Source: Pseudomonas sp. P5_109
GTDB lineage: Bacteria; Pseudomonadota; Gammaproteobacteria; Pseudomonadales; Pseudomonadaceae
Length of the DNA stretch: 64,000 bases
Reading direction: 5' to 3'
Assembly: GCF_034009455.1 (NCBI RefSeq)
Contig: NZ_CP125380.1
Location: 3,857,501 to 3,921,500 of the forward strand
Shown: positions 1-64,000 of the stretch, piece by piece
Position numbering within the stretch: position 1 is the stretch's first letter
Layout of the letters: the number at the start of each line of letters is the position of its first letter
Program-made: the position numbers and the translations under genes
Notes under the pieces: model-generated
The model's input: only the letters and a program-made list of their open reading frames with translations
Database searches by the model: none
What the model was told of the DNA's origin: nothing

Positions 1-829
1 GCGGTGCTTCAGGGCTCGATTGAGCGAAGCCGGTGGTGTTCAAAATCACTGAAGCTTCGACTTCATCCAGCCAGTCCTCGACCACCGAAAGGCAGCCGGG
101 CTCTTTCAAGCTGGCCAGCGCAATCGGCAACGGATTCAACCCCGCCGCCTGCAAACGCTGGCAAAAAACATCGATGAACGCGGTGTTCGCCGCCTGCAAA
201 TGCGAGCGGTAAAACAGCACCGCCGCCACCGGTTGACCCACTTGCCAGTCGGCCTGCCAGTCGCTCAGCGCGGCAGAATGTTTGTGCGGATGGTAAATCG
301 CCGTGCGTGGCAGGGTTTGCGGTTCGCCCCAGGTGTAATCACGGGCCAGCCAACGGTTGGCCAGACAGCGGAAGAAATCCAGGGCATTGCCCATCCCGCC
401 CTGGCGCAGAAACTGCCAGAGGCGGTCGCGATCCTCGGCGCCGACGGTGCTCAGGTCACTGAGTTCCGGGTCCGGGCGATCATCACCCGGCACCAGGATC
501 ACCTGCACGCCGCGTTGCGACAGCTCGACCAGGCGCTCGATGCCGTAACGCCAATAGGCGATGCCGCCGTGCAGCGAAATCAGGATCACCTTCGCATGAC
601 GCAGCACTTCATCGACGTACAAGTCGACCGAGGCATGGTTTTGCACCTGCATCGGGTTGGCCAGGCGCACGCTCGGGTAATCGTCGGGCAACTGCTGCGC
701 CGCTTCGGCGAGCAGCGCCAGGCTGGAATCGCCGCTGCACAGGACCACCAGCTCGGCGGGGGTTTGTCCAAGGTCGGCAATGTTGTCATCCGACACGAAA
801 CCGCCGGGCTGGGTCCTGAGCAGGTGCAT
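1..829 (-). CDS. cobN: Cobaltochelatase subunit CobN (partial, N-terminal part)
   Basis: This is the large subunit of the aerobic ATP-dependent cobaltochelatase (CobNST), which inserts cobalt into hydrogenobyrinic acid a,c-diamide. The open frame read from 829 downward begins MHLLRTQPGGFVSDD and continues through ISLHGGIAYWRYGIERL, both typical of CobN N-termini. No stop occurs before the left edge, so only about 276 of roughly 1250 residues are present. The start lies three bases beyond the cobW stop, which implies co-transcription and probably coupled translation. The cobalamin riboswitch near 2010-2200 should control both genes. Family assignment is firm. Whether the rest of the gene is intact cannot be seen. 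Confidence 0.93.
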   Translation of the reverse strand, partial: MHLLRTQPGGFVSDDNIADLGQTPAELVVLCSGDSSLALLAEAAQQLPDDYPSVRLANPMQVQNHASVDLYVDEVLRHAKVILISLHGGIAYWRYGIERLVELSQRGVQVILVPGDDRPDPELSDLSTVGAEDRDRLWQFLRQGGMGNALDFFRCLANRWLARDYTWGEPQTLPRTAIYHPHKHSAALSDWQADWQVGQPVAAVLFYRSHLQAANTAFIDVFCQRLQAAGLNPLPIALASLKEPGCLSVVEDWLDEVEASVILNTTGFAQSSPEAP

Positions 830-832
830 GGC

Positions 833-1900
833 TTACACGCTGAGCGCGGCGCGCAGTTGCGCTTCGAGCGCAGCGGCGTCGAGTTCCTGGCCGATCAGCA
901 CCAGCCGGGTAATGCGCGCTTCTTCGGCGCGCCACTGGCGGTCGAAGTGCTTGTCGAGACGCGTGCCCACGCCCTGGATCAGCAGGCGCATCGGTTTGTT
1001 CGGGATCGCTGCGAAGCCCTTGACGCGCAGGATGCCGTGCTGGACCACCAGTTGGGTCAGCGCGTCCATCAGCAGGCTTTCGTCGGCTTGCGGCAGTTCG
1101 ATGGAGATCGAATCGAAGGCGTCGTGATCGTGGTCGTCATGGTCATCACCGTCGTGGTGGTGATCGTGATGGCTATGACGGCTGTCGATGTGCTCCTCGG
1201 AGCCGGCACCCAGGCCGATCAGCACGTCCAGTGGCAGGCGACCGCTGCTGGCTTCGATGATTTTCACCGCTGGCGGCAATTCTTCGGCAACTTCCAGGCG
1301 CACGCGGGCCAGATCGGCCGGGCTGATCAGGTCGGACTTGTTGAGGATTACCAGGTCAGCGCTGGCCAGTTGGTCGGCGAACAATTCGTGCAGCGGCGAC
1401 TCGTGGTCCAGGTTCGGGTCGAGTTTGCGCTGGGCATCGACCTGGTCCGGGAAGGCTGCGAAGGTGCCGGCGGCCACGGCCGGGCTGTCGACCACGGTGA
1501 TTACCGCGTCGACCGTGCAGGCGCTGCGGATTTCCGGCCACTGGAAGGCTTGCACCAGCGGCTTGGGCAGGGCCAGGCCCGAGGTTTCGATGAGGATATG
1601 GTCGAGATCGCCGCGACGGGCCACCAGTTCGCGCATCACCGGGAAGAACTCTTCCTGAACGGTGCAGCACAGGCAGCCGTTGGCCAGCTCATAGACGCGG
1701 CCGTTGGCTTCTTCTTCGGTGCAACCGATGGAGCATTGCTTGAGGATTTCGCCGTCGATGCCCAGTTCGCCAAATTCGTTGACGATCACCGCGATTCGGC
1801 GACCCTGGGCGTTATCGAGCATGTGCCGCAGCAGCGTGGTTTTACCCGAGCCGAGAAAGCCTGTGACGATGGTGACGGGGAGTTTGGCCAGTGTTTTCAT
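833..1900 (-). CDS. cobW: CobW-like GTP-dependent cobalt chaperone
   Basis: A 355-residue G3E-family P-loop GTPase, thought to deliver cobalt for cobalamin synthesis. The Walker A motif GFLGSGKTT lies at about residues 14-22 and the metal-binding CLCC at 76-79. A His/Asp-rich loop (HSHHDHHHDGDDHDDHDHD) precedes the C-terminal CobW domain. The open frame extends further upstream, but that part overlaps the riboswitch. The start at MKTLAKLPVTIVTGF gives the normal family length and was chosen for that reason. It ends three bases before cobN, so the two form an operon. A nickel- or zinc-directed G3E paralogue is the alternative, but the adjacency to cobN and the riboswitch favour cobalt. Confidence 0.93.
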   Translation of the reverse strand: MKTLAKLPVTIVTGFLGSGKTTLLRHMLDNAQGRRIAVIVNEFGELGIDGEILKQCSIGCTEEEANGRVYELANGCLCCTVQEEFFPVMRELVARRGDLDHILIETSGLALPKPLVQAFQWPEIRSACTVDAVITVVDSPAVAAGTFAAFPDQVDAQRKLDPNLDHESPLHELFADQLASADLVILNKSDLISPADLARVRLEVAEELPPAVKIIEASSGRLPLDVLIGLGAGSEEHIDSRHSHHDHHHDGDDHDDHDHDAFDSISIELPQADESLLMDALTQLVVQHGILRVKGFAAIPNKPMRLLIQGVGTRLDKHFDRQWRAEEARITRLVLIGQELDAAALEAQLRAALSV

Positions 1901-2009
1901 CGGATGCCCTATGGCTAGGTGGCGGGCATACGGGACGACAACCGGCACCGCGGGCGCGTGTGCCTGAAGAGTTCGCCACCGGATCACCCCGCCCGGTTGA
2001 AAGTGAGAA

Positions 2010-2200
2010 TCTGTGTCGAGGCAGGTCTCCTGGCTGACGGTGTGCCGGCCTTGAGCCTGGCATTCGCTGCGCCTTCCCGCCGGCCTCATGGATTGAGTCA
2101 GCAGTGGCGTGGCAACGAACATCACCGTTCACAGTTGCGGGGGCAGCCGCGGCATCGACCGCGTTCCCTTCTTAGCTTCGACAAACGCCGAAGAACCTCG
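2010..2200 (-). promoter_or_regulatory. Cobalamin riboswitch upstream of cobW-cobN
   Basis: Read on the minus strand, this stretch contains GGGAACGCGGTCGATGCCGC followed by GGCTGCCCCCGCAACTGTGA, which is the conserved B12-box core. It ends with GCCAGGAGACCTGCCTCGAC, the usual closing helix segment. The element lies 110 bp upstream of the cobW start, so adenosylcobalamin would repress cobW-cobN. Boundaries are estimated from the conserved blocks, and the terminator or RBS-sequestering part of the expression platform was not resolved. Confidence 0.9.
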
Positions 2201-2262
2201 AAAGCGCAAGGCTACGCATGGTCTTGGGGCGGGTCAATGTTCATGCTCAGAATGCGGTCACT

Positions 2263-2385
2263 TGTGGCGAGGGGGCTTGCCCCCGTTGGGTTGCGAAGCG
2301 ACCCCCGACAATCTTTCTGACAAATCCTGCACTCAGGCCTTGCGACGGCTGCGCCGCCGAACGGGGGCAAGCCCCCTCGCCACAG
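2263..2385. repeat. REPIN (GTGGCGAGGGGGCTTGCCCC family)
   Basis: Two inverted copies of the core GTGGCGAGGGGGCTTGCCCC flank a short variable middle. The pair can form a long hairpin, the structure called a REPIN in fluorescent pseudomonads. It lies between the two divergent cobalamin riboswitches. Confidence 0.85.
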
Positions 2386-2447
2386 GTCTCGAGTTGAGAA
2401 TACTTGCCAATTGACGCCAAACCCCCGCCCATGCTCTCCTACGCATC

Positions 2448-2660
2448 TTGTTACGGGTGCCCTTCACAGGGTGAAACGGGAAACCGGTGAATCATGTGCT
2501 TTACTCTTAAGCCATGTCAGTCCGGTGCTGCCCCCGCAACGGTAAGCGAGCGAAGCGTCAGATCCACTGTGCCATTACGGTATGGGAAGGTGATGCTTTC
2601 AGGATCAGGCATCTGCCTGCGCCCCTCGTGAGCCCGGAGACCGGCCCGCAACACAAAGTG
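2448..2660 (+). promoter_or_regulatory. Cobalamin riboswitch upstream of cbtB-cbtA
   Basis: The plus strand shows the full order of B12-riboswitch blocks. These are GGGTGCCCTTCACAGGGTGA, then GGGAAACCGGTGAATC, then TCCGGTGCTGCCCCCGCAAC with GGTAAGCGAG, and finally a closing segment GAGCCCGGAGACCGGCCCGC. It lies about 125 bp upstream of cbtB and faces the cbtBA-cobE-cobM genes. Cobalamin should repress the downstream cobalt uptake and corrin-ring genes. Exact ends are approximate. Confidence 0.92.
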
Positions 2661-2784
2661 ACCAGTACGATCACTGAAACAACAAACCCGCGGTGGGCGG
2701 GCGCTGTTTGAAACGCTGCGCGCCTGGTCGTGCAGGTTTTTGCATGCGCTCTTATTCCCCGCTGACAGACCAGAGGGAAACGCC

Positions 2785-2976
2785 ATGTCGATCATCAGCA
2801 GCACCGGCCACACCACAACCAGCACCACCTCTACCCTGGCCCAACGCCTGACCGCCGCCGCCTGCGCGTCGATCCTTGGCGCCTGCCTTGTGTATTTCGC
2901 CGGTTTCTCGCACATCGAAGCGGTGCACAATGCCGCCCACGATACCCGTCACAGCTCTGCGTTCCCGTGCCATTGA
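2785..2976 (+). CDS. cbtB: CbtB, cobalt transporter small subunit
   Basis: A 63-residue membrane peptide with one hydrophobic segment (about residues 22-41) and a histidine-rich C-terminus ending HDTRHSSAFPCH. This is the form of CbtB, which works with the multi-span CbtA in predicted B12-regulated cobalt uptake. The start at MSIISSTG was chosen over an upstream in-frame ATG because it follows a GAGGGAAA ribosome-binding site and gives the family length. cbtA begins 11 bases after the stop, and a cobalamin riboswitch lies upstream. Confidence 0.9.
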   Translation: MSIISSTGHTTTSTTSTLAQRLTAAACASILGACLVYFAGFSHIEAVHNAAHDTRHSSAFPCH

Positions 2977-2987
2977 GACCTGACGAC

Positions 2988-3695
2988 ATGATCAAGCGTA
3001 TTGCACAAACCGCAGGTTTCACCGGGCTGCTGGCCGCCCTGCTGCTGACCCTGCTGCAAAGTTTCTGGGTCTCGCCCCTGATCCTGCAGGCCGAAACCTA
3101 CGAAAAAGCCGAACCGGCGGTTGTTGAAATGCATGAGCACGCCGACGGTGCGATGGCGGCCCACACCCACGATGCGCAAGCCTGGGAGCCGGAAGACGGC
3201 TGGCAGCGCGTGCTGTCGACCACCGGCGGCAACCTGGTGGTGGCCGTTGGTTTCGCCCTGATGCTGGCCGGCCTGTACACCTTGCGTGCGCCGACCAAAA
3301 CCTCTCAGGGCCTGCTCTGGGGCCTGGCCGGTTATGCGACCTTCGTGCTCGCGCCGACCCTTGGCCTGCCACCTGAATTGCCGGGCACTGCCGCAGCCGA
3401 TCTGGCGCAACGGCAACTGTGGTGGATCGGTACTGCTGCCTCCACCGCCGTCGGTATCGCCCTGATCGTATTCAGCCGTCACTGGCTGATGAAAGTCCTC
3501 GGTGTGGCAATCCTTGCCGTTCCCCATGTGATTGGCGCACCGCAACCGGAAGTGCATTCGATGCTCGCTCCTGAAGTACTGGAAGCCCAGTTCAAAATCG
3601 CTTCGCAGTTGACCAACGTGGCATTCTGGCTGGCCCTGGGCCTGATCAGCGCCTGGTTGTTCCGCCGCAAAAGCGATGGCCAATACCACGCATGA
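2988..3695 (+). CDS. cbtA: CbtA, cobalt transporter membrane subunit
   Basis: A 235-residue polytopic membrane protein of the CbtA family, predicted to carry cobalt across the inner membrane. About five hydrophobic segments are visible. A His/Glu-rich loop after the first span (EMHEHADGAMAAHTHD) could bind metal. The start MIKRIAQT was preferred over an upstream in-frame ATG that overlaps cbtB. The last four bases overlap cobE (ATGA), consistent with translational coupling. The transport assignment rests on family and on the riboswitch and cobalamin context. Confidence 0.9.
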   Translation: MIKRIAQTAGFTGLLAALLLTLLQSFWVSPLILQAETYEKAEPAVVEMHEHADGAMAAHTHDAQAWEPEDGWQRVLSTTGGNLVVAVGFALMLAGLYTLRAPTKTSQGLLWGLAGYATFVLAPTLGLPPELPGTAAADLAQRQLWWIGTAASTAVGIALIVFSRHWLMKVLGVAILAVPHVIGAPQPEVHSMLAPEVLEAQFKIASQLTNVAFWLALGLISAWLFRRKSDGQYHA

Positions 3696-4105
3696 CTGAC
3701 GTCAGCACAGCGCCGACCCTGGTGGTCGGCCTGGGCTGCCAGCGAGGCTGCCCCGTCAGCACGTTGCTGGCGCTGCTCGACCAGGCGCTGGAGGCACACC
3801 AGATTGCCCGTCATGAAATCAAGGCGCTGGCCAGCATCGACTTGAAGCGCGACGAACCCGCGCTGATCGAACTGGCACAACAGCTAGGTCTTGAACTGAT
3901 GTATTTCAGCAGTGAACAACTGGCCGTCTATGAGCCGCAACTCAGTCATCAATCGCAAATAGCGTTTGAACGCACCGGTTGCTACGGCGTGGCGGAAAGC
4001 GCCGCACTGGCCCTGGCCGAACAACTGACCCAGTCCCCGGCAAAACTGCTGATTCCCCGACAAAAATATGCCCAGGCAACCCTGGCATTGGCCGGCGCGG
4101 CATAA
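3692..4105 (+). CDS. cobE: CobE / CbiG C-terminal-like cobalamin biosynthesis protein
   Basis: A 137-residue protein with the N-terminal pattern VVGLGCQRGCP and an internal GCYGVAESAALA, both diagnostic of CobE, the stand-alone homologue of the C-terminal half of CbiG. It takes part in corrin-ring formation around the precorrin-4/5 steps, and its exact role in the aerobic route is not settled. It overlaps cbtA by four bases and is followed 83 bases later by cobM, so the cobalt uptake and ring-building genes appear to share one riboswitch-controlled transcript. Confidence 0.88.
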   Translation: MTDVSTAPTLVVGLGCQRGCPVSTLLALLDQALEAHQIARHEIKALASIDLKRDEPALIELAQQLGLELMYFSSEQLAVYEPQLSHQSQIAFERTGCYGVAESAALALAEQLTQSPAKLLIPRQKYAQATLALAGAA

Positions 4106-4188
4106 AATCCCCGATAATCCCCGCCTCGATCATGAACATTCTTCATCTGAAGGCCTGTTCAGCCCCTTTTTTCCCACAGGAACCGACG

Positions 4189-4935
4189 ATGACCGTCTAC
4201 TTCATTGGCGCAGGTCCCGGCGACCCCGAACTGATTACCGTCAAGGGCCAGCGGCTGATTCGCAGCTGCCCGGTGATCATTTACGCCGGCTCCCTGGTGC
4301 CTGCCGCCGTACTGGAAGGTCATTGCGCCGAACAGGTAGTCAACAGCGCCGAACTGCACCTGGAACAGATCATTGACCTGATCAAAAGCGCCCACGCCAA
4401 AGGTCAGGATGTTGCCCGGGTGCACTCCGGCGACCCGAGCCTGTATGGCGCCATTGGCGAGCAGATTCGCTACCTGCGCGAGCTGGACATTGCGTTCGAA
4501 ATCGTACCCGGCGTGACGGCCACAGCCGCTTGCGCGGCGCTTTTGGGCGCGGAGCTGACGTTGCCGGACATTTCACAGAGCGTGATCCTGACGCGCTACG
4601 CCGACAAGACCGTCATGCCACCTGGAGAGGCGTTCTCCAGCCTGGCGCAGCACGGCGCGACCATGGCGATTCATCTGGGGGTCAATCATCTGGCGAAGAT
4701 CGTTGAGGAGCTGCTGCCGCATTACGGTGCCGATTGCCCGATTGCGGTGGTTCACCGCGCGAGCTGGCCGGATCAGGATTGGGTGGTGGGAACGCTTGAG
4801 GACATTGCCGGGAAGGTTGCAGCCAAGGGCTTTCGCCGTACGGCGTTGATTCTGGTCGGTCGGGTGCTGGGCAATGACCACTTCAGCGAGTCATCGCTGT
4901 ATCGCGCGGGGCATGCGCATCTTTACAGACCCTGA
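4189..4935 (+). CDS. cobM: Precorrin-4 C11-methyltransferase
   Basis: A 248-residue SAM-dependent tetrapyrrole methylase of the aerobic cobalamin pathway. It methylates C-11 of precorrin-4 to give precorrin-5. The sequence begins MTVYFIGAGPGDPELITVKG, the standard methylase N-terminus. It also contains VHSGDPSLYGAIGEQ and ends in the usual RTALILVGRVLG segment. The start was placed at the ATG after AGGAACCGACG, because an in-frame extension into cobE is not homologous to the family. The anaerobic homologue CbiF is the alternative name, but CobN and CobE in the same locus indicate the aerobic route. Confidence 0.93.
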   Translation: MTVYFIGAGPGDPELITVKGQRLIRSCPVIIYAGSLVPAAVLEGHCAEQVVNSAELHLEQIIDLIKSAHAKGQDVARVHSGDPSLYGAIGEQIRYLRELDIAFEIVPGVTATAACAALLGAELTLPDISQSVILTRYADKTVMPPGEAFSSLAQHGATMAIHLGVNHLAKIVEELLPHYGADCPIAVVHRASWPDQDWVVGTLEDIAGKVAAKGFRRTALILVGRVLGNDHFSESSLYRAGHAHLYRP

Positions 4936-4948
4936 TTCACCACCAACC

Positions 4949-5062
4949 CTGTGGCGAGGGGGCTTGCCCCCGTTCGGCGGCGTAGCCGTCGCAAAATCTG
5001 TGTACCCGTATAAAAGCCGGGGCCGCTTCGCAGCCCAACGGGGGCAAGCCCCCTCGCCACAG
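4949..5062. repeat. REPIN (GTGGCGAGGGGGCTTGCCCC family)
   Basis: Inverted pair of the same core as at 2263-2385, here just after the cobM stop. It could stabilise the 3' end of the cob transcript. Confidence 0.85.
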
Positions 5063-5078
5063 GTTTCCAATCACCCAT

Positions 5079-5110
5079 AAAAAAACGGCGCTCACGGGGC
5101 GCCGTTTTTT
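5079..5110. terminator. Bidirectional rho-independent terminator between cobM and nfuA
   Basis: An A-tract, a GC-rich stem (ACGGCGC pairing with GCGCCGT around a short CACGGG-type loop) and a T-tract form a symmetric hairpin. It can terminate nfuA on the minus strand (19 bp after its stop) and the cob operon on the plus strand. Confidence 0.85.
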
Positions 5111-5128
5111 CGTTTCGCAGCGAACACC

Positions 5129-5770
<642 letters not shown>

Positions 5771-5821
5771 CTAGTATTTTTGTCGGGAAAAGAAACACCG
5801 ATCACCCTGTGTCGGCGGGCT

Positions 5822-5917
5822 TTGTGGCGAGGGGGCTTGCCCCCGTTGGGTCGCGAAGCGGCCCCAAAAAACGGGCCTGCTGCGCAGTCCAACGGGGGCA
5901 AGCCCCCTCGCCACAAA
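5822..5917. repeat. REPIN (GTGGCGAGGGGGCTTGCCCC family)
   Basis: Inverted core pair between cti and nfuA. The arms are nearly perfect and the middle is GC-rich. Confidence 0.85.
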
Positions 5918-5946
5918 AGCCCTCTCCACAGGGGATCTGCGTCCGA

Positions 5947-8256
5947 TCAGAGGTTCTCGTAGCGGTTCATGTCCAGCACGCCCTCTTCCACTGGATCGGT
6001 TTCGTGGATGTAGCGGCTCAGGTCATGGAAATACACCCAGAATTGCGGATGACTGCGCCGTATCCCCCAACGTTCGACGATTTTCTCGAAGCTGTCGCTA
6101 TCCTTGGCATTTTCCATTGCATCGACAAACGCCGGCACCTGCCCGGCGGGGATGTTGAACATGAAGTTCGGGTAGCTGCTGAGTACGCCGGGGAAAATCG
6201 TCAGGGTGTCGAGCCCCGGCTGATAGCGCAGCGATTCGCCGAGCAGGAACGCCACGTTGCTGTGGGCACGGTTGCGCAGCAGGCTGTAGACCTCTCGTTT
6301 GCCGCTGGCGGTTTCGATACGCAGCATGGTCGCTTCCGGCAGCTGATCAATCACTTTCAATCCGGCCGCCGGACGCGAGGTCAGGCGGCTCAGCGCCTGC
6401 TCGGCACTTTGCAGGTCCGAATCGATGTTCGGCCGCGAGCAGTAGGCGCCGTCGCAGCGGTTGATCGGATCGGGCCTGGCATTGAGATCGCCATAACGGG
6501 CCAGCAATTGCCGGGCGAAATCTCGCTTGGGATCCTGCGGATCAAGCTTCAGCGCAGTCGGTTTGTCGTCGTCGATGGACTCGTAGTCCAGCCACATCTT
6601 GAATTTGCCACTGTTCTGATACCAGTCATCGAGGTAGCCATCCCGGGAATCGGCCGGCATCAGGCGCAGGAAGTTCTGCTCGGCACCGTTGCGGATCAGG
6701 TCGAAATACAGGCGCGTCTGGGCCTGGTGGGACACGTTACCGAACACATCGAAGTTCACCGCCAGTTGATAGTAGGTGCGCTCCAGCAGCGGATAGTCGA
6801 ACAGCCACATCGTCTGCGGCACGTCGCCGATCAGGCCCTTGGTCACCGAAGCACTATCGAAATGGCGGAAGATACTCAGCAGTGCGTTGTCGTTGCCGGC
6901 CCACAGGGTCGACCAGCTCGGCGCCGGCTGGTCGGCATAGCTGTCGCGGCGCAGGGCCTCGTACTCGTTGCGTTTGTCGCGGTAGTCGTGCCACAGGCTC
7001 AGGACGCTGCCGACATCGTCATTCTGCCCCGGCATCGCCAGCAACGGCGTGGCCTGCCCGCGATAGTTCGGGTCGGTGATGTAGAGGTCGTGTTCAGGCG
7101 CCTGGAACAGTGCCCAGAAGTTGTCGCGAATGACATCCGTGGCGATCTGCCCGCGGCACACCGGGCCGCGGATAAACGTGCGCACAAAGTACTCGGCGTT
7201 ATCGAGCATGAACTGATAACGCGCCTGGGCCGGAATCGCTTCGAAGGTGGCAAACGGGTTGGCCCGGCTTTGCGGCCCGTAGCCCGGTAATGCGTCGACC
7301 TGCCAGTTGCCGCTATAGAACAGCGATTTGACCCGCGCCAGCTTCGCCGCACTCAGCGCATAGGTAATGTGGGTCTTGTGCACGATCACACCCTGCACCG
7401 GCCACAAACGATAGTAGAACTGCGTGCCTGGGTCATCGTTGGGGCGACGGCTGTTGATCAGGTCAATCGGCTGGCCGGTCGGCGTGCGCGAACGCACCCA
7501 CTGGAAGAAATGCCCTGGCTCGCCATCCTTGAAGTAGAGATGGGCGAGGTACCAATGCTCATACAGCCAGCGCCCCACCAGGCTTTCCCGGGCGCCCGGC
7601 GCATTGAGCAGGTTTTCCCACTGGATCACCTCCTGCGTCTCTGTTGCACTCGGGGCCAAGGCCTGCTGGTCGATAGGTGCCCCGGCCGCCAGCCAGCGTT
7701 GCAGCGTCTGGTACTGCTGGTCGGTCAGGCCGGTCACCGCCAGCGGCATGCCCTCCTTCGGGTGCGCGGCGGCATAGGCGCCGAACTCCGCGGGCATGGC
7801 ACACATGTTTTCCCGGTTCAGGCCCAGGACGATGTCTTGCGGCAATTTGGCATTGGGTTGCAACGGGGTGTTGTGGCCCAGTTCCAACATCCGCGCCATC
7901 AATGCAGCCTGGCTGCCCTGGGCATCGAGCACCGAATAGAAGCCTTTTTGCTGCCAGGCGGTTTTTCCGGAGGCGTCCAGAAACAGCCGCGTCGGTGCCA
8001 CCGCTTTCGTGCGGTCACCGTCATAGACCGGGATTTTCGTCGCGCCCCGCGCCGCGCCTTCGCCACTGCCCAGGTTGAGCTGACAGGCGGCGTCGTTGCA
8101 GGCGTGGCAAGCCACGCACTTTTCAGTGAAGATCGGCTGGATGTCGCGGCTGTAGGAAATAGAAGGTGAAATGGCAGTGGAAATCGCCGGGCTTTGCGCC
8201 ACGGCGCCCCAGCTTAAAAACAACAGCAATGTGCTGATGACGAAGCGATACGACAT
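5947..8256 (-). CDS. cti: Fatty acid cis/trans isomerase (periplasmic, c-type haem)
   Basis: A 769-residue periplasmic enzyme that converts cis-unsaturated phospholipid acyl chains to trans, making the membrane more rigid under solvent or heat stress. A signal peptide is visible (hydrophobic residues 6-17, AVA cleavage site near 20). The haem-binding CVACH lies at residues 47-51, with further cysteines nearby (CNDAAC). Length and overall composition match Cti of Pseudomonas. It stands alone between nfuA and the divergent metH, with its start 156 bp from the metH start. No regulator-binding site specific to cti was recognised. Confidence 0.93.
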   Translation of the reverse strand: MSYRFVISTLLLFLSWGAVAQSPAISTAISPSISYSRDIQPIFTEKCVACHACNDAACQLNLGSGEGAARGATKIPVYDGDRTKAVAPTRLFLDASGKTAWQQKGFYSVLDAQGSQAALMARMLELGHNTPLQPNAKLPQDIVLGLNRENMCAMPAEFGAYAAAHPKEGMPLAVTGLTDQQYQTLQRWLAAGAPIDQQALAPSATETQEVIQWENLLNAPGARESLVGRWLYEHWYLAHLYFKDGEPGHFFQWVRSRTPTGQPIDLINSRRPNDDPGTQFYYRLWPVQGVIVHKTHITYALSAAKLARVKSLFYSGNWQVDALPGYGPQSRANPFATFEAIPAQARYQFMLDNAEYFVRTFIRGPVCRGQIATDVIRDNFWALFQAPEHDLYITDPNYRGQATPLLAMPGQNDDVGSVLSLWHDYRDKRNEYEALRRDSYADQPAPSWSTLWAGNDNALLSIFRHFDSASVTKGLIGDVPQTMWLFDYPLLERTYYQLAVNFDVFGNVSHQAQTRLYFDLIRNGAEQNFLRLMPADSRDGYLDDWYQNSGKFKMWLDYESIDDDKPTALKLDPQDPKRDFARQLLARYGDLNARPDPINRCDGAYCSRPNIDSDLQSAEQALSRLTSRPAAGLKVIDQLPEATMLRIETASGKREVYSLLRNRAHSNVAFLLGESLRYQPGLDTLTIFPGVLSSYPNFMFNIPAGQVPAFVDAMENAKDSDSFEKIVERWGIRRSHPQFWVYFHDLSRYIHETDPVEEGVLDMNRYENL

Positions 8257-8316
8257 GTCCCTGGTCCTGAATCCTGAAAAAACGCCGCGATTCTACCGGT
8301 CTGTCATCCCTGCCAA

Positions 8317-8333
8317 CATGAACGATATTCATG
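8317..8333. promoter_or_regulatory. Putative MetR-binding palindrome upstream of metH
   Basis: CATGAACGATATTCATG is a perfect 6-bp-arm palindrome around five bases and contains TGAA-N5-TTCA, the form of the MetR operator known from enterobacteria. It lies 80-96 bp upstream of the metH start, a suitable place for activation by MetR with homocysteine. No second copy was recognised nearby. Confidence 0.55.
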
Positions 8334-8412
8334 CAAATTCGAGTCATGCTCTAAAAGCGCACAGGTTTGCTATCATCCCGGCCCTTCGTCATGGTCTTAC
8401 CGAGTAGTCCAA

Positions 8413-12123
<3,711 letters not shown>

Positions 12124-12132
12124 GTGACCCCT

Positions 12133-12232
12133 TGTAGGAGCGAGCTCGCTCGCGATGGACTCATGAGCGCTGTGTTTATCCAGTAAACACGCGTTATCGT
12201 TAACGACCATCGCGAGCGAGCTCGCTCCTACA
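12133..12232. repeat. REPIN (GTAGGAGCGAGCTCGCTCGC family)
   Basis: Inverted arms TGTAGGAGCGAGCTCGCTCG and its complement flank a middle with the ACACGCGTTATCGTTAACGA segment also found in the array at 27872-28670. It separates the convergent metH and NEL-protein genes. Confidence 0.85.
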
Positions 12233-12243
12233 GGGAGAATGAG

Positions 12244-15200
12244 TCAGCCGTTTGAGGCGAGTTCCGCGACCTCTTTTCGAGACAACTCGATCATCTTCGC
12301 ATTGCGTGCCGCCGCCTGATCAAAAAGCACACTCAGGAACGCAGGGTCGTCAGCGTTGCCAGCCTCGTCCGTATCCATTTCCTGGACATCCATCTCATCG
12401 AGTGCCCTGACGTCTTCAGGGTATTTCTCCTTGAGATAACTCACCCAGTAGTCACGCTGAATCAGGTCCTCAAAAAACCCGTCGGAGCGCTCTGCATTGA
12501 CGATCTCGATGCGCGCCTGCGCCAGTTGCCCGGGCGTCACGCCCGAGGCGTAGGTCATGTGTTTGGGTTGTCCTGGCAGGGTCAGGCCGTCGTCCCAGCC
12601 CTCGGTCAGACCGATTCGATAGCCCAGGCGTACCTCTGCTTCATCATGACCGGTACGCGCACCGGCTTTTTTCGCCAGTTCATCGACTTTGTCCAGGCGG
12701 AACAACTGTCTGGACAACTTCAAAAGTGCCTGGCCTTTCACACTCAGGCGCCCGGGCGGAATATCGAGCAGGGCATTGTGGGTGAAGACTGTGCTTTCCA
12801 GCCCGCTGAACGTCAGGATCCGACCGTCGACACAGGTGCCATGGGTAGCGGAACTGGCGAACAGGACCTCACGAAGTTCACTGTTGTCGGCGGCGGCTTG
12901 CATGACGGTCCACACTCGCCGGGTCAGATCGGCATTCGCCACCCTGAACTCCTGCGTGTCCTGCAATCGCGCAATCAAATGGAAGAACGCTGCATTGTCC
13001 GGTTCCTCCACCAATTGATTCCAGATCTGTTTTTTGCCGGCCAACTCCTCGGGGGGAGCATTGGCCAGCCAGGGTTCCCTTTGAGCGGAATCAGGCTCGG
13101 CCTCAGGCAATTCTTCATCAGACTCGACGCTTTCGCTGCCGCCTTCGTCATAGCCATGAGCATCATCAATCAATTCATCAAGATCACTGCGCGTGAATCC
13201 CAGCACGGTGTCGTGCAAACCCTCTTCGCGATAGGCCCTCAATTGCTCCAGGCTTTCCAGCGACAGGCTGTAGTTGTCGCTCAGGTCCGTACCTGCGAGC
13301 AGAACCTCGTGGTTGCCATCCAGAACTTCCTCGGGAATCGACGTGATGTCGTTGCCACTGAGGTTCAACGTTCTCAGACGACTGGCATTGAGCGCGCCGT
13401 CCGGCCAATCGGTTAGATTGTTGTTGCGCAGATTAAGCGTCTCCAGATCCCTGACAACACCGACATCAAAGGTATCCAGTTCGTTGTAACTCAGGTCCAG
13501 CCATTGCAGCCGTTCCAGACTGCTCAACGTGGCGTACAAGCGCCCGGTATCGCTGATACGGTTCGAGGAGAGTTCCAGGCGCTCGAGCTTTTCCATGTAT
13601 TGAACCGGGTCGGGTACAACCTCCAGCCCATTGCCATTGAGTTCAAGTGTCGTCAGTTGAGTGAACGCCTGGAGGAACCCGTCAGAACCTTGAGCGCTAA
13701 GTTTTACGCTCGTCAGGTTCAAGCTACCCACATGATCGAACGCTGCCGACAGATCGGGCAGCTCGGGCAGATCGCCCAGTTGCAGCCCATTGAGATTCAA
13801 CTCAACGTCTGCAACACCCGGCGTGCCGATCAGGCCTTCGCGCCAGCATTCAAGGATTCGCAAGGCAGCGAGCCTGCGAGTGCTCGACGACGTCATCCAG
13901 CCAGGGCCCTGTTTACCGCGCGTATACAGCCAACCATTCAAACGACGGGTGAGCACTTCAAAAGCTTGCTCCCATTCGGCTAATCGTTCACTGATTTGCA
14001 CCTGCGCTGCTCCGCTCTCGCGCATCTGTTCGATCACTTGCAAGGCGTCATCATCGGCCAGATTCGGTTTGAGTCGTTGCAGGCGTTTTCCCAACACCGC
14101 CAGCCCTTCTCCCACCGGGACTGCTGTCAGCGGCAGCAAATGGCCTGCGATCGACTCCCCGCTCTCGGACGGTGGGAAAGTCGTTGGCACCTCCTCCAGG
14201 TCAAACCGCTCCAGGGTTCCGGCTGGCAAGCCTTTGGCAACTTCCACTCGCTGCCGGGCCAAATCGAGTTCTACGATGGATTGCGGGGTCAAGGGTGTGC
14301 CGGTCAGGTTGGCTTTGAGCAGCATGTCATCGGCAAGCGGCGTGGGCAGCTCGGAGACTTTGCTGTCACGTAAATCGAGCCAGCTCAGCTCTGGCAAGTC
14401 CTGCAACCCTGCTGGCCACTCCTGCAGATCCGTGCCGCGCAGGTTCAAGGCCTTGAGACGAGTCAATGCACTGACGTCCAACGCGTGCAGCGGGTTGTTG
14501 CTCAGGTCCAGGTATTCGAGACTCTGTAGCCCTGCGAAACTTTGTGGTTCGGCCGAGCCGGCACCGATGCGATTGCCGGATAGATCCAGATAAGTCAATT
14601 TGCCTAGTTCGCCAGGCGCAATCGGCACCTCAGTCAAATCGACATTGAGCAAGCCGAGCCTTTGCAGTTCGGTAAAACTGCCGACAAAGCGGCGGATCTG
14701 TTCCGCAGGCGCTTTAGTACCCCGCAGATTCAACGTCTGCACATGCGAGAATTCACCGGCCGGTAGCACTGGAAATTCACTCAGTTGCAGATTCGGCACC
14801 TCGAGCACCGAGGCATCGGCAGTAGCGCCATAACGTTTGAAGGCACCATGACGCCAACTGGCTCTCAGGGACTGGTCCAACCACACGCGCGCCATCGACT
14901 CATTGATTGCTATTGGCGTCGCTGTCGAGTGGTACCAGTCATAGAGTTGCTGGCCGAGTGCCCTGTACCCATCGCTCAATGCCTCCAGGGCCTCGAACCT
15001 TGCTTCGGCGCCTGGCCATTGCTCGGTAAACTGATTGAATATCACCTCGACCGAGTCGTACAGACCTTCGCCAAGACGCCGCAACTCCCCCTTGCTGTAA
15101 GCCCTGACCATTTCATCCAGATCAACCAGGTGTTCAGGGTGGTTCTTGACGTATTCATACGCTGGCTTGAAGTTTTCACGCAGGAAGTTTGCCCAGTCCA

Positions 15201-18200
15201 GGGACAGTCCGGACCAGAGTTTTTTATGCCCGCCGAAAACACCGTCGGGTAATGTCCTGATACCAGTCCCCCTGAGATCCAAGCGCTCAAGGCGTGGCAG
15301 TTCGAGAACCCCGGCAGGCCATTCGAACATCGAAGGAGCAAGGACTTCCAGGCGGCGCAGTTTGCGTAATCCGGATACATCCAGAGCTAGCGATGCGTAA
15401 CTGGAGGAAGAGACAGCGAGATCCTCAAGCGTCGCCAACGCGTTTAATCTCGAGGGCATGTCCACGGCGTATGGAGTGGCTGAATAGAGGCACAGGTCGG
15501 TGAGTTCGCGCATTCCGTTCAATGCTGCGGGTACGTTGCTGAACTCATCCCCGGTGGCATTTATTCGCAGTCTTTTCAGCTTGGGGAAATTCGCCAAAAG
15601 GACATCGGCATTGGCGTCAGTGATACACCGGCCACGGACATACAAATCACGCACATGGGAGAAATCCGCCGACAATGCAGGTATCGGGTCGTCACAGACC
15701 AAATCAAGCAACCTGTACGTGGGGCGACTCTCAGCCAAGGGTGAGTTGCGCCAGCTTTGCTTGAGGTTCTGCGCAACCGAGGCCCTGCCTCCGGGCATCG
15801 ATTGCAATGCGGATTCCGGAACAGGCTCGCCAACCCATTGATCGAGCGTTGATTCCAGTAGCTCCCACTGGCGCATGCGCTCCTGCATGAGGCTGTAGAT
15901 CTGTGCTTCGGTTTTACCCGCCCGCAACTGCGCCAGGATAAATCCATTGGCTTGCTGATCGGTAAGCCCTGGATGCACATCCTGCACGCGGGCCACCAGC
16001 GAAGGATTGAACCCTTGCCCGCGACCGCTGGCGTAGTAACCCACCTTGCGCTCGGAGACACGGACAGGTGGCTTGAACGACTGGCGGCTACCCGCTCGTT
16101 TCGCCAGCCGCTGTGACAATTCCTGTCGATGCTCGATAGCCGAGTCGATGACAGCCTGGCGCAGGCCGGCACTCTGACTGACGTGTGGGACGCCCAGTGC
16201 CTGGCGGGACTCATCAGGCAAGGCGTGCATGATCGAGGCGAAAAAATTGTCGCCACTGGCGGGCACGCTATTGAGCGTTTCTCCCTGTTCATCGAAGGCC
16301 TGAAAAGAAGGCCCCTGTTTCACCACATACTTGCGACGGCCTGCCAATTCACTGCCGATACCATCAATGAGCGGGCCATCGATGTGTCCGTCGCGCACCT
16401 CCAGGCGTACCTCGCCGGACCAACCAGGCATTTTTTCCAGTGCATGCAGCGCGAGCCATCGGCTGTCAGCCGAGGCCATGCTCTGCGTGTACAGGCCGGA
16501 AAAGGCCTTGGCCTGATGCCCCTGCTGCGTATACCAACGCGCCTCCTCCAGCATCTTCAACGGTATTCGTCGAGACGTTTTCAGGCGGGTGAGCTCTTCA
16601 GCATTGGCGTCGAGCAGAACCCTGCGGGCGGCGGACACACTCAGTCCCGGGCTGGCACGCTGCAATTTTTCGATCAGTGGCCCGCCGCTGCCAGGATCGG
16701 CCTCGAACAACCGCAAGGCGTCCGCCAGTTCCGGTGGCGGCGGCAAATGATCCATGTGCATCTTGCGCAAGGCATTGTCGCCGACACCACTGGCATCCGC
16801 GATATTGAGCAGTTGCTCATCAGAAAAAGCTTCGGTGATATGCCCCATACGCCGCAGTAGCGTCAGGCGATCCCACGCCAGCGGCCGCTCCAGCGAATGA
16901 CGCCAGGCACCGTGTCCGTTGTGTTCGAGTATGGGTTGCCAGGCGTGCGTATCGGTCGGATGCTGGATGCGCCACTTTTTCAGCGAAGGGTCAAAGGTTG
17001 TTTCATAGACCTTGCCGCTCTGCCGGATGTAGGTTTTTCCGTTTACCCGATGTTGTCCCAACGCATCCGGGACGGAATTGCGGTCGAGAATGACATTACG
17101 CTCATAGGCGCTCAGCTCAGGTTTCCACAATCGGGTGTCGCCGTCGGCACGCGTGACCGGTGCCAGGCGCTCGACCACCGGCTCGGGTGTCACTGGAGCC
17201 AATTTGCTCAACCCTTTGCCAGCCCCCGCCATCACGGCGATCAGCGCCAGGTTCTCGGCCACATCGATCAGATGCGCCTTGGCTGCGTTGCGATCGCCCT
17301 CACTCCACTCGATCGCACCCTCGAAGGACTCATACAGGAGTTGACCGGCCATGACCGTGAGCATGATCTCCCCCAGCACCGGCACGAACATCGACACCAT
17401 GTTCAATCCGAGCATGCCGATTTCCAGCAGATGGTTGAGCTTTTCCGCGCGCACTTTCGCATCGACGTCAGCCGTGGGGACCGCATGGCTGCGTGCATCG
17501 GCGATCACCTTGGCACGGTTCTGTTCGTAGAGGTAGGTCCACAGATCCGTGTTGGCGGACCAGATGCCGTCCACGCCTTCGCGAATGATCCCGAAAGGAT
17601 TGAGGTAGGGATCCTCGACCGGTTCGCGCTTGCCAGCTCGCTCTGGCGGCAATTCCTTGATGTGCACAACGTTAGACAATAGCGGAATGTATTGCGCGAC
17701 TTTCACCCAGACGGAATGCAAGGGATCGACTGGAGCATCCGCGGCTTTTCGGGTGAACTGACTGAAGTAGTAAGGACGATCGGCGTAGGCAACGAACTGG
17801 CTGAAAAAACGCTGGTGAGCCGTCGGCCCATCACCGCCGGGCTGTGTTGTGCCCCGGTGCGTGAACTGCCGCTTGAATTCTTCACTCAACTGCCCGGAGG
17901 TATAGCGTTTGAGCGGATGCTCGGGATCATGGGGGATGTAAACGATGAAGTCGCTGCTATAGCGATACTGCTCACTGATACTGAACACGACGCAGCCTGT
18001 CATCCGGCGCTTCATCAAACTCAAGTCACGAAACCAGACGGGCGTGTTACCGACTCGGGGATGGACCTCGCCGTTAACGACCGAGAGGATCATTGTGTAG
18101 TCTTCGGGCTCGATGTCCTTCTTCAAGAGGGCCAGCTCGGCAGCTGCGCTCATGGCCGCTTTCTGACTGGCAATGAATTGCTGGCGCAGTGTCGTTTCTT

Positions 18201-18846
18201 TCTGAGCCCCCACTGGCTGGAAAAACGCCATCACATGGGTTTGATACTGCGCGCCGATATCCAGCTCGCGACACAGTGACAGAAACTGTTTGACCGTGAT
18301 GTCGAGGCTTGCGACCTCAAACGTGCCGGGGGTGGACGTCTCGATCAAAAAGCCGGATTTACGATGGAAGGCACCCTCCTCGCACTCGGATGCTTCAAAG
18401 TTATGCAGCGCAGCCTGTAACAACGAAAGCTTCAATACCTCGAACGATGCAAGTTCGATGTCAAGATCACCAATCTCCAGCGGTCGCCTGAGGCACAGCA
18501 GGGTTTTGTTGACGTCCAGTTCAATGGCGAACCGTTCCTTGAGGGCCTTGGTGAGAATCGGCCCGGCGAAAGTGTCGATATCCGCAAGCGAGGACATCGT
18601 CTTGTCCAGACTGGCCTGCGAGGTAAAACTGGCATTGAATCTGTTCTTCAGTATCTGCTGTTGCGTGACCGATGCGCGCTGATACCAATCCGCTGAAAGC
18701 GTGCCTGTCTCCTTTAACGCGGCCCGCCTTGCTGACGTGGCATCGACCAGCCAGGCCGGTGTCATCTGCTCGAGCAGATCGCTATGAATGCTGCTTTGTC
18801 CCGCAACCCTATGTTGACGGGGTAAAGATGGAGGAAGGGTAGACAT
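12244..18846 (-). CDS. Giant LRR protein with C-terminal NEL E3 ubiquitin ligase domain
   Basis: A 2200-residue protein predicted to act on a eukaryotic host. The N-terminal ~1000 residues resemble the DUF6543 dermonecrotic-toxin-like region, with hydrophobic segments at about 470-535. From about 1050 to 1870 there are many leucine-rich repeats (LDLSGN, LDLSNN and LNLRGTDLQEWP types). The C-terminal ~300 residues form a NEL domain with the catalytic C-x-D in THGTCVDGR (Cys2005), as in IpaH and SspH ligases. The start was set at MSTLPPSLPRQH because CAGGAG lies just upstream, although the frame stays open another 92 codons. No secretion genes or chaperone are nearby, so the delivery route is unknown. 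Ligase function is inferred from the motif. Confidence 0.87.
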   Translation of the reverse strand: MSTLPPSLPRQHRVAGQSSIHSDLLEQMTPAWLVDATSARRAALKETGTLSADWYQRASVTQQQILKNRFNASFTSQASLDKTMSSLADIDTFAGPILTKALKERFAIELDVNKTLLCLRRPLEIGDLDIELASFEVLKLSLLQAALHNFEASECEEGAFHRKSGFLIETSTPGTFEVASLDITVKQFLSLCRELDIGAQYQTHVMAFFQPVGAQKETTLRQQFIASQKAAMSAAAELALLKKDIEPEDYTMILSVVNGEVHPRVGNTPVWFRDLSLMKRRMTGCVVFSISEQYRYSSDFIVYIPHDPEHPLKRYTSGQLSEEFKRQFTHRGTTQPGGDGPTAHQRFFSQFVAYADRPYYFSQFTRKAADAPVDPLHSVWVKVAQYIPLLSNVVHIKELPPERAGKREPVEDPYLNPFGIIREGVDGIWSANTDLWTYLYEQNRAKVIADARSHAVPTADVDAKVRAEKLNHLLEIGMLGLNMVSMFVPVLGEIMLTVMAGQLLYESFEGAIEWSEGDRNAAKAHLIDVAENLALIAVMAGAGKGLSKLAPVTPEPVVERLAPVTRADGDTRLWKPELSAYERNVILDRNSVPDALGQHRVNGKTYIRQSGKVYETTFDPSLKKWRIQHPTDTHAWQPILEHNGHGAWRHSLERPLAWDRLTLLRRMGHITEAFSDEQLLNIADASGVGDNALRKMHMDHLPPPPELADALRLFEADPGSGGPLIEKLQRASPGLSVSAARRVLLDANAEELTRLKTSRRIPLKMLEEARWYTQQGHQAKAFSGLYTQSMASADSRWLALHALEKMPGWSGEVRLEVRDGHIDGPLIDGIGSELAGRRKYVVKQGPSFQAFDEQGETLNSVPASGDNFFASIMHALPDESRQALGVPHVSQSAGLRQAVIDSAIEHRQELSQRLAKRAGSRQSFKPPVRVSERKVGYYASGRGQGFNPSLVARVQDVHPGLTDQQANGFILAQLRAGKTEAQIYSLMQERMRQWELLESTLDQWVGEPVPESALQSMPGGRASVAQNLKQSWRNSPLAESRPTYRLLDLVCDDPIPALSADFSHVRDLYVRGRCITDANADVLLANFPKLKRLRINATGDEFSNVPAALNGMRELTDLCLYSATPYAVDMPSRLNALATLEDLAVSSSSYASLALDVSGLRKLRRLEVLAPSMFEWPAGVLELPRLERLDLRGTGIRTLPDGVFGGHKKLWSGLSLDWANFLRENFKPAYEYVKNHPEHLVDLDEMVRAYSKGELRRLGEGLYDSVEVIFNQFTEQWPGAEARFEALEALSDGYRALGQQLYDWYHSTATPIAINESMARVWLDQSLRASWRHGAFKRYGATADASVLEVPNLQLSEFPVLPAGEFSHVQTLNLRGTKAPAEQIRRFVGSFTELQRLGLLNVDLTEVPIAPGELGKLTYLDLSGNRIGAGSAEPQSFAGLQSLEYLDLSNNPLHALDVSALTRLKALNLRGTDLQEWPAGLQDLPELSWLDLRDSKVSELPTPLADDMLLKANLTGTPLTPQSIVELDLARQRVEVAKGLPAGTLERFDLEEVPTTFPPSESGESIAGHLLPLTAVPVGEGLAVLGKRLQRLKPNLADDDALQVIEQMRESGAAQVQISERLAEWEQAFEVLTRRLNGWLYTRGKQGPGWMTSSSTRRLAALRILECWREGLIGTPGVADVELNLNGLQLGDLPELPDLSAAFDHVGSLNLTSVKLSAQGSDGFLQAFTQLTTLELNGNGLEVVPDPVQYMEKLERLELSSNRISDTGRLYATLSSLERLQWLDLSYNELDTFDVGVVRDLETLNLRNNNLTDWPDGALNASRLRTLNLSGNDITSIPEEVLDGNHEVLLAGTDLSDNYSLSLESLEQLRAYREEGLHDTVLGFTRSDLDELIDDAHGYDEGGSESVESDEELPEAEPDSAQREPWLANAPPEELAGKKQIWNQLVEEPDNAAFFHLIARLQDTQEFRVANADLTRRVWTVMQAAADNSELREVLFASSATHGTCVDGRILTFSGLESTVFTHNALLDIPPGRLSVKGQALLKLSRQLFRLDKVDELAKKAGARTGHDEAEVRLGYRIGLTEGWDDGLTLPGQPKHMTYASGVTPGQLAQARIEIVNAERSDGFFEDLIQRDYWVSYLKEKYPEDVRALDEMDVQEMDTDEAGNADDPAFLSVLFDQAAARNAKMIELSRKEVAELASNG

Positions 18847-19012
18847 ACTGTTGCTCCTGAAAGTGGAACGACAGAACATCACTCCAGGGAGCCGCAACTG
18901 CGGTAGATAGTTACTACATCGACCCATACCCATTTCGAAATGCGTCAGCCAGCTAAAATGCCAGCCGCCGTTTTGGCTATGCTTTGAAGACCTACTCAAA
19001 GGCGAGGGATTT

Positions 19013-19231
19013 ATGGACGATCCAGTCGACAACAAGCCGCCGACCTTCTGGCAAATGCTGCACAGCGTCATGGCAGCGGCGTTCGGAGTGCAGAGCGGGA
19101 AAAACCGCGCGCGTGACTTCACTCACGGCAAGCCGAGTCATTTCGTGATTCTGGGGATTGTGTTCACGGTGGTGTTTGCATTGGCGCTGTTCGGCATCGT
19201 CAAGCTGGTGCTGCTTCTGGCCGGGGTTTGA
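19013..19231 (+). CDS. DUF2970 small membrane protein
   Basis: A 72-residue protein with a polar N-terminal half containing WQMLHSVMAAAFGVQS and one transmembrane helix near residues 46-70 (VILGIVFTVVFALALFGIVK). This matches the DUF2970 family of short inner-membrane proteins of unknown function. It lies divergent from the NEL gene and convergent with the binding-protein gene that ends seven bases downstream. Confidence 0.82.
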   Translation: MDDPVDNKPPTFWQMLHSVMAAAFGVQSGKNRARDFTHGKPSHFVILGIVFTVVFALALFGIVKLVLLLAGV

Positions 19232-19237
19232 TGCGAC

Positions 19238-20323
19238 TCAGTGCATCAGGGTTTGCAGGGTGAACGGGTAGCGCCAGGACGCAGGACGCCCCTTGGCCGA
19301 GAGCTTGTGGAAGTCCACACCGAAGTCCTGCGCGGCCCCCATCGCCAGCAGCCGCTTGGCCTGTGTCCGATCGATCAGTTGCAGCAACGGAATCTGCCGA
19401 TCACGGCCGCCGTACTGGCTGATGTCCACGCCTTCATCGTAGTCATGCAATTGCACCAGTGCCCAGCCACCGAGACTGAAGTGCCCGCCCAGCAACACAC
19501 TCAGGCGACGGTCGAGCAGTGCCTGCAGCGCGGCGGGTGAATTGTTGATCGCGCCGAACAACACGCCTTGGCCTGGCACACCGCCGGCCTCGACATACGC
19601 CTGCATCACACCAAACACCATCTCGTCATTCGCGGCCCAGACCAGCGACGTCTGCGGGTAGCGCTTGAACAACAGCCTGGCTTGCTCGTAGGCGCGCTGC
19701 CGGGTCCAGCCGCCGTACACCAACTGGCGCAAATGCACTTCGGGGTGCTCGGCCAGGGCGCGCCGCATGCCTTTCTCGCGATACTGCGCGGAGGGGGTGA
19801 TCTTCAAACCGGAAAAAGCCAGCAACTCGATGGTCTGGCCGGGATCTACCGGGCCGTGCTGCCGGATCAGTTCCTTGAGCATCAGGTAGCCGCCCTCTTC
19901 GTCATTGGGCACCAGGCTGCCAAGCAAATCGGGATATTTGTCGGGTCGTGCGCCAACGAGCTTCATCTGATCCGGGGTCAGGGCATTGTTGACCATGAAC
20001 AGCTTCACCCCGCTGCCTTTGGCCAGGCGCAGGATTTCGGGGGCGATGTATTGCTCGTTGACGAACACCAGGTAGTCGGGGCGATGGTAACCCTTGAGGG
20101 CTTCACGAGCCTGGTGGATGGTGTTTTCCGGGACGCGATCCGAATACTGGATGCGCAAGTCCATCCCCAGGTCGGTCGCCGCGGCCTGCATGAACTGCGA
20201 GTAACTCGCCCAGAAAGCTTCCGTAGGGGTTCCAGGATTCAGGAACAGCACTGACTCCGCCTGGGCACAAGGTCCCACGACCATGCCCAGCGTCAGCAAT
20301 ACGCCATACAGAAACTTCAACAT
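19238..20323 (-). CDS. Periplasmic sugar-type substrate-binding protein
   Basis: A 361-residue exported protein with a signal peptide (MLKFLYGVLLTLGMVVGP, cleavage near CAQA-ES at about 22) and a periplasmic-binding-protein type I fold related to LacI/ribose-binding proteins (LVWAANDEMVFGVMQA, FGAINNSPAALQALL). It has no permease or ATPase partner in the window. It may therefore serve a distant transporter or a sensor rather than a linked ABC system. The ligand is unknown. Confidence 0.78.
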   Translation of the reverse strand: MLKFLYGVLLTLGMVVGPCAQAESVLFLNPGTPTEAFWASYSQFMQAAATDLGMDLRIQYSDRVPENTIHQAREALKGYHRPDYLVFVNEQYIAPEILRLAKGSGVKLFMVNNALTPDQMKLVGARPDKYPDLLGSLVPNDEEGGYLMLKELIRQHGPVDPGQTIELLAFSGLKITPSAQYREKGMRRALAEHPEVHLRQLVYGGWTRQRAYEQARLLFKRYPQTSLVWAANDEMVFGVMQAYVEAGGVPGQGVLFGAINNSPAALQALLDRRLSVLLGGHFSLGGWALVQLHDYDEGVDISQYGGRDRQIPLLQLIDRTQAKRLLAMGAAQDFGVDFHKLSAKGRPASWRYPFTLQTLMH

Positions 20324-20439
20324 TGGTCGTCCGAGCCCCCGGAAATTCGCCGCGCATTATAGCCAGCGAACTTCCGTAAAACGGCGATTTTTCCGGTTTT
20401 TGTCGGACAATCGTCGGAACCGGGCCCGGACCGGGTCGT

Positions 20440-20553
20440 TTATTGGTGGCTGACCCAGAAAACCGCCGTCCCCACGACCAGAATGATCAGGAACAAAATT
20501 GCCCAGGCATCAACGCTGCTATCGCTTTTCCTTGCTTTGGTTGGGTTGCTCAT
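20440..20553 (-). CDS. 37-residue single-span membrane peptide
   Basis: This short frame starts after a GAGGCGATGCA ribosome-binding site and encodes MSNPTKARKSDSSVDAWAIL followed by one strongly hydrophobic helix and ending WVSHQ. The charged N-terminus followed by one transmembrane helix is the pattern of genuine small membrane proteins. It is divergent from cysI and may share its regulatory region. Function is unknown. Confidence 0.6.
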   Translation of the reverse strand: MSNPTKARKSDSSVDAWAILFLIILVVGTAVFWVSHQ

Positions 20554-20846
20554 TGCATCGCCTCTTGTCGGTTTTATCGGTGATTGCATAAAGACACGAG
20601 CAGAGTAAAGACGACGATTGCCCGCATCACAAACAGGGTCTTTGCAACAACGATTCTCATTAGGCGATTTGGTTCTTTACATATGCTCAAACATCACTTT
20701 TACGCATAAACGCAAACTGGTATCGTGCCCCGGCTCCATAGGGAGTGCGCGGCCGTGCGCGCAGAATTGCCGAGGTTTTATCGGACGCCAGCAAGCCAAA
20801 AAACGCCGCTGTTTCCGACCGGCCCAAGCCTGAGAACAGGACTTAT

Positions 20847-22505
20847 ATGTACGTATACGACGATTACGATCAGCGGATCATCGAGGACCGCGTCAAGCAG
20901 TTCCGTGATCAGACCCGACGCTATCTGGCAGGCGAGCTGAGCGAAGAAGAATTCCGCCCCCTGCGCCTGCAAAATGGCCTTTATATCCAGCGTTTCGCGC
21001 CGATGTTGCGAGTCGCCGTGCCTTACGGCCAACTGACTTCGCGGCAAATGCGAATGATGGCCAGGATTGCCCGCGACTACGACAAGGGCTATGCCCACAT
21101 CAGTACCCGGCAGAACGTGCAGTTCAACTGGCCGGCCGTGGAAGACATTCCGGACATCCTGGCTGAACTGGCCACCGTGCAGATGCACGCGATCCAGACC
21201 AGCGGCAACTGCCTGCGCAACGTCACCACCGACCAGTTTGCCGGCGTCGCCGCCGACGAGCTGATCGACCCGCGCCCATGGTGCGAGATCGTTCGCCAGT
21301 GGACCACGTTCCACCCGGAATTCGCCTACCTGCCGCGCAAATTCAAGATCGCCGTCAACGGTTCGACTTCCGACCGTGCCGCCATCGAAGTCCATGACAT
21401 CGGCCTTGAGCCGGTGCACAACGCCGCTGGCGAACTGGGCTTCCGTGTGTTGGTCGGTGGCGGCCTGGGCCGTACGCCGGTGGTGGGTGCATTCATCAAT
21501 GAATTCCTGCCATGGCAAGACCTGTTGAGCTACCTCGACGCCATCCTGCGGGTCTACAACCGCTACGGCCGTCGCGACAACAAGTACAAGGCGCGGATCA
21601 AGATCCTGGTCAAGGCGCTGACGCCTGAAGTCTTCGCACAGAAAGTCGATGCGGAAATGGAGCACCTGCGCGGTGGCCAGACCACTTTGACCGAAGCCGA
21701 AGTGCATCGCGTCGCCAAGCACTTCGTCGATCCCGACTACAAGGCCCTGGAAAACCAGGCCGCCGCACTGGCCGAGCTCGACCAGCAGCACCCGGGCTTT
21801 GCCCGCTGGCGCGTGCGCAACACCCTGGCCCACAAGAAGCCGGGCTACGTGGCCGTGACCTTGTCCCTCAAGCCTACTGGCGTTGCCCCGGGCGACATCA
21901 CCGACAAGCAGCTCGACGCCGTGGCCGATTTGGCCGAGCGTTACAGCTTCGCGCAACTGCGCACCTCCCACGAGCAGAACATCATTCTGGCCGATGTCGA
22001 GCAGGACAAGCTGTTCGTCCTGTGGGGCGAGCTGCGCGAGCAAGGCTTCGCCACGCCGAACATTGGTTTGCTGACTGACATCATCTGCTGCCCGGGTGGC
22101 GACTTCTGCTCCCTGGCCAACGCCAAGTCGATCCCGATCGCCGAATCGATCCAGCGCCGCTTCGACGACCTGGACTACCTGTTCGACATCGGCGAACTGG
22201 ACCTGAACATCTCCGGTTGCATGAACGCCTGTGGTCACCACCACGTCGGCCACATCGGCATCCTCGGGGTGGACAAGAAAGGCGAAGAGTTCTATCAGGT
22301 TTCCCTCGGCGGCAGCGCCAGCCGTGACGCCAGCCTGGGCAAGATCCTCGGCCCGTCCTTTGCCCAGGAAGCCATGCCTGACGTGATCGAAAAGCTGATC
22401 GACGTGTACATCGAACAACGTACCGAAGACGAACGCTTCATCGACACCTATCAGCGTATTGGTATCGACCTCTTCAAGGAGCGTGTCTATGCAGCGAATC
22501 ATTAA
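20847..22505 (+). CDS. cysI: Sulfite reductase haemoprotein (CysI type)
   Basis: A 552-residue sirohaem/[4Fe-4S] enzyme of the nitrite/sulfite reductase family, assigned to the six-electron reduction of sulfite to sulfide in cysteine synthesis. Both ferredoxin-like half-domains are present (TSGNCLRNVTTD and RTSHEQNI). The cluster cysteines lie in CCPGGDFC and SGCMNACGHH. The start MYVYDDYDQR follows AGGACTTAT, whereas an in-frame upstream extension lacks family similarity. The DUF934 gene overlaps by 17 bp. The form adjoining DUF934 is the usual assimilatory sulfite reductase of pseudomonads. A nitrite reductase role is less likely. Confidence 0.93.
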   Translation: MYVYDDYDQRIIEDRVKQFRDQTRRYLAGELSEEEFRPLRLQNGLYIQRFAPMLRVAVPYGQLTSRQMRMMARIARDYDKGYAHISTRQNVQFNWPAVEDIPDILAELATVQMHAIQTSGNCLRNVTTDQFAGVAADELIDPRPWCEIVRQWTTFHPEFAYLPRKFKIAVNGSTSDRAAIEVHDIGLEPVHNAAGELGFRVLVGGGLGRTPVVGAFINEFLPWQDLLSYLDAILRVYNRYGRRDNKYKARIKILVKALTPEVFAQKVDAEMEHLRGGQTTLTEAEVHRVAKHFVDPDYKALENQAAALAELDQQHPGFARWRVRNTLAHKKPGYVAVTLSLKPTGVAPGDITDKQLDAVADLAERYSFAQLRTSHEQNIILADVEQDKLFVLWGELREQGFATPNIGLLTDIICCPGGDFCSLANAKSIPIAESIQRRFDDLDYLFDIGELDLNISGCMNACGHHHVGHIGILGVDKKGEEFYQVSLGGSASRDASLGKILGPSFAQEAMPDVIEKLIDVYIEQRTEDERFIDTYQRIGIDLFKERVYAANH

Positions 22506-22983
22506 GAACAACGAGGTCGTCGACGAAACCTGGCACCTGCTGCCCAAGGACTTCAACATCGACGAAATCAGCAACTGCGACGACCTCATCGTGCCCTTGC
22601 AGCTGTGGCGCGAACACAGCCGCATGCTCCTGGCCCGCGACGGCGGCCTGGGTATCTGGCTTGATGCCGATGAAGAAGCCGAGGAAATCGGCGAAGACGT
22701 GGCGCGGTTCCAGGTCATTGCCCTGAACTTCCCGGCCTTCACCGATGGCCGCAACTACTCCAACGCCCGCCTGCTGCGTGACCGTTACGGTTTCAAGGGC
22801 GAATTGCGGGCCATTGGCGACGTGCTGCGTGACCAGTTGTTCTACATGCATCGCTGTGGTTTCGACGCGTTCGCCATTCGCGCCGACAAAGATCCGCACG
22901 AAGCCCTTGAAGGCCTCAAGGACTTCTCGGTGACCTATCAGGCCGCTACCGACGAACCGCTGCCGCTGTTCCGTCGCCGCTGA
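22489..22983 (+). CDS. DUF934 protein, sulfite-reductase partner
   Basis: A 164-residue protein of the DUF934 family, nearly always found directly after cysI in proteobacteria and presumed to assist sulfite reduction, possibly as part of the reductase complex. It begins MQRIIKNNEVVDETWHLL and contains the conserved FPAFTDGRNYSNARLLRDR and DQLFYMHRCGFDAF. Its start lies inside cysI, so translation is probably coupled. A hairpin terminator follows at 22990-23028. The biochemical role is not established. Confidence 0.88.
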   Translation: MQRIIKNNEVVDETWHLLPKDFNIDEISNCDDLIVPLQLWREHSRMLLARDGGLGIWLDADEEAEEIGEDVARFQVIALNFPAFTDGRNYSNARLLRDRYGFKGELRAIGDVLRDQLFYMHRCGFDAFAIRADKDPHEALEGLKDFSVTYQAATDEPLPLFRRR

Positions 22984-22989
22984 CTGTCA

Positions 22990-23028
22990 CCCCTTGGACC
23001 CCGGCCCCGGGGTTCAAGGGGTTTTATC
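22990..23028 (+). terminator. Hairpin terminator after cysI-DUF934
   Basis: CCCCTTGGACCCCGG pairs with CCGGGGTTCAAGGGG and is followed by TTTTA. It may also serve the convergent LRR gene that ends at 23036. Confidence 0.75.
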
Positions 23029-23035
23029 CTTCGCG

Positions 23036-26000
23036 CTAGAACACCGGATGATCCACCAGCGGTATCGGCCGCCCCATGGCGACCCAGTCGCGGTAGAGCC
23101 GGACTCGATCCTCCAGCACCACGAACAACCTGAACGGGTTTTGCCCATCGGCCATCCGCGTTTCGACGCACTGGCGCAGCCAACCCCACAACTCTTCTGA
23201 TGTATCCGCCTCGTCGAGCAAGCGCCACACGCGTGCCTGCAGCGACCGATAACCCACCTGGAAATCCGCCGTAAGGCTCAATCCATCCATGACCCGGAGC
23301 AACGCACTGCCCGATGGCTTGCCGGCCAATCGTTGCCAGATCTGTTGCCGCGCCTCGCGCACGCTTTCATCGCCCTCCCCCAGCCAGGGCGTCGCACTGC
23401 CATAATCGGCACCCGGTTCACTCAACCACAGATTGATTCCAGTGCGCTCACGATGATCGACCAGGCGCAACAACGTCTCTTCATCCGTCAATGGATTACC
23501 CCACAGCTTCACCCGATCCCGGGAGACCGCCTGATTCAGGATCGCGTGGGGAACCCGGCTGATCCGGTTGCCTCGCAAGTCAAGCGAGGTGAGGTACGGC
23601 TGATCGGCAATGCCAATCGGGCAATGGCGTATGCCGGTGTTTCTCAAGTTCAGCACACGCAACTCCTTGAGCCCCAGAACAACAGGCGGGACGGTCAAAG
23701 GGTTGTCACTCAGATCCAGCGTTTGCAAGCTCAGCAGATCAGCAAACTGTGCGGCCGTGTTCTCCTCAAGCTGCAGTAGAGTGGAACGCAGGTTGAGCGT
23801 TGTGAGCTGGTTCATTTGCCGAATCGATCGAGGCAGCACACCTTCCAGCACGCCGTCTGCGTTTAACCGCCGCAGGTCGACACGCTCCAGGTTCAGGGAA
23901 CGCAGATTCGGAAAACTTTCGAGAAAGTTGCCCAAGCTCTCGCGCTCGACCAGGCTCAGGCCCTGCATCGATAGCTCGACGACCTCATTGAAGCGCACGT
24001 TCATCGTCGGCAACCGATGGTAATCTTCGAACCCCAAATCCAGCCTGTAGCCGGAAAACACCTCGCCCGACACCACTCTATTGATCTGGGGCGGGCATTT
24101 TTGCCAAATGCTCATCAGTTCATCGCCCAGCTCGATTCGCGTTTCACGCTCGCAATCGATCACGGTTTGCAGCAGTTCGACATTGTGCGCTGCGATCTGC
24201 TGGGGACTCATGCCCGCGGCCTCGTCATCGTTCACAGTCAGAAAATCCACGTCCATTTCATCGACATCCAGCACGGACTGGTCGACCCATAGGCGCAGAT
24301 CGGAATGCAACTGCTGCATCTCGAAAATCAGGCGACCCACCAGCGTTTGCGCCCCGGCACCTGCGTTAATCAGCAGCTCATCCGCCTGGGCATCGGTGAA
24401 ATCCGGGTAAACATCCTTGATCTGCAGACGCATGACGCCGTGGGTCAGCGCCGCGGCCTGTGGCGTATTCGGGAAGCTGCCACCGCGCAACCCTCGTGCT
24501 TCGAAGGGCAGACGCGAATCCATTCGATCGAGGCCGACCCTCAACTCGGAGCGGGACAAGGCATGCGCGCCAATACGCAACCGCAACTGCCTGGCCGCAG
24601 CTGGCGAGTCCAGCGATAGCGCAGCACGTTCCTCCCCGGACAACAGATCGACCAGCGCGGTAAACACATCCGCACCTTCGCCGTCGGTAGCCGCCACTGC
24701 GCAGTAGCGATAACCATCACCGACCTTGATCAAACGCCGGCAATCCTCGGAATCCAGCGGACCGCAGCGGTCCAGGACCCGACCACTGATGGAGCCGTCG
24801 AGCACTTCGACTCGCAGGCCTTTGAGCCAACCGGGCAGGCGCTCCAGGGAATGCAACGCCAGCACATCGGTTTCGGCAGGCGAGACCGAACGCAAGTAGA
24901 GGCCTTCATAGGCCCGGTTGAGCCGAACATGTTGTTGGTACTCGCGCGCTTTGTTGTCCAGACGCTTGAACAGTTGCAGCGCCTCGTCAGCATCGACGGA
25001 CCGCTCGATGTCGATCCCCGAACGGTCGAGAATCTGCTCCACCACACTTTTCGGTAATCCGGGGTATTCGCGCTGAAACAGACGAACCCATTGCTGGTCC
25101 GTGTGCTGCAATGCCTGATAGCGGGCGTTGAACAATCCAGCCCGTGTTTGCGGGTCGGCGACGGTCTCGAGCGCCTGATCGAGCTTGAAGCGGGTGATGG
25201 TGTCAGCCAACATCGGTGTTGGCGGGTGGCCTGACTGCATCAAGCGCAGCATATCGTCGTCGACCGTGCTGACCCGGGCGATCTGCGCCACCACCTCATC
25301 GCTGAAGTCAGCCAGCGGCGCGCAAACACCACGTATCAGCTCCACGCGTGTTGACACGGACACCGGAATCGATCCGGGTGCGGGCTCGGGTGGTGTTTCG
25401 AGATGCAGCCCGCTCCCGGGCTCCCGAGGCGCGTGCAGCGATCCGGCGATTTTCTCTTCGCCCTTGAGTGCCATCGCCGCCCCGGCCAGCGGGAGCGCAT
25501 TGAGCAAGCCGAACACCGTGCGCGTCACACCCTCGGAGCGCTGTTCCGGTGTCTTGCCGTTGACGGCCTGATCAAGGCCGTAACCGGCGTCGATCAGGCC
25601 GGCCAGCACCAGGATGCCCTCGCCTCCCGGAATGAACAACGCCAATGGCCCCAACCGGTTGATCCATTGCACCAGAGGCTCCACCACCGCGCTCAGGTTG
25701 TCGCGATTGACCTGGGCATCGTCACGGATGGTTTTGACGCCGGCCATGGACGACTGCTTCATACTCAGTACCAACTGGGCGAACGGATCGGTGCTTGAGG
25801 ACGCACGCTCAAGATCGATGTAATCCTGTGGGTCCCAGAAGCCGTCGTCATTGAACAGCCCTGCGCTCCTTGTCAGCCAGTGTTCCTTCGGGTAGAGCGC
25901 CATGCCCTCCAATGCTGTCAATACGCCTGCGTGGAAGGTGCCATCTTCACGATCGTCCTCGGCAAAATGCGCGACCAGTGCTTGCCGTGTGGCGGCCTCT

Positions 26001-26929
26001 TTGCCTTGGGCCACGATCCATTGGCGCAGGTGCGGCAAATCGGCGAACTCATGCAAGGGTGAGGAGTTACCGGGAATGTTCAGCAAGACCCGGCCGCTGT
26101 GACGGTGGCGATAACACCAGATATCGTTCGATGTGTAGCGATAGATCGTCAGCCGACCGACCTCGATCGGCGCGCCGACACGGGTGGGTGCCTGTACCTG
26201 ATCGAGGGTCAACGCACTCCACGCCTGCTCTGCTGGCAACCCGGCGGCCTGCATGGCCAGGGCCAGGCCCTCCCGTGTCAAACTGCCCTCCTGATGCTGC
26301 AGGCAGGCGCTCATGATAAAGGCAGCCTTGGTCGAGGTTCTCAGGTCGTAAGGCGCCGCCTGGGCGATTCGCTTGTCTGAGGGCCAGGCACGATCAAGGT
26401 ACGCCTGATAGCGGGTTTGCAAATCCAGTTCCCACACCCACTGCTTGAACGCGGCCGGCCTGAGGGCAATTTGTGTTGCCGGTCCATACGCCTGAGGCGT
26501 GGTCTGGCGATAGACGCCTTCGTAGGTATGGTGGTTGCCATTGCCGTGGTCGGCGAATTCATCGACATGCTCCACAATACGAATGGACGGGCCGACATCG
26601 GGCGGTGTGTACAAGCCAAATGCGCTTTCGGCGAAACGCCCGTCGCCAACGGTCTGGTAGTTCGCCAGCAGCGCCTGCACCAACGCTTGCGTGTTTGCCA
26701 CCTGACCTTGCTCGATACCGTCTTGCGCAGGGTGCCCGTGGTAGCGGTAATCCAGGGTGACCAGCATGGCGGTTTGCGGGTCGATGTCTTGCCCCCATTT
26801 CTCCTTGATCAACTGTGCACCGAATTGCTCGGGAGACTGCGGCAGAGCCGTGCTCACCACAGACTTCAGTGTTTCGCGCAGCGACGCAGGCTCAGGATGA
26901 AGCGGTGTCGGATGGTCATTCATGTGCAT
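23036..26929 (-). CDS. LRR / DUF6543 toxin-like protein with truncated NEL region
   Basis: A 1297-residue relative of the giant LRR ligase. The N-terminal ~970 residues are DUF6543-like, with a hydrophobic stretch near 430-445. Leucine-rich repeats follow at about 970-1166 (LDLSDNPL, LNLRNTGI, LDLRGNRIS). The C-terminal ~125 residues align with the first part of the NEL domain (ARQQIWQRL, SLQARVWRLL), but the protein stops near ADGQNPFRLF..DHPVF. The Cys-x-Asp motif is missing, and so are the ~190 residues that follow it in the larger protein. Only 52 bases separate it from the DUF934 stop. Two starts, six bases apart, are possible (MHMNDH or MNDH). It may be a catalytically dead paralogue. 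Confidence 0.82.
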   Translation of the reverse strand: MHMNDHPTPLHPEPASLRETLKSVVSTALPQSPEQFGAQLIKEKWGQDIDPQTAMLVTLDYRYHGHPAQDGIEQGQVANTQALVQALLANYQTVGDGRFAESAFGLYTPPDVGPSIRIVEHVDEFADHGNGNHHTYEGVYRQTTPQAYGPATQIALRPAAFKQWVWELDLQTRYQAYLDRAWPSDKRIAQAAPYDLRTSTKAAFIMSACLQHQEGSLTREGLALAMQAAGLPAEQAWSALTLDQVQAPTRVGAPIEVGRLTIYRYTSNDIWCYRHRHSGRVLLNIPGNSSPLHEFADLPHLRQWIVAQGKEAATRQALVAHFAEDDREDGTFHAGVLTALEGMALYPKEHWLTRSAGLFNDDGFWDPQDYIDLERASSSTDPFAQLVLSMKQSSMAGVKTIRDDAQVNRDNLSAVVEPLVQWINRLGPLALFIPGGEGILVLAGLIDAGYGLDQAVNGKTPEQRSEGVTRTVFGLLNALPLAGAAMALKGEEKIAGSLHAPREPGSGLHLETPPEPAPGSIPVSVSTRVELIRGVCAPLADFSDEVVAQIARVSTVDDDMLRLMQSGHPPTPMLADTITRFKLDQALETVADPQTRAGLFNARYQALQHTDQQWVRLFQREYPGLPKSVVEQILDRSGIDIERSVDADEALQLFKRLDNKAREYQQHVRLNRAYEGLYLRSVSPAETDVLALHSLERLPGWLKGLRVEVLDGSISGRVLDRCGPLDSEDCRRLIKVGDGYRYCAVAATDGEGADVFTALVDLLSGEERAALSLDSPAAARQLRLRIGAHALSRSELRVGLDRMDSRLPFEARGLRGGSFPNTPQAAALTHGVMRLQIKDVYPDFTDAQADELLINAGAGAQTLVGRLIFEMQQLHSDLRLWVDQSVLDVDEMDVDFLTVNDDEAAGMSPQQIAAHNVELLQTVIDCERETRIELGDELMSIWQKCPPQINRVVSGEVFSGYRLDLGFEDYHRLPTMNVRFNEVVELSMQGLSLVERESLGNFLESFPNLRSLNLERVDLRRLNADGVLEGVLPRSIRQMNQLTTLNLRSTLLQLEENTAAQFADLLSLQTLDLSDNPLTVPPVVLGLKELRVLNLRNTGIRHCPIGIADQPYLTSLDLRGNRISRVPHAILNQAVSRDRVKLWGNPLTDEETLLRLVDHRERTGINLWLSEPGADYGSATPWLGEGDESVREARQQIWQRLAGKPSGSALLRVMDGLSLTADFQVGYRSLQARVWRLLDEADTSEELWGWLRQCVETRMADGQNPFRLFVVLEDRVRLYRDWVAMGRPIPLVDHPVF

Positions 26930-27212
26930 TCCATGGCAACTATTTTTGGAACACCAACATAGCCAGCCACCGCGTTGCCGAAAGCAGGAACGGTCGCCTG
27001 CTGCCTACAGAGATTTCGCCGTGCGGTGGAGGACATCGGGCAAGTAGTTGCAGGCAAAAAAGCGGAGCACAACTCAAACTAACTGACCAGCCAGAAAACC
27101 AACATCACAATATAAACTTGAAAACTCCAGCAATACATTCCGCGTCATGCATTTTTTGTTTTCCGCGATATAGCTTGAAACACCCAAACCAACCGCAAAA
27201 GGATTTTGCACA

Positions 27213-27800
27213 ATGTATACACCAGATGAAGCCCGCAACTCCGCATTCAAAATACTGTGGGAAGAAGAAGATTTTAGTTATCTCGCCATTTTATACTGCG
27301 ATGCCAATGGCGATATTGGCTACACCCCCATAAAGACTGACAATACTCTAATCCATATTGAACACGAAGCATGGCCAAACATTGACCAAGTTCGCTTCAA
27401 CAGCCTTGAGAGCCTGCTTGATGCCTTGGAGTCAAATGGTTTTAAACAGGTTCCAGGTGAAATGGACAGCATAGAGCTGCCATGGTCTTCATACCCTGAC
27501 CTCCCGACTACATTACAAGAGCAACTCAATGAACCCGGGATGTTTATGCTCGACCGCCGTTATAAATTCCAGTTTAAGTTTGATGCTTTCGCGCCAGGAC
27601 CATCGGCGTTTCCAATATCGGTTGATGGCGATAGTGTTTATTTGCAAAAAGGACTGATCAGCGCCATGGATGAAATTCGCTTTGCCAACATTGACTCACT
27701 GATCAAGGCGCTGGGCACTTATGGCGATAATGGAAGGGTCCTGGATTGGAATATCAGCAACCGTCTTGTTCGAACTCCAAAAATAACATGGCAGCACTGA
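27213..27800 (+). CDS. Orphan hypothetical protein, AT-richer, internal duplication
   Basis: A 195-residue protein not assigned to any family. It is preceded by AAAGGATTTTGCACA as ribosome-binding site, so the start is well supported. Base composition is clearly more AT-rich than the neighbours, suggesting transfer. Two stretches look alike: residues 57-76 (NIDQVRFNSLESLLDAL) and 151-167 (AMDEIRFANIDSLIKAL), an internal repeat. No signal peptide or membrane segment is seen. It lies divergent from the second LRR protein. An immunity or accessory role is possible but only a guess from position. Confidence 0.7.
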   Translation: MYTPDEARNSAFKILWEEEDFSYLAILYCDANGDIGYTPIKTDNTLIHIEHEAWPNIDQVRFNSLESLLDALESNGFKQVPGEMDSIELPWSSYPDLPTTLQEQLNEPGMFMLDRRYKFQFKFDAFAPGPSAFPISVDGDSVYLQKGLISAMDEIRFANIDSLIKALGTYGDNGRVLDWNISNRLVRTPKITWQH

Positions 27801-27871
27801 GCAACGGATAAACACTTGCCTCTTAAGGTATTAGTCTCCATAAAAAAGGTTCTTCACGCACTCCCGGGGAA

Positions 27872-28670
27872 CTGTAGGAGCCGGCTTGCTGGCGATGGAC
27901 TCAAGTTCGCCGCGTTTATCCGGTTCACACGCGTTATCGTTAACGACCATCGCTGGCAAGCCAGCTCCTACAGGAGACCGCGTCCTGGTCGAAATGATGT
28001 GAACGCCAAACTGTAGGAGCCGGCTTGCCGGCGATGGACTCCAGTGCGCCGCGTTTATCCGGTTTACACGCGTTATCGTTAGCGACCATCGCTGGCAAGC
28101 CAGCTCCTACAGGAGACCGCGTCCCGGTCGAAATGATGTGAACACCAAACTGTAGGAGCCGGCTTGCTGGCGATGGACTCCAGTGCGCCGCGGTTATCCA
28201 GGTCACACGCGTTATCGTTAACGACCATCGCTGGCAAGCCAGCTCCTACAAGGGACCGCGTCCTGGTCGAAATGATGTGAACGCCAAACTGTAGGAGCCG
28301 GCTTGCTGGCGATGGCCTCCAGTGCGCCGCGTTTATCCGGTTTACACGCGTTATCGTTAGCGACCATCGCTGGCAAGCCAGCTCCTACAGGAGATCGCGT
28401 CCTGGTCGAAATGATGTGAACGCCAAACTGTAGGAGCCAGCTTGCTGGCGATGGCCTCCAGTGCGCCGCGTTTATCCAGGTCACACGCGTTATCGTTGAC
28501 GACCATCGCTGACAAGCCAGCTCCTACAAGGGACTGCGTCCTGGTCGAAAAGATGTGAACACCAAACTGTAGGAGCCGGCTTGCTGGCGATGGACTCAAG
28601 TGCGCCGCGTTTATCCAGCCCACACGCGTTATCGTTAACGACCATCGCCAGCAAGCCGGCTCCTACAAAG
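27872..28670. repeat. Six tandem 139-bp REPIN-like units
   Basis: Units start at 27872, 28011, 28150, 28289, 28428 and 28567, a spacing of exactly 139 bp each time. Each holds inverted arms (CTGTAGGAGCCGGCTTGCTG and its complement) around a GCGCCGCGTTTATCC / CACGCGTTATCGTTA middle. A linker ending GATGTGAACGCCAAA follows. The units differ from each other by only a few substitutions. The last unit has the more perfect right arm and lacks the linker. The stretch contains no credible gene: the minus-strand frames in it repeat with the unit. Confidence 0.92.
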
Positions 28671-28701
28671 GGCCGTGCCCTACAAATCAGTGAAAGCCTC
28701 C

Positions 28702-28726
28702 AAAAAAACCGGGGCTAATGCCCCGG
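28702..28726 (-). terminator. Rho-independent terminator of sohB
   Basis: On the minus strand CCGGGGCATTAGCCCCGG is followed by seven T residues, 30 bp after the sohB stop. Confidence 0.88.
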
Positions 28727-28755
28727 CTGGATGTTTTGCACGATCTCCTGCCCTG

Positions 28756-29778
28756 CTACCAGAAGCGTTGCTGGGTCAAACGGCTCCACCAACTCAGCAG
28801 CACGCGATCGACCGAGCCGCTGGCGGCCATGCCGATGCGCTCTGGCAGGCTTTTGCGTTCGGCGTAGTGCAAGTGATAGAGCTCGGACTTGCTGGCACGT
28901 TCAGCGAGGTATTCATCGCTGGTCTTGAGTTCGTCGACCAGGTGCTTGTCCAGCGCCGCGACACCGAGCCAGATTTCGCCGGTGGCCACTTCATCGATCG
29001 CCAGTTGCGGGCGATACCGCGACACGAAGTTCTTGAACAGTTGATGAGTGATGTCCAGGTCTTGCTGGAACTTCTCCCGGCCCTTCTCGGTGTTTTCGCC
29101 AAACACCGTCAGGGTGCGTTTGTATTCACCGGCGGTCAGCACTTCAAAGTCGATGTCGTGCTTTTTCAGCAGGCGATTGACGTTAGGCAACTGTGCGACC
29201 ACGCCAATCGAGCCGAGGATCGCGAACGGCGCGCTGATGATCTTCTGGCCGATGCACGCCATCATGTAGCCGCCGCTGGCCGCGACCTTGTCGATGCACA
29301 CGGTCAGGGGCACGCCGGCTTCGCGGATACGCGCCAGTTGCGAGGAGGCCAGGCCGTAGCTGTGGACCATGCCGCCGCCGCTTTCCAGGCGCAGCACCAC
29401 TTCGTCCTTCGGAGTGGCGAGGGTCAGCAATGCCGTGATTTCGTGGCGCAGGCTTTCGGTGGCCGAAGCCTTGATATCGCCGTTGAAATCCAGCACGAAC
29501 ACCCGGGGTTTGGCTTCGGGCTTTTTCTTCTGTTTCTTGTCGGTTTTAGCCTGGGTCTTGCGCAGGGCCTTGAGCTGGTCCTTGTCGAGCAAGGTCTGCT
29601 CCAGGCGCTCGCGCAGTCCTTTGTAGAAATCATTGAGCTTGCTGACCTGCAACTGGCCGGCCGACTTGCGCCGCCCTTTGCTGCGCAGGGCCGCAAAGCT
29701 GGCCAGGACCACCAGGATGGCGATCACCAGGGTCACGGTCTTGGCCAGAAAAATGGCGTACTCGGAAAAAAACTCCAC
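28756..29778 (-). CDS. sohB: SohB, inner-membrane S49-family peptidase
   Basis: A 340-residue membrane-anchored protease related to signal peptide peptidase SppA. One N-terminal transmembrane helix (about residues 8-30) is followed by a Lys-rich linker (TDKKQKKKPEAK) and the S49 catalytic domain. The expected nucleophile is Ser168 in KVAASGGYMMA and the general base Lys220 in EYKRTLTVFGENT. Length agrees with SohB rather than the longer SppA. It is monocistronic, with a terminator 30 bp downstream. Confidence 0.93.
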   Translation of the reverse strand: MEFFSEYAIFLAKTVTLVIAILVVLASFAALRSKGRRKSAGQLQVSKLNDFYKGLRERLEQTLLDKDQLKALRKTQAKTDKKQKKKPEAKPRVFVLDFNGDIKASATESLRHEITALLTLATPKDEVVLRLESGGGMVHSYGLASSQLARIREAGVPLTVCIDKVAASGGYMMACIGQKIISAPFAILGSIGVVAQLPNVNRLLKKHDIDFEVLTAGEYKRTLTVFGENTEKGREKFQQDLDITHQLFKNFVSRYRPQLAIDEVATGEIWLGVAALDKHLVDELKTSDEYLAERASKSELYHLHYAERKSLPERIGMAASGSVDRVLLSWWSRLTQQRFW

Positions 29779-29979
29779 GGGGACTCCTCAAACGATGCGC
29801 GGCTTGAACGCGCGCGGGATACCTCCAGCATACCCATGCGTCGACCTTGCGACCAGCCGTGAAACCTCAGGCAACAGGCGTGTAACGGGCATTTCAAACA
29901 AGCGTATGTTTTTTCATTGACAGCTCACCGCCATCCTCATAACCTCGCCAAACCTTCAACGTACCGGGAAGACGCGGAC

Positions 29980-30690
29980 GTGGGCAGTATCTATCTGATT
30001 CGACATGGCCAGGCCTCCTTTGGTGCAGACGACTATGACGTCCTGTCGCCGACCGGCATTCGTCAGGCTGAAATCCTTGGCCGTCACCTGGCCGAACTGG
30101 GGATCAGCTTCGACCGCTGCCTGGCGGGCGACCTGCGCCGCCAGCAGCACACGGCCAACAGCGCGCTGGAACAATTCGCCGCGGTGGGCCTGCCGGTGCC
30201 GATCCTGGAAACCGACTCCGCCTTCAACGAATTCGACGCCGATGCAGTGATCCGCGCGTTGTTGCCGGCCATGCTGCCGGACGAGCCCGAAGCGCTGAAC
30301 ATCTTGCGCAACGCCGCGCAAAACCGTGGTGAGTTCCAGCGTATCTTCGCCCTGATCATCGAGCGCTGGCTTGCCGGCACCTATGACACACCGGGGCTGG
30401 AAAGCTGGCTGGGCTTTGTCGAGCGGGTGCGGGCCGGCTTGCATCGTATTCTCGACCAGGCCGACAACACCCAGAAAATCGCCGTGTTCACCTCCGGCGG
30501 CACCATCACTGCCCTGCTCCACCTGATTACGCAAATGCCTGCCCGGCAGGCCTTTGAATTGAACTGGCAAATCGTCAACACCTCGCTCAACCAGCTTAAG
30601 TTTCGTGGTCGCGAGGTGGCCCTGGCTTCCTTCAACGGTCATGCGCACCTGCAACTGTTGAAGGCACCGGAACTCATCACGTTTCGCTGA
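29980..30690 (+). CDS. Histidine phosphatase family protein
   Basis: A 236-residue cytoplasmic phosphatase of the phosphoglycerate-mutase-like superfamily. The catalytic motif LIRHGQAS lies at residues 6-13, with the second histidine in the FTSGGTITALL region typical of the family's C-terminal half. The start is a GTG (VGSIYLIRHG) preceded by GGGAAGACGC. An upstream in-frame ATG at 29917 would add 21 residues unlike the family. The substrate is unknown. It lies 65 bp before the SCP2 gene and may be co-transcribed. Confidence 0.85.
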   Translation: MGSIYLIRHGQASFGADDYDVLSPTGIRQAEILGRHLAELGISFDRCLAGDLRRQQHTANSALEQFAAVGLPVPILETDSAFNEFDADAVIRALLPAMLPDEPEALNILRNAAQNRGEFQRIFALIIERWLAGTYDTPGLESWLGFVERVRAGLHRILDQADNTQKIAVFTSGGTITALLHLITQMPARQAFELNWQIVNTSLNQLKFRGREVALASFNGHAHLQLLKAPELITFR

Positions 30691-30754
30691 GTCCGGACTA
30701 TTGTGACCCTGGCTGTAATCACCCAGCTCTTATTACCCAAGAAAGGATTGAACC

Positions 30755-31069
30755 ATGACCTCCGTAGCAGACGCCGTACAAGCAATGAAAGCCAAGTTCA
30801 ACCCAGCCGCTGCTGCCGGTCTGGACCTGGTCTTCGGTTTCCGCATCGACGACACCAAGAACTTCTCGCTGATCGTCAAGAACAGCACTTGCGAGCTGCA
30901 GGAAGGCGAGAACCCGGACGCCCAGGTGACTCTGGTGATGGACGGCGAAACCCTGGAAGGCATCGTCGACGGTTCGACTGACGGCATGCAAGCGTTCATG
31001 GGCGGCAAGCTGCGCGCTGAAGGCGACATGATGCTGGCGATGAAACTGTCCGAACTGTTCCCGTCGTAA
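30755..31069 (+). CDS. SCP2 sterol-binding domain protein
   Basis: A 104-residue single-domain protein of the sterol carrier protein 2 family, which binds lipids or acyl-CoA in a hydrophobic tunnel. Conserved features are the start MTSVADAVQAMKAKF, the segment PDAQVTLVMDGETLEGI and the C-terminal GKLRAEGDMMLAMKLS. It is preceded by AAAGGATTGAACC and followed by a terminator. A role in acyl-CoA handling is known for the fold, but the ligand here is not established. Confidence 0.9.
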   Translation: MTSVADAVQAMKAKFNPAAAAGLDLVFGFRIDDTKNFSLIVKNSTCELQEGENPDAQVTLVMDGETLEGIVDGSTDGMQAFMGGKLRAEGDMMLAMKLSELFPS

Positions 31070-31111
31070 GCACCGGGCTCCCGATTTTCGGGGGCGTGCC
31101 TGCTGCAAACG

Positions 31112-31146
31112 AATCCCGCCCTTAGTGGCGGGATTTGTCGTTTTTG
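31112..31146 (+). terminator. Rho-independent terminator after the SCP2 gene
   Basis: AATCCCGCC and GGCGGGATT form a 9-bp stem around CTTAGT, followed by TGTCGTTTTTG. Confidence 0.8.
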
Positions 31147-31164
31147 CCTGCTTGTCACTGTCCC

Positions 31165-31287
31165 TTGTGGCGAGAGGGCTTGCCCCCGTTGGGGCGCGAA
31201 GCGGCCCTTTAGACCCGCTCAAACATAGCGGGGCTTCGGATCGACGACTGCTTCGCAGCCGAACGGGGGCAAGCCCCCTCGCCACAA
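31165..31287. repeat. REPIN (GTGGCGAGGGGGCTTGCCCC family)
   Basis: Inverted core pair between the SCP2 terminator and the LysR gene. The left arm has one substitution (GAGAGGGC). Confidence 0.85.
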
Positions 31288-31335
31288 GTTCGGTGGTGCT
31301 CTTACAATGCGAGCACTTACACCACCGGCCACCCC

Positions 31336-32199
31336 ATGGACATCGACCTCGCCCGTACCTTCCTCGAAATCGTTCGCCATGGCAGCCTCGCTGCCGCCGC
31401 GCAAAAGCTGCATGTCACCCAGACCGCGATCACCGCGCGGGTGCAGAAACTCGAGAGCCAACTGGGCAGCACCCTGTTCGTGCGCAATCGTGCCGGCGCG
31501 CGCCTGACGCCCAACGGTGAAGCGTTCGTGGTGTACGCCAATCAACTGGTGCAAACCTGGGAAGCCGCGCGGCGTGATCTGCCATTACCCGAGGGCTACC
31601 GCGACGTGCTGCACATCGGTGGCGAGGTGAGCCTGTGTAACCCGTTGATGCTCGGCTGGGCCGGCGAAATCCGCAAGAACATCCCCAGCCACGCCTTGCG
31701 TATGGAAATCCGTGACGGCGAAAACCTGCTGCGCCAACTGGAGTTGGGCGTTCTGGATGCCGCGCTGGTGTATCAGCCCGAGTATTGGCCGCGTCTGCAG
31801 GTCGAGCAGATTCTCGAAGAAAAACTGATCCTCGTGCGCCTGGCCGACAGGCCCGATCCTTATGTGTACATCGATTGGGGTGCTGATTTCCGGCGCCAGC
31901 ACGATGCCGCCCTGCCGGAAAAAGCCAAGGCTGCCCTGAGCTTCAACCTCGGCCCGCTGGGCTTGCAGTACCTTCTCGAAAACGGCGGCAGTGGTTACTT
32001 CCGCACCCGTGTCGTACAGAGTTATCTCGACAGCGGCGCCCTGGAACGGGTGCCCAAGGCTCCCGAATTCAACTACCCGACCTATCTGGTCTATTCGCGC
32101 GATCGTGACTCGCCGACACTGCAACGCGCCTTCGACCTGCTGCGTAAAGTCATCGATTCCGACGAAGACTGGTCGCAACGCTGGGACCCGCTGACCTGA
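31336..32199 (+). CDS. LysR-family transcriptional regulator
   Basis: A 287-residue regulator with the N-terminal winged helix-turn-helix (TFLEIVRHGSLAAAAQKLHV, then QTAITARVQKLESQLG) at about residues 8-50 and a substrate-binding domain after residue 90. The ligand cannot be inferred. It lies 106 bp upstream of the hydroxylase/SRPBCC gene in the same direction, so it may regulate or be co-transcribed with that pair, although no inverted-repeat T-N11-A operator was recognised. Confidence 0.92.
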   Translation: MDIDLARTFLEIVRHGSLAAAAQKLHVTQTAITARVQKLESQLGSTLFVRNRAGARLTPNGEAFVVYANQLVQTWEAARRDLPLPEGYRDVLHIGGEVSLCNPLMLGWAGEIRKNIPSHALRMEIRDGENLLRQLELGVLDAALVYQPEYWPRLQVEQILEEKLILVRLADRPDPYVYIDWGADFRRQHDAALPEKAKAALSFNLGPLGLQYLLENGGSGYFRTRVVQSYLDSGALERVPKAPEFNYPTYLVYSRDRDSPTLQRAFDLLRKVIDSDEDWSQRWDPLT

Positions 32200-32305
32200 G
32201 ACCGGTTTGCACCGGATCATGGCCGTTGTGTCCTTGAGGTTCAGCCCGTCAAATCATCGGGATCGGCTAATCTTAAGGAGATAACAAAAACGACAGGTGA
32301 TTGCA

Positions 32306-33451
32306 GTGAGGCAGACCACCGAAGGATTCCGCAGCCGCTACCGTGCCGACATTCGTCCACTCTACAACCCTTGGCTGCATGGCGCTTTTGTCCTGGTGTT
32401 CGGGGCACTGGCGATCAGCGCGTTCTGGAGCAACGTGCACCAGGTGCGGCCGACAGAATGGCTGGCGGTGCCCGTCACGCTGCTGTTGTTCAACCTCGGC
32501 GTGTACATGGTGCATCGCCATCTGGGGCATCATAAAAAGAGCTTCGCCCGGCTGTTTTATGCCCGTCACGCCGGCGACCACCACAGTTTTTTCACCCCCG
32601 GCCACATGACCTACGACAGCGCGCGCGACTGGCGGGTGATTCTGTTTCCGGCCTGGCTGATCGTGCTGCACACGCTCGCCGTCGCCCTGCCCCTCTGGTG
32701 GCTGCTCAAGCAATTGAATACCAACGTCGCCGGACTGGTCGGCGGCTTTCTTGTCCTCGGCTACCTGGCTTATGAAGTATTTCATGCCTGCGAGCATCTG
32801 CCGCCGCGCAACCCGCTCACGCGGTTGCCGTGGATCCGCCAGATGCGCCGGCTGCACGAGTTGCACCACCGCCGCGAACTGATGCAAGAGCGTAATTTCA
32901 ACATCGTTTTCCCGCTGATGGATTACCTGTTCGGCACCCTTTATTGGGAGCCGGAACCTGCGCCGCTCAACCCGACGAGAACGCCCATGACCCGCATGCA
33001 GCATCAGATTGTCATTGCCGGACGCCCGATCGAAGTACTGGCCTACGCCAGCACCGTGACCCTCTGGCCGCAATGGCACCCTTCGTCGCTGCATATCGAT
33101 GGGCCAAAAGGCCCGTTGCATGCCGGCGCACGTTTCGAGGAGGACATCCGTGCCGGCGGCCGCGACGGGCACTTGAGCTGGGAGGTGGCCGAGTACCTGC
33201 CCGGACGGCGCTGGAGCGCCCGGGCCGAGGGTGATCATGGCCTGTCGCTGGTGGTCACCTATGAATGCGATGCCACAGGCGACAACACACATTTCGTCCG
33301 GACCCTGGAGTATCAATTCAGCGGTCTGGCGATGCGGATCGCCAACCGGTTGCTGCTCAAGCGGCGCATCGACCGGGAATCGGCGGCTTCGCTGCAGGCG
33401 TTGCGCGACAAGGCGCAGAATTACCTGGTGACCACAGGGGTCAGCGCGTGA
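32306..33451 (+). CDS. Fatty acid hydroxylase-like / SRPBCC fusion protein
   Basis: A 381-residue two-domain protein. The first ~230 residues are a polytopic membrane di-iron hydroxylase/sterol desaturase-like domain with His clusters HRHLGHH, HAGDHHSF and HELHHRR. The remainder, from about RMQHQIVIAGRP, is an SRPBCC (START-like) hydrophobic-ligand domain with VTLWPQWHPSS. The GTG at 32306 was chosen because AGGTGA stands five bases upstream. A GTG at 32297 would lie inside that site. It overlaps the next gene by GTGA. A lipid or sterol-like substrate is suggested by both domains but remains unknown. Confidence 0.8.
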   Translation: MRQTTEGFRSRYRADIRPLYNPWLHGAFVLVFGALAISAFWSNVHQVRPTEWLAVPVTLLLFNLGVYMVHRHLGHHKKSFARLFYARHAGDHHSFFTPGHMTYDSARDWRVILFPAWLIVLHTLAVALPLWWLLKQLNTNVAGLVGGFLVLGYLAYEVFHACEHLPPRNPLTRLPWIRQMRRLHELHHRRELMQERNFNIVFPLMDYLFGTLYWEPEPAPLNPTRTPMTRMQHQIVIAGRPIEVLAYASTVTLWPQWHPSSLHIDGPKGPLHAGARFEEDIRAGGRDGHLSWEVAEYLPGRRWSARAEGDHGLSLVVTYECDATGDNTHFVRTLEYQFSGLAMRIANRLLLKRRIDRESAASLQALRDKAQNYLVTTGVSA

Positions 33452-34527
33452 GCAGAACCTTCAAGTGCCTGTTGCTGATCATCGTCGTCATCGGCGCCTT
33501 CCTGCTGCTGATGCCGACCAAGGTGCGACCGGTGGCCTGGACGCCACAGCCTGCGCCATCCCTGTCCAGCGGAATCTACGCCGCGAATCAGCGGCTCAAG
33601 GGCGTGGAGCGCATCGGTGCCACCGACATCGACGGGCCGGAAGCCTTGTTGCTGGAAAACGATATGCTCATTACCGGCCTGCACGACGGTCGCCTGATCA
33701 GCACCAGCCTGGATGGCAAGACCCGGAAAGTCCTGGCCGATACCGGTGGCCGGCCACTGGGCCTGGCCCGGCATCCGAATGGCCTGCTGGTGATCGCCGA
33801 TGCAGTCAAAGGCTTGTTGTCACTCGACGCCCAGGGGCGCCTGGTGGCCCTGACCACAGAGTCTGACGGCGTTCCCTTCGGCTTTACCGACGATGTGGCT
33901 ATCGACAAACCGGGTCATTACGCCTATTTCAGCGATGCGTCGCGCCGCTTCGGCTATGGTCACGACGGTGAGGCCGTGCTCGAACACGGCGGTGACGGTC
34001 GCCTGCTGCGCTACGACTTCCAGACCGGCAAGACATCGGTTGTGCTGGACAAGCTGGAGTTTGCCAACGGCGTGACCCTGGGACCGGACGATGCCTATGT
34101 CCTGGTCAATGAAACCGGCGCCTACCGCATCAGTCGCTATTGGCTCAGCGGCCCCAAGGCCGGTACCCACGACCTGTTCATCGATAACCTGCCGGGGCTC
34201 CCGGACAACCTGTCGTTCAATGGCCACGACCGGTTCTGGGTAGCATTGTATGCCCCCCGCAACGCCTTGCTCGATGGCACGGCGGCGCATCCGTTCGTGC
34301 GCAAGATGATCGTGCGGGCCATGACCGTCTTGCCCAACCCCGTGGAAAAGCGCGGGTTTGTCCTGGGCCTGGACCTTGAAGGCAAAGTGATCGCCAATCT
34401 GCAGGACGACAGCAGCGACAACTACTCACCGATCACCACGGTGCGCGAGTACGGGGACTGGTTGTATTTCGGCTCACTGAAAGCGCAGAACATGGCGCGG
34501 TTGCCTTTGAGCAAGGCATTGCAATGA
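33448..34527 (+). CDS. SMP-30 / strictosidine synthase-like beta-propeller protein
   Basis: A 359-residue protein with an N-terminal membrane anchor or uncleaved signal (LLLIIVVIGAFLLLM), so the propeller probably faces the periplasm. Repeated blades include GRPLGLARHPNGLLVIAD and FANGVTLGPDDAYVLVNET, and the motif LPGLPDNLSFNGHDRFWVAL is typical of strictosidine synthase-like and gluconolactonase-like hydrolases. The GTG start overlaps the stop of the hydroxylase/SRPBCC gene, so the two proteins are produced together and may act on one hydrophobic substrate or lactone. The reaction is not known. Confidence 0.8.
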   Translation: MSRTFKCLLLIIVVIGAFLLLMPTKVRPVAWTPQPAPSLSSGIYAANQRLKGVERIGATDIDGPEALLLENDMLITGLHDGRLISTSLDGKTRKVLADTGGRPLGLARHPNGLLVIADAVKGLLSLDAQGRLVALTTESDGVPFGFTDDVAIDKPGHYAYFSDASRRFGYGHDGEAVLEHGGDGRLLRYDFQTGKTSVVLDKLEFANGVTLGPDDAYVLVNETGAYRISRYWLSGPKAGTHDLFIDNLPGLPDNLSFNGHDRFWVALYAPRNALLDGTAAHPFVRKMIVRAMTVLPNPVEKRGFVLGLDLEGKVIANLQDDSSDNYSPITTVREYGDWLYFGSLKAQNMARLPLSKALQ

Positions 34528-34560
34528 GCAGTCCCCCTTCCTGAATTCACCGAAGCCCCC

Positions 34561-34652
34561 ATGTGGGAGCGGGCTTGCTCGCGAAGGCGTAGTGTCAGTC
34601 GACATCACTTTTGAATGACCAACCGCATTCGCGAGCAAGCCCGCTTCCACAA
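34561..34652. repeat. REP inverted pair (GTGGGAGCGGGCTTGCTCGC family)
   Basis: Arms TGTGGGAGCGGGCTTGCTCG and its near complement surround GTCAGTCGACATCAC-type spacer sequence. A third REP family in this window. Confidence 0.85.
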
Positions 34653-34662
34653 GGGACGGTGT

Positions 34663-34824
34663 TCATTCTGAATCGACGTCGACACCCTCATCCTCCGGAA
34701 ACTCATCAATGCCCGGCTCTTCCTCGGGATTGGCCGTGGTGTGTTCGGGGCTCAGCGGTTCGGGATGAGTGGGTATCGGGTCGTAGCCACCCTGTTGTTC
34801 GCTTGGGTATTTGGGCTGGGTCAT
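34663..34824 (-). CDS. Small acidic hypothetical protein
   Basis: A 53-residue, very acidic, proline-rich peptide (MTQPKYPSEQQGGYDPIPTH at the start; EFPEDEGVDVDSE at the end). It is preceded by a clear GAGGTGCCTC ribosome-binding site, which decides the start over an ATG 27 bases upstream. It is likely disordered. No function is recognised. Confidence 0.65.
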   Translation of the reverse strand: MTQPKYPSEQQGGYDPIPTHPEPLSPEHTTANPEEEPGIDEFPEDEGVDVDSE

Positions 34825-34939
34825 GAGGCACCTCGTTGAGAGCCGTAGCATCGGTCTCTGAGCATTCGAGGTGCCGGTTCGGTTTGCCGTTCCAACTTTT
34901 CAGCCACCGATCGTCGGTGGCAGGTTCGGTGAGGCAGGG

Positions 34940-35167
34940 CTACGAGCCCAGTTGCTTGACGATCTTGTCCTTGACCTGCAAACGCACCTCCTTGAGCTTC
35001 CTTACCATGTCATCGTTGGATTTGGCCTCCTCTGCCTTCACCACTTCGGCATCCGCCTGGGAATACTTGTTAAGCAGTGAATCCAGTAACGGATCCTTGG
35101 TGCGTTTCTGCTGGATTTCTTCCTTTGAGCGTTTCAGATCCTGATAAAGGTCATGGGGCACCGGCAT
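34940..35167 (-). CDS. YdcH-like / DUF465 coiled-coil protein
   Basis: A 75-residue, charged, helix-forming protein beginning MPVPHDLYQDLKRSKEEIQQ and continuing with KRTKDPLLDSLLNKYSQADA, the pattern of YdcH/DUF465 small proteins. GGAGGTGTTCC directly precedes the chosen ATG. Function is unknown. It lies divergent from the DUF4142 gene, next to a second small acidic protein in the same orientation. Confidence 0.7.
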   Translation of the reverse strand: MPVPHDLYQDLKRSKEEIQQKRTKDPLLDSLLNKYSQADAEVVKAEEAKSNDDMVRKLKEVRLQVKDKIVKQLGS

Positions 35168-35385
35168 GGAACACCTCCGTTTGTTGATCGGCAGCGAAAC
35201 GCGATCTATTGCGTTCACCAACTATCAGAATGGCCTTGGTTAGGCGGTTCTGTCGACCACCTGTCAGACCAGCGGTGTCCGTTCGTCGTCGTGTCGCAAA
35301 TGCGATAAAACCTTTGCCTGCGCCAGCGCCTCCACCGGTTAACGATCATTCGATCACCTTTTGCAACCTGCGTGGAGAATCACCT

Positions 35386-35907
35386 ATGGACGGATTCAAC
35401 GTGCGTCACCTGGTCCTCGCTGTTGCCCTTGGCAGTTGCATCGGCAGCGCCCTGGCTGCCACTTCCAATGATTTTGTCGACAAAGCCGCGGCTGGCGGCA
35501 TCGCCGAAGTCGAGGCCAGCCGGCTGGCCCTGGAAAAAAGTGCATCAGCCGACGTCAAGGAATTCGCCAACATGATGATTACCGATCATTCCAAGGCCAA
35601 CGATGAACTGGCCGCACTGGCGAAAAAATACGACATCGAAGTGCCGGACAGCACGACACTGACCAAACAAGCCAAGGAAAAAATCCTCGATATGCGTGAC
35701 GAGTCCTTCGACGCAGCCTATGCCGACAATCAGGTCAAGGCTCATGAAGAAGCCATCGAGCTGTTCAAGAAGGAGGCCAATACAGTGACGGACGACCGGG
35801 TCAAAGGTGCCACCGAGCTCAAGGGCTTTGCGCAAAAAATGCTGCCGGCCCTGGAAAAACACCTCGGGATGGCGAAGACACTTCAGGCCGCCCATCCAGG
35901 CAAATAG
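35386..35907 (+). CDS. DUF4142 periplasmic protein
   Basis: A 173-residue exported protein with a signal peptide (VRHLVLAVALGSCIGSALA, cleavage near residue 24) and a four-helix ferritin-like DUF4142 domain. Conserved stretches are FVDKAAAGGIAEVEASRLAL, VKEFANMMITDHSKANDEL and KGFAQKMLPALEKHL. Genes of this family often respond to general stress in pseudomonads, but the role is unknown. The start follows GTGGAGAATCACCT. Confidence 0.85.
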   Translation: MDGFNVRHLVLAVALGSCIGSALAATSNDFVDKAAAGGIAEVEASRLALEKSASADVKEFANMMITDHSKANDELAALAKKYDIEVPDSTTLTKQAKEKILDMRDESFDAAYADNQVKAHEEAIELFKKEANTVTDDRVKGATELKGFAQKMLPALEKHLGMAKTLQAAHPGK

Positions 35908-35943
35908 CAGGGCCAACAATGCGACCGATGTGGCAAAGGGTGC

Positions 35944-38055
35944 TTAGCCGCTAAGCACCGTGCGCACCATCTGCCTGAGCGCATCGGGATTGTAGGGTTT
36001 GCTCAGCAAGTGGGTGTCGGGGCTGAGCTGGTGATTGCGCGAGATGATGTCGCGGGTATGCCCCGAGGTAAACAGCACGGCCACCGGTGGCTCCTGCACT
36101 TTCGCCCAGGCCGCCAGGTCCGAGCTCTTGATCAGGCCTGGCATGACCACGTCGGTGAATATCAGGTCCACCGCCAGGCCTTCCAGCAACATCTGCATGG
36201 CGACGTCACCGTTGGTGGCCGTGAGGATCTGATAACCTTCTTCACGCAACAGTTCCACCACCGACACCCGCACGGCCTCATTGTCTTCGACTACCAGGAT
36301 GCGTTCGTGCCCGCCCCGCTGCGACACACCGGGGCCCGGCGCTTCACTGGAGGCCGCGCGCAAGGTGCGCGGAAAATACAGCTGCACCCGGGTGCCCTGC
36401 CCGACGTCGCTGGCAATTTCGATATGTCCGCCACTCTGTTTGACGAAACCAAACACCATGCTCAAGCCTAATCCGGTGCCCTGACCGTCGGCCTTGGTGG
36501 TGAAGAATGGCTCGAACGCCTGGGCCAGCACCTGCGGCGGCATGCCGACGCCAGTATCCGTCACGGACACCCGTACATAGTCCCCGGCGGAGATGCCCTT
36601 GCCGGCGCAAAATTGGTGACCCAGGACGATGTTTTCCGCACAAAGATCAATCCGGCCCTCGCCTTGAAGGGCGTCACGGGCATTGATCGCCAGATTGAGA
36701 ATGGCGTTTTCCAGTTGGTTGCGATCGACAAACACATTCCAGGAGTCTTCGGGTGCCGTCATTTGAACTTGAAGGGTTTCACCCAAGGCACGCAGCAACA
36801 GCTCCGCCAGGCCATCGAAAATCTGCCGCAACGTAAAGACCGCAGGCGACAACGGTTGGCGTCGGGCGAAGGCAAGCAATTGCGAGGACAGCTTGGCACC
36901 GCGCTCGACCGCAGCAATGGACGCCGATACCCGACGCTGCACATTGGGGTTATCCGGCTCATGGCGCGCGAGCAGGTGCAGGTTGCCGGCGATCACTTGC
37001 AACAGGTTGTTGAAGTCATGGGCCACACCACCGGTGAGGCCGCCGATGGCTTCGAGTTTCTGTGACTGGCGCAGTTGCTCCTCCGCCGCCAGCCGCGCCT
37101 CGACCTCTTCGGCCACCCGTTGTTCGAGGTTGCGGGTGAACTTGAGCAGGGATTCTTCGGCGGTCTTGCGCTCGTGGATATCGATCAGCACACCGGGAAA
37201 ACGAAACGCCTCGCCCTGCTCATCGAACTCGCAACAACCGCTGGCGAGCACCCAGAGGTAACTGCCGTCGGGACGCTGGATCCGGTATTCGACGTTGTAC
37301 GGTTCACCTGTCTCGACCGACAGTGTGACCCGCTCCTGGACCCAGCCACGGTCATCCGGATGGATCCGGCTTTCAGCGATTTCCTGGGACAGGTCTTGCA
37401 GATCCTGCCCGGGTGGATAGGAAAACGTGCGGACGAAGCGCTCATCACCCGACAGTACGTTGGTTTTTATGTTCCAGACAAAGGAACCGAGCAAGGCACC
37501 GGCGTTCAGCGCCAGGCGCACCCGTTCGTTGTCGGCGCGGTAGGCGTCTTCGGCCGCCTGTCGCCGGCGTTCGGATATCACCCGCTCCGTCGTTTCCACC
37601 ACCATGGCCATGACCCCGCCCGGGCGCCCGTCATCGTCGGCCACCGGACTGTAATAGAGGTCGAGCCAGACATCCTCGGGAACGCCATCGCGCAGCAATA
37701 CCAGGACTTTATTGCGATAGGACAGGGTGCCACCCGCCAGGCAGGTATCCACCACGTTACGATTGAATTCGGCGACTTCCGGCCAGCCCAACTCCACAGC
37801 GGAGCCGAGCAGATACGGATGACGTCCACCGGCAAACTTCGAGTAGGCGTCGTTGTAGATCATGTACCCGGACTGGCCCCAGAGCATGACCATCGGCAAC
37901 GGCGAGGCGAGCATCAACCGCACCGCACTGTTCAGGCTCTTGGACCATGAGTCGAGCGGGCCGAGTTCGGTCAGGCTCCAGTCGAACGCACGAATGCGCC
38001 CGGCCATTTCGCCATTCCACCCGGCACACCCGTGGCTATCCGCTAGAAACTGCAT
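35944..38055 (-). CDS. Hybrid PAS sensor histidine kinase with receiver domain
   Basis: A 703-residue cytosolic signalling protein without membrane helices. In order it has a first PAS-like domain (about 40-155), a second PAS/PAC domain (about 175-300, with RIHPDDRGWVQERV) and a short coiled coil. A HisKA box with the phospho-acceptor His346 in GGVAHDFNNLLQ follows. Then come the ATPase N/G boxes (NLAINARDAL, DTGVGMPP, GTGLGLSMVFGF) and a receiver with Asp635 in IFTDVVMPG. The signal is unknown. No partner regulator is adjacent, so phosphate is probably relayed to an unlinked protein. Confidence 0.92.
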   Translation of the reverse strand: MQFLADSHGCAGWNGEMAGRIRAFDWSLTELGPLDSWSKSLNSAVRLMLASPLPMVMLWGQSGYMIYNDAYSKFAGGRHPYLLGSAVELGWPEVAEFNRNVVDTCLAGGTLSYRNKVLVLLRDGVPEDVWLDLYYSPVADDDGRPGGVMAMVVETTERVISERRRQAAEDAYRADNERVRLALNAGALLGSFVWNIKTNVLSGDERFVRTFSYPPGQDLQDLSQEIAESRIHPDDRGWVQERVTLSVETGEPYNVEYRIQRPDGSYLWVLASGCCEFDEQGEAFRFPGVLIDIHERKTAEESLLKFTRNLEQRVAEEVEARLAAEEQLRQSQKLEAIGGLTGGVAHDFNNLLQVIAGNLHLLARHEPDNPNVQRRVSASIAAVERGAKLSSQLLAFARRQPLSPAVFTLRQIFDGLAELLLRALGETLQVQMTAPEDSWNVFVDRNQLENAILNLAINARDALQGEGRIDLCAENIVLGHQFCAGKGISAGDYVRVSVTDTGVGMPPQVLAQAFEPFFTTKADGQGTGLGLSMVFGFVKQSGGHIEIASDVGQGTRVQLYFPRTLRAASSEAPGPGVSQRGGHERILVVEDNEAVRVSVVELLREEGYQILTATNGDVAMQMLLEGLAVDLIFTDVVMPGLIKSSDLAAWAKVQEPPVAVLFTSGHTRDIISRNHQLSPDTHLLSKPYNPDALRQMVRTVLSG

Positions 38056-38208
38056 CGGCTGGCTCTATCCCGGAAATTGCACCCGTTTGTTTCGAGCATT
38101 TCGGACGCGATTCGTTTCATAGAGGTATAGCTGATTCTCGCGGGAGCCTTTGTCGAGTCGGGAACTTGCGGCCGGCAGCGACTCCCACATTTTGATCTTC
38201 GGTGTGGC

Positions 38209-38898
38209 CTAGACCTCAATCAAATGCTTGAGCGGGTTGTAACTGCTTTTCAGGGTCGCCGCGACATCCAGGATGGCCTTCTCGATACCATTCAAGTGCA
38301 TGCAGGTCAGCTCGATGGCTGCGCTCTGGTTGCCCGCTTCGATGTATTCGATCAGCCGCAGGTGTTCATCGTCGCGACAGGCCTCATGGCTGTCGTCATC
38401 CAGCGCGGCGGCATACAGCGACGCCCGGGAAATCAGCTTCTGGAACCAGTCGAGCAGCACCGGGTTGTTCAGGCTGCGGGCCAGTTTGATGTGGAACTCG
38501 CCGAGCAGGTGAATCAGCCGTTCGTGGTCGCCGCTTTGATGCGCTTCATCTTCGAGCAGCAAATGATCGCGCAGGTCCTGGGTCACCGCCGTATCGCGAC
38601 GACGGCACAGTTCACTGACGATACCGATCTCGACCAGACGCCGGGTTTCGAACAGCGAGCGGATCTCCTCGTCACTGGGCAGCGATACCGATGCACCTTT
38701 ATTGGGCTCGGTGGTGACCAGTCCGTCGGCTTCCAATTGCTTGAGCGCAGCTCGCACAGACGTGCGGCTGACATTGAACAGCTCGGCCAAAGAAGCTTCG
38801 CCAAGCTTCATTCCCGGACGCAACGAGCGCTTGCTGATCGCCTCGTAAACCCCTTGGTAGACGCGGTCGACCGTGGTTTCCAGTTTCTTTTCCGTCAT
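38209..38898 (-). CDS. GntR-family (FCD) transcriptional regulator
   Basis: A 229-residue regulator with an N-terminal winged helix (SLAELFNVSRTSVRAALKQL, residues ~37-56) and a C-terminal FCD ligand-binding domain carrying metal-site residues typical of FadR-like proteins (DEAHQSGDHERLIHL, EFHIKLA, DEHLRLIEYIEAGN). It is divergent from the polyamine-type ABC importer, 140 bp apart. The shared intergenic region holds a TTGCATACAA-type operator candidate. It most likely represses the transporter and amidohydrolase genes until a substrate is present. Confidence 0.92.
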   Translation of the reverse strand: MTEKKLETTVDRVYQGVYEAISKRSLRPGMKLGEASLAELFNVSRTSVRAALKQLEADGLVTTEPNKGASVSLPSDEEIRSLFETRRLVEIGIVSELCRRRDTAVTQDLRDHLLLEDEAHQSGDHERLIHLLGEFHIKLARSLNNPVLLDWFQKLISRASLYAAALDDDSHEACRDDEHLRLIEYIEAGNQSAAIELTCMHLNGIEKAILDVAATLKSSYNPLKHLIEV

Positions 38899-38994
38899 TC
38901 ATCAACTCCTGGCGCCCTGTGCAACCAACCCTGGCGAATGAACAGCCTATGAAAAAGGGGCTTGCACGGGCAGATTAATCCGGGTATTTCTAAA

Positions 38995-39017
38995 TTGCAT
39001 CCAGATTTTGCATACAA
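38995..39017. promoter_or_regulatory. Candidate GntR operator: repeated TTGCATNCA boxes
   Basis: TTGCATCCAG (38995) and TTGCATACAA (39008) are direct repeats 13 bp apart. The second is one base off the palindrome TTGTATACAA that FCD-type GntR regulators commonly bind. They lie just upstream of the ABC ATPase start. Confidence 0.5.
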
Positions 39018-39038
39018 TAATTAGAGGAATGCACCAAT

Positions 39039-40124
39039 ATGGGTCATCCAGTTGCAATTGAAGTGCGAAACGTCTCAAAACGATATTCCGACGATCCAGG
39101 CTTGGCACCCGCCCTGGACAACGTCTCGGTCGACATTGCCGACAACGAATTCTTCACCCTGCTCGGCCCCTCAGGCTGCGGCAAGACCACCCTGTTGCGC
39201 ACCATCGCCGGCTTCGAGCACGTCAGCGAAGGTGAGATCCGCCTTGCGGGCGAGCCGGTCAACGATTTACCGCCGTTCAAGCGTCGGGTCAACACGGTGT
39301 TCCAGAGTTACGCGCTGTTTCCGCACATGAGTGTCGCGCAGAATATCGCCTTCGGCCTCGAGATGCAGGGCCTTGATCGCAAACTGATCCCCCAGCGCGT
39401 CAATGAAATGCTCGCACTGGTGCAAATGCAGCACCTGGCCAAGCGCAAACCGGCCGAACTGTCCGGCGGCCAACAGCAGCGGGTGGCTCTGGCCCGGGCC
39501 CTGGCGCCGAAGCCAAAAGTGTTGTTGCTGGACGAACCGCTGTCGGCGCTGGACCTCAAGCTGCGCAAGGAAATGCAGGTCGAACTCAAGCGCGTGCAGA
39601 AAGAAGCCGGGATCACCTTCATTTTCGTCACCCACGACCAGGAAGAAGCGCTGACCCTGTCTGATCGCATCGCCGTGATGTCCGCCGGCAAGATCCTGCA
39701 AATCGGCACGCCCAACGATATCTACGAGCGGCCGCAACACCAGTTCGTCGCGCAGTTCATCGGCGACATCAATTTCCTTCCCGGCCACCTCAAGCGTGGC
39801 CAGCAGAACGAAAAGCTTTTCGTGCCCAACGGCATGCCAGTGGAGATCCCCTGCCCGGCCCAGGGCTTTGACGGCAGCAAGGTGCAACTGGCGTTCCGCC
39901 CCGAGCGTTCGCAACTGGTCGAGCCGACGCAGCCACATCATCTGCGCGGTGTGATCGAGGCCGTGCTGTATGTCGGCACGGCCACGCTCTACCAATGCCG
40001 CCTGAACAACGACATCAAGGTCATGCTGCGCGAGAACAACGAAGGCCTGAACCACGGCCGGGTGGTGGGTGATCGCGTCGCGGTCCACCTGCCGCCCCAT
40101 GCCTGCCTGCTGATGGAGGCCTGA
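39039..40124 (+). CDS. Polyamine-type ABC importer, ATP-binding subunit
   Basis: A 361-residue PotA-like ATPase. It has Walker A GPSGCGKTT (43-51), signature LSGGQQQRVALARAL, Walker B VLLLDEPLSALD and switch VTHDQEEALTLSD. A C-terminal TOBE domain (about 265-361) is usual for the spermidine/putrescine and Fe3+ importer class. GAGGAATGCACCAAT precedes the start. It is followed after a single base by the first permease. The substrate is not settled by this subunit. The linked amidohydrolases argue for a nitrogen-rich compound rather than a common polyamine. Confidence 0.92.
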   Translation: MGHPVAIEVRNVSKRYSDDPGLAPALDNVSVDIADNEFFTLLGPSGCGKTTLLRTIAGFEHVSEGEIRLAGEPVNDLPPFKRRVNTVFQSYALFPHMSVAQNIAFGLEMQGLDRKLIPQRVNEMLALVQMQHLAKRKPAELSGGQQQRVALARALAPKPKVLLLDEPLSALDLKLRKEMQVELKRVQKEAGITFIFVTHDQEEALTLSDRIAVMSAGKILQIGTPNDIYERPQHQFVAQFIGDINFLPGHLKRGQQNEKLFVPNGMPVEIPCPAQGFDGSKVQLAFRPERSQLVEPTQPHHLRGVIEAVLYVGTATLYQCRLNNDIKVMLRENNEGLNHGRVVGDRVAVHLPPHACLLMEA

Positions 40125-40125
40125 G

Positions 40126-41043
40126 ATGAGCGTCAGCAGCACTTCCCCGGCCCTCAACCGTGCGCTGTTGCTCAGCCCGGTGGTTTTGACCCTGCTGGCC
40201 CTGATCGCCATTCCGTTGGGCATCATGGGCTACATCAGCCTGTTGCCGCGCAACGTCTATGGCGGCGTCGACTGGCAGGCCAACTGGCAATTGCAAAGCT
40301 ACGTGCAGCTGTTTTTCCAGGAAGGCTTCGACGGTGAACTGGAGTTGAACTGGGTCTACGCCCAAGCGTTGTTGCGCTCGGTGTTCCAGGCCGGTGGCAC
40401 CACGGTCCTGTGTTTCCTGTTCGGTTTCCCGGTGGCGTTGTGGATGTCGAGCCTGACACCGCGCCGACGCAACCTCATGGTATTGCTGATCACCATCCCG
40501 TTCTGGACCAACCTGCTGATCCGCAACTACGCCTGGCTGATCATCCTGCGCGAACACGGCTGGGTGGCCCAGAGCCTCAACGCGCTGTTCCCGCAGGCCG
40601 GTGGCATCACCCTGCTCTACAACGACTTCGCGGTCAGCGTCGGCCTGGTCTACAGCTTCCTGCCGTTCATGATCCTGCCGATCTACTCGACCCTGGAAAA
40701 ACTCGACTGGCGCCTGGTAGAGGCGGCCTACGACCTGGGCGCCAATCGCTGGCACGCGTTGCGCCGGATCATCCTGCCGCTGTCGATGCCAGGGGTAATT
40801 GCCGGTGCATTGCTAGTGTTCGTGCCGAGCCTGGGTGCCTTCATTACCCCGGCGATCCTCGGCGGCGGCAAGACGCTGATGATCGGCAACCTGATCCAGC
40901 AGCAATTCGGCACCGCGCGCAACTGGCCGCTGGGCAGTTCGCTGTCGTTCCTGTTGCTGGGGATCATGTTGCTGTCCCTGGTGCTGTACGCCCTCTATAG
41001 CCGCAAAGCCGCCAAGACCCAACGCCCAGGAGCCCAAGCATGA
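40126..41043 (+). CDS. Polyamine-type ABC importer permease (PotB-like)
   Basis: A 305-residue inner-membrane permease with about six transmembrane helices. The conserved EAA loop reads LVEAAYDLGANRWHALRRII, where the ATPase docks. The order ATPase-PotB-PotC-PotD is that of spermidine/putrescine importers. It begins one base after the ATPase stop and overlaps the next permease by four bases (ATGA), indicating one coupled transcript. Confidence 0.92.
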   Translation: MSVSSTSPALNRALLLSPVVLTLLALIAIPLGIMGYISLLPRNVYGGVDWQANWQLQSYVQLFFQEGFDGELELNWVYAQALLRSVFQAGGTTVLCFLFGFPVALWMSSLTPRRRNLMVLLITIPFWTNLLIRNYAWLIILREHGWVAQSLNALFPQAGGITLLYNDFAVSVGLVYSFLPFMILPIYSTLEKLDWRLVEAAYDLGANRWHALRRIILPLSMPGVIAGALLVFVPSLGAFITPAILGGGKTLMIGNLIQQQFGTARNWPLGSSLSFLLLGIMLLSLVLYALYSRKAAKTQRPGAQA

Positions 41044-41828
41044 TTGCCCTGCACCTGAAGAAACTGCCGCTGACCCGTGAAGTCAGCCTGCTGATCCTGG
41101 CCTATCTGTACCTGCCGATTTTCGTGCTCATTGCCTACAGCTTCAACGCCAACCGCTCGGCGACGGTGTGGACCGAGTTCTCGTTCGCCTGGTACGGACG
41201 CATCCTGGCCAACCCGTCGATCCAGACCGCCGCGCTGAACTCGATCATCGTTGCCAGCATCGCCACGGTCTGCGCCACGGCGATTGCCCTGCTCGCGGCG
41301 CTGGCAACGTACCGGCCGTTCTACGGACAGAAAATGGTCGAGGGCGGGATCAACCTGCCGCTGATCCTGCCGGAGATCGTCACGGCCGTGGCCACCCTGC
41401 TGCTGTTCATGGCGCTGGGGATCAAGCTCGGCCTGCTGACGGTGATCGTCGCCCACATCGGTTTCTGCATTCCCTTTGCCTACCTGCCGATTCGTGCGCG
41501 GCTCAATGACCTGGACAAGAGCCTGCTGGAAGCGGCGAACGATCTGTACGCCAATCCATGGCAGGTGTTTCGCCGGGTGACCTTGCCGTTGCTGTGGCCG
41601 GCGGTGCTGTCCGGTTCGGTGCTGGCATTCGTGGTCAGCCTCGACGATTTCATCATGACCTTCTTCGTCGCCGGGCCGGGTTCGACCACCCTGCCGGTGT
41701 ACATCTTCTCGGCGATCAAGGCCGGCGTGACGCCGGAGATCAACGCGATCTCGACCCTGATGCTGGTGATTTCCATCGTGCTGGTAGTACTGGCCTTCTG
41801 GCTGGGGCAGCGCGGCAAAAACCAATGA
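41040..41828 (+). CDS. Polyamine-type ABC importer permease (PotC-like)
   Basis: A 262-residue permease with six predicted helices, beginning MIALHLKKLPLTREVSLLIL. It has an EAA loop (LLEAANDLYANPWQVFRRV) that pairs with the PotB-like subunit. Its start overlaps the upstream permease, and the binding-protein gene starts 14 bases downstream. The C-terminal VSLDDFIMTFFVAGPGSTTL segment is typical of PotC/PotI. Confidence 0.92.
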   Translation: MIALHLKKLPLTREVSLLILAYLYLPIFVLIAYSFNANRSATVWTEFSFAWYGRILANPSIQTAALNSIIVASIATVCATAIALLAALATYRPFYGQKMVEGGINLPLILPEIVTAVATLLLFMALGIKLGLLTVIVAHIGFCIPFAYLPIRARLNDLDKSLLEAANDLYANPWQVFRRVTLPLLWPAVLSGSVLAFVVSLDDFIMTFFVAGPGSTTLPVYIFSAIKAGVTPEINAISTLMLVISIVLVVLAFWLGQRGKNQ

Positions 41829-41842
41829 TCCTGGAGCAAAGC

Positions 41843-42904
41843 ATGAAAACAAAAAGCATGTGTTTCGCTGTAGCCGGTCTGGCCCTGAGTTGCTTCACCG
41901 CAATCACTGCGTTCGGCGCTCAGGCCGCCGAGCCCAAGGAGCTGTTCTTCTACAACTGGACCGACTACTACCCGGTCGAGCTGCTGGCCAAGTTCGAAAA
42001 GGAGACCGGGATCAAGGTCACCATGGACGGCTACGACAGCAACGAAACCCTGCTGGCCAAGTTGCAGGCCGGCGGTGCGGCGTATGACGTGATCGTGCCG
42101 TCGCAATCGATCATGCGCACGCTGATCAACCAGGACCTGCTGCTGGAAATCGACGCCTCGGCCCTGCCCAACTTCCAGTACGTGAAATCGGCGTTCCGCG
42201 ACCCGAGCTTCGACCCGGGTCGCAAATTCTCGGCGCCGTACCTGTGGGGCACTACCGGCTTCTCCTATGACAGCGCGCGAGTGCCCGGCGGCAAGCTCGA
42301 CGACTCGTGGAAAGAGTTCTTCGAACCACGCAAGGAACTGCAAGGCCAACTCGCCGCCCTCGACACCTCCAGCAGCGTGATCAACGCCGCCAGCCATTAC
42401 CTTAATGTCGACGAGTGCAGCGAAAACCCGCAGGACGCCAAGCGCATCCTCGAACTGCTGCAAAAACAGAAACCCTTCCTGAAGATGTACAGCTCGGACA
42501 ACACCGTCGACCGCATGGCCTCCGGCGAGGTGATCATGATGCAGAACTGGAACGGCTCCACTGCCCGGGCCACCCTGCAGAAGAGCACCATCAAGTACGT
42601 GTATCCGAAGGAAGGCCTGGCGATGTTCCAGGACAACTTCGCCGTACCGAAAAGCGCGCCACACCCCGGCAACGCGAAGATCTTCATCGACTGGATGATG
42701 AAACCGGAAAACGCCGCCGCCGTCTCCAACGCCATCGCCTACGACAACGGCATCCAGAGCGACAAGCTGATCGACGCCAAGTGGCGAGTGATGGACGCCA
42801 TCAACATGCCCGACGAATTCGCCTCGCGCCTGCGCCCTGAGAAGGAGTGCAGCAACAAGGCACGCGAACTCCAGGACCGGATCTGGGCGAAGCTCAAGGG
42901 CTGA
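41843..42904 (+). CDS. Polyamine-type periplasmic binding protein (PotD-like)
   Basis: A 353-residue exported solute-binding protein. The signal peptide spans roughly residues 1-26 (SMCFAVAGLALSCFTAITAF, then AQAAEPKEL). The mature N-terminus ELFFYNWTDYY is typical of PotD/PotF. The start follows CTGGAGCAAAGC. Aromatic and acidic residues that would define polyamine binding cannot be matched without alignment, so the ligand is open. A REP inverted pair follows the stop and may protect the transporter part of the message. Confidence 0.92.
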   Translation: MKTKSMCFAVAGLALSCFTAITAFGAQAAEPKELFFYNWTDYYPVELLAKFEKETGIKVTMDGYDSNETLLAKLQAGGAAYDVIVPSQSIMRTLINQDLLLEIDASALPNFQYVKSAFRDPSFDPGRKFSAPYLWGTTGFSYDSARVPGGKLDDSWKEFFEPRKELQGQLAALDTSSSVINAASHYLNVDECSENPQDAKRILELLQKQKPFLKMYSSDNTVDRMASGEVIMMQNWNGSTARATLQKSTIKYVYPKEGLAMFQDNFAVPKSAPHPGNAKIFIDWMMKPENAAAVSNAIAYDNGIQSDKLIDAKWRVMDAINMPDEFASRLRPEKECSNKARELQDRIWAKLKG

Positions 42905-42923
42905 TCCGAGACCGAGTCGCGGC

Positions 42924-42990
42924 CTTCGCGAGCAAGCCCGCTCCCACATTTGAAATGCATTCCATTGTGGGAGCGGGCTTGCTCGCGAAG
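42924..42990. repeat. REP inverted pair (GTGGGAGCGGGCTTGCTCGC family)
   Basis: A right-arm copy (CGCGAGCAAGCCCGCTCCCA) followed 17 bases later by a left-arm copy. It stands inside the catabolic operon, between the binding-protein and amidohydrolase genes. Confidence 0.85.
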
Positions 42991-43029
42991 AGGCCAACAC
43001 AGACACCAGAGAATTCATTGAGGTTACTC

Positions 43030-44226
43030 ATGACCCAACCCCGCTGGCTGCGCAACGTGCGCCCCTACGGCTCTACCGCCGAAGACCTGCTGATCGAAAA
43101 CGGTCGCTTCACCCAACGCCGCCCCGCCTCGACCACCGAGCTGCTCCCCACCGACATCGACGGCCAGAACCATCTGCTCACCCCGCCACTGGTGGAAAGC
43201 CACGTGCACCTGGACAAAACCCTCTGGGGCCAGCCCTGGCGCCCCAACAGCGCCGGCCCGACCCTCAAGGACTACATCGCCAACGAACGGCGCATCCTGC
43301 GTGAAGTCACCACCCCGATTGCGCAACGCGCCGGCGCCCTGCTGGAAAACTGCATCGCCCGTGGCTCGCTGACCATGCGTTGCCACGTCGACATCGACCC
43401 GGAGTTCGGCCTGCGCCATGTCGAGGCCATGCAGCAACTGCGCGAACACTACCGCGACCTGATCGACCTGCAACTGGTGGTGTTCCCGCAGACCGGCCTG
43501 ATCAGTCGCCCCGGCACCGCCGAACTGATGCGCGAAGCCATGGCCCTGGGCGTGGAGAACGTCGGCGGCCTGGACCCGTGCGGCATCGACAACGACCCGA
43601 TTGCGCAACTGGATTTCGTGTTCAAACTGGCCAGCGAATTCGACCGTGGCGTCGACATCCACCTGCACGACAAGGGTGAACTGGGCCTGTGGCAGATCGC
43701 CCTGATCGCGGACTACACCGAGCGTTTCGGCCGCCAAGGCCGGGTGATGATCAGCCATGCCTACTGCCTGGGGATGCTGCCATGGAGCCAGGTCAAACCG
43801 GTGGCCGAGCGCCTGGCAGCGCTGGGCATTTCGCTGATGAGTTCGGCCCCGGCCGATTGCGCGGTGCCGCCGTTCCTGGCCCTGCGCGAAACCGGCGTGA
43901 ATGTGTGCCTGGGTTCGGACGGCATACGTGATGCCTGGTCGCCCATGGGCAACGGCGACATGCTCGAACGGGCGATGCTGCTGGCGTTCCGCTTCGACCT
44001 GAACAAGGACGAAGAACTGGCGGCGGCGTTCGCGGCGGCGACCGTCAACGGCGCCCAGGCGCTGGGTTGCCAAGCCAATCGCGTGGAAATCGGCCAGCCG
44101 GCGGACTTCCTGCTGATGCCAGTGCAAACCCTGGGTGAGGCAGTCGTCTCGCGGCCACAGCGCCAGGTCTATCGCGCGGGCCAATTGATCGCCGCGGGTG
44201 GTCGTCTGCTGGACAGCCGCCTGTGA
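43030..44226 (+). CDS. Amidohydrolase, cytosine deaminase-like
   Basis: A 398-residue metal-dependent hydrolase of the amidohydrolase superfamily. Metal-site motifs are ESHVHLDKT (first HxH), RCHVDIDPEFG, VDIHLHDKGE, SHAYCLG and the aspartate in GSDGIRDAW. This set is closest to cytosine/isoguanine deaminases and related N-heterocycle hydrolases. The ATG at 43030 was chosen: the open frame further upstream runs through the REP pair. It overlaps the second amidohydrolase by GTGA. The likely reaction is deamination or opening of a cyclic nitrogen compound brought in by the upstream importer. The substrate is unproven. Confidence 0.85.
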   Translation: MTQPRWLRNVRPYGSTAEDLLIENGRFTQRRPASTTELLPTDIDGQNHLLTPPLVESHVHLDKTLWGQPWRPNSAGPTLKDYIANERRILREVTTPIAQRAGALLENCIARGSLTMRCHVDIDPEFGLRHVEAMQQLREHYRDLIDLQLVVFPQTGLISRPGTAELMREAMALGVENVGGLDPCGIDNDPIAQLDFVFKLASEFDRGVDIHLHDKGELGLWQIALIADYTERFGRQGRVMISHAYCLGMLPWSQVKPVAERLAALGISLMSSAPADCAVPPFLALRETGVNVCLGSDGIRDAWSPMGNGDMLERAMLLAFRFDLNKDEELAAAFAAATVNGAQALGCQANRVEIGQPADFLLMPVQTLGEAVVSRPQRQVYRAGQLIAAGGRLLDSRL

Positions 44227-45710
44227 AGCGCATTGGCTTGCGAGCCAGTTGCGTGGTCGGCTTCGACGGCACCCGGCATGTGCTGTGGCGCGACGGCGAA
44301 GTGGTGTTCGCAGGCTCGCGCATTGAGTTTGTCGGGCGCGGTTATCCGGGGCCAGTGGATCAATGGATCGATTACGGCAATGCGCTGATCGGCCCCGGCT
44401 TCATCGATCTGGATGCCCTCGGCGATCTCGACTCCACGGTGCTGACCCTGGACAACGGCGACGAGCGCGACATGGGCCGGATGTGGTCGGCGCAATATCT
44501 GGCGCGTGGATCGCGGGAAACCTACACCCCCGAAGAAGAAATCTTCAAATACCGCTACGCCTTCACGCAACTGATCCGCAACGGCATCACCACGGCCATG
44601 CCGATCACCTCGGTGTACTACCGCGAGTGGGCCGAGACCTACGACGAATTTGCGGCAGTAGCCGGTGTGGCAGCCGAACTCGGGCTGCGCACTTACCTCG
44701 GTCCCTGCTACATGAGCGGCATGAGTTACTGGCGCGCCGATGGCACCCTGGCGCACCACTGGGACGAAACCCGGGGCATGGCCGGACTCGATGCCGCCGA
44801 ACGGTTTTTCCACGATTTCGACGGTGCGAGCAACGGCCTGATTCGCGCTGCGCTGCTGCCCGATCGCATCCAGACCTGCACCCCGGCGCTGCTGCAACGC
44901 ACCGCTGCCCTGAGTCGGGAACTGAATGCGCCGGTGCGTCTGCATTGCTGTCAGGGCCAGGGTGAAGTGGCGATGGTCGAGCAACTGCGCGGCACCTCGC
45001 CACTGGGCTGGTTGCAGCAGCTTGAGCTTTTGACCCCGCGCAGCCTGTTGCCCCATGGCATTTACACCCGCGGCGATGACGACCTGCAACGCGTGGTCGA
45101 TGGCGGCGCCAGCCTGGTGCATTGCCCCGTGGTGTTTGCCCGGGATGGCGAGGCGCTGAACTCGTTCGGACGCTATCGGGCCAAGGGCATCAACTTCGCC
45201 CTGGGCACCGACACCTGGCCGGCGGACTTGCTGGACAACATGCGCCAGGGCCTGAACATCGCTCGCCTCATGGAGGGCGGTAACGACCTGACCAGCACAC
45301 TGGATATGTACAACGCTGCGACCCTGGGCGGTGCCAAGGCATTGGGCCGCGACGATATCGGTCGCCTCGCGCCTGGCTGCAAGGCCGACATCACGGTGTT
45401 CAACCTGCGCGGGATGCACCTGGGACCGCTGTTCGATCCGCTGAAAAACCTGGTGCTGGCCGGGCGCGGTGATGACTGCATCGCCAGCTACATCGACGGC
45501 CGTTGCGTGATGCAGGACGGTCAGGTCGAAAACGTCGACTACCCCGCCCTGCAACGCCAGGCCCAACGCCAATTCGAAAAACTGATGCGCAGCCACAGCG
45601 ACCGGGCCTTCGGCCAGCCGGACTGGAAAAGCCTGTTCCAACCGGCCATCCCGTTTGCCGACGGCTACAGCGCAGACACACCACTGAGTACGATTGACCC
45701 TCTCCTTTAG
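44223..45710 (+). CDS. Amidohydrolase-family protein lacking the N-terminal HxH motif
   Basis: A 495-residue protein with the amidohydrolase/chlorohydrolase fold: an N-terminal composite sheet, then GPGFIDLDALGDLD where active members usually have GFIDxHxH. Later motifs are retained: RLHCCQGQGE, LLPHGIYTRGDDD, LVHCPVVFARDG and LGTDTWPADLL. The missing first histidine pair implies an altered metal site or a non-hydrolytic role, although relatives with this GFIDLDALxDLD form are known in the family. The GTG start overlaps the stop of the first amidohydrolase, so the two are made together. Confidence 0.82.
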   Translation: MKRIGLRASCVVGFDGTRHVLWRDGEVVFAGSRIEFVGRGYPGPVDQWIDYGNALIGPGFIDLDALGDLDSTVLTLDNGDERDMGRMWSAQYLARGSRETYTPEEEIFKYRYAFTQLIRNGITTAMPITSVYYREWAETYDEFAAVAGVAAELGLRTYLGPCYMSGMSYWRADGTLAHHWDETRGMAGLDAAERFFHDFDGASNGLIRAALLPDRIQTCTPALLQRTAALSRELNAPVRLHCCQGQGEVAMVEQLRGTSPLGWLQQLELLTPRSLLPHGIYTRGDDDLQRVVDGGASLVHCPVVFARDGEALNSFGRYRAKGINFALGTDTWPADLLDNMRQGLNIARLMEGGNDLTSTLDMYNAATLGGAKALGRDDIGRLAPGCKADITVFNLRGMHLGPLFDPLKNLVLAGRGDDCIASYIDGRCVMQDGQVENVDYPALQRQAQRQFEKLMRSHSDRAFGQPDWKSLFQPAIPFADGYSADTPLSTIDPLL

Positions 45711-45722
45711 GGAATTCTGCCT

Positions 45723-46385
45723 ATGCAAAGCTTCGACTTCAGCACACTGAGCCCACGGGACAAATACAAGATTCTGATCGGCAGCGTCGTGCCACGGCCG
45801 ATTGCCCTGGTCACCACCGTCGACGGCGAAGGCCGGATCAACGCGGCGCCATTCAGCTTTTTCAATGCACTGTCGGCCGACCCGCCCATCCTCGCCCTGG
45901 GCGTGGAAAACTACGGCGACCAAAGCCCCAAGGACACCACCCGCAACATTCAACTCAGCCAGGAATTCACCGTGAACATCGTCAGCGATGCACTGGTGGA
46001 AGCCATGAACGTCTGCGCCGTGCCCTTCGCCCCCGGCTTCGACGAGTTGACCGCCGCCGGCCTCACCGCCATCCCCGGCACCACGGTCAAATGCCCGCGC
46101 ATCGGCGAAGCTCCGGTGGCGCTGGAGTGCCGGCGGATGATGGCGCTGTCCATCGGCCAATCCCGGGAGATTATCTTTGGTGAAGTGCTGATGGCTCATG
46201 TGCGGGACGAATTGATCGACCCGAAAACCCTGTACATCGATCAATTGCGCCTGGATGCGATCGGACGCATGGGCGGGCATGGTTATGCGCGCACACGGGA
46301 TTACTTCGATTTGCCGACACGCTCGTTGCAAGCGTGGACGGAAGCGCCAGGGGGTGGGGAGCGGTTTTGGCCGCTGAGCAAATAA
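45723..46385 (+). CDS. Flavin reductase-like domain protein
   Basis: A 220-residue protein of the flavin reductase-like (DIM6/NTAB) split-barrel family. It has IGSVVPRPIALVTTVDGEGR, INAAPFSFFNALSADPPILA, a DTTRNI motif and the C-terminal IGRMGGHGYARTRDYFDLP. Members bind FMN and either supply reduced flavin or act directly on substrates. It starts 12 bases after the amidohydrolase and probably ends the operon. The combination suggests an oxidative step on the imported compound, though no monooxygenase is linked. Confidence 0.87.
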   Translation: MQSFDFSTLSPRDKYKILIGSVVPRPIALVTTVDGEGRINAAPFSFFNALSADPPILALGVENYGDQSPKDTTRNIQLSQEFTVNIVSDALVEAMNVCAVPFAPGFDELTAAGLTAIPGTTVKCPRIGEAPVALECRRMMALSIGQSREIIFGEVLMAHVRDELIDPKTLYIDQLRLDAIGRMGGHGYARTRDYFDLPTRSLQAWTEAPGGGERFWPLSK

Positions 46386-46403
46386 CAGGCATTAACAAAA
46401 ACC

Positions 46404-46536
46404 CTGTGGGAGCGGCTTTTGTGGCGAGGGGGCTTGCCCCCGTTGGGCTGCGGAGCAGCCCCCAAACCAATCACCGCAATAATTTCAGGCACGCTGCATT
46501 CACCGATTTTACGACGGCTTCGCCGCCGAACGGGGT
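46404..46536. repeat. Degenerate composite REP element
   Basis: A GTGGGAGCGGCTTTT fragment runs into a full GTGGCGAGGGGGCTTGCCCC arm. The right arm is broken after CGCCGCCGAACGGGG. It looks like one REP family inserted into or recombined with another. The following 160 bp to the hydrolase start show no further recognisable feature. Confidence 0.65.
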
Positions 46537-46701
46537 GGTGCGGCATGCTTACTCTGAAACCTGAGGTCGTACATTTCCCGGTTGCCAGTATTGTTGCCAC
46601 GCCATCTTCAACATCAAATCGACCTTTCTTGCTGCGCAGCTCATCGATCCATTCGTTGGCAAGACAAAACAACCGATCAGCGTAATCAGGACGTTAATGA
46701 C

Positions 46702-47688
46702 ATGGATATCCGTCAGCGATTTTCCCTTTTCCATACCATTCGAAGCAGCAGGTACATCCTTCTGTTCACCGTGATACTCATCCTTGCAACACTCCCGTTT
46801 TCGGGCACCGCACACTCAACCCCCGCGGATATCAACCCGACAGCAAAGTCCTCCCTGCAGACCAGGTCAATCCAGGCAGGCGACACGACCTGGTCGTATT
46901 ACGAGGGCGAAAAAAACGGTCCGGTCCTGTTGCTTGTGCATGGCTTTTCTTCAAACAAGGAAGTCTGGCGCCCACTGGGCGAAGACCTCGGCGCACGCTT
47001 TCACGTGGTCATTCCCGACCTTCCCGGCTGGGGTGATTCGACGCGCCTTGCAGGCGGAAGTTATGACATTGATGCACAAGCGGCACGGCTCAATGATTTT
47101 TTGCTTGCGCTCGACCTGCGTGAAATCAATCTGGTGGGCCACTCCATGGGCGGTGCCATTGCCGGAGTGTTTGCAGCCGAGCGACCGGAGCGTATTGCTC
47201 GCCTGGTGCTGATCAGCCCGCTGGGATTGAGCTTTGCCGAAAACGATTTCATCCGGGCGCTGAATGCGGGTGACAACCCGTTTATCTACGATGACCGTGT
47301 GGGCGTCGAGCGCACTGCCCGACTTGTCTATCTCGATCCTCCCGAAATGTCCGATCAAGAGGTAGAAAATGCCATTGCAGGCAATCGGCACCAGCGCAGC
47401 TTTATCGAGTCCACCCTGGCGCAGATCCGCCCGCCGTCCCAATGGCTCGCGCTGGACCATCGACTGGCGCAGCTCACCATGCCGGTACTTGGCATCGGTT
47501 GCCGCGAGGATAAGGTGATCGATATCTCCGCCCTGGAGACAATGCAAAACGGTCTGCCCGATGGCCGGGTCGAAAAGGCTGTCACCCTTGAAGGTTGCAA
47601 CCACTTGCCCATGCTCGAACGTCCTGTGGCAACGGGGCAGCTACTCAGCGACTTTGCTGCCGGCACTCAACCACCCGAAGCCCTGTGA
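46702..47688 (+). CDS. Alpha/beta hydrolase, secreted or membrane-anchored lipase-like
   Basis: A 328-residue hydrolase with an N-terminal hydrophobic segment (YILLFTVILILATLPF, residues ~19-34), which is a signal peptide or anchor. The alpha/beta-hydrolase core shows the oxyanion region LLLVHGFSSNKEVW, the nucleophile elbow VGHSMGGA, and a likely catalytic histidine in EGCNHLPM. CAGGACGTTAATGAC precedes the chosen ATG. It resembles monoacylglycerol lipase/esterase relatives. The substrate is unknown. It converges with the dnaE2 gene, one base between stops. Confidence 0.83.
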   Translation: MDIRQRFSLFHTIRSSRYILLFTVILILATLPFSGTAHSTPADINPTAKSSLQTRSIQAGDTTWSYYEGEKNGPVLLLVHGFSSNKEVWRPLGEDLGARFHVVIPDLPGWGDSTRLAGGSYDIDAQAARLNDFLLALDLREINLVGHSMGGAIAGVFAAERPERIARLVLISPLGLSFAENDFIRALNAGDNPFIYDDRVGVERTARLVYLDPPEMSDQEVENAIAGNRHQRSFIESTLAQIRPPSQWLALDHRLAQLTMPVLGIGCREDKVIDISALETMQNGLPDGRVEKAVTLEGCNHLPMLERPVATGQLLSDFAAGTQPPEAL

Positions 47689-47689
47689 C

Positions 47690-50600
47690 TCAATGAAAGT
47701 CCCGGCTCCGTACGTTGATCCCATCGAGCAATGAACTCAGGTCACTCAAGCGTCCGGCAATCAGATGCCGGACCTCACCCTCCTTCTCCCAGCGCCCATC
47801 GACCTTGAGCAACTGCGAGCCGACCAGCACCTTGCGCTGCCGTTCGGCAAGGTCACGCCACACCACCACGTTGACGTTTCCGAACTCGTCCTCAAGGGTG
47901 ACGAACGTCACGCCGCTGGCGGTGGCCGGGCGTTGTCGGCCGGTGACCAGGCCGGCGACGCTGACCGGCCGACCATGTTCGACGTCCAGCAACGCCTTCG
48001 AACTGCGGCAGCGTCGCGCCGTCAACTCAGCGCGCAACAGGGCCAACGGATGCGGCCCGAGGGTGGTGCCGACACTGGCGTAATCAGCTTGCAGGTCCTC
48101 GCCCACGGTGGGCTTGGGCAACGCCACCACGTCCTCTTCCTGGCTTGGCAGGCCGGCAAACAGACCCAGCTGCTTTTGTACCCCGGCCACCTCCCAGCGT
48201 GCCCGGTGCCGGTCGCCGGCCAGGCCTCGCAGCGCACCGGCATCGGCCAGCTGCTCCTGGGCGCGGGCATCGAGTCGCGCCCGTTCGCCAAGGTCGGCGA
48301 TGTCGGCAAACGCGCCTTTGGAACGGGCCACCTCTATGCGTCGGGCATCGTCCTCGCGAAAGCCCTTGATCATGCGCAGCCCCAAGCGAATCGCCGGTTG
48401 CGCAGCGGCGATCGGTTCCAGGCTGCAATCCCAGTCACTGGCGCGCACGTCCACCGGGCGAACCTGCAAATGATGACGCCGCACGTCCTGCAGAATCTGG
48501 TCCGGGCTGTAGAACCCCATCGGCCAACTGTTGATCAGCGCACAGGCGAAGGCCGCCGGTTCGTGGCATTTCAACCAGCAACTGGCGTAGGTCAGCAAGG
48601 CAAAACTGGCCGCGTGGGACTCAGGAAAACCGTAGCTGCCAAAACCCTTGATCTGCTCGAAGATCTGCGCGGCGAATTCGGCGGTGTAGCCGTTTTTCTT
48701 CATCCCGGCGGCCAACCGTTCCTTGTGCGGTTCGAGCCCGCCGTGGCGTTTCCACGCAGCCATGGAGCGGCGTAGCTGGTCGGCCTCGCCGGGGCTGTAG
48801 TCGGCGGCGACGATGGCGATCTGCATGACCTGCTCCTGAAACAGCGGCACGCCGAGGGTGCGCTTGAGTACCACCTCCAGTTCCGGTGACGGATACACCT
48901 CCGGTTCTTCCTTGTTCCGTCGTCGCAGGTACGGATGCACCATGCCGCCCTGGATCGGTCCCGGTCGAACGATGGCGACCTCGATCACCAGATCGTAAAA
49001 CGTCTTTGGCCTGAGCCTCGGCAACATCGACATCTGCGCCCGGGATTCGATCTGGAACACGCCGATGGTGTCGGCCCGACCGATCATTTCGTAGGTGGCC
49101 GCGTCTTCGGACGGGATGGTCGCCAGGCTCAGGTCCAGGCCCCGGTGCCGGCGCAGCAGATCGAAACATCGGCGAATCGCGCTGAGCATGCCCAGCGCCA
49201 GGATATCGACCTTGAGCAGGCCCACTGCGTCGAGGTCATCCTTGTCCCACTGGATGATGGTGCGCTCGGCCATGGCGGCATTCTCCACCGGCACCAGACT
49301 GTCCAGCGGTTGCTCGGAAATCACGAAACCGCCGGGGTGCTGGGACAAATGCCGGGGGAAGCCGATCAACTGCCCCGTCAGGCTCAGCACCCGGTGCAGC
49401 ACCGGGCTCTGCGGGTCAAAACCACCTTCACGCAGGCGTTCAACGGGGGGTGTTTCATCGCTCCAGTGACCGCAACAATCGGCCAGGGCATTGATCTGGT
49501 CCGGCGGCAAGCCCAGTGCCTTGGCCACATCCCGTACCGCACCGGCGGCGTGGTAAGTGCTGACCACCGCCGTCAACGCGGCCCGGGCCCGGCCATAACG
49601 CTGGAACACGTACTGCAAGACCTCCTCGCGGCGCTCGTGCTCGAAATCGACGTCGATGTCCGGCGGTTCGTTACGTTCTTTGGACAGAAAGCGCTCGAAC
49701 AGCAACGTGGTGCGATCCGGATCGATTTCGGTGATCCCCAGGGCGAAGCACACGGCCGAGTTGGCGGCAGAACCACGACCCTGACAAAGAATCTGTTGTT
49801 GGCGGGCAAAGCGGACGATGTCGTGGACCGTCAGGAAATAGCTTTCATAGCCCAGTTCCTCGATCAGTTGCAGCTCCTTGTCGATCTGCACCAGCACTTC
49901 GCTTTTCGGCCCTTTTGGCCAGCGCCACTCGATGCCTTCCTCGGTCAAATGACGCAGCCACGAGGAGGCCGAGTGCCCTTGCGGCACCAGCTCACGGGGA
50001 TATTGATAACGCAACTGGCCAAGATCAAAGGTGCAACGCCGGGCGATATTCAGTGTTTCTGCCAGCAAGGCTGGCGGATAAAGCGCCTGCAGCACGTCGA
50101 GGCTGCGCAGATGGCGTTCGCCGTTGGGGTGCAGGCGTAATCCGGCATCGGCCACCGGCAGGTGATGACGGATCGCGGTCATGGTGTCCTGCAAGGCGCG
50201 TCGGCCCCGGGCGTGCATGTGCACATCGCCACTGGCCACGGCCGTTATGCGCAATTCCCTGGCCAGGGTCAGCAGATCGTCCAGGCGCCTGGCATCGTCC
50301 TGACCGCGGTGCAATTGCACCGCCAGCCACAGGCGCTCGGCGAAGACCTGCTTGAGCCAGCGGCCCTGTTCAAAGGCATCGACAGCGTCCGGCACCCACA
50401 ACGCCAATAACCCCGGCAAAGGTTCGCTGAAGTCTTCACGCAGCACCTGATACTGGCCTTTCTGCGTGCGACGCCGGGCACGGGTAATCAATCTGCACAG
50501 CACCTGATAGCCCTCGAGACTCTCCACCAGCAGCACCAGTTTCGGGCCGTTCTCGATGCGTATTTCACTGCCGATGATCAGCGGCAACTCCACGGACTTC

Positions 50601-50767
50601 GCCGCTTGCCAGGCACGAACGATACCCGCCAGGGTGCATTCATCCGTGATCGCCAAGGCTTGATAGCCCTGTTTTTTTGCGCGTTGGAACAGTTCGAGGG
50701 CACTGGAGGCGCCGCGCTGGAAGCTGAAGTTCGACAGGCAGTGCAGCTCGGCATAGTCGATGCTCAT
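47690..50767 (-). CDS. imuC: Error-prone DNA polymerase DnaE2 / ImuC
   Basis: A 1025-residue C-family polymerase that performs translesion synthesis in the ImuABC mutasome after DNA damage. It has an N-terminal PHP domain ([15 protein letters not shown]), the polymerase catalytic motif [13 protein letters not shown], and a C-terminal OB-fold ([25 protein letters not shown]). It starts at [11 protein letters not shown], where ATGA overlaps the imuB stop. An upstream extension would run into imuB. It is the last gene of lexA2-imuA-imuB-imuC. Confidence 0.96.
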
Positions 50768-52179
50768 GCGAACCAACCCTGCAACCACAACGGGCCGTCC
50801 TCACCGACCGCCCGGTAGGCCCAGCCCTGTTGGCCGGCACGGGTTTCGATCAGGTAGTAGTCACGGCGTACGTCGTCGCCGTCCCACCAGCCGGACTCGA
50901 TACGCTCCGGCCCCATGAGGATGCGTGCCGAGCCCTGATGCACGGCCTGCGGCTCGGTCAGCAGCCAGCCCGGCCGCTTCACCGCGGCCGGCACCGCGCA
51001 AGGCTGGCTGTCGGCACTGGCCTGCCACGCGCACTCGGGGCGGTGATCGGCCTGGAAGCGCAAGCCATGCACTGCGTCATCCCCCAGCCGTGCACGCAGG
51101 CGTTCGCGCAGTTGCTCCCAGGGCAAGGACTGCTGCGGGCGATCGTCGAACAGTTCCTGATGCTGGGGCACGAAGGTCGGCAAATCCTCGGCACGCAGGC
51201 GAAAACCGCGCACCGGCGCCTCGACCTGCACTTGCTCCAGTCGCCCCCGGGCCAGCTCGAAGAGCATCGCCGGGTCGCGCTCGGCGCTGAGCAGGCCGAC
51301 CTTGATGAGCGTATCCGGCAACCCGGCGTGCTCCAGATGCAGGTCGAAACGCTGAACGCCGCTGTCGCGACCACAGAGGAACGCCGACAGGTCGCCGGTC
51401 AATCGACGCAACGGGAACAGCAAGGCCTGATGGGACTGCACATCGAAATTGAGCTCGATGCGCACATCGAAGCGGTCCGGTGGCAAGTAGAACGCCAGCG
51501 CCAGCCGTCGCACACCGAACAGGGCATCCAGATGCTTGAGCACCTGGGCTTCGAAACGCCGGGCCAGGCTATGCCGGGGCAACGCCTGCACCTGGCTCAA
51601 GGTGCGCAGGCCCATGCGCGACAAGGCCGTGGCGACCGAGGCTTCGAGACCGACCCGGTCGACGGGCATTTGCCCCAGGTGATGCTGCAAGGCTTGATCA
51701 TCCGGCACCACCAGGCCGTCATAGGCATTGGCCAGCACCCGCGCCGCCACCGGGTTGGGCGCGGCCACGATGCGGTGCCGAAACCCCAGTTCGCCGAGCT
51801 CTCGGCGCAAAAGCGCTTCGAACTGCGGCCAGGCGCCGAACAGGCCGAGGCTGGATTCGATCTCGAACACCACGGCCCGAGGGTAATGCACGCTGACCTG
51901 GGAACTGAAGCGATAGGCCCAGGCGGCGAGAAACTGCTGCCAGTGTTCGATGTCAGCGGCGTCGTATTCAGCCGTGGCAAAGCCTTTGCTCAAGGCCTGT
52001 GCCGCGCTCATGGACTGGCCGGGACGCAAGCCCAGCGCCCGCGCCGCGTCGTTGACCGCCTGCAGCACCCGGCGCTGGGCCGGGCCGGTCAGCAACGCCA
52101 GGGGCTCATCGGGATCGGCGCGCTGACGCAGTACCGCGTCCAGCGCCAATTGCGGGAAAACAATGCAGACCCAGCGCAT
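50764..52179 (-). CDS. imuB: ImuB, inactive Y-family polymerase of the mutasome
   Basis: A 471-residue Y-family (DinB-like) protein that bridges DnaE2 and the beta clamp. It begins [17 protein letters not shown]. Where active Y-polymerases carry an acidic SxDE motif this protein has [13 protein letters not shown], fitting the known loss of catalysis in ImuB. The frame is open further upstream into imuA, but homology begins at MRWVCI. It lies seven bases after imuA and overlaps imuC by four bases, a fully coupled operon. Confidence 0.94.
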
Positions 52180-52186
52180 GGCAACC

Positions 52187-52804
52187 TCAATGCCCCACGG
52201 CGAAGGCAATCGGCGCCGAACGGGCCAGGCCGCCGCGGCACTTGAGCACGCGCAGTTGTGCCGGCTGGGCATCGATGGCAATGCGCAAGGCCGCTGGCGA
52301 AGGGTTGATCGCTTCACTGAGGGGACGATAGGCGAAGGCCAGGGTCTGGCCGGTTTCCGCCGCCACCTGCAAGCGGCGCAAGGCGCGGTCATCGACCTTG
52401 TGCGGCCAGCACAGCACCGCGCCGCAACTGCCCGACCGCAGGCATTGTTCGGCGGCCCACAGCGCATCGCGCTCGCTGGCCCGGATGATCGACAACTGGC
52501 GCAGATCGACCCCGGCGCCCTGCCACGCCTGGGGATACGGCACATAAGGCGGCGCCACCAGCACGATGCGCTCGCCCGCCGCCGACAGCCGTGCCAGCGT
52601 CGGCCACACCAGTTGCAACTCGCCCACGCCCTGCCCGGCCAACAGGATCTCCGTCAGCGCCGCCTCCGGCCAGCCTCCGCTTGGCAATGCCGCGTCGAGC
52701 GCGGCATGCCCGGTGGGTTGCGGGCTGGCGGCCGGTGGCGCAGGCCGGCCCCTCCAGACCTGGCCGCCATTGAACAGCGTATCCAGCGCAACGACGGCAC
52801 CCAT
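52187..52804 (-). CDS. imuA: ImuA, RecA-like mutasome accessory protein
   Basis: A 205-residue RecA/SulA-related protein needed with ImuB and DnaE2 for damage-induced mutagenesis. It contains LPSGGWPEAALTEILLAGQG and a C-terminal WPHKVDDRALRRLQVAAE. The usual Walker A lysine is replaced (AGQGVGELQL), as commonly seen in ImuA. The start codon overlaps the lexA2 stop by one base, so it is under LexA2 control. Confidence 0.92.
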   Translation of the reverse strand: MGAVVALDTLFNGGQVWRGRPAPPAASPQPTGHAALDAALPSGGWPEAALTEILLAGQGVGELQLVWPTLARLSAAGERIVLVAPPYVPYPQAWQGAGVDLRQLSIIRASERDALWAAEQCLRSGSCGAVLCWPHKVDDRALRRLQVAAETGQTLAFAYRPLSEAINPSPAALRIAIDAQPAQLRVLKCRGGLARSAPIAFAVGH

Positions 52805-53421
52805 CAGCCTTGCCTCACCAGGCCACAGAACACGCCCTCGATGGCCAGGTCCCGATCGGCCTCGACAATGATCGGCTGGTAGGCCGGGTTGCGTGGCAAC
52901 AGTCGAACCACATCGCCGACCCGCTCGAAGCGCTTGATGGTGACCTCGCCGTCGAGCCGCGCGACGACGATCTGGCCGTTGAGCGCCTCGGGGTTGCGGT
53001 GCACGCCCACCAGATCGCCGTCGAGAATGCCGTCCTCGATCATCGAATCACCGCGCACCCGCAGCATGTAGTCCGGCACCCGCGAGAAGATCGACGGATC
53101 GAGCAGCAAGCGGCTGTGCACCTCGGCATCAGCCCCGATCGGCGCACCGGCCGCCACCCGGCCAAGCACCGGGATGTCCAGCAACTCGGGCCGCGGCGGC
53201 TGCCCGAGCAGGCGAATGCCCCGGGCCTGATGCGGGTTGACCTCGATAAACCCGGCTTCGGTCAGCGCCAGCACATGCTTGCGCGCCACGCTGCGGGAGG
53301 CAAAACCGAACGCCTCGCTGATTTCAGCAAGGCTCGGAGGCTGACCGTGCTCGGCGATGCGATCGCGGATAAAGGTCAGGATGGCGGTACGGCGGGGAGT
53401 CAGAGTCGTCATGGAGTACAT
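52804..53421 (-). CDS. lexA2: LexA2, SOS repressor of the imuABC cassette
   Basis: A 205-residue LexA-type repressor with an N-terminal winged helix (AEISEAFGFASRSVARKHV), the autocleavage Ala-Gly in VAAGAPIGAD, and the Ser/Lys dyad in RVRGDSMIEDG and VARLDGEVTIKRF. It is the second LexA commonly linked to imuA-imuB-dnaE2 in pseudomonads. Two starts are possible: MYSMTTLTP at 53421 or MTTLTPRR at 53412. The first lies inside the operator palindrome. It should repress its own operon until RecA filaments trigger cleavage. Confidence 0.95.
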   Translation of the reverse strand: MYSMTTLTPRRTAILTFIRDRIAEHGQPPSLAEISEAFGFASRSVARKHVLALTEAGFIEVNPHQARGIRLLGQPPRPELLDIPVLGRVAAGAPIGADAEVHSRLLLDPSIFSRVPDYMLRVRGDSMIEDGILDGDLVGVHRNPEALNGQIVVARLDGEVTIKRFERVGDVVRLLPRNPAYQPIIVEADRDLAIEGVFCGLVRQG

Positions 53422-53429
53422 TTGTACTC
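53414..53429. promoter_or_regulatory. LexA2 operator overlapping the lexA2 start
   Basis: The minus strand reads GAGTACAAATGTACTC, a perfect 6-bp palindrome around four bases. It matches the AGTAC-N4-GTGCT form described for LexA2 of Pseudomonas putida, except GTACT in the right half. The upstream ATG lies within it, so bound repressor would cover the start. Confidence 0.75.
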
Positions 53430-53459
53430 TTTTGACTTTTTTCTGGCAAGGGCCACCAG

Positions 53460-53582
53460 TCAGTGGCGCAAATTAGCGGCGGCTGTGATGACCTTTTCGC
53501 GGGTAAGCCGGATCGCCGCCCCACTCAAAATCAGGGCCGAAAGATCTTGGGCCTGCTCTAGCACGTTATTGCACTTGATCAT
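53460..53582 (-). CDS. 40-residue ORF coupled to the MFS gene
   Basis: A short frame beginning MIKCNNVLEQAQDLSAL and ending VITAAANLRH. Its ATG and an excellent AAGGAGTGCTCAAA ribosome-binding site both lie inside the last codons of the MFS gene, a 17-bp overlap that fits translational coupling. No signal peptide or membrane span is seen. It ends 38 bases before the lexA2 start region. It could be a small effector, a fragment of a lost gene or a leader. Function is not recognised. Confidence 0.5.
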   Translation of the reverse strand: MIKCNNVLEQAQDLSALILSGAAIRLTREKVITAAANLRH

Positions 53583-54807
53583 TTTGAGCACTCCTTGGCA
53601 TGAGCGTATAGGCCGCCAGAACAATGAACAGGGTACCCACTGCACTAAGGATTGCCGTGAGGGAAAGGGTCTGGGAGTAACCAACCAGCCCGCCGACGAT
53701 TCCGCTTCCAAGATAAATAAAGGGGTGCAGGCCACTGGTAAAAAACGTATCGACTGCCACCACTTTACCGAGGTCCTTTTCGGGAGACAGTGTCTGCATC
53801 GCTGTGGCCCAACCAGTCAACCAGGACGCTTCGACGACACCTACCAGGGTCGCCCCCAGTATCGCCATCCAGGACGAGCTTCCCATGCCGAGTAGTGCCA
53901 TCGCGCCAGCCAGGAACAAGCCGCAGGTCACTGCAAGCCCGATCAGTCGTTCATGCCCGGAAACAAGCACCGTGACGATTGATCCAATGCACGCACCGAA
54001 TCCCGAGGCGGCCAGACACACCCCCCACATTTCTTCATTGAATCGATCGCTGATGGCATAGGGAGCGACGACCAGGAAAATCGGGAAACACAATACGTTC
54101 ACCACGAGGGTGGCCGCGAAGCCCAGCAAAAGCTTGGAGTTGCCGGTAACGATGGCAATGCCATTGACCGCTTCTCGAATCGAGAACTCCTCCTCGAACT
54201 CATGGGGCTCCACATTAGGCAACATCGCCGTGTAAATGGCGGCGCAGAAGAATGTCAGACCATCGATCAATATGCCCCAGACCGGATCCCAGAAAATGAT
54301 GAATACACCCAGCGTCGCGGGAAACAGCACAGCGACCAGGTTGTCGACAAAGTTCATCGCACCATTGCCTGCCACCAGTGCTTGTTTGGGCAGCAAATTG
54401 ACTAGCAGTACCTGAGCACACGGGCGGGAAACTCCGATGCCGATGCCAAATATCAGATAGGCAAAGACCAAGTACCACCACGGTGTACCGGAGAAGATCA
54501 GCGCCACTGCGGCCAGTTGCGCACACCCCCTCGCCATGTCGGTGTAAATCAGTATTCGCTGCGGCGACTTTCGATCCGCCAGCAAACCTCCGACCAAGGC
54601 CCCGATCACGCTCCCTACCCCAACTGCCGCCATAACAAAACCAAATACTTGTCCTCCGTAGCCGGTCCGGATAAGCGCTATCGGCAGTGCGGCTAGACAA
54701 ATAGCGTCGCCGGCCATCGAGAGACTTTGGCCAATCAGCAACTTGCGAAAAGACGAGACGCTCAGCGCTTCGGTATAAGGTGATAAGCGATCAGCAATGG
54801 AAATCAT
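53566..54807 (-). CDS. MFS exporter (EntS-like family)
   Basis: A 413-residue transporter with about twelve hydrophobic segments and the MFS signature loop GLLADRKSPQR after the second helix (about residues 75-85). It belongs to the MFS_3 group that includes the enterobactin exporter EntS. AAGGAGGATTACTT precedes the start. No biosynthetic genes are linked, so the exported compound is unknown. Composition is less GC-rich than the core genes around it. It lies between lexA2 and the AT-rich ABC patch, in what seems an acquired segment. Confidence 0.87.
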   Translation of the reverse strand: MISIADRLSPYTEALSVSSFRKLLIGQSLSMAGDAICLAALPIALIRTGYGGQVFGFVMAAVGVGSVIGALVGGLLADRKSPQRILIYTDMARGCAQLAAVALIFSGTPWWYLVFAYLIFGIGIGVSRPCAQVLLVNLLPKQALVAGNGAMNFVDNLVAVLFPATLGVFIIFWDPVWGILIDGLTFFCAAIYTAMLPNVEPHEFEEEFSIREAVNGIAIVTGNSKLLLGFAATLVVNVLCFPIFLVVAPYAISDRFNEEMWGVCLAASGFGACIGSIVTVLVSGHERLIGLAVTCGLFLAGAMALLGMGSSSWMAILGATLVGVVEASWLTGWATAMQTLSPEKDLGKVVAVDTFFTSGLHPFIYLGSGIVGGLVGYSQTLSLTAILSAVGTLFIVLAAYTLMPRSAQNDQVQ

Positions 54808-55013
54808 AAGTAATCCTCCTTGAGACCTATGCTGCGTCCTGGTTTAAGTGCATAGCGAGCTTCAATCCCCCTCTCCGGATTTCAAGTTCTCCTCGACCGA
54901 GAATCGAGACCTTGAGCGGCTGTCCGCAAAAGCAGTATGTCAGTCGATACTTCATTGGCTGCTTTCGCGAGCAGGCACACATATCAGATTGGGGCGGCTT
55001 CGGGGATGAGTTG

Positions 55014-55110
55014 TGCCAGATACGCTCATGGATAAATCCCCCCGCTCATGCCCATCGCTGAAGACCAGTTGCAGGCCATAGCCCTGGCGTGCCGCTCGAT
55101 AAACGCCCAG
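55014..55110 (-). pseudogene. Decayed 3' remnant of a DUF971 gene
   Basis: About 75 bp match the 3' end of the intact DUF971 gene at 57109-57384 with scattered changes. The minus-strand reading gives QGYGLQLVFSDGHERG as in the intact protein. An extra G then shifts the frame, and the expected IYPWAYL becomes IYP-stop-AYL. Similarity fades past 55110. Both copies have the same orientation, so they bracket the AT-rich ABC transporter as a direct duplication. Confidence 0.78.
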
Positions 55111-55544
55111 TGCTCCTTATTCGAACAAAACGGACGATCAAAAAAAGATAGGCCTACCGTCCGTCGACTTTCTAAAAAAAATAGCATCTGAAGAAAATAA
55201 AAAACCCATAAAAAAGTACAAACCGCACATTTACTCCTACAGAAATACCTTACTCAATATAGCAAGATCATTTCTGTTTTACCGAAAACCAAAATACAGT
55301 TTCAAAAAAGAATTCCACAGCTCCACGCTAGAAACCAGTCGCACCAGAACAAAACAAAGCCATTAAGACATCCTAACATCATGTAGGACCCATCTTAAAA
55401 GCCCATAGGAAAAACCCTACAACACAAAACCCCCTCACTTGCGCCCAATACTAAAATGAACTAATCCTTGCAGCACCACTTAATACCAAATGGTTCGCCC
55501 TTCCATAAAAAATAAAAACAACAAGAACGGAAAATCGCCACTCA
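55111..55544. other. AT-rich intergenic stretch before the ABC-2 genes
   Basis: This 434-bp stretch is strikingly AT-rich against the surrounding DNA, with many A-runs. A start-less plus-strand frame spans 55103-55366 (DDQKKIGLPSVDFLKK.. to ..TRTKQSH), and a 20-codon ATG frame at 55490-55552 overlaps the permease start. Neither has a ribosome-binding site. Upstream, 54808-55013 holds the MFS leader and a degenerate REP half near 54961. No confident gene or RNA was seen. Confidence 0.6.
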
Positions 55545-56288
55545 ATGACTAAAAATATCATACCCAGAGCCTCGACCCTAACATCAATATTCATAAAAGA
55601 ACAATTAAAAGAACCCATCGCCCTTTTCTGGATCATGATATCACCTTGCGCGATGTTCTATTTTTTTGCAATAACCAGACAAGACCCCAACTATTTTTCC
55701 AGCAATTACGTTACAGCTTCAGCATGGTTTTATGCCTACATCTCTTCCAGCGTTGCATTATTCGGATTCGCCTTTTACATAATCGGAAGAAGAGAAAGCG
55801 GATTCACCCGATCATTTATTTACTCCAAGGAATCGAAACTGATTTTTCTTTTATCGCACTTCACAGCCTACTCATTAATATCAATATCTTATTGCGCAAC
55901 TTTTTACTTAACGACCAAATTACCATTTGGAAACTACGACCTCAATGAACTACTGAATATCACACCACGCTTTTACATCTGCTTCATCATGTTTTGCACG
56001 ATCGGAGCTGTTTTCTCATTATTGCCGATCAACTTTCAGAATTCGAACACTTTGCTTTCCATTTTTTCGTTCTGCATGCTGATTCTCGGAGTAATGAGTG
56101 CAAGCAGATCAAACCCCATCACCGACGCCTTGAACCTCGCAAACCCACTGACACTTGCAAGCCGGATAATGGAACAGGGCCTTGAATCCAACAAACTCAT
56201 CACAACAGCAATAATTATTGTATTTATCTTAGTACTGCACAAAACCTTCAAACACCTAAGAATCAATCCCGTATGGAGCCGATACTGA
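55545..56288 (+). CDS. ABC-2 type exporter permease
   Basis: A 247-residue membrane protein with about six transmembrane helices, beginning MTKNIIPRASTLTSIFIKEQ, a layout typical of ABC-2 half-transporter permeases. It is strongly AT-rich, in contrast to flanking genes, suggesting recent transfer. The ribosome-binding site is weak. The stop overlaps the start of the ATPase (TGATG). Such small pairs export peptides, polysaccharides, antibiotics or lipids, and no cargo gene is evident here. Confidence 0.8.
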   Translation: MTKNIIPRASTLTSIFIKEQLKEPIALFWIMISPCAMFYFFAITRQDPNYFSSNYVTASAWFYAYISSSVALFGFAFYIIGRRESGFTRSFIYSKESKLIFLLSHFTAYSLISISYCATFYLTTKLPFGNYDLNELLNITPRFYICFIMFCTIGAVFSLLPINFQNSNTLLSIFSFCMLILGVMSASRSNPITDALNLANPLTLASRIMEQGLESNKLITTAIIIVFILVLHKTFKHLRINPVWSRY

Positions 56289-57007
56289 TGAAAAAATTCA
56301 CGGCGCAGGGCATTGACTTCTCCTATACAGACAACCCCCTCTTGACCCAGGCATCTCTTGAGGTTGCTCAAGGCAACATTGTCGGTATTCTGGGACCCAA
56401 TGGATCTGGAAAAACAACTTTTTTCGATATCGTCTGCAAGCTTAAAAAAGCAAAGTCCGGCTTGATAAAAAACGACTTCAGTCAGTTTTTATACCTTTCT
56501 CAAATCATCACCACTCCCCCGCCGCTGCGCATGCGCGACATTTTTAAAATGGTGACTGCGCTGTCATCAAGCGAGCCTATGACACAGGATAAGACCTTAA
56601 AAAAACTAAGTGCGTGGAGCCCTGCAATAGTTGACCGATATCAAGACATATGGAACAAAAAATCATCGCTATGCAGCTACGGAGAGACACGCTGGTTCTT
56701 TACGCTCACTCTTCTTTCAATTTCTGCAGACTTCGTGATTCTCGACGAACCTACCGCCGGTGTAGATCCGGAATTTCGGCGCTATATTTGGCAGTGCCTA
56801 CGCGGCGCCGCCAGTGAGGGCACCGCTATTCTGGTTTCCTCGCACAATGTTGATGAAGTCATTAACCATTGTGATTATTTCTACATGATTAGCCAGAAGC
56901 GCTTCAATCGCTTTGCCAATGGTAGGGAGTTCATGCATCGGTATAACGTGAAGACTGTGGACGATGCGTTTATCCGAGCCGTTACTGAGCCTGTATTCAC
57001 CGCATAA
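56288..57007 (+). CDS. ABC exporter ATP-binding subunit with unusual signature
   Basis: A 239-residue ATPase with Walker A GPNGSGKTTF, Walker B FVILDEPTAGVDPEFRR and switch VSSHNVDEV. The signature reads SLCSYGETRW where LSGGQ is expected. The start is the ATG overlapping the permease stop: an in-frame ATG 15 bases earlier is less likely. AT-rich like its partner. ATP hydrolysis may still occur, since relaxed SYG-type signatures are seen in some ABC-2 ATPases. Confidence 0.82.
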   Translation: MKKFTAQGIDFSYTDNPLLTQASLEVAQGNIVGILGPNGSGKTTFFDIVCKLKKAKSGLIKNDFSQFLYLSQIITTPPPLRMRDIFKMVTALSSSEPMTQDKTLKKLSAWSPAIVDRYQDIWNKKSSLCSYGETRWFFTLTLLSISADFVILDEPTAGVDPEFRRYIWQCLRGAASEGTAILVSSHNVDEVINHCDYFYMISQKRFNRFANGREFMHRYNVKTVDDAFIRAVTEPVFTA

Positions 57008-57079
57008 AGCCGGTCGACTGTTGGCGAAAAGCGTCCAGGCGTACCGATTCCTCCAACGGCACGCTTTATCGTTCACGTC

Positions 57080-57105
57080 CATCGCGAGCAGGCTCGCTCC
57101 TACAG
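57080..57105. repeat. Single REP arm
   Basis: CATCGCGAGCAGGCTCGCTC followed by CTACAG is one arm of the GTAGGAGC family, preceded by the CACGCTTTATCGTTCACG segment seen in full units. The partner arm is missing, as expected after a deletion or an insertion junction. Confidence 0.65.
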
Positions 57106-57108
57106 GGA

Positions 57109-57384
57109 TCAGGTCAGAGCAGAGAGATACGCCCACGGATAAATCCCCCGCTCATGCCCATCACTGAACACCAGTTGCAGGCCATACCCCTGCGAATGCA
57201 ATTCGATCACCTGAACCCGCGCATCGACCATCGGCGCCATCCCCCGCAAACGAAACGCCCGACACTGCGAACACGGGCACTGCCGGCGCAGTTCGGCATG
57301 ATCCAGCACCTGCTCGCGGCCATCCGGCCAGTTCAGGCGCAACTGCTGTTTGCTGCGGGAATTGCCAATCGCCAGCGGGTTCAT
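57109..57384 (-). CDS. DUF971 protein
   Basis: A 91-residue protein of the DUF971 family, related to the N-terminal domain of gamma-butyrobetaine hydroxylase. It carries a CPCSQCR cysteine motif (about residues 37-43) that could bind zinc or iron-sulfur, and ends GYGLQLVFSDGHERGIYPWAYL. The start overlaps the HEAT gene by four bases (ATGA), so it is the last gene of the flavoprotein/ABC operon. A partial decayed copy lies at 55014-55110. The family has links to Fe-S proteins, but its role here is unknown. Confidence 0.87.
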   Translation of the reverse strand: MNPLAIGNSRSKQQLRLNWPDGREQVLDHAELRRQCPCSQCRAFRLRGMAPMVDARVQVIELHSQGYGLQLVFSDGHERGIYPWAYLSALT

Positions 57385-58343
57385 TGCAGTTGGCTCAAGG
57401 CAATGCGCACGGCCTTGCGTACTTCAGGGTCGCCGTCGTCCTGTGCGGCCTGCAACGGCGCGATGGCCCGGGGGTCGCTCAATTCGCCGAGGGCCAGCGC
57501 GGCTTCCTTGCGCAGGTTGCTGATGCGGTGGCCGAGGGTGTCGATCAGGGCTTCGAGCGCCGGTACAAAACGCAAGCGGCCGAGGCTGCGGGTGGCGCGC
57601 AGACGCACCTGCCAGTAGTCGTCGCCCAAGGCATCGATCAGGGCCGGGCCGGCGTCGGGGTGGCCGACCTTGCCCAGGGTGGTGGCGGCTTCTTCGCGGA
57701 CTTGCCAGGCTGCGTCGCGCAAGGCCTGGCGCAGGGCTGGCAGCACTTGTGCGTCAGACGCAAGACCCAATGCGCCGGTGGCGGCACGCCGCACCTCGGT
57801 GTCCGGGTCAGCGCTGGCCAACTGCGCCAGTGCCGGCAAGGCATCGAGTTGCTTGAGCCAGCCGAGCACGCCCACCGCCTCGCGGCGCACGCTGGCGCTT
57901 TCATCAATCAATGCCCGGGTAGCGGCATCGGCGGCATCAGGGCAGCGCAACTCGCGCAACGCCCTGAACGCGGCGATGCGTACGCCGCTGTCGGCGTGCC
58001 CGGTCCACGGCAGAATGACCCGGCCCGCCGCCTCGCTCTTGAGCAGGCTGAGACTCTGCGCAGCGGCTGCCTGCACCGCCGGCGACGGGTCCGTCAGCGC
58101 CTGGCACAACGCCTCGACCACCGGCTCGTCCTCCCAGGCTTCCAGCAACCGCGCGGCTTCGGCGCGAACGTCTGCAATCGGGTCTTCGGCCAGTCGATCG
58201 GTCAACCACAGCAGGCCGTCCGGCTCCTCGAGATCGGCCAGTTCGATCAGCGCGATCCGGCGTACGCCGGGGTCGTCATCGGTCAGGCGCGGTTGCAGGG
58301 CAAGAATGTCGTCGTTATCGGTTACATCGAATAGTGAGGTCAT
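57381..58343 (-). CDS. HEAT-repeat protein
   Basis: A 320-residue soluble protein made almost entirely of about ten HEAT/PBS-lyase-like helical repeats of ~31 residues, each with a D-x-x-VR-x-x-A-x-x-LG core (for example DPDTEVRRAATGALGLASD and DDYWQVRLRATRSLGRL). No catalytic motif is visible, so a scaffold or maturation role is likely. It overlaps the ATPase gene upstream and the DUF971 gene downstream by four bases each. Such fine coupling to an importer and redox pair is unusual. Confidence 0.88.
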   Translation of the reverse strand: MTSLFDVTDNDDILALQPRLTDDDPGVRRIALIELADLEEPDGLLWLTDRLAEDPIADVRAEAARLLEAWEDEPVVEALCQALTDPSPAVQAAAAQSLSLLKSEAAGRVILPWTGHADSGVRIAAFRALRELRCPDAADAATRALIDESASVRREAVGVLGWLKQLDALPALAQLASADPDTEVRRAATGALGLASDAQVLPALRQALRDAAWQVREEAATTLGKVGHPDAGPALIDALGDDYWQVRLRATRSLGRLRFVPALEALIDTLGHRISNLRKEAALALGELSDPRAIAPLQAAQDDGDPEVRKAVRIALSQLQ

Positions 58344-59188
58344 AGGGCAAATCGCGGCAGTTTGTTTTCAGGGGGAAGTCCGAGCGGGTTCAGGCGCGGC
58401 AGTTGCCGGCCGTCTTCGTGGCGCAGGAGTTCGAGGCAATGACGCTTGAGGTGCGAGAATTCAGGGCGGGTCATCAGTTCCGTGCTGCGCGGCCGGGGGA
58501 ACTCCAGGCGCAGGTCTTCGATGATTCGCCCGGGGCGCGTGCTCATGACCAGCAAGCGATCGGCGAGGAACAGCGCTTCGTCGATGTCATGGGTGACGAA
58601 CACCACGGTGGTGCGGATGCGCGTCCAGATGTCCAGCAGCAGTTCCTGCATGTTCAACCGGGTCAGGGCGTCGAGGGCGCCGAAGGGTTCGTCCATCAGT
58701 AACAGGCGCGGGCGGTTGACCAGCACCCGGGCGATTTCCACCCGTTGCTGCATGCCGCCGGAGAGCTGATCGGGCCAGCGCCCGGCAAAACCTTCGAGGC
58801 CCACCAGGGCGAGAATTTCATCCGCCGCCTTGTGCCGTTCAAGCTTGCCGACACCGCGCATCTTCAAGCCGAACGCCACGTTGTCACGCACCGTGCGCCA
58901 CGGAAACAGGGTGTGCTGCTGGAACACCATGCCGCGTTGTGGCGATGGCCCCGACACCGGCGCGCCATCCACGTTCAAGGTGCCGGTGCGCGGTTGCAGG
59001 TGGCCGGCCAGAGCGCCGAGCAAGGTGGACTTGCCGCAACCGGACGGCCCGAGAATGCACACGAACTGCCCCGGTTCGATCTGGCAATCGAGGCCCTGCA
59101 CCGCTTCGAAAGCCGCGGCCCCTTCGCCCAGGCTGATCGACAGCCCGCGAATGTCGATGCGCCCTTCCAGGTGTTGAAAAACGCTCAT
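58340..59188 (-). CDS. SsuB/TauB-type ABC importer ATPase
   Basis: A 282-residue ATPase of the nitrate/sulfonate/taurine class. It has Walker A GPSGCGKST, signature LSGGMQQRVEIARVL, Walker B LLLMDEPFGALD and switch VTHDIDEALFLAD. The start MSVFQHLEGRIDIRG overlaps the permease stop (TGATG). The longer open frame upstream is a shadow in the permease gene. The C-terminal ~30 residues (PRLNPLGLPPENKLPRF) extend slightly beyond SsuB. Confidence 0.92.
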   Translation of the reverse strand: MSVFQHLEGRIDIRGLSISLGEGAAAFEAVQGLDCQIEPGQFVCILGPSGCGKSTLLGALAGHLQPRTGTLNVDGAPVSGPSPQRGMVFQQHTLFPWRTVRDNVAFGLKMRGVGKLERHKAADEILALVGLEGFAGRWPDQLSGGMQQRVEIARVLVNRPRLLLMDEPFGALDALTRLNMQELLLDIWTRIRTTVVFVTHDIDEALFLADRLLVMSTRPGRIIEDLRLEFPRPRSTELMTRPEFSHLKRHCLELLRHEDGRQLPRLNPLGLPPENKLPRFAL

Positions 59189-59970
59189 CAGGCTTTTCCT
59201 CGTGGTCGATGCCAGGGCGTGAACAGCCCGCCCAGACGCTTGATCAGCAGGCTGCTGCCCATGCCGAGCACGCCGATCAGCAACATGCCGACGACGATGT
59301 CGGCGTAGTTCTGGATGGTGTAGGACTCCCAGGTGTAATAGCCGATGCCGAATTGGCCGGAGATCATTTCCGCCGTCACCAGGCAGAACCACGAGGTGCC
59401 CATGCCGATGGCCAGGCCGGTGATGATGCTCGGCGCGGCGCCCGGAAGAATCACCTCCAGCAGGATGGCCCGGCGCCCTGCCCCGAGGCTTTTCGCCGAG
59501 GCGATCAGCCGTGGGTCGACGCCTTCGACGCCATGCACGGTGTTGAGCAGGATCGGGAACAGTGCGCCGGTGAAGGTGATGAACACCATCGACAGTTCCG
59601 ATGACGGGAACATCAGGATGGCCAGGGGAATCCACGCCACCGCCGGAATCGGGCGCAACACTTCAAGGGGCGGCAGCAGCAGATCTTCGGCCCATTTCGA
59701 GCGGCCGATGGCCAGGCCCAGGGCAACGCCAATGACCAGCGCTGCGAGGTAACCGGCGAACACCCGGCCGAGGCTGCTGCCCAGGTGCTGCGCGAGCTTG
59801 CCGGAGTCGCCGAGGCCGAGGGCGGCTTCAACGACCGCCACGGGTGTCGGGACGTTAGCGAAGGTCACCAGGCCGAGGTTCCAGTGGTGGCTGGCGGCGA
59901 GTTGCCAGAACAGCAGGCAGAGCAGCAGTGAAGCGGCCCTGGGGAGCCAGCGAGAATAGGATCGGTACAC
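59188..59970 (-). CDS. SsuC/TauC-type ABC importer permease
   Basis: A 260-residue inner-membrane permease with about six helices and the EAA-like loop IASAKSLGAGRRAILLEVILPGAAPSI, here split as IASAKSLGAGRRAILLEVIL and onward. It matches the nitrate/sulfonate/bicarbonate class. The GTG start (VYRSYSRWLPRAAS) follows GAGGAATAATT. An upstream ATG would extend into the REP pair at 59996-60082. It precedes the ATPase with a one-base overlap. Confidence 0.9.
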   Translation of the reverse strand: MYRSYSRWLPRAASLLLCLLFWQLAASHHWNLGLVTFANVPTPVAVVEAALGLGDSGKLAQHLGSSLGRVFAGYLAALVIGVALGLAIGRSKWAEDLLLPPLEVLRPIPAVAWIPLAILMFPSSELSMVFITFTGALFPILLNTVHGVEGVDPRLIASAKSLGAGRRAILLEVILPGAAPSIITGLAIGMGTSWFCLVTAEMISGQFGIGYYTWESYTIQNYADIVVGMLLIGVLGMGSSLLIKRLGGLFTPWHRPRGKA

Positions 59971-59995
59971 AATTATTCCTCTCAACCAAAAACCC

Positions 59996-60082
59996 GTAGG
60001 AGCGGCTTGCTGGCGATAGCGGCGGGTCATCGACATCAATGTTGAATGTCAGTCAGCAATCGCCAGCAAGCCGGCTCCTACA
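59996..60082. repeat. REPIN (GTAGGAGCNGGCTTGCTGGC family) inside the operon
   Basis: Inverted arms flank a GTCATCGACATCAATGTTG middle. It sits between the binding-protein gene and the permease gene of one transcript. Confidence 0.82.
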
Positions 60083-60085
60083 GGG

Positions 60086-61489
60086 TTAGCGGGTGGCCAC
60101 GGCCTGCGCTGTGGCATCGGTGAAATCGAAGACTTTGCCGCCTTGCGCGCTGGCGAACTGCTGGGCCTGGCCTTTGAGCAGGAACGCATTCAGCTGCCCT
60201 TTGCCATCGGTGGCAAACCACGCCTGATCCGCCAGCAACTTGATCCCGCTGTCACTGGCCTGGGCGTACACCGCGCGGATGTTTTTGCCTTCCTGCTTCA
60301 AGGCTGCCAGCGCGGCAAACGCCGCTTGCGCCGAGGCGTACTGACGGACTTTCGGCTCGCCGCGCACCCAGATTTCCGCCACGTGACTGAAGTCGGTGAT
60401 GGCTTTGCCGCTGGCGGCATCGACGGCTGTGAGCGGTGTCTGCTGGTAGTTCGCAAGCTGCGCGCTGTAGTCCAGGTTCGAGGCCTTGAAGGCGGCGCGG
60501 ATGTACTGGTCGTCGATGAAGGTGTTGAGATCGAGACCGCGATCGGCCTTCTTCAACAACTTGAGGGTATCGATGGCGGTGCCCACGGCCTGACGGTATT
60601 CCGGCTTCCAGCTCAGGTCGCGGGTCTGCACGCCGAGGGGGCCGTGGAACAGGTAGTTGACCTCGGCATCGACCCCGGTGACCTTGGCGATCAGCTCGCT
60701 GTATTTCTCCGGTTCAGCCGCCAGCAGCTGGTTGGCTTCGATGCTCGCGCGCAGGTAAGCGACGACGATTTCCGGGTACTTCTGCGCATAGGCCTGGTCG
60801 ACCAGCGCGCCGTGGAAGGTCGGCGCACTGGCCTGGGAGCCGTCATAGATCTTGCGGGCGAAGCCACGGCTGGGGAACAGTTCGGCGAATGGCACGAAGT
60901 CGGCGTGAGCATCGATCTTTCCAGCCTGCAACGCGGAGCCGGCGACTTCCGGCGGCTGGGCGATGATGTTGACGTCCTTGAGCGGGTCCCAGCCCTGGGC
61001 CGCCACGGCTCGCAGCAACATGCCATGGGCGGTGGAGGCGAACGGCACGGAGATGGTCTTGCCCTTGAGTTCGGCCAGCGACTGCACGCCCGACGCACTC
61101 GGTACGACGATACCGTTGCCACTGCCCTTGGTGCTGCCCGACAGCACGCTGATAAACAGACTGTGCTTGCCTGCCGTTTCGAACGCCACGCCGTTGAACG
61201 CGCCGGGGAAGTCGGCCATGGCGCCGAAGTCGAGTTTTCCGGCGACCATCTCGTTGGTCAGCGGTGCGCCGCTGGTGAAGTTTTTCCACTGCACGTCGTA
61301 ATGGGCGTCCTTGTAGGGGCCGTCGTGGGGCAGGTATTTGTCCAGTAGCCCGAGTTCGCGAATCAACAGACCGCCGGCGGCGCAGTTGATGGTGGTGTCC
61401 TGGGTGCCGATGGCAATGCGGATGGTTTCGGCCGAGGCCGACAACGTGAATGAAGCCAGTACCAGACCGGCCAAAGTTGCACGCAACAT
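60086..61489 (-). CDS. Long SsuA/NrtA-like periplasmic binding protein
   Basis: A 467-residue exported protein with signal peptide MLRATLAGLVLASFTLSASA and the mature start ETIRIAIGTQDTTINC. The body matches sulfonate/nitrate binding proteins (GKTISVPFASTAHGMLLRA, AGKIDAHADFVPFAELFP), but it is about 130 residues longer than SsuA or TauA. The extra C-terminal part includes AQASDSGIKLLADQAWFA. GAGGGGAAACACTC precedes the ATG. The ligand is unknown: a sulfonate-like or other oxyanionic molecule is suggested by family only. Confidence 0.88.
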   Translation of the reverse strand: MLRATLAGLVLASFTLSASAETIRIAIGTQDTTINCAAGGLLIRELGLLDKYLPHDGPYKDAHYDVQWKNFTSGAPLTNEMVAGKLDFGAMADFPGAFNGVAFETAGKHSLFISVLSGSTKGSGNGIVVPSASGVQSLAELKGKTISVPFASTAHGMLLRAVAAQGWDPLKDVNIIAQPPEVAGSALQAGKIDAHADFVPFAELFPSRGFARKIYDGSQASAPTFHGALVDQAYAQKYPEIVVAYLRASIEANQLLAAEPEKYSELIAKVTGVDAEVNYLFHGPLGVQTRDLSWKPEYRQAVGTAIDTLKLLKKADRGLDLNTFIDDQYIRAAFKASNLDYSAQLANYQQTPLTAVDAASGKAITDFSHVAEIWVRGEPKVRQYASAQAAFAALAALKQEGKNIRAVYAQASDSGIKLLADQAWFATDGKGQLNAFLLKGQAQQFASAQGGKVFDFTDATAQAVATR

Positions 61490-61621
61490 GAGTGTTTCCC
61501 CTCGAATCATTTATAGGATGTTCGTCTCCGCCACGATCAGGGCGTGGTGGGAAACGAGGGGTGTTGTGAATCAGGCGTCCGGTGGTTGCCGGATGGCGTT
61601 TTGGGTTGTCTGTGCTGGCCT

Positions 61622-61779
61622 CTTCGCGAGCAAGCCCGCTCCCACAGTTTTTCTGGTGTACACAAGACCTGCGACTGGCCACCATCCCCTGTGGGAGCGG
61701 GCTTGCTCGCGAAGGCGTCCTGTCAGTCAATGGGGATGCCAGCTGTGCCGGCCTCTTCGCGAGCAAGCCCGCTCCCACA
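61622..61779. repeat. Three REP arms (GTGGGAGCGGGCTTGCTCGC family)
   Basis: Arms lie at 61622-61647, 61690-61715 and 61753-61779 in alternating orientation, between the ferredoxin and binding-protein genes. Confidence 0.85.
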
Positions 61780-61790
61780 TGGACTGTGTT

Positions 61791-62036
61791 TCAGCGCAGC
61801 AGGTACGGGATCTCGACTTTCACCGCCCCGGTCGGGCAGTCCTTTTCGCAGGGCATGCAGTACCAGCATTCATCGAAGGCCATGTAGGCCTTTTGCGTGG
61901 CCGGGTTGATTGCCAGCAGGTCCATCGGGCACACGTCGACACACACGGTGCAGCCTTTGTGGGCGATGCAAAGGTCCTCATCGACCGTGACCGGTGCGTT
62001 GGAGCGGAAGAAGATTTCCTGGGGTTGGTAAGCCAT
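61791..62036 (-). CDS. 2x[4Fe-4S] ferredoxin, partner of the flavoprotein
   Basis: An 81-residue ferredoxin with eight cluster cysteines in two sets, DLCIAHKGCTVCVDVCP and DECWYCMPCEKDCPTG, each spaced for a [4Fe-4S] cluster. The wide spacing of the first set and the WYC in the second resemble the AprB subunit of adenylylsulfate reductase, though AprB is about twice as long. The start MAYQPQEIFF was chosen over an upstream extension into the flavoprotein gene. It follows that gene by 26 bases and presumably carries its electrons. Confidence 0.9.
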   Translation of the reverse strand: MAYQPQEIFFRSNAPVTVDEDLCIAHKGCTVCVDVCPMDLLAINPATQKAYMAFDECWYCMPCEKDCPTGAVKVEIPYLLR

Positions 62037-62062
62037 GTTCAGTCTCTCTCTTGTTGTCGGCA

Positions 62063-63793
62063 TCAAGCCGCATCGGCACCGACCCGCAACCGGTCGTAGG
62101 CCTGCATCTCGTCGGCATCCAGCGGGATGATGTAAGGCTCGACGGCTTTCTTGAAACTGCTCATCAACCCGTTTTCGTCCTTCTTCAGGTGGCAATGGCA
62201 GAACCAGTCGCGGTCGTTGCGCTGCGGGTGATCGACGCGATGGTGGTACAGCCCCCAGCGGCTTTCGGCGCGGAACAATGAAGCGCGGGCAGCCATTTCG
62301 GCGCAGTCGCGGATCATGCTGACTTCCATGGCGCGCATCAGTTCGTGGGCGTTGTGGGCCTTGATCTGGTCGAGGTCGCGCTGGATGTCGCTGAAGCGTT
62401 GCAGGCCGATCTGCATCTTCTTCGTCACTTTCGGCGGTTGCAGGTAGTCGTTGACGAAGCGCCGCAGCTTGTACTCGACCTGGGCCGGTGGCAGGCCATG
62501 TTCGCGGTCCAGCGGCGCGTAGACCCGTTGTTTTTCGGTTTCGATCTGTGCCGTATCCAGGGCGGAAAACTCGCGCCCGGCGACAAAATCCGCCGCGTTG
62601 TTACCGGCGAACCAGCCGTAGGTGAACGCGCCGAGCATGTAGTTGTGCGGCACCGCGGCCATGTCGCCCGCCGAGTACAGGCCCTTGACCGAGGTCTCGG
62701 CCTTTTCGTTGACCCACACCCCCGACGCCGAATGCCCGCTGCAAAAGCCGATCTCGGAGATGTGCATCTCGACCATCTGCGTGCGGTAGTCGGTGCCGCG
62801 ATTGGCGTGGAACTGGCCACGGCTCGGACGCTCGTTGCTGTGCAGGATCTCTTCGATGTTCTGGATGGTTTCCTCGGCCAGGTGATCGAGCTTGAGGAAC
62901 ACCGGACCATTGCCGCTTTCCAGCTCCTGATGGAATTCCCACATCATCTGCCCGCTCCAGTAGTCGCACTCGATGAAGCGTTCACCCTTGTTGTTGGCGG
63001 TGTAGCCACCCAAGGGACCGGTGACATAGGCACACGCCGGGCCGTTGTAATCCTTGATCAGCGGGTTGATCTGGAAGCACTCCAGGTTCGCCAGTTCGGC
63101 CCCGGCGTGGTAGGCCATCGAGTAGCCGTCGCCGGCATTGGTCGGGTTTTCGTAAGTGCCCATCAGGTAGCCCGAGGACGGCAAGCCGAGGCGTCCGGCG
63201 GCGCCGCAGGCGAGGATCACCGCCTTGGCCTTGATCACATGGAAGTCAGCGGTTCGGCAATCGAAGCCCATCACGCCGTTGACCGCGCCCTCTTCATCCG
63301 TGAGCAAACGGGTGCAGACCAGGCGATTGGTGATGCTCACCCGCGCCCTTTTCAACTGGCGATAGAGGACCTTCTTGATGTCGTGCCCTTCCGGCATCGG
63401 CAACACGTAGGCGCCCATGTGGTGGACCTTTTTCACCGCGTAGTCGCCGGTTTCGTCCTTCTCGAATTTCACGCCCCAGCGGTCCAGTTGCTCGATAGTT
63501 TCGAAACTGTGGGTGGCATAGGCGTACACCGCGGCCTGGTTGACGATGCCGTCGTTGGCGATGGTGATTTCCTTGGTGTACTGCTCCGGCGTCGAGTGGC
63601 CGGGAATGATCGCGTTGTTCAGGCCGTCCATGCCCATGCTGATCGCGCCGCTGCGCTTGACGTTGGCCTTGTCGATCAACAGCACCCGCAGGTCGCGGTT
63701 GCGCTCCTTGGCCTTGATCGCCGCCATGGGGCCGGCGGTGCCGCCACCGATCACGACGATGTCGTATTCCTGCTCCAACGTGCTGCGCGTCAT
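62063..63793 (-). CDS. FAD-dependent reductase, AprA / fumarate-reductase-like
   Basis: A 576-residue soluble flavoprotein. The N-terminal dinucleotide motif VVIGGGTAGPMAAIKAKE binds FAD, and AISMGMDGLNNAI follows as in the fumarate reductase/AprA superfamily. A later GLYSAGDMAAVPHNYMLGAF segment completes the FAD fold, and the C-terminus is helical. A linked 8-Cys ferredoxin, and no membrane anchor or SdhB-type protein, favour an AprA-like rather than a succinate dehydrogenase role. The start overlaps the regulator gene by four bases. The substrate is unknown. Confidence 0.88.
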   Translation of the reverse strand: MTRSTLEQEYDIVVIGGGTAGPMAAIKAKERNRDLRVLLIDKANVKRSGAISMGMDGLNNAIIPGHSTPEQYTKEITIANDGIVNQAAVYAYATHSFETIEQLDRWGVKFEKDETGDYAVKKVHHMGAYVLPMPEGHDIKKVLYRQLKRARVSITNRLVCTRLLTDEEGAVNGVMGFDCRTADFHVIKAKAVILACGAAGRLGLPSSGYLMGTYENPTNAGDGYSMAYHAGAELANLECFQINPLIKDYNGPACAYVTGPLGGYTANNKGERFIECDYWSGQMMWEFHQELESGNGPVFLKLDHLAEETIQNIEEILHSNERPSRGQFHANRGTDYRTQMVEMHISEIGFCSGHSASGVWVNEKAETSVKGLYSAGDMAAVPHNYMLGAFTYGWFAGNNAADFVAGREFSALDTAQIETEKQRVYAPLDREHGLPPAQVEYKLRRFVNDYLQPPKVTKKMQIGLQRFSDIQRDLDQIKAHNAHELMRAMEVSMIRDCAEMAARASLFRAESRWGLYHHRVDHPQRNDRDWFCHCHLKKDENGLMSSFKKAVEPYIIPLDADEMQAYDRLRVGADAA

Positions 63794-64000
63794 GCCTGAC
63801 CCCCTTTTTGCCGGTCGATCCGCAGGCGGTACTGGAAGGCATCGCCACGGTAGTAAAGGTGTTCGAAGTCCAGCGGCCGACCGTCGACATCGTGGGTCAG
63901 GCGCTCGATGCGCATGATCGGCGAGCCAGGTTCGACATTCAGCGCCTGGGTCAGGTCGCTGTCGGCCAGTACCGCATCGATGGCCAGGTCGGCGTGCCCC
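63790..64000 (-). CDS. GntR-family regulator with UTRA domain (partial, C-terminus)
   Basis: The last ~69 codons of a gene running off the right edge. The translation contains LNVEPGSPIMRIERLTHDVD, then GRPLDFEHLYYRGDAFQYRL, the end of a UTRA ligand-binding domain as found in HutC/FarR-type GntR regulators. The stop overlaps the flavoprotein start (ATGA), so the regulator heads the operon and may autoregulate. Its DNA-binding domain lies outside the window. Confidence 0.87.
   Translation of the reverse strand, partial: GHADLAIDAVLADSDLTQALNVEPGSPIMRIERLTHDVDGRPLDFEHLYYRGDAFQYRLRIDRQKGGQA

Follow-up and report, generated by a model that had tools for sequence, protein, structure and literature searches.

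The closest described relatives of the enzyme considered here are AprBA and the PAPS reductase of methanogens (8a8o), in both of which a FAD-containing alpha subunit of the fumarate reductase superfamily is paired with an eight-cysteine, two-cluster beta subunit. Importers of the SsuABC and TauABC type combine an NMT1-type binding protein with one permease and one ATPase. DUF971 has been described in a 2021 paper as the C-terminal domain of the Fe-S scaffold HCF101, where it accompanies FeS_assembly_P and ParA domains and where its function is called elusive (PMC7980591). All these elements come together in the soil bacterium Pseudomonas sp. P5_109 (NZ_CP125380.1), at positions 57,109-64,000 of the 64,000-nt stretch analysed in this work (the window). 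Here, unlike in AprBA or PAPS reductase, the flavoprotein is coupled to an importer, a HEAT-repeat protein and a DUF971 protein. A literature search, with most subscription journals outside its coverage, returned no paper on a system made of these parts. We propose, as a reading with an even chance of being right, that the operon forms a self-sufficient system that imports an organosulfur compound, probably of sulfonate type, and reduces it, the HEAT and DUF971 proteins having roles of their own.

The frames of the window place all eight genes on the minus strand (Table 1), as the initial annotation had stated. It had also described most junctions as 1- or 4-base overlaps, and this is the case for four of the seven, the very ones it named: regulator/flavoprotein (4 bases, 63790-63793), permease/ATPase (1 base, 59188), ATPase/HEAT (4 bases, 58340-58343) and HEAT/DUF971 (4 bases, 57381-57384). 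At the remaining junctions the genes are separated, by 26 bp (flavoprotein/ferredoxin), 280 bp (ferredoxin/binding protein) and 115 bp (binding protein/permease). Since the identical eight-gene order recurs in 74 of 80 Pseudomonas loci, the arrangement is not a product of chance. Four of the six deviating loci (L014, L024, L040 and L049) are cut at the locus end; in L055 the regulator is not detectable and in L082 the cognate importer is absent. The repeat found in the largest gap has 590 + 596 copies in the same genome at one mismatch or less; being genome-wide, with more than 1,000 copies, it is not specific to the system and was discarded as an element of it. An RNA element at the locus was likewise ruled out, as L084 yielded no Rfam match at gathering score.

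Table 1. Genes and repeat element of the operon, in window coordinates.
Feature	Position	Strand	Match or remark
DUF971 (GBBH-like_N) protein, CPCSQC motif; putative Fe-S maturation factor	57109..57384	-	PF06155, 74.8 bits, cut-off 22.8
HEAT-repeat protein; putative scaffold or assembly subunit for the flavoprotein	57381..58343	-	HEAT_2, 191 bits
ABC ATPase	58340..59188	-	ABC_tran, 119.5 bits
ABC permease, GTG start	59188..59970	-	BPD_transp_1, 83.9 bits
Binding protein, NMT1/SsuA-type, with NosL-like C-terminal domain	60086..61489	-	SsuA_fam, 125.8 bits, cut-off 163.5
REP-type repeat, three copies	61624..61776		in ferredoxin/binding-protein gap
8-Cys 2x[4Fe-4S] ferredoxin, 81 aa, beta subunit	61791..62036	-	Fer4_7
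FAD flavoprotein, catalytic alpha subunit, NF006131/PRK08275 family	62063..63793	-	NF006131, 1140 bits, cut-off 587
GntR-family regulator, UTRA domain, C-terminal part	63790..64000	-	UTRA, 53.5 bits

The flavoprotein, a full member of the PRK08275 family, and the ferredoxin with its eight cysteines are as first annotated. Their description as AprBA-like holds for lineage and subunit make-up. The nearest solved relative of the flavoprotein is the alpha subunit of PAPS reductase (214 bits), those of the ferredoxin include AprB (3gyx_B, 2.2e-9) and the PAPS reductase beta subunit, and the flavoprotein family groups with AprA in a tree (support 0.996). Across 19 sequences from three phyla, 196 of 576 flavoprotein residues are unchanged; 76 invariant residues of the family are absent from the AprA, SdhA and NadB sequences compared, while N59, K247, H354 and H383 are common to the family and AprA (6/6). 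N59 and H354, found in all 19 members, occupy the positions of the AprA active-site residues Asn74 and His398 (A. fulgidus numbering). The likeness ends at Arg265, also an active-site residue, which is present in 6/6 AprA and replaced by leucine (Leu245) in 19/19 members of the family; at the position of Trp234 the family has tyrosine. Because of these two changes, AprA chemistry is not simply transferable. The flavoprotein also fails the aprA model TIGR02061 (191.1 bits, cut-off 641.75), and together with the loss of Arg265 this rules out a true APS reductase. An ordinary fumarate reductase or succinate dehydrogenase is excluded as well, since both residues and partners differ: the catalytic arginine of the strain's own SdhA and NadB is Cys or Ser in 19/19 family members, and neither a membrane anchor nor an SdhB/FrdB-type partner is among the operon genes. 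The residues thus do not support the description 'fumarate reductase/succinate dehydrogenase flavoprotein subunit' carried by the PRK08275 and PRK13800 models. A structure model of the flavoprotein was poor (pLDDT 41).

Comparison of the flavoprotein's neighbourhood, a check suggested in the initial annotation, showed that 21 of 398 Pseudomonadota genomes carry the flavoprotein and that ferredoxin, HEAT and DUF971 genes lie near it in every one of the 21 (for DUF971, E-values of 7e-9 to 6e-45 in the 20 loci scanned, the own locus being read from the window). The HEAT gene was also near the flavoprotein at 17/17 plasmid-collection loci, drawn from 51 records of which 17 were examined. At two of these, both actinobacterial, the two proteins are fused: an 893-aa protein of Tsukamurella and a 939-aa frame of Nonomuraea, the latter in a chromosome-sized record that carries no annotation. 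The NCBIfam model PRK13800 (NF010374; 898 positions) describes just such a HEAT-fused flavoprotein, and it is matched by the flavoprotein of the window at 870 bits and, in its HEAT part, by the separate HEAT protein at 86 bits, both scores being below its cut-off of 1196.

DUF971 is here a separate small protein and not, as in HCF101, a C-terminal domain. It matches 3luu at 2.9e-12. An alignment of 17 sequences shows the full CxCxxC motif in 12, this one included. At 10 of the 17 plasmid-collection loci no DUF971 gene was detected around the flavoprotein. Where DUF971 is absent nearby in cyanobacteria, an Mrp/NBP35 carrier gene lies near the HEAT gene (4/4 loci), with FeS_assembly_P and ParA domains in the three proteins checked; of the six non-cyanobacterial loci among those 10, five are without an annotated Mrp and one is without annotation. 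DUF971 is moreover divergent from the enzyme, on the strand of the importer, at L128 and L130-L134 (6/21 genomes, all of one genus), so that its link with the enzyme alone is less clear-cut than HEAT's. Yet at L082, L122 and L126, whose cognate importer is absent or located elsewhere, both genes remain beside the enzyme. The initial annotation would have abandoned the grouping if the two genes were not kept next to the importer; what was found is that both follow the enzyme at the latter three loci and that DUF971 sides with the importer at the former six.

It is highly improbable that the HEAT and DUF971 genes are mere passengers in the operon, unconnected with the enzyme. HEAT proteins are common and varied, and the incomplete or divergent occurrence of DUF971 just described would agree with such a reading; against it stand the constancy of HEAT across both collections, fusions included, the presence of DUF971 in all 21 genomes, and the persistence of both beside the enzyme at L082 and L122, which have no cognate importer. 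The company that HEAT and DUF971 keep with the flavin/Fe-S pair, the HEAT fusions and the Mrp gene found where DUF971 is missing fit scaffold and maturation roles. This part of the original interpretation, that the two proteins scaffold or mature the enzyme, is supported by these comparisons.

The direction of electron flow is suggested by a neighbouring gene. A ferredoxin-NADP reductase gene lies within about 7 kb of the flavoprotein in 9 of 11 genomes from another proteobacterial class (assigned by kinship, probably alphaproteobacteria) and in 0 of 10 of the strain's own class. The two proteins checked score 132-164 bits with NF008178 (cut-off 390), and eight of the nine genomes have a further strong match elsewhere. 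Ferredoxin-NADP reductase usually reduces ferredoxin with NADPH in aerobes, and its presence near nine loci suggests, indirectly, that the enzyme works as a reductase. Flow in the opposite direction is distinctly unlikely; the pair would then act, for instance, as a dehydrogenase or sulfite-handling enzyme that takes electrons from its substrate and hands them via the ferredoxin to carriers of the cell. Dehydrogenases are frequent among the relatives in this superfamily, and in sulfur oxidisers AprBA operates in reverse, but the recurrent partner is this reductase, and no cytochrome or quinone partner was seen in the annotated tables of the loci examined, which are incomplete and in one case empty.

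The importer shares its types of components with SsuABC, as proposed at the outset, without being a plain SsuABC importer: its binding protein carries an extra domain and stays below the cut-off of SsuA_fam, which is its top NCBIfam model. The binding protein is also below the cut-off of every other sulfonate model, TauA among them (90.9 bits, cut-off 304.25). The ATPase matches taurine, nitrate and Sao types, all below cut-off, with a TauB-type model as best NCBIfam match (261 bits, cut-off 357); the permease scores nearly equally with Sao-, nitrate- and SsuC-type models, again below every cut-off. In a further difference from SsuABC and TauABC, no monooxygenase or TauD gene is present inside the operon. 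The binding protein was detected (E 1e-40 or better) in 20 of the 398 Pseudomonadota genomes, all within the 21 that have the flavoprotein. From the sequence, its likely start is the ATG at 61489, behind GAGGGGAAACACTC; a structure model was poor (pLDDT 48).

The extra domain of the binding protein, overlooked in the initial annotation, spans approximately residues 360-474 of the frame counted from 61510 and resembles NosL. It scores 23.2 bits alone and 18.5 bits within the whole protein against the Pfam NosL cut-off of 24 bits, and aligns by hhalign with seven NosL proteins (98.4%, E 8e-15; control 0.9%), these being the seven of 14 fetched sequences chosen for bearing CGM and DM. Both motifs, which have a copper role in NosL, are absent from the domain, and copper delivery was ruled out on this ground. 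The genome itself contains no NosL at E 1e-12.

The regulator gene is truncated by the end of the window and runs 542 nt beyond it; the complete protein has 250 aa (L084:7291-8043 in the genome), with a GntR helix-turn-helix read from the translation and HutC/PhnF-type models as distant profile matches. The core of a palindrome occurs in exact form at one place in the genome. With up to four mismatches the palindrome is found at 80/80 Pseudomonas loci, a count that is weak alone because about one chance match per 20-kb locus is expected by our estimate; the 16 sites listed have 0-3 mismatches and are positioned immediately ahead of the regulator. At the same tolerance it was not found in L123, L138 and L148. 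The regulator may repress the operon from this single palindromic operator until a ligand arrives.

As to the substrate, YeiH lies within 8 kb of the flavoprotein in 6 of the 21 genomes, five of them of one genus, each of the six having one or two YeiH copies. As annotated, YeiH and TauE/SafE both occur at three cyanobacterial loci, and TauE/SafE or TSUP at Aquabacterium, Rhizobium and Acinetobacter loci; among the matches listed for the 21 genomes, none places TauE within 10 kb of the flavoprotein. Together with the SsuA-type binding proteins, these sulfite/sulfate exporters at some loci suggest an organosulfur substrate for the system. The original idea that an imported compound is reduced or desulfurised by the flavin/Fe-S pair thus gains from these neighbours and from the nearby ferredoxin-NADP reductases of the other class, with the reservation that the Pseudomonas locus itself adjoins neither an exporter nor such a reductase. 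It is possible, if somewhat unlikely, that the same enzyme module acts on a sulfur-free substrate, reducing or dehydrogenating an organic acid, amine or nitrogen compound after its import, much as other members of the fumarate reductase superfamily do. The nitrate- and Sao-type scores of permease and ATPase would accommodate this reading, as would the loci with no annotated sulfur genes nearby and the fact that HutC, PhnF and further regulators of the GntR/UTRA type govern other catabolic pathways. It is opposed by the closest solved relatives of the flavoprotein, which are sulfur-nucleotide reductases, by the Cys or Ser in place of the SdhA/NadB arginine, and by the recurrence of the exporter families.

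In the organosulfur reductase that we favour, binding protein, permease and ATPase would bring the compound into the cytoplasm. Electrons from NADPH would pass through a ferredoxin-NADP reductase, dedicated in many genomes of the other proteobacterial class and a general one here, to the eight-cysteine ferredoxin and from there to the flavoprotein's FAD. The two proteins would form an alpha-beta enzyme like AprBA and PAPS reductase, with the flavin as the site where the compound is reduced. Sulfite is perhaps a product, which would account for the exporter genes seen at some loci. The HEAT protein may sit on the flavoprotein as a structural or assembly subunit, and DUF971 may assist in loading the Fe-S clusters, for which Mrp/NBP35 would be responsible in cyanobacteria. 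A more specific version, which we consider unlikely, is an oxygen-independent reductive desulfonation driven by NADPH and ferredoxin: the AprA-related flavoenzyme, with its HEAT subunit and DUF971 or Mrp loader, would cleave the sulfonate C-S bond at flavin N5.

Judged by sequence comparison, the eight-gene unit is also present in distant bacteria, with proteobacterial, cyanobacterial and actinobacterial versions of the enzyme module. The flavoprotein family, with at least 590 confirmed stretches, bears the annotation 'fumarate reductase' without having the key residue of that enzyme, and correcting this touches many genomes. DUF971, a widespread protein, gains a candidate partner enzyme, and since the operon is patchily distributed and therefore presumably dispensable, its suspected role in Fe-S cluster loading is directly testable. 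If the substrate is a sulfonate, the system would offer a route to sulfonate sulfur with no oxygen requirement; and reductive desulfonation, if true, would constitute an alternative to the SsuD- and TauD-type oxygenases across proteobacteria, cyanobacteria and actinobacteria.

The initial annotation described eight minus-strand genes, encoding a regulator, a flavoprotein, an 8-Cys ferredoxin, a binding protein, a permease, an ATPase, a HEAT protein and a DUF971 protein. All were found, and most junctions proved, as claimed, to be overlaps of 1 or 4 bases (four of seven), while the genes at the other three are 26, 280 and 115 bp apart. The regulator, a GntR/UTRA protein, extends beyond the window and measures 250 aa at full length in the genome. 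The same order is kept in 74 of 80 Pseudomonas loci; four of the remaining six end at the locus boundary. No regulator was detected at L055, and L082 retains regulator, flavoprotein, ferredoxin, HEAT and DUF971 without the cognate importer. A REP-type repeat present more than 1,000 times in the genome occurs three times within the 280-bp gap; since these repeats occur genome-wide, the gap alone marks no functional break. Convergent to the operon lies a two-gene cassette, identified by reading, for an ABC-type membrane protein and an ATPase. Its G+C content is 43%, versus 64% for the operon and 60% for the window, and it was perhaps acquired.

Coordinates of features in and next to the window
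Feature	Position	Strand	Basis or remark
Eight-gene operon	57109-64000	-
Two-gene cassette	55545-57007	+
NosL-like C-terminal domain of the binding protein	60086-60490	-	Pfam, hhalign
REP-type repeats, inverted arrangement	34565-34648, 42926-42988, 61624-61776		590 + 596 genome copies, ≤1 mismatch
14-base palindrome core	64552-64565		exact; past the window end

With 1140 bits against a cut-off of 587, the flavoprotein belongs fully to NCBIfam PRK08275. Its closest solved structures are the alpha subunit of a methanogen PAPS reductase and AprA, of dissimilatory APS reductase; those of the ferredoxin include AprB and the beta subunit of PAPS reductase. When 19 family members were placed in a tree with 6 AprA sequences and the SdhA and NadB of P5_109, the family and AprA grouped together with support 0.996 (0.83 for the family alone). 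Like AprA, the family retains the Asn74 and His398 positions (N59 and H354); unlike AprA, all 19 members have Arg265 replaced by Leu and Trp234 by Tyr, and, unlike SDH, all have Cys or Ser at the SDH-type Arg position. Asn74, His398 and Arg265 are active-site residues of AprA, and the Arg is catalytic in SDH. Across the 19 members, from three phyla, 196 of 576 positions are invariant, and 76 of these residues are missing from the AprA, SdhA and NadB compared. The family thus represents a separate enzyme and probably has a substrate of its own. It is an AprA-related family whose function is described nowhere in the literature found, and our searches yielded no paper on the flavoprotein-ferredoxin-HEAT-DUF971-importer system. 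Passages of PMC10322725 and PMC7662398 describe AprA, and likewise PAPS reductase, as acting on sulfur via flavin N5; by this analogy, N5 chemistry on a sulfo group is a reasonable guess for the flavoprotein.

Among 398 Pseudomonadota genomes sampled, the flavoprotein (counted at E 1e-60 or better) occurs in 21, and it is present in 4 of the 11 genomes listed for Pseudomonas; it is therefore an accessory trait. Ferredoxin, HEAT and DUF971 genes lie near it in all 21 (20 loci scanned, our own taken from the window). HEAT shares its strand in every genome and DUF971 in 15; the six divergent cases (L128, L130-L134) belong to one genus and have DUF971 on the same strand as the importer, with a gene for a Crp-type regulator in between. 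In a second set of loci, from a plasmid collection, 17 of 51 flavoprotein records were examined (one without annotation): ferredoxin and HEAT were near the flavoprotein in all 17, DUF971 in seven. The proposed coupling to the enzyme thus stands for HEAT, which follows it, and for DUF971 in most genomes only; overall, the initial observation was right, and the accompanying idea, that HEAT and DUF971 mature or scaffold an enzyme reducing or desulfurising an imported compound, is supported in part.

HEAT is fused to the flavoprotein at two actinobacterial plasmid-collection loci. Such fusions in Actinobacteria (an 893-aa protein, a 939-aa frame; also NCBIfam PRK13800) are a classic sign that the two would be physical partners. 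At the four cyanobacterial loci HEAT is followed by an Mrp/NBP35 gene, which overlaps it by 8 bases in three and lies about 250 bp away in Nostoc. The three cyanobacterial Mrp proteins examined have FeS_assembly_P and NUBPL-type ParA domains and no DUF971 domain. HCF101, a eukaryotic scaffold, joins FeS_assembly_P and ParA domains to DUF971, according to a section of PMC7980591. Because the Mrp gene stands in the place of DUF971 and HCF101 unites the same domains with it, we infer that DUF971 may assist iron-sulfur cluster loading; the replacement is the strongest clue to its role. Of the 17 DUF971 proteins aligned, 12 have an intact CxCxxC motif and five a broken one (L122, L127, L129, L141, L149), which argues against essential cysteines and a simple metal-ligand role. 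DUF971 and annotated Mrp are both absent near the flavoprotein at six plasmid-collection loci, one of them unannotated.

In 9 of 11 genomes from another proteobacterial class (probably Alphaproteobacteria, judging from kinship), the flavoprotein has a ferredoxin-NADP reductase gene no more than about 7 kb away, and eight of these nine have a further strong match elsewhere. This proximity points to NADPH-driven reduction as the flavoprotein-ferredoxin reaction. Two of the reductases scored 132 and 164 bits, below the equivalog cut-off of 390, and within Gammaproteobacteria none of 10 genomes has the gene in that interval. On the A. caldus plasmid pTcM1 (L135:10574-14035), a FAD/NAD oxidoreductase of 1153 aa, most of it free of Pfam domains, is encoded downstream of flavoprotein-ferredoxin-HEAT-FdxA and is possibly another electron donor.

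The 16 Pseudomonas loci inspected have the palindrome ACTTGTTATAACAAGT or a close variant directly ahead of the regulator; in Aquabacterium, Acinetobacter, Paraburkholderia and two further gammaproteobacterial loci it also precedes the regulator, with 2-3 mismatches. Cupriavidus has an exact copy between regulator and flavoprotein, and A. caldus a similar site with 4 mismatches; L123, L138 and L148 have none at up to 4 mismatches. The exact 14-base core occurs at one place in our genome, which fits a local role for the GntR/UTRA regulator; one further site has one mismatch, and the reversed control gave two hits.

As to substrate, YeiH, a putative sulfate exporter, is encoded within 8 kb of the flavoprotein in 6 of 21 genomes (five of one genus), each having one or two copies. 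Three cyanobacterial loci hold both YeiH and TauE/SafE, and TauE/SafE or TSUP genes occur at Aquabacterium, Rhizobium N324 and Acinetobacter loci; among the matches listed for the 21 genomes, no TauE lies within 10 kb. Additional SsuA-type binding proteins or LLM/NtaA-type oxidoreductases accompany L127, L141, L142 and L143. On account of these exporters, SsuA-type proteins and LLM/NtaA-type oxidoreductases, an organosulfur compound, probably a sulfonate, is favoured at about even odds. Downstream of the L082 module (13577-18300), a binding protein of SsuA type, which scores 149.8 bits against a cut-off of 163.5, shares a strand with a TauD-family dioxygenase, opposite a double permease and an ATPase (by tblastn and reading). 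GNAT acetyltransferase and amidase genes are also found near the module in Methylocystis (L139:11928-14113) and Nostoc (L142:13001-18432).

The NosL-like domain of the binding protein, taken alone, matched Pfam NosL at 9.7e-5, just below cut-off; hhalign against seven NosL sequences, chosen for bearing CGM and DM motifs, gave 98.4% (E 8e-15; control 0.9%). Its fusion to an ABC substrate-binding protein was aligned in relatives of several phyla. Unlike NosL, our domain has lost both motifs, and no NosL was found in our genome at E 1e-12, making copper delivery to nitrous-oxide reductase unlikely. Of the 398 genomes, 20 encode the binding protein, each of them one of the 21 with the flavoprotein; the binding protein is distant from the flavoprotein in G028 and was not found in G324, although the flavoprotein is present. 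Those aligned from the other class, probably Alphaproteobacteria, form two groups, with 68-69% and 38-44% identity to ours. Given this absence, displacement and split, importers seem to have been exchanged while the enzyme core was retained.
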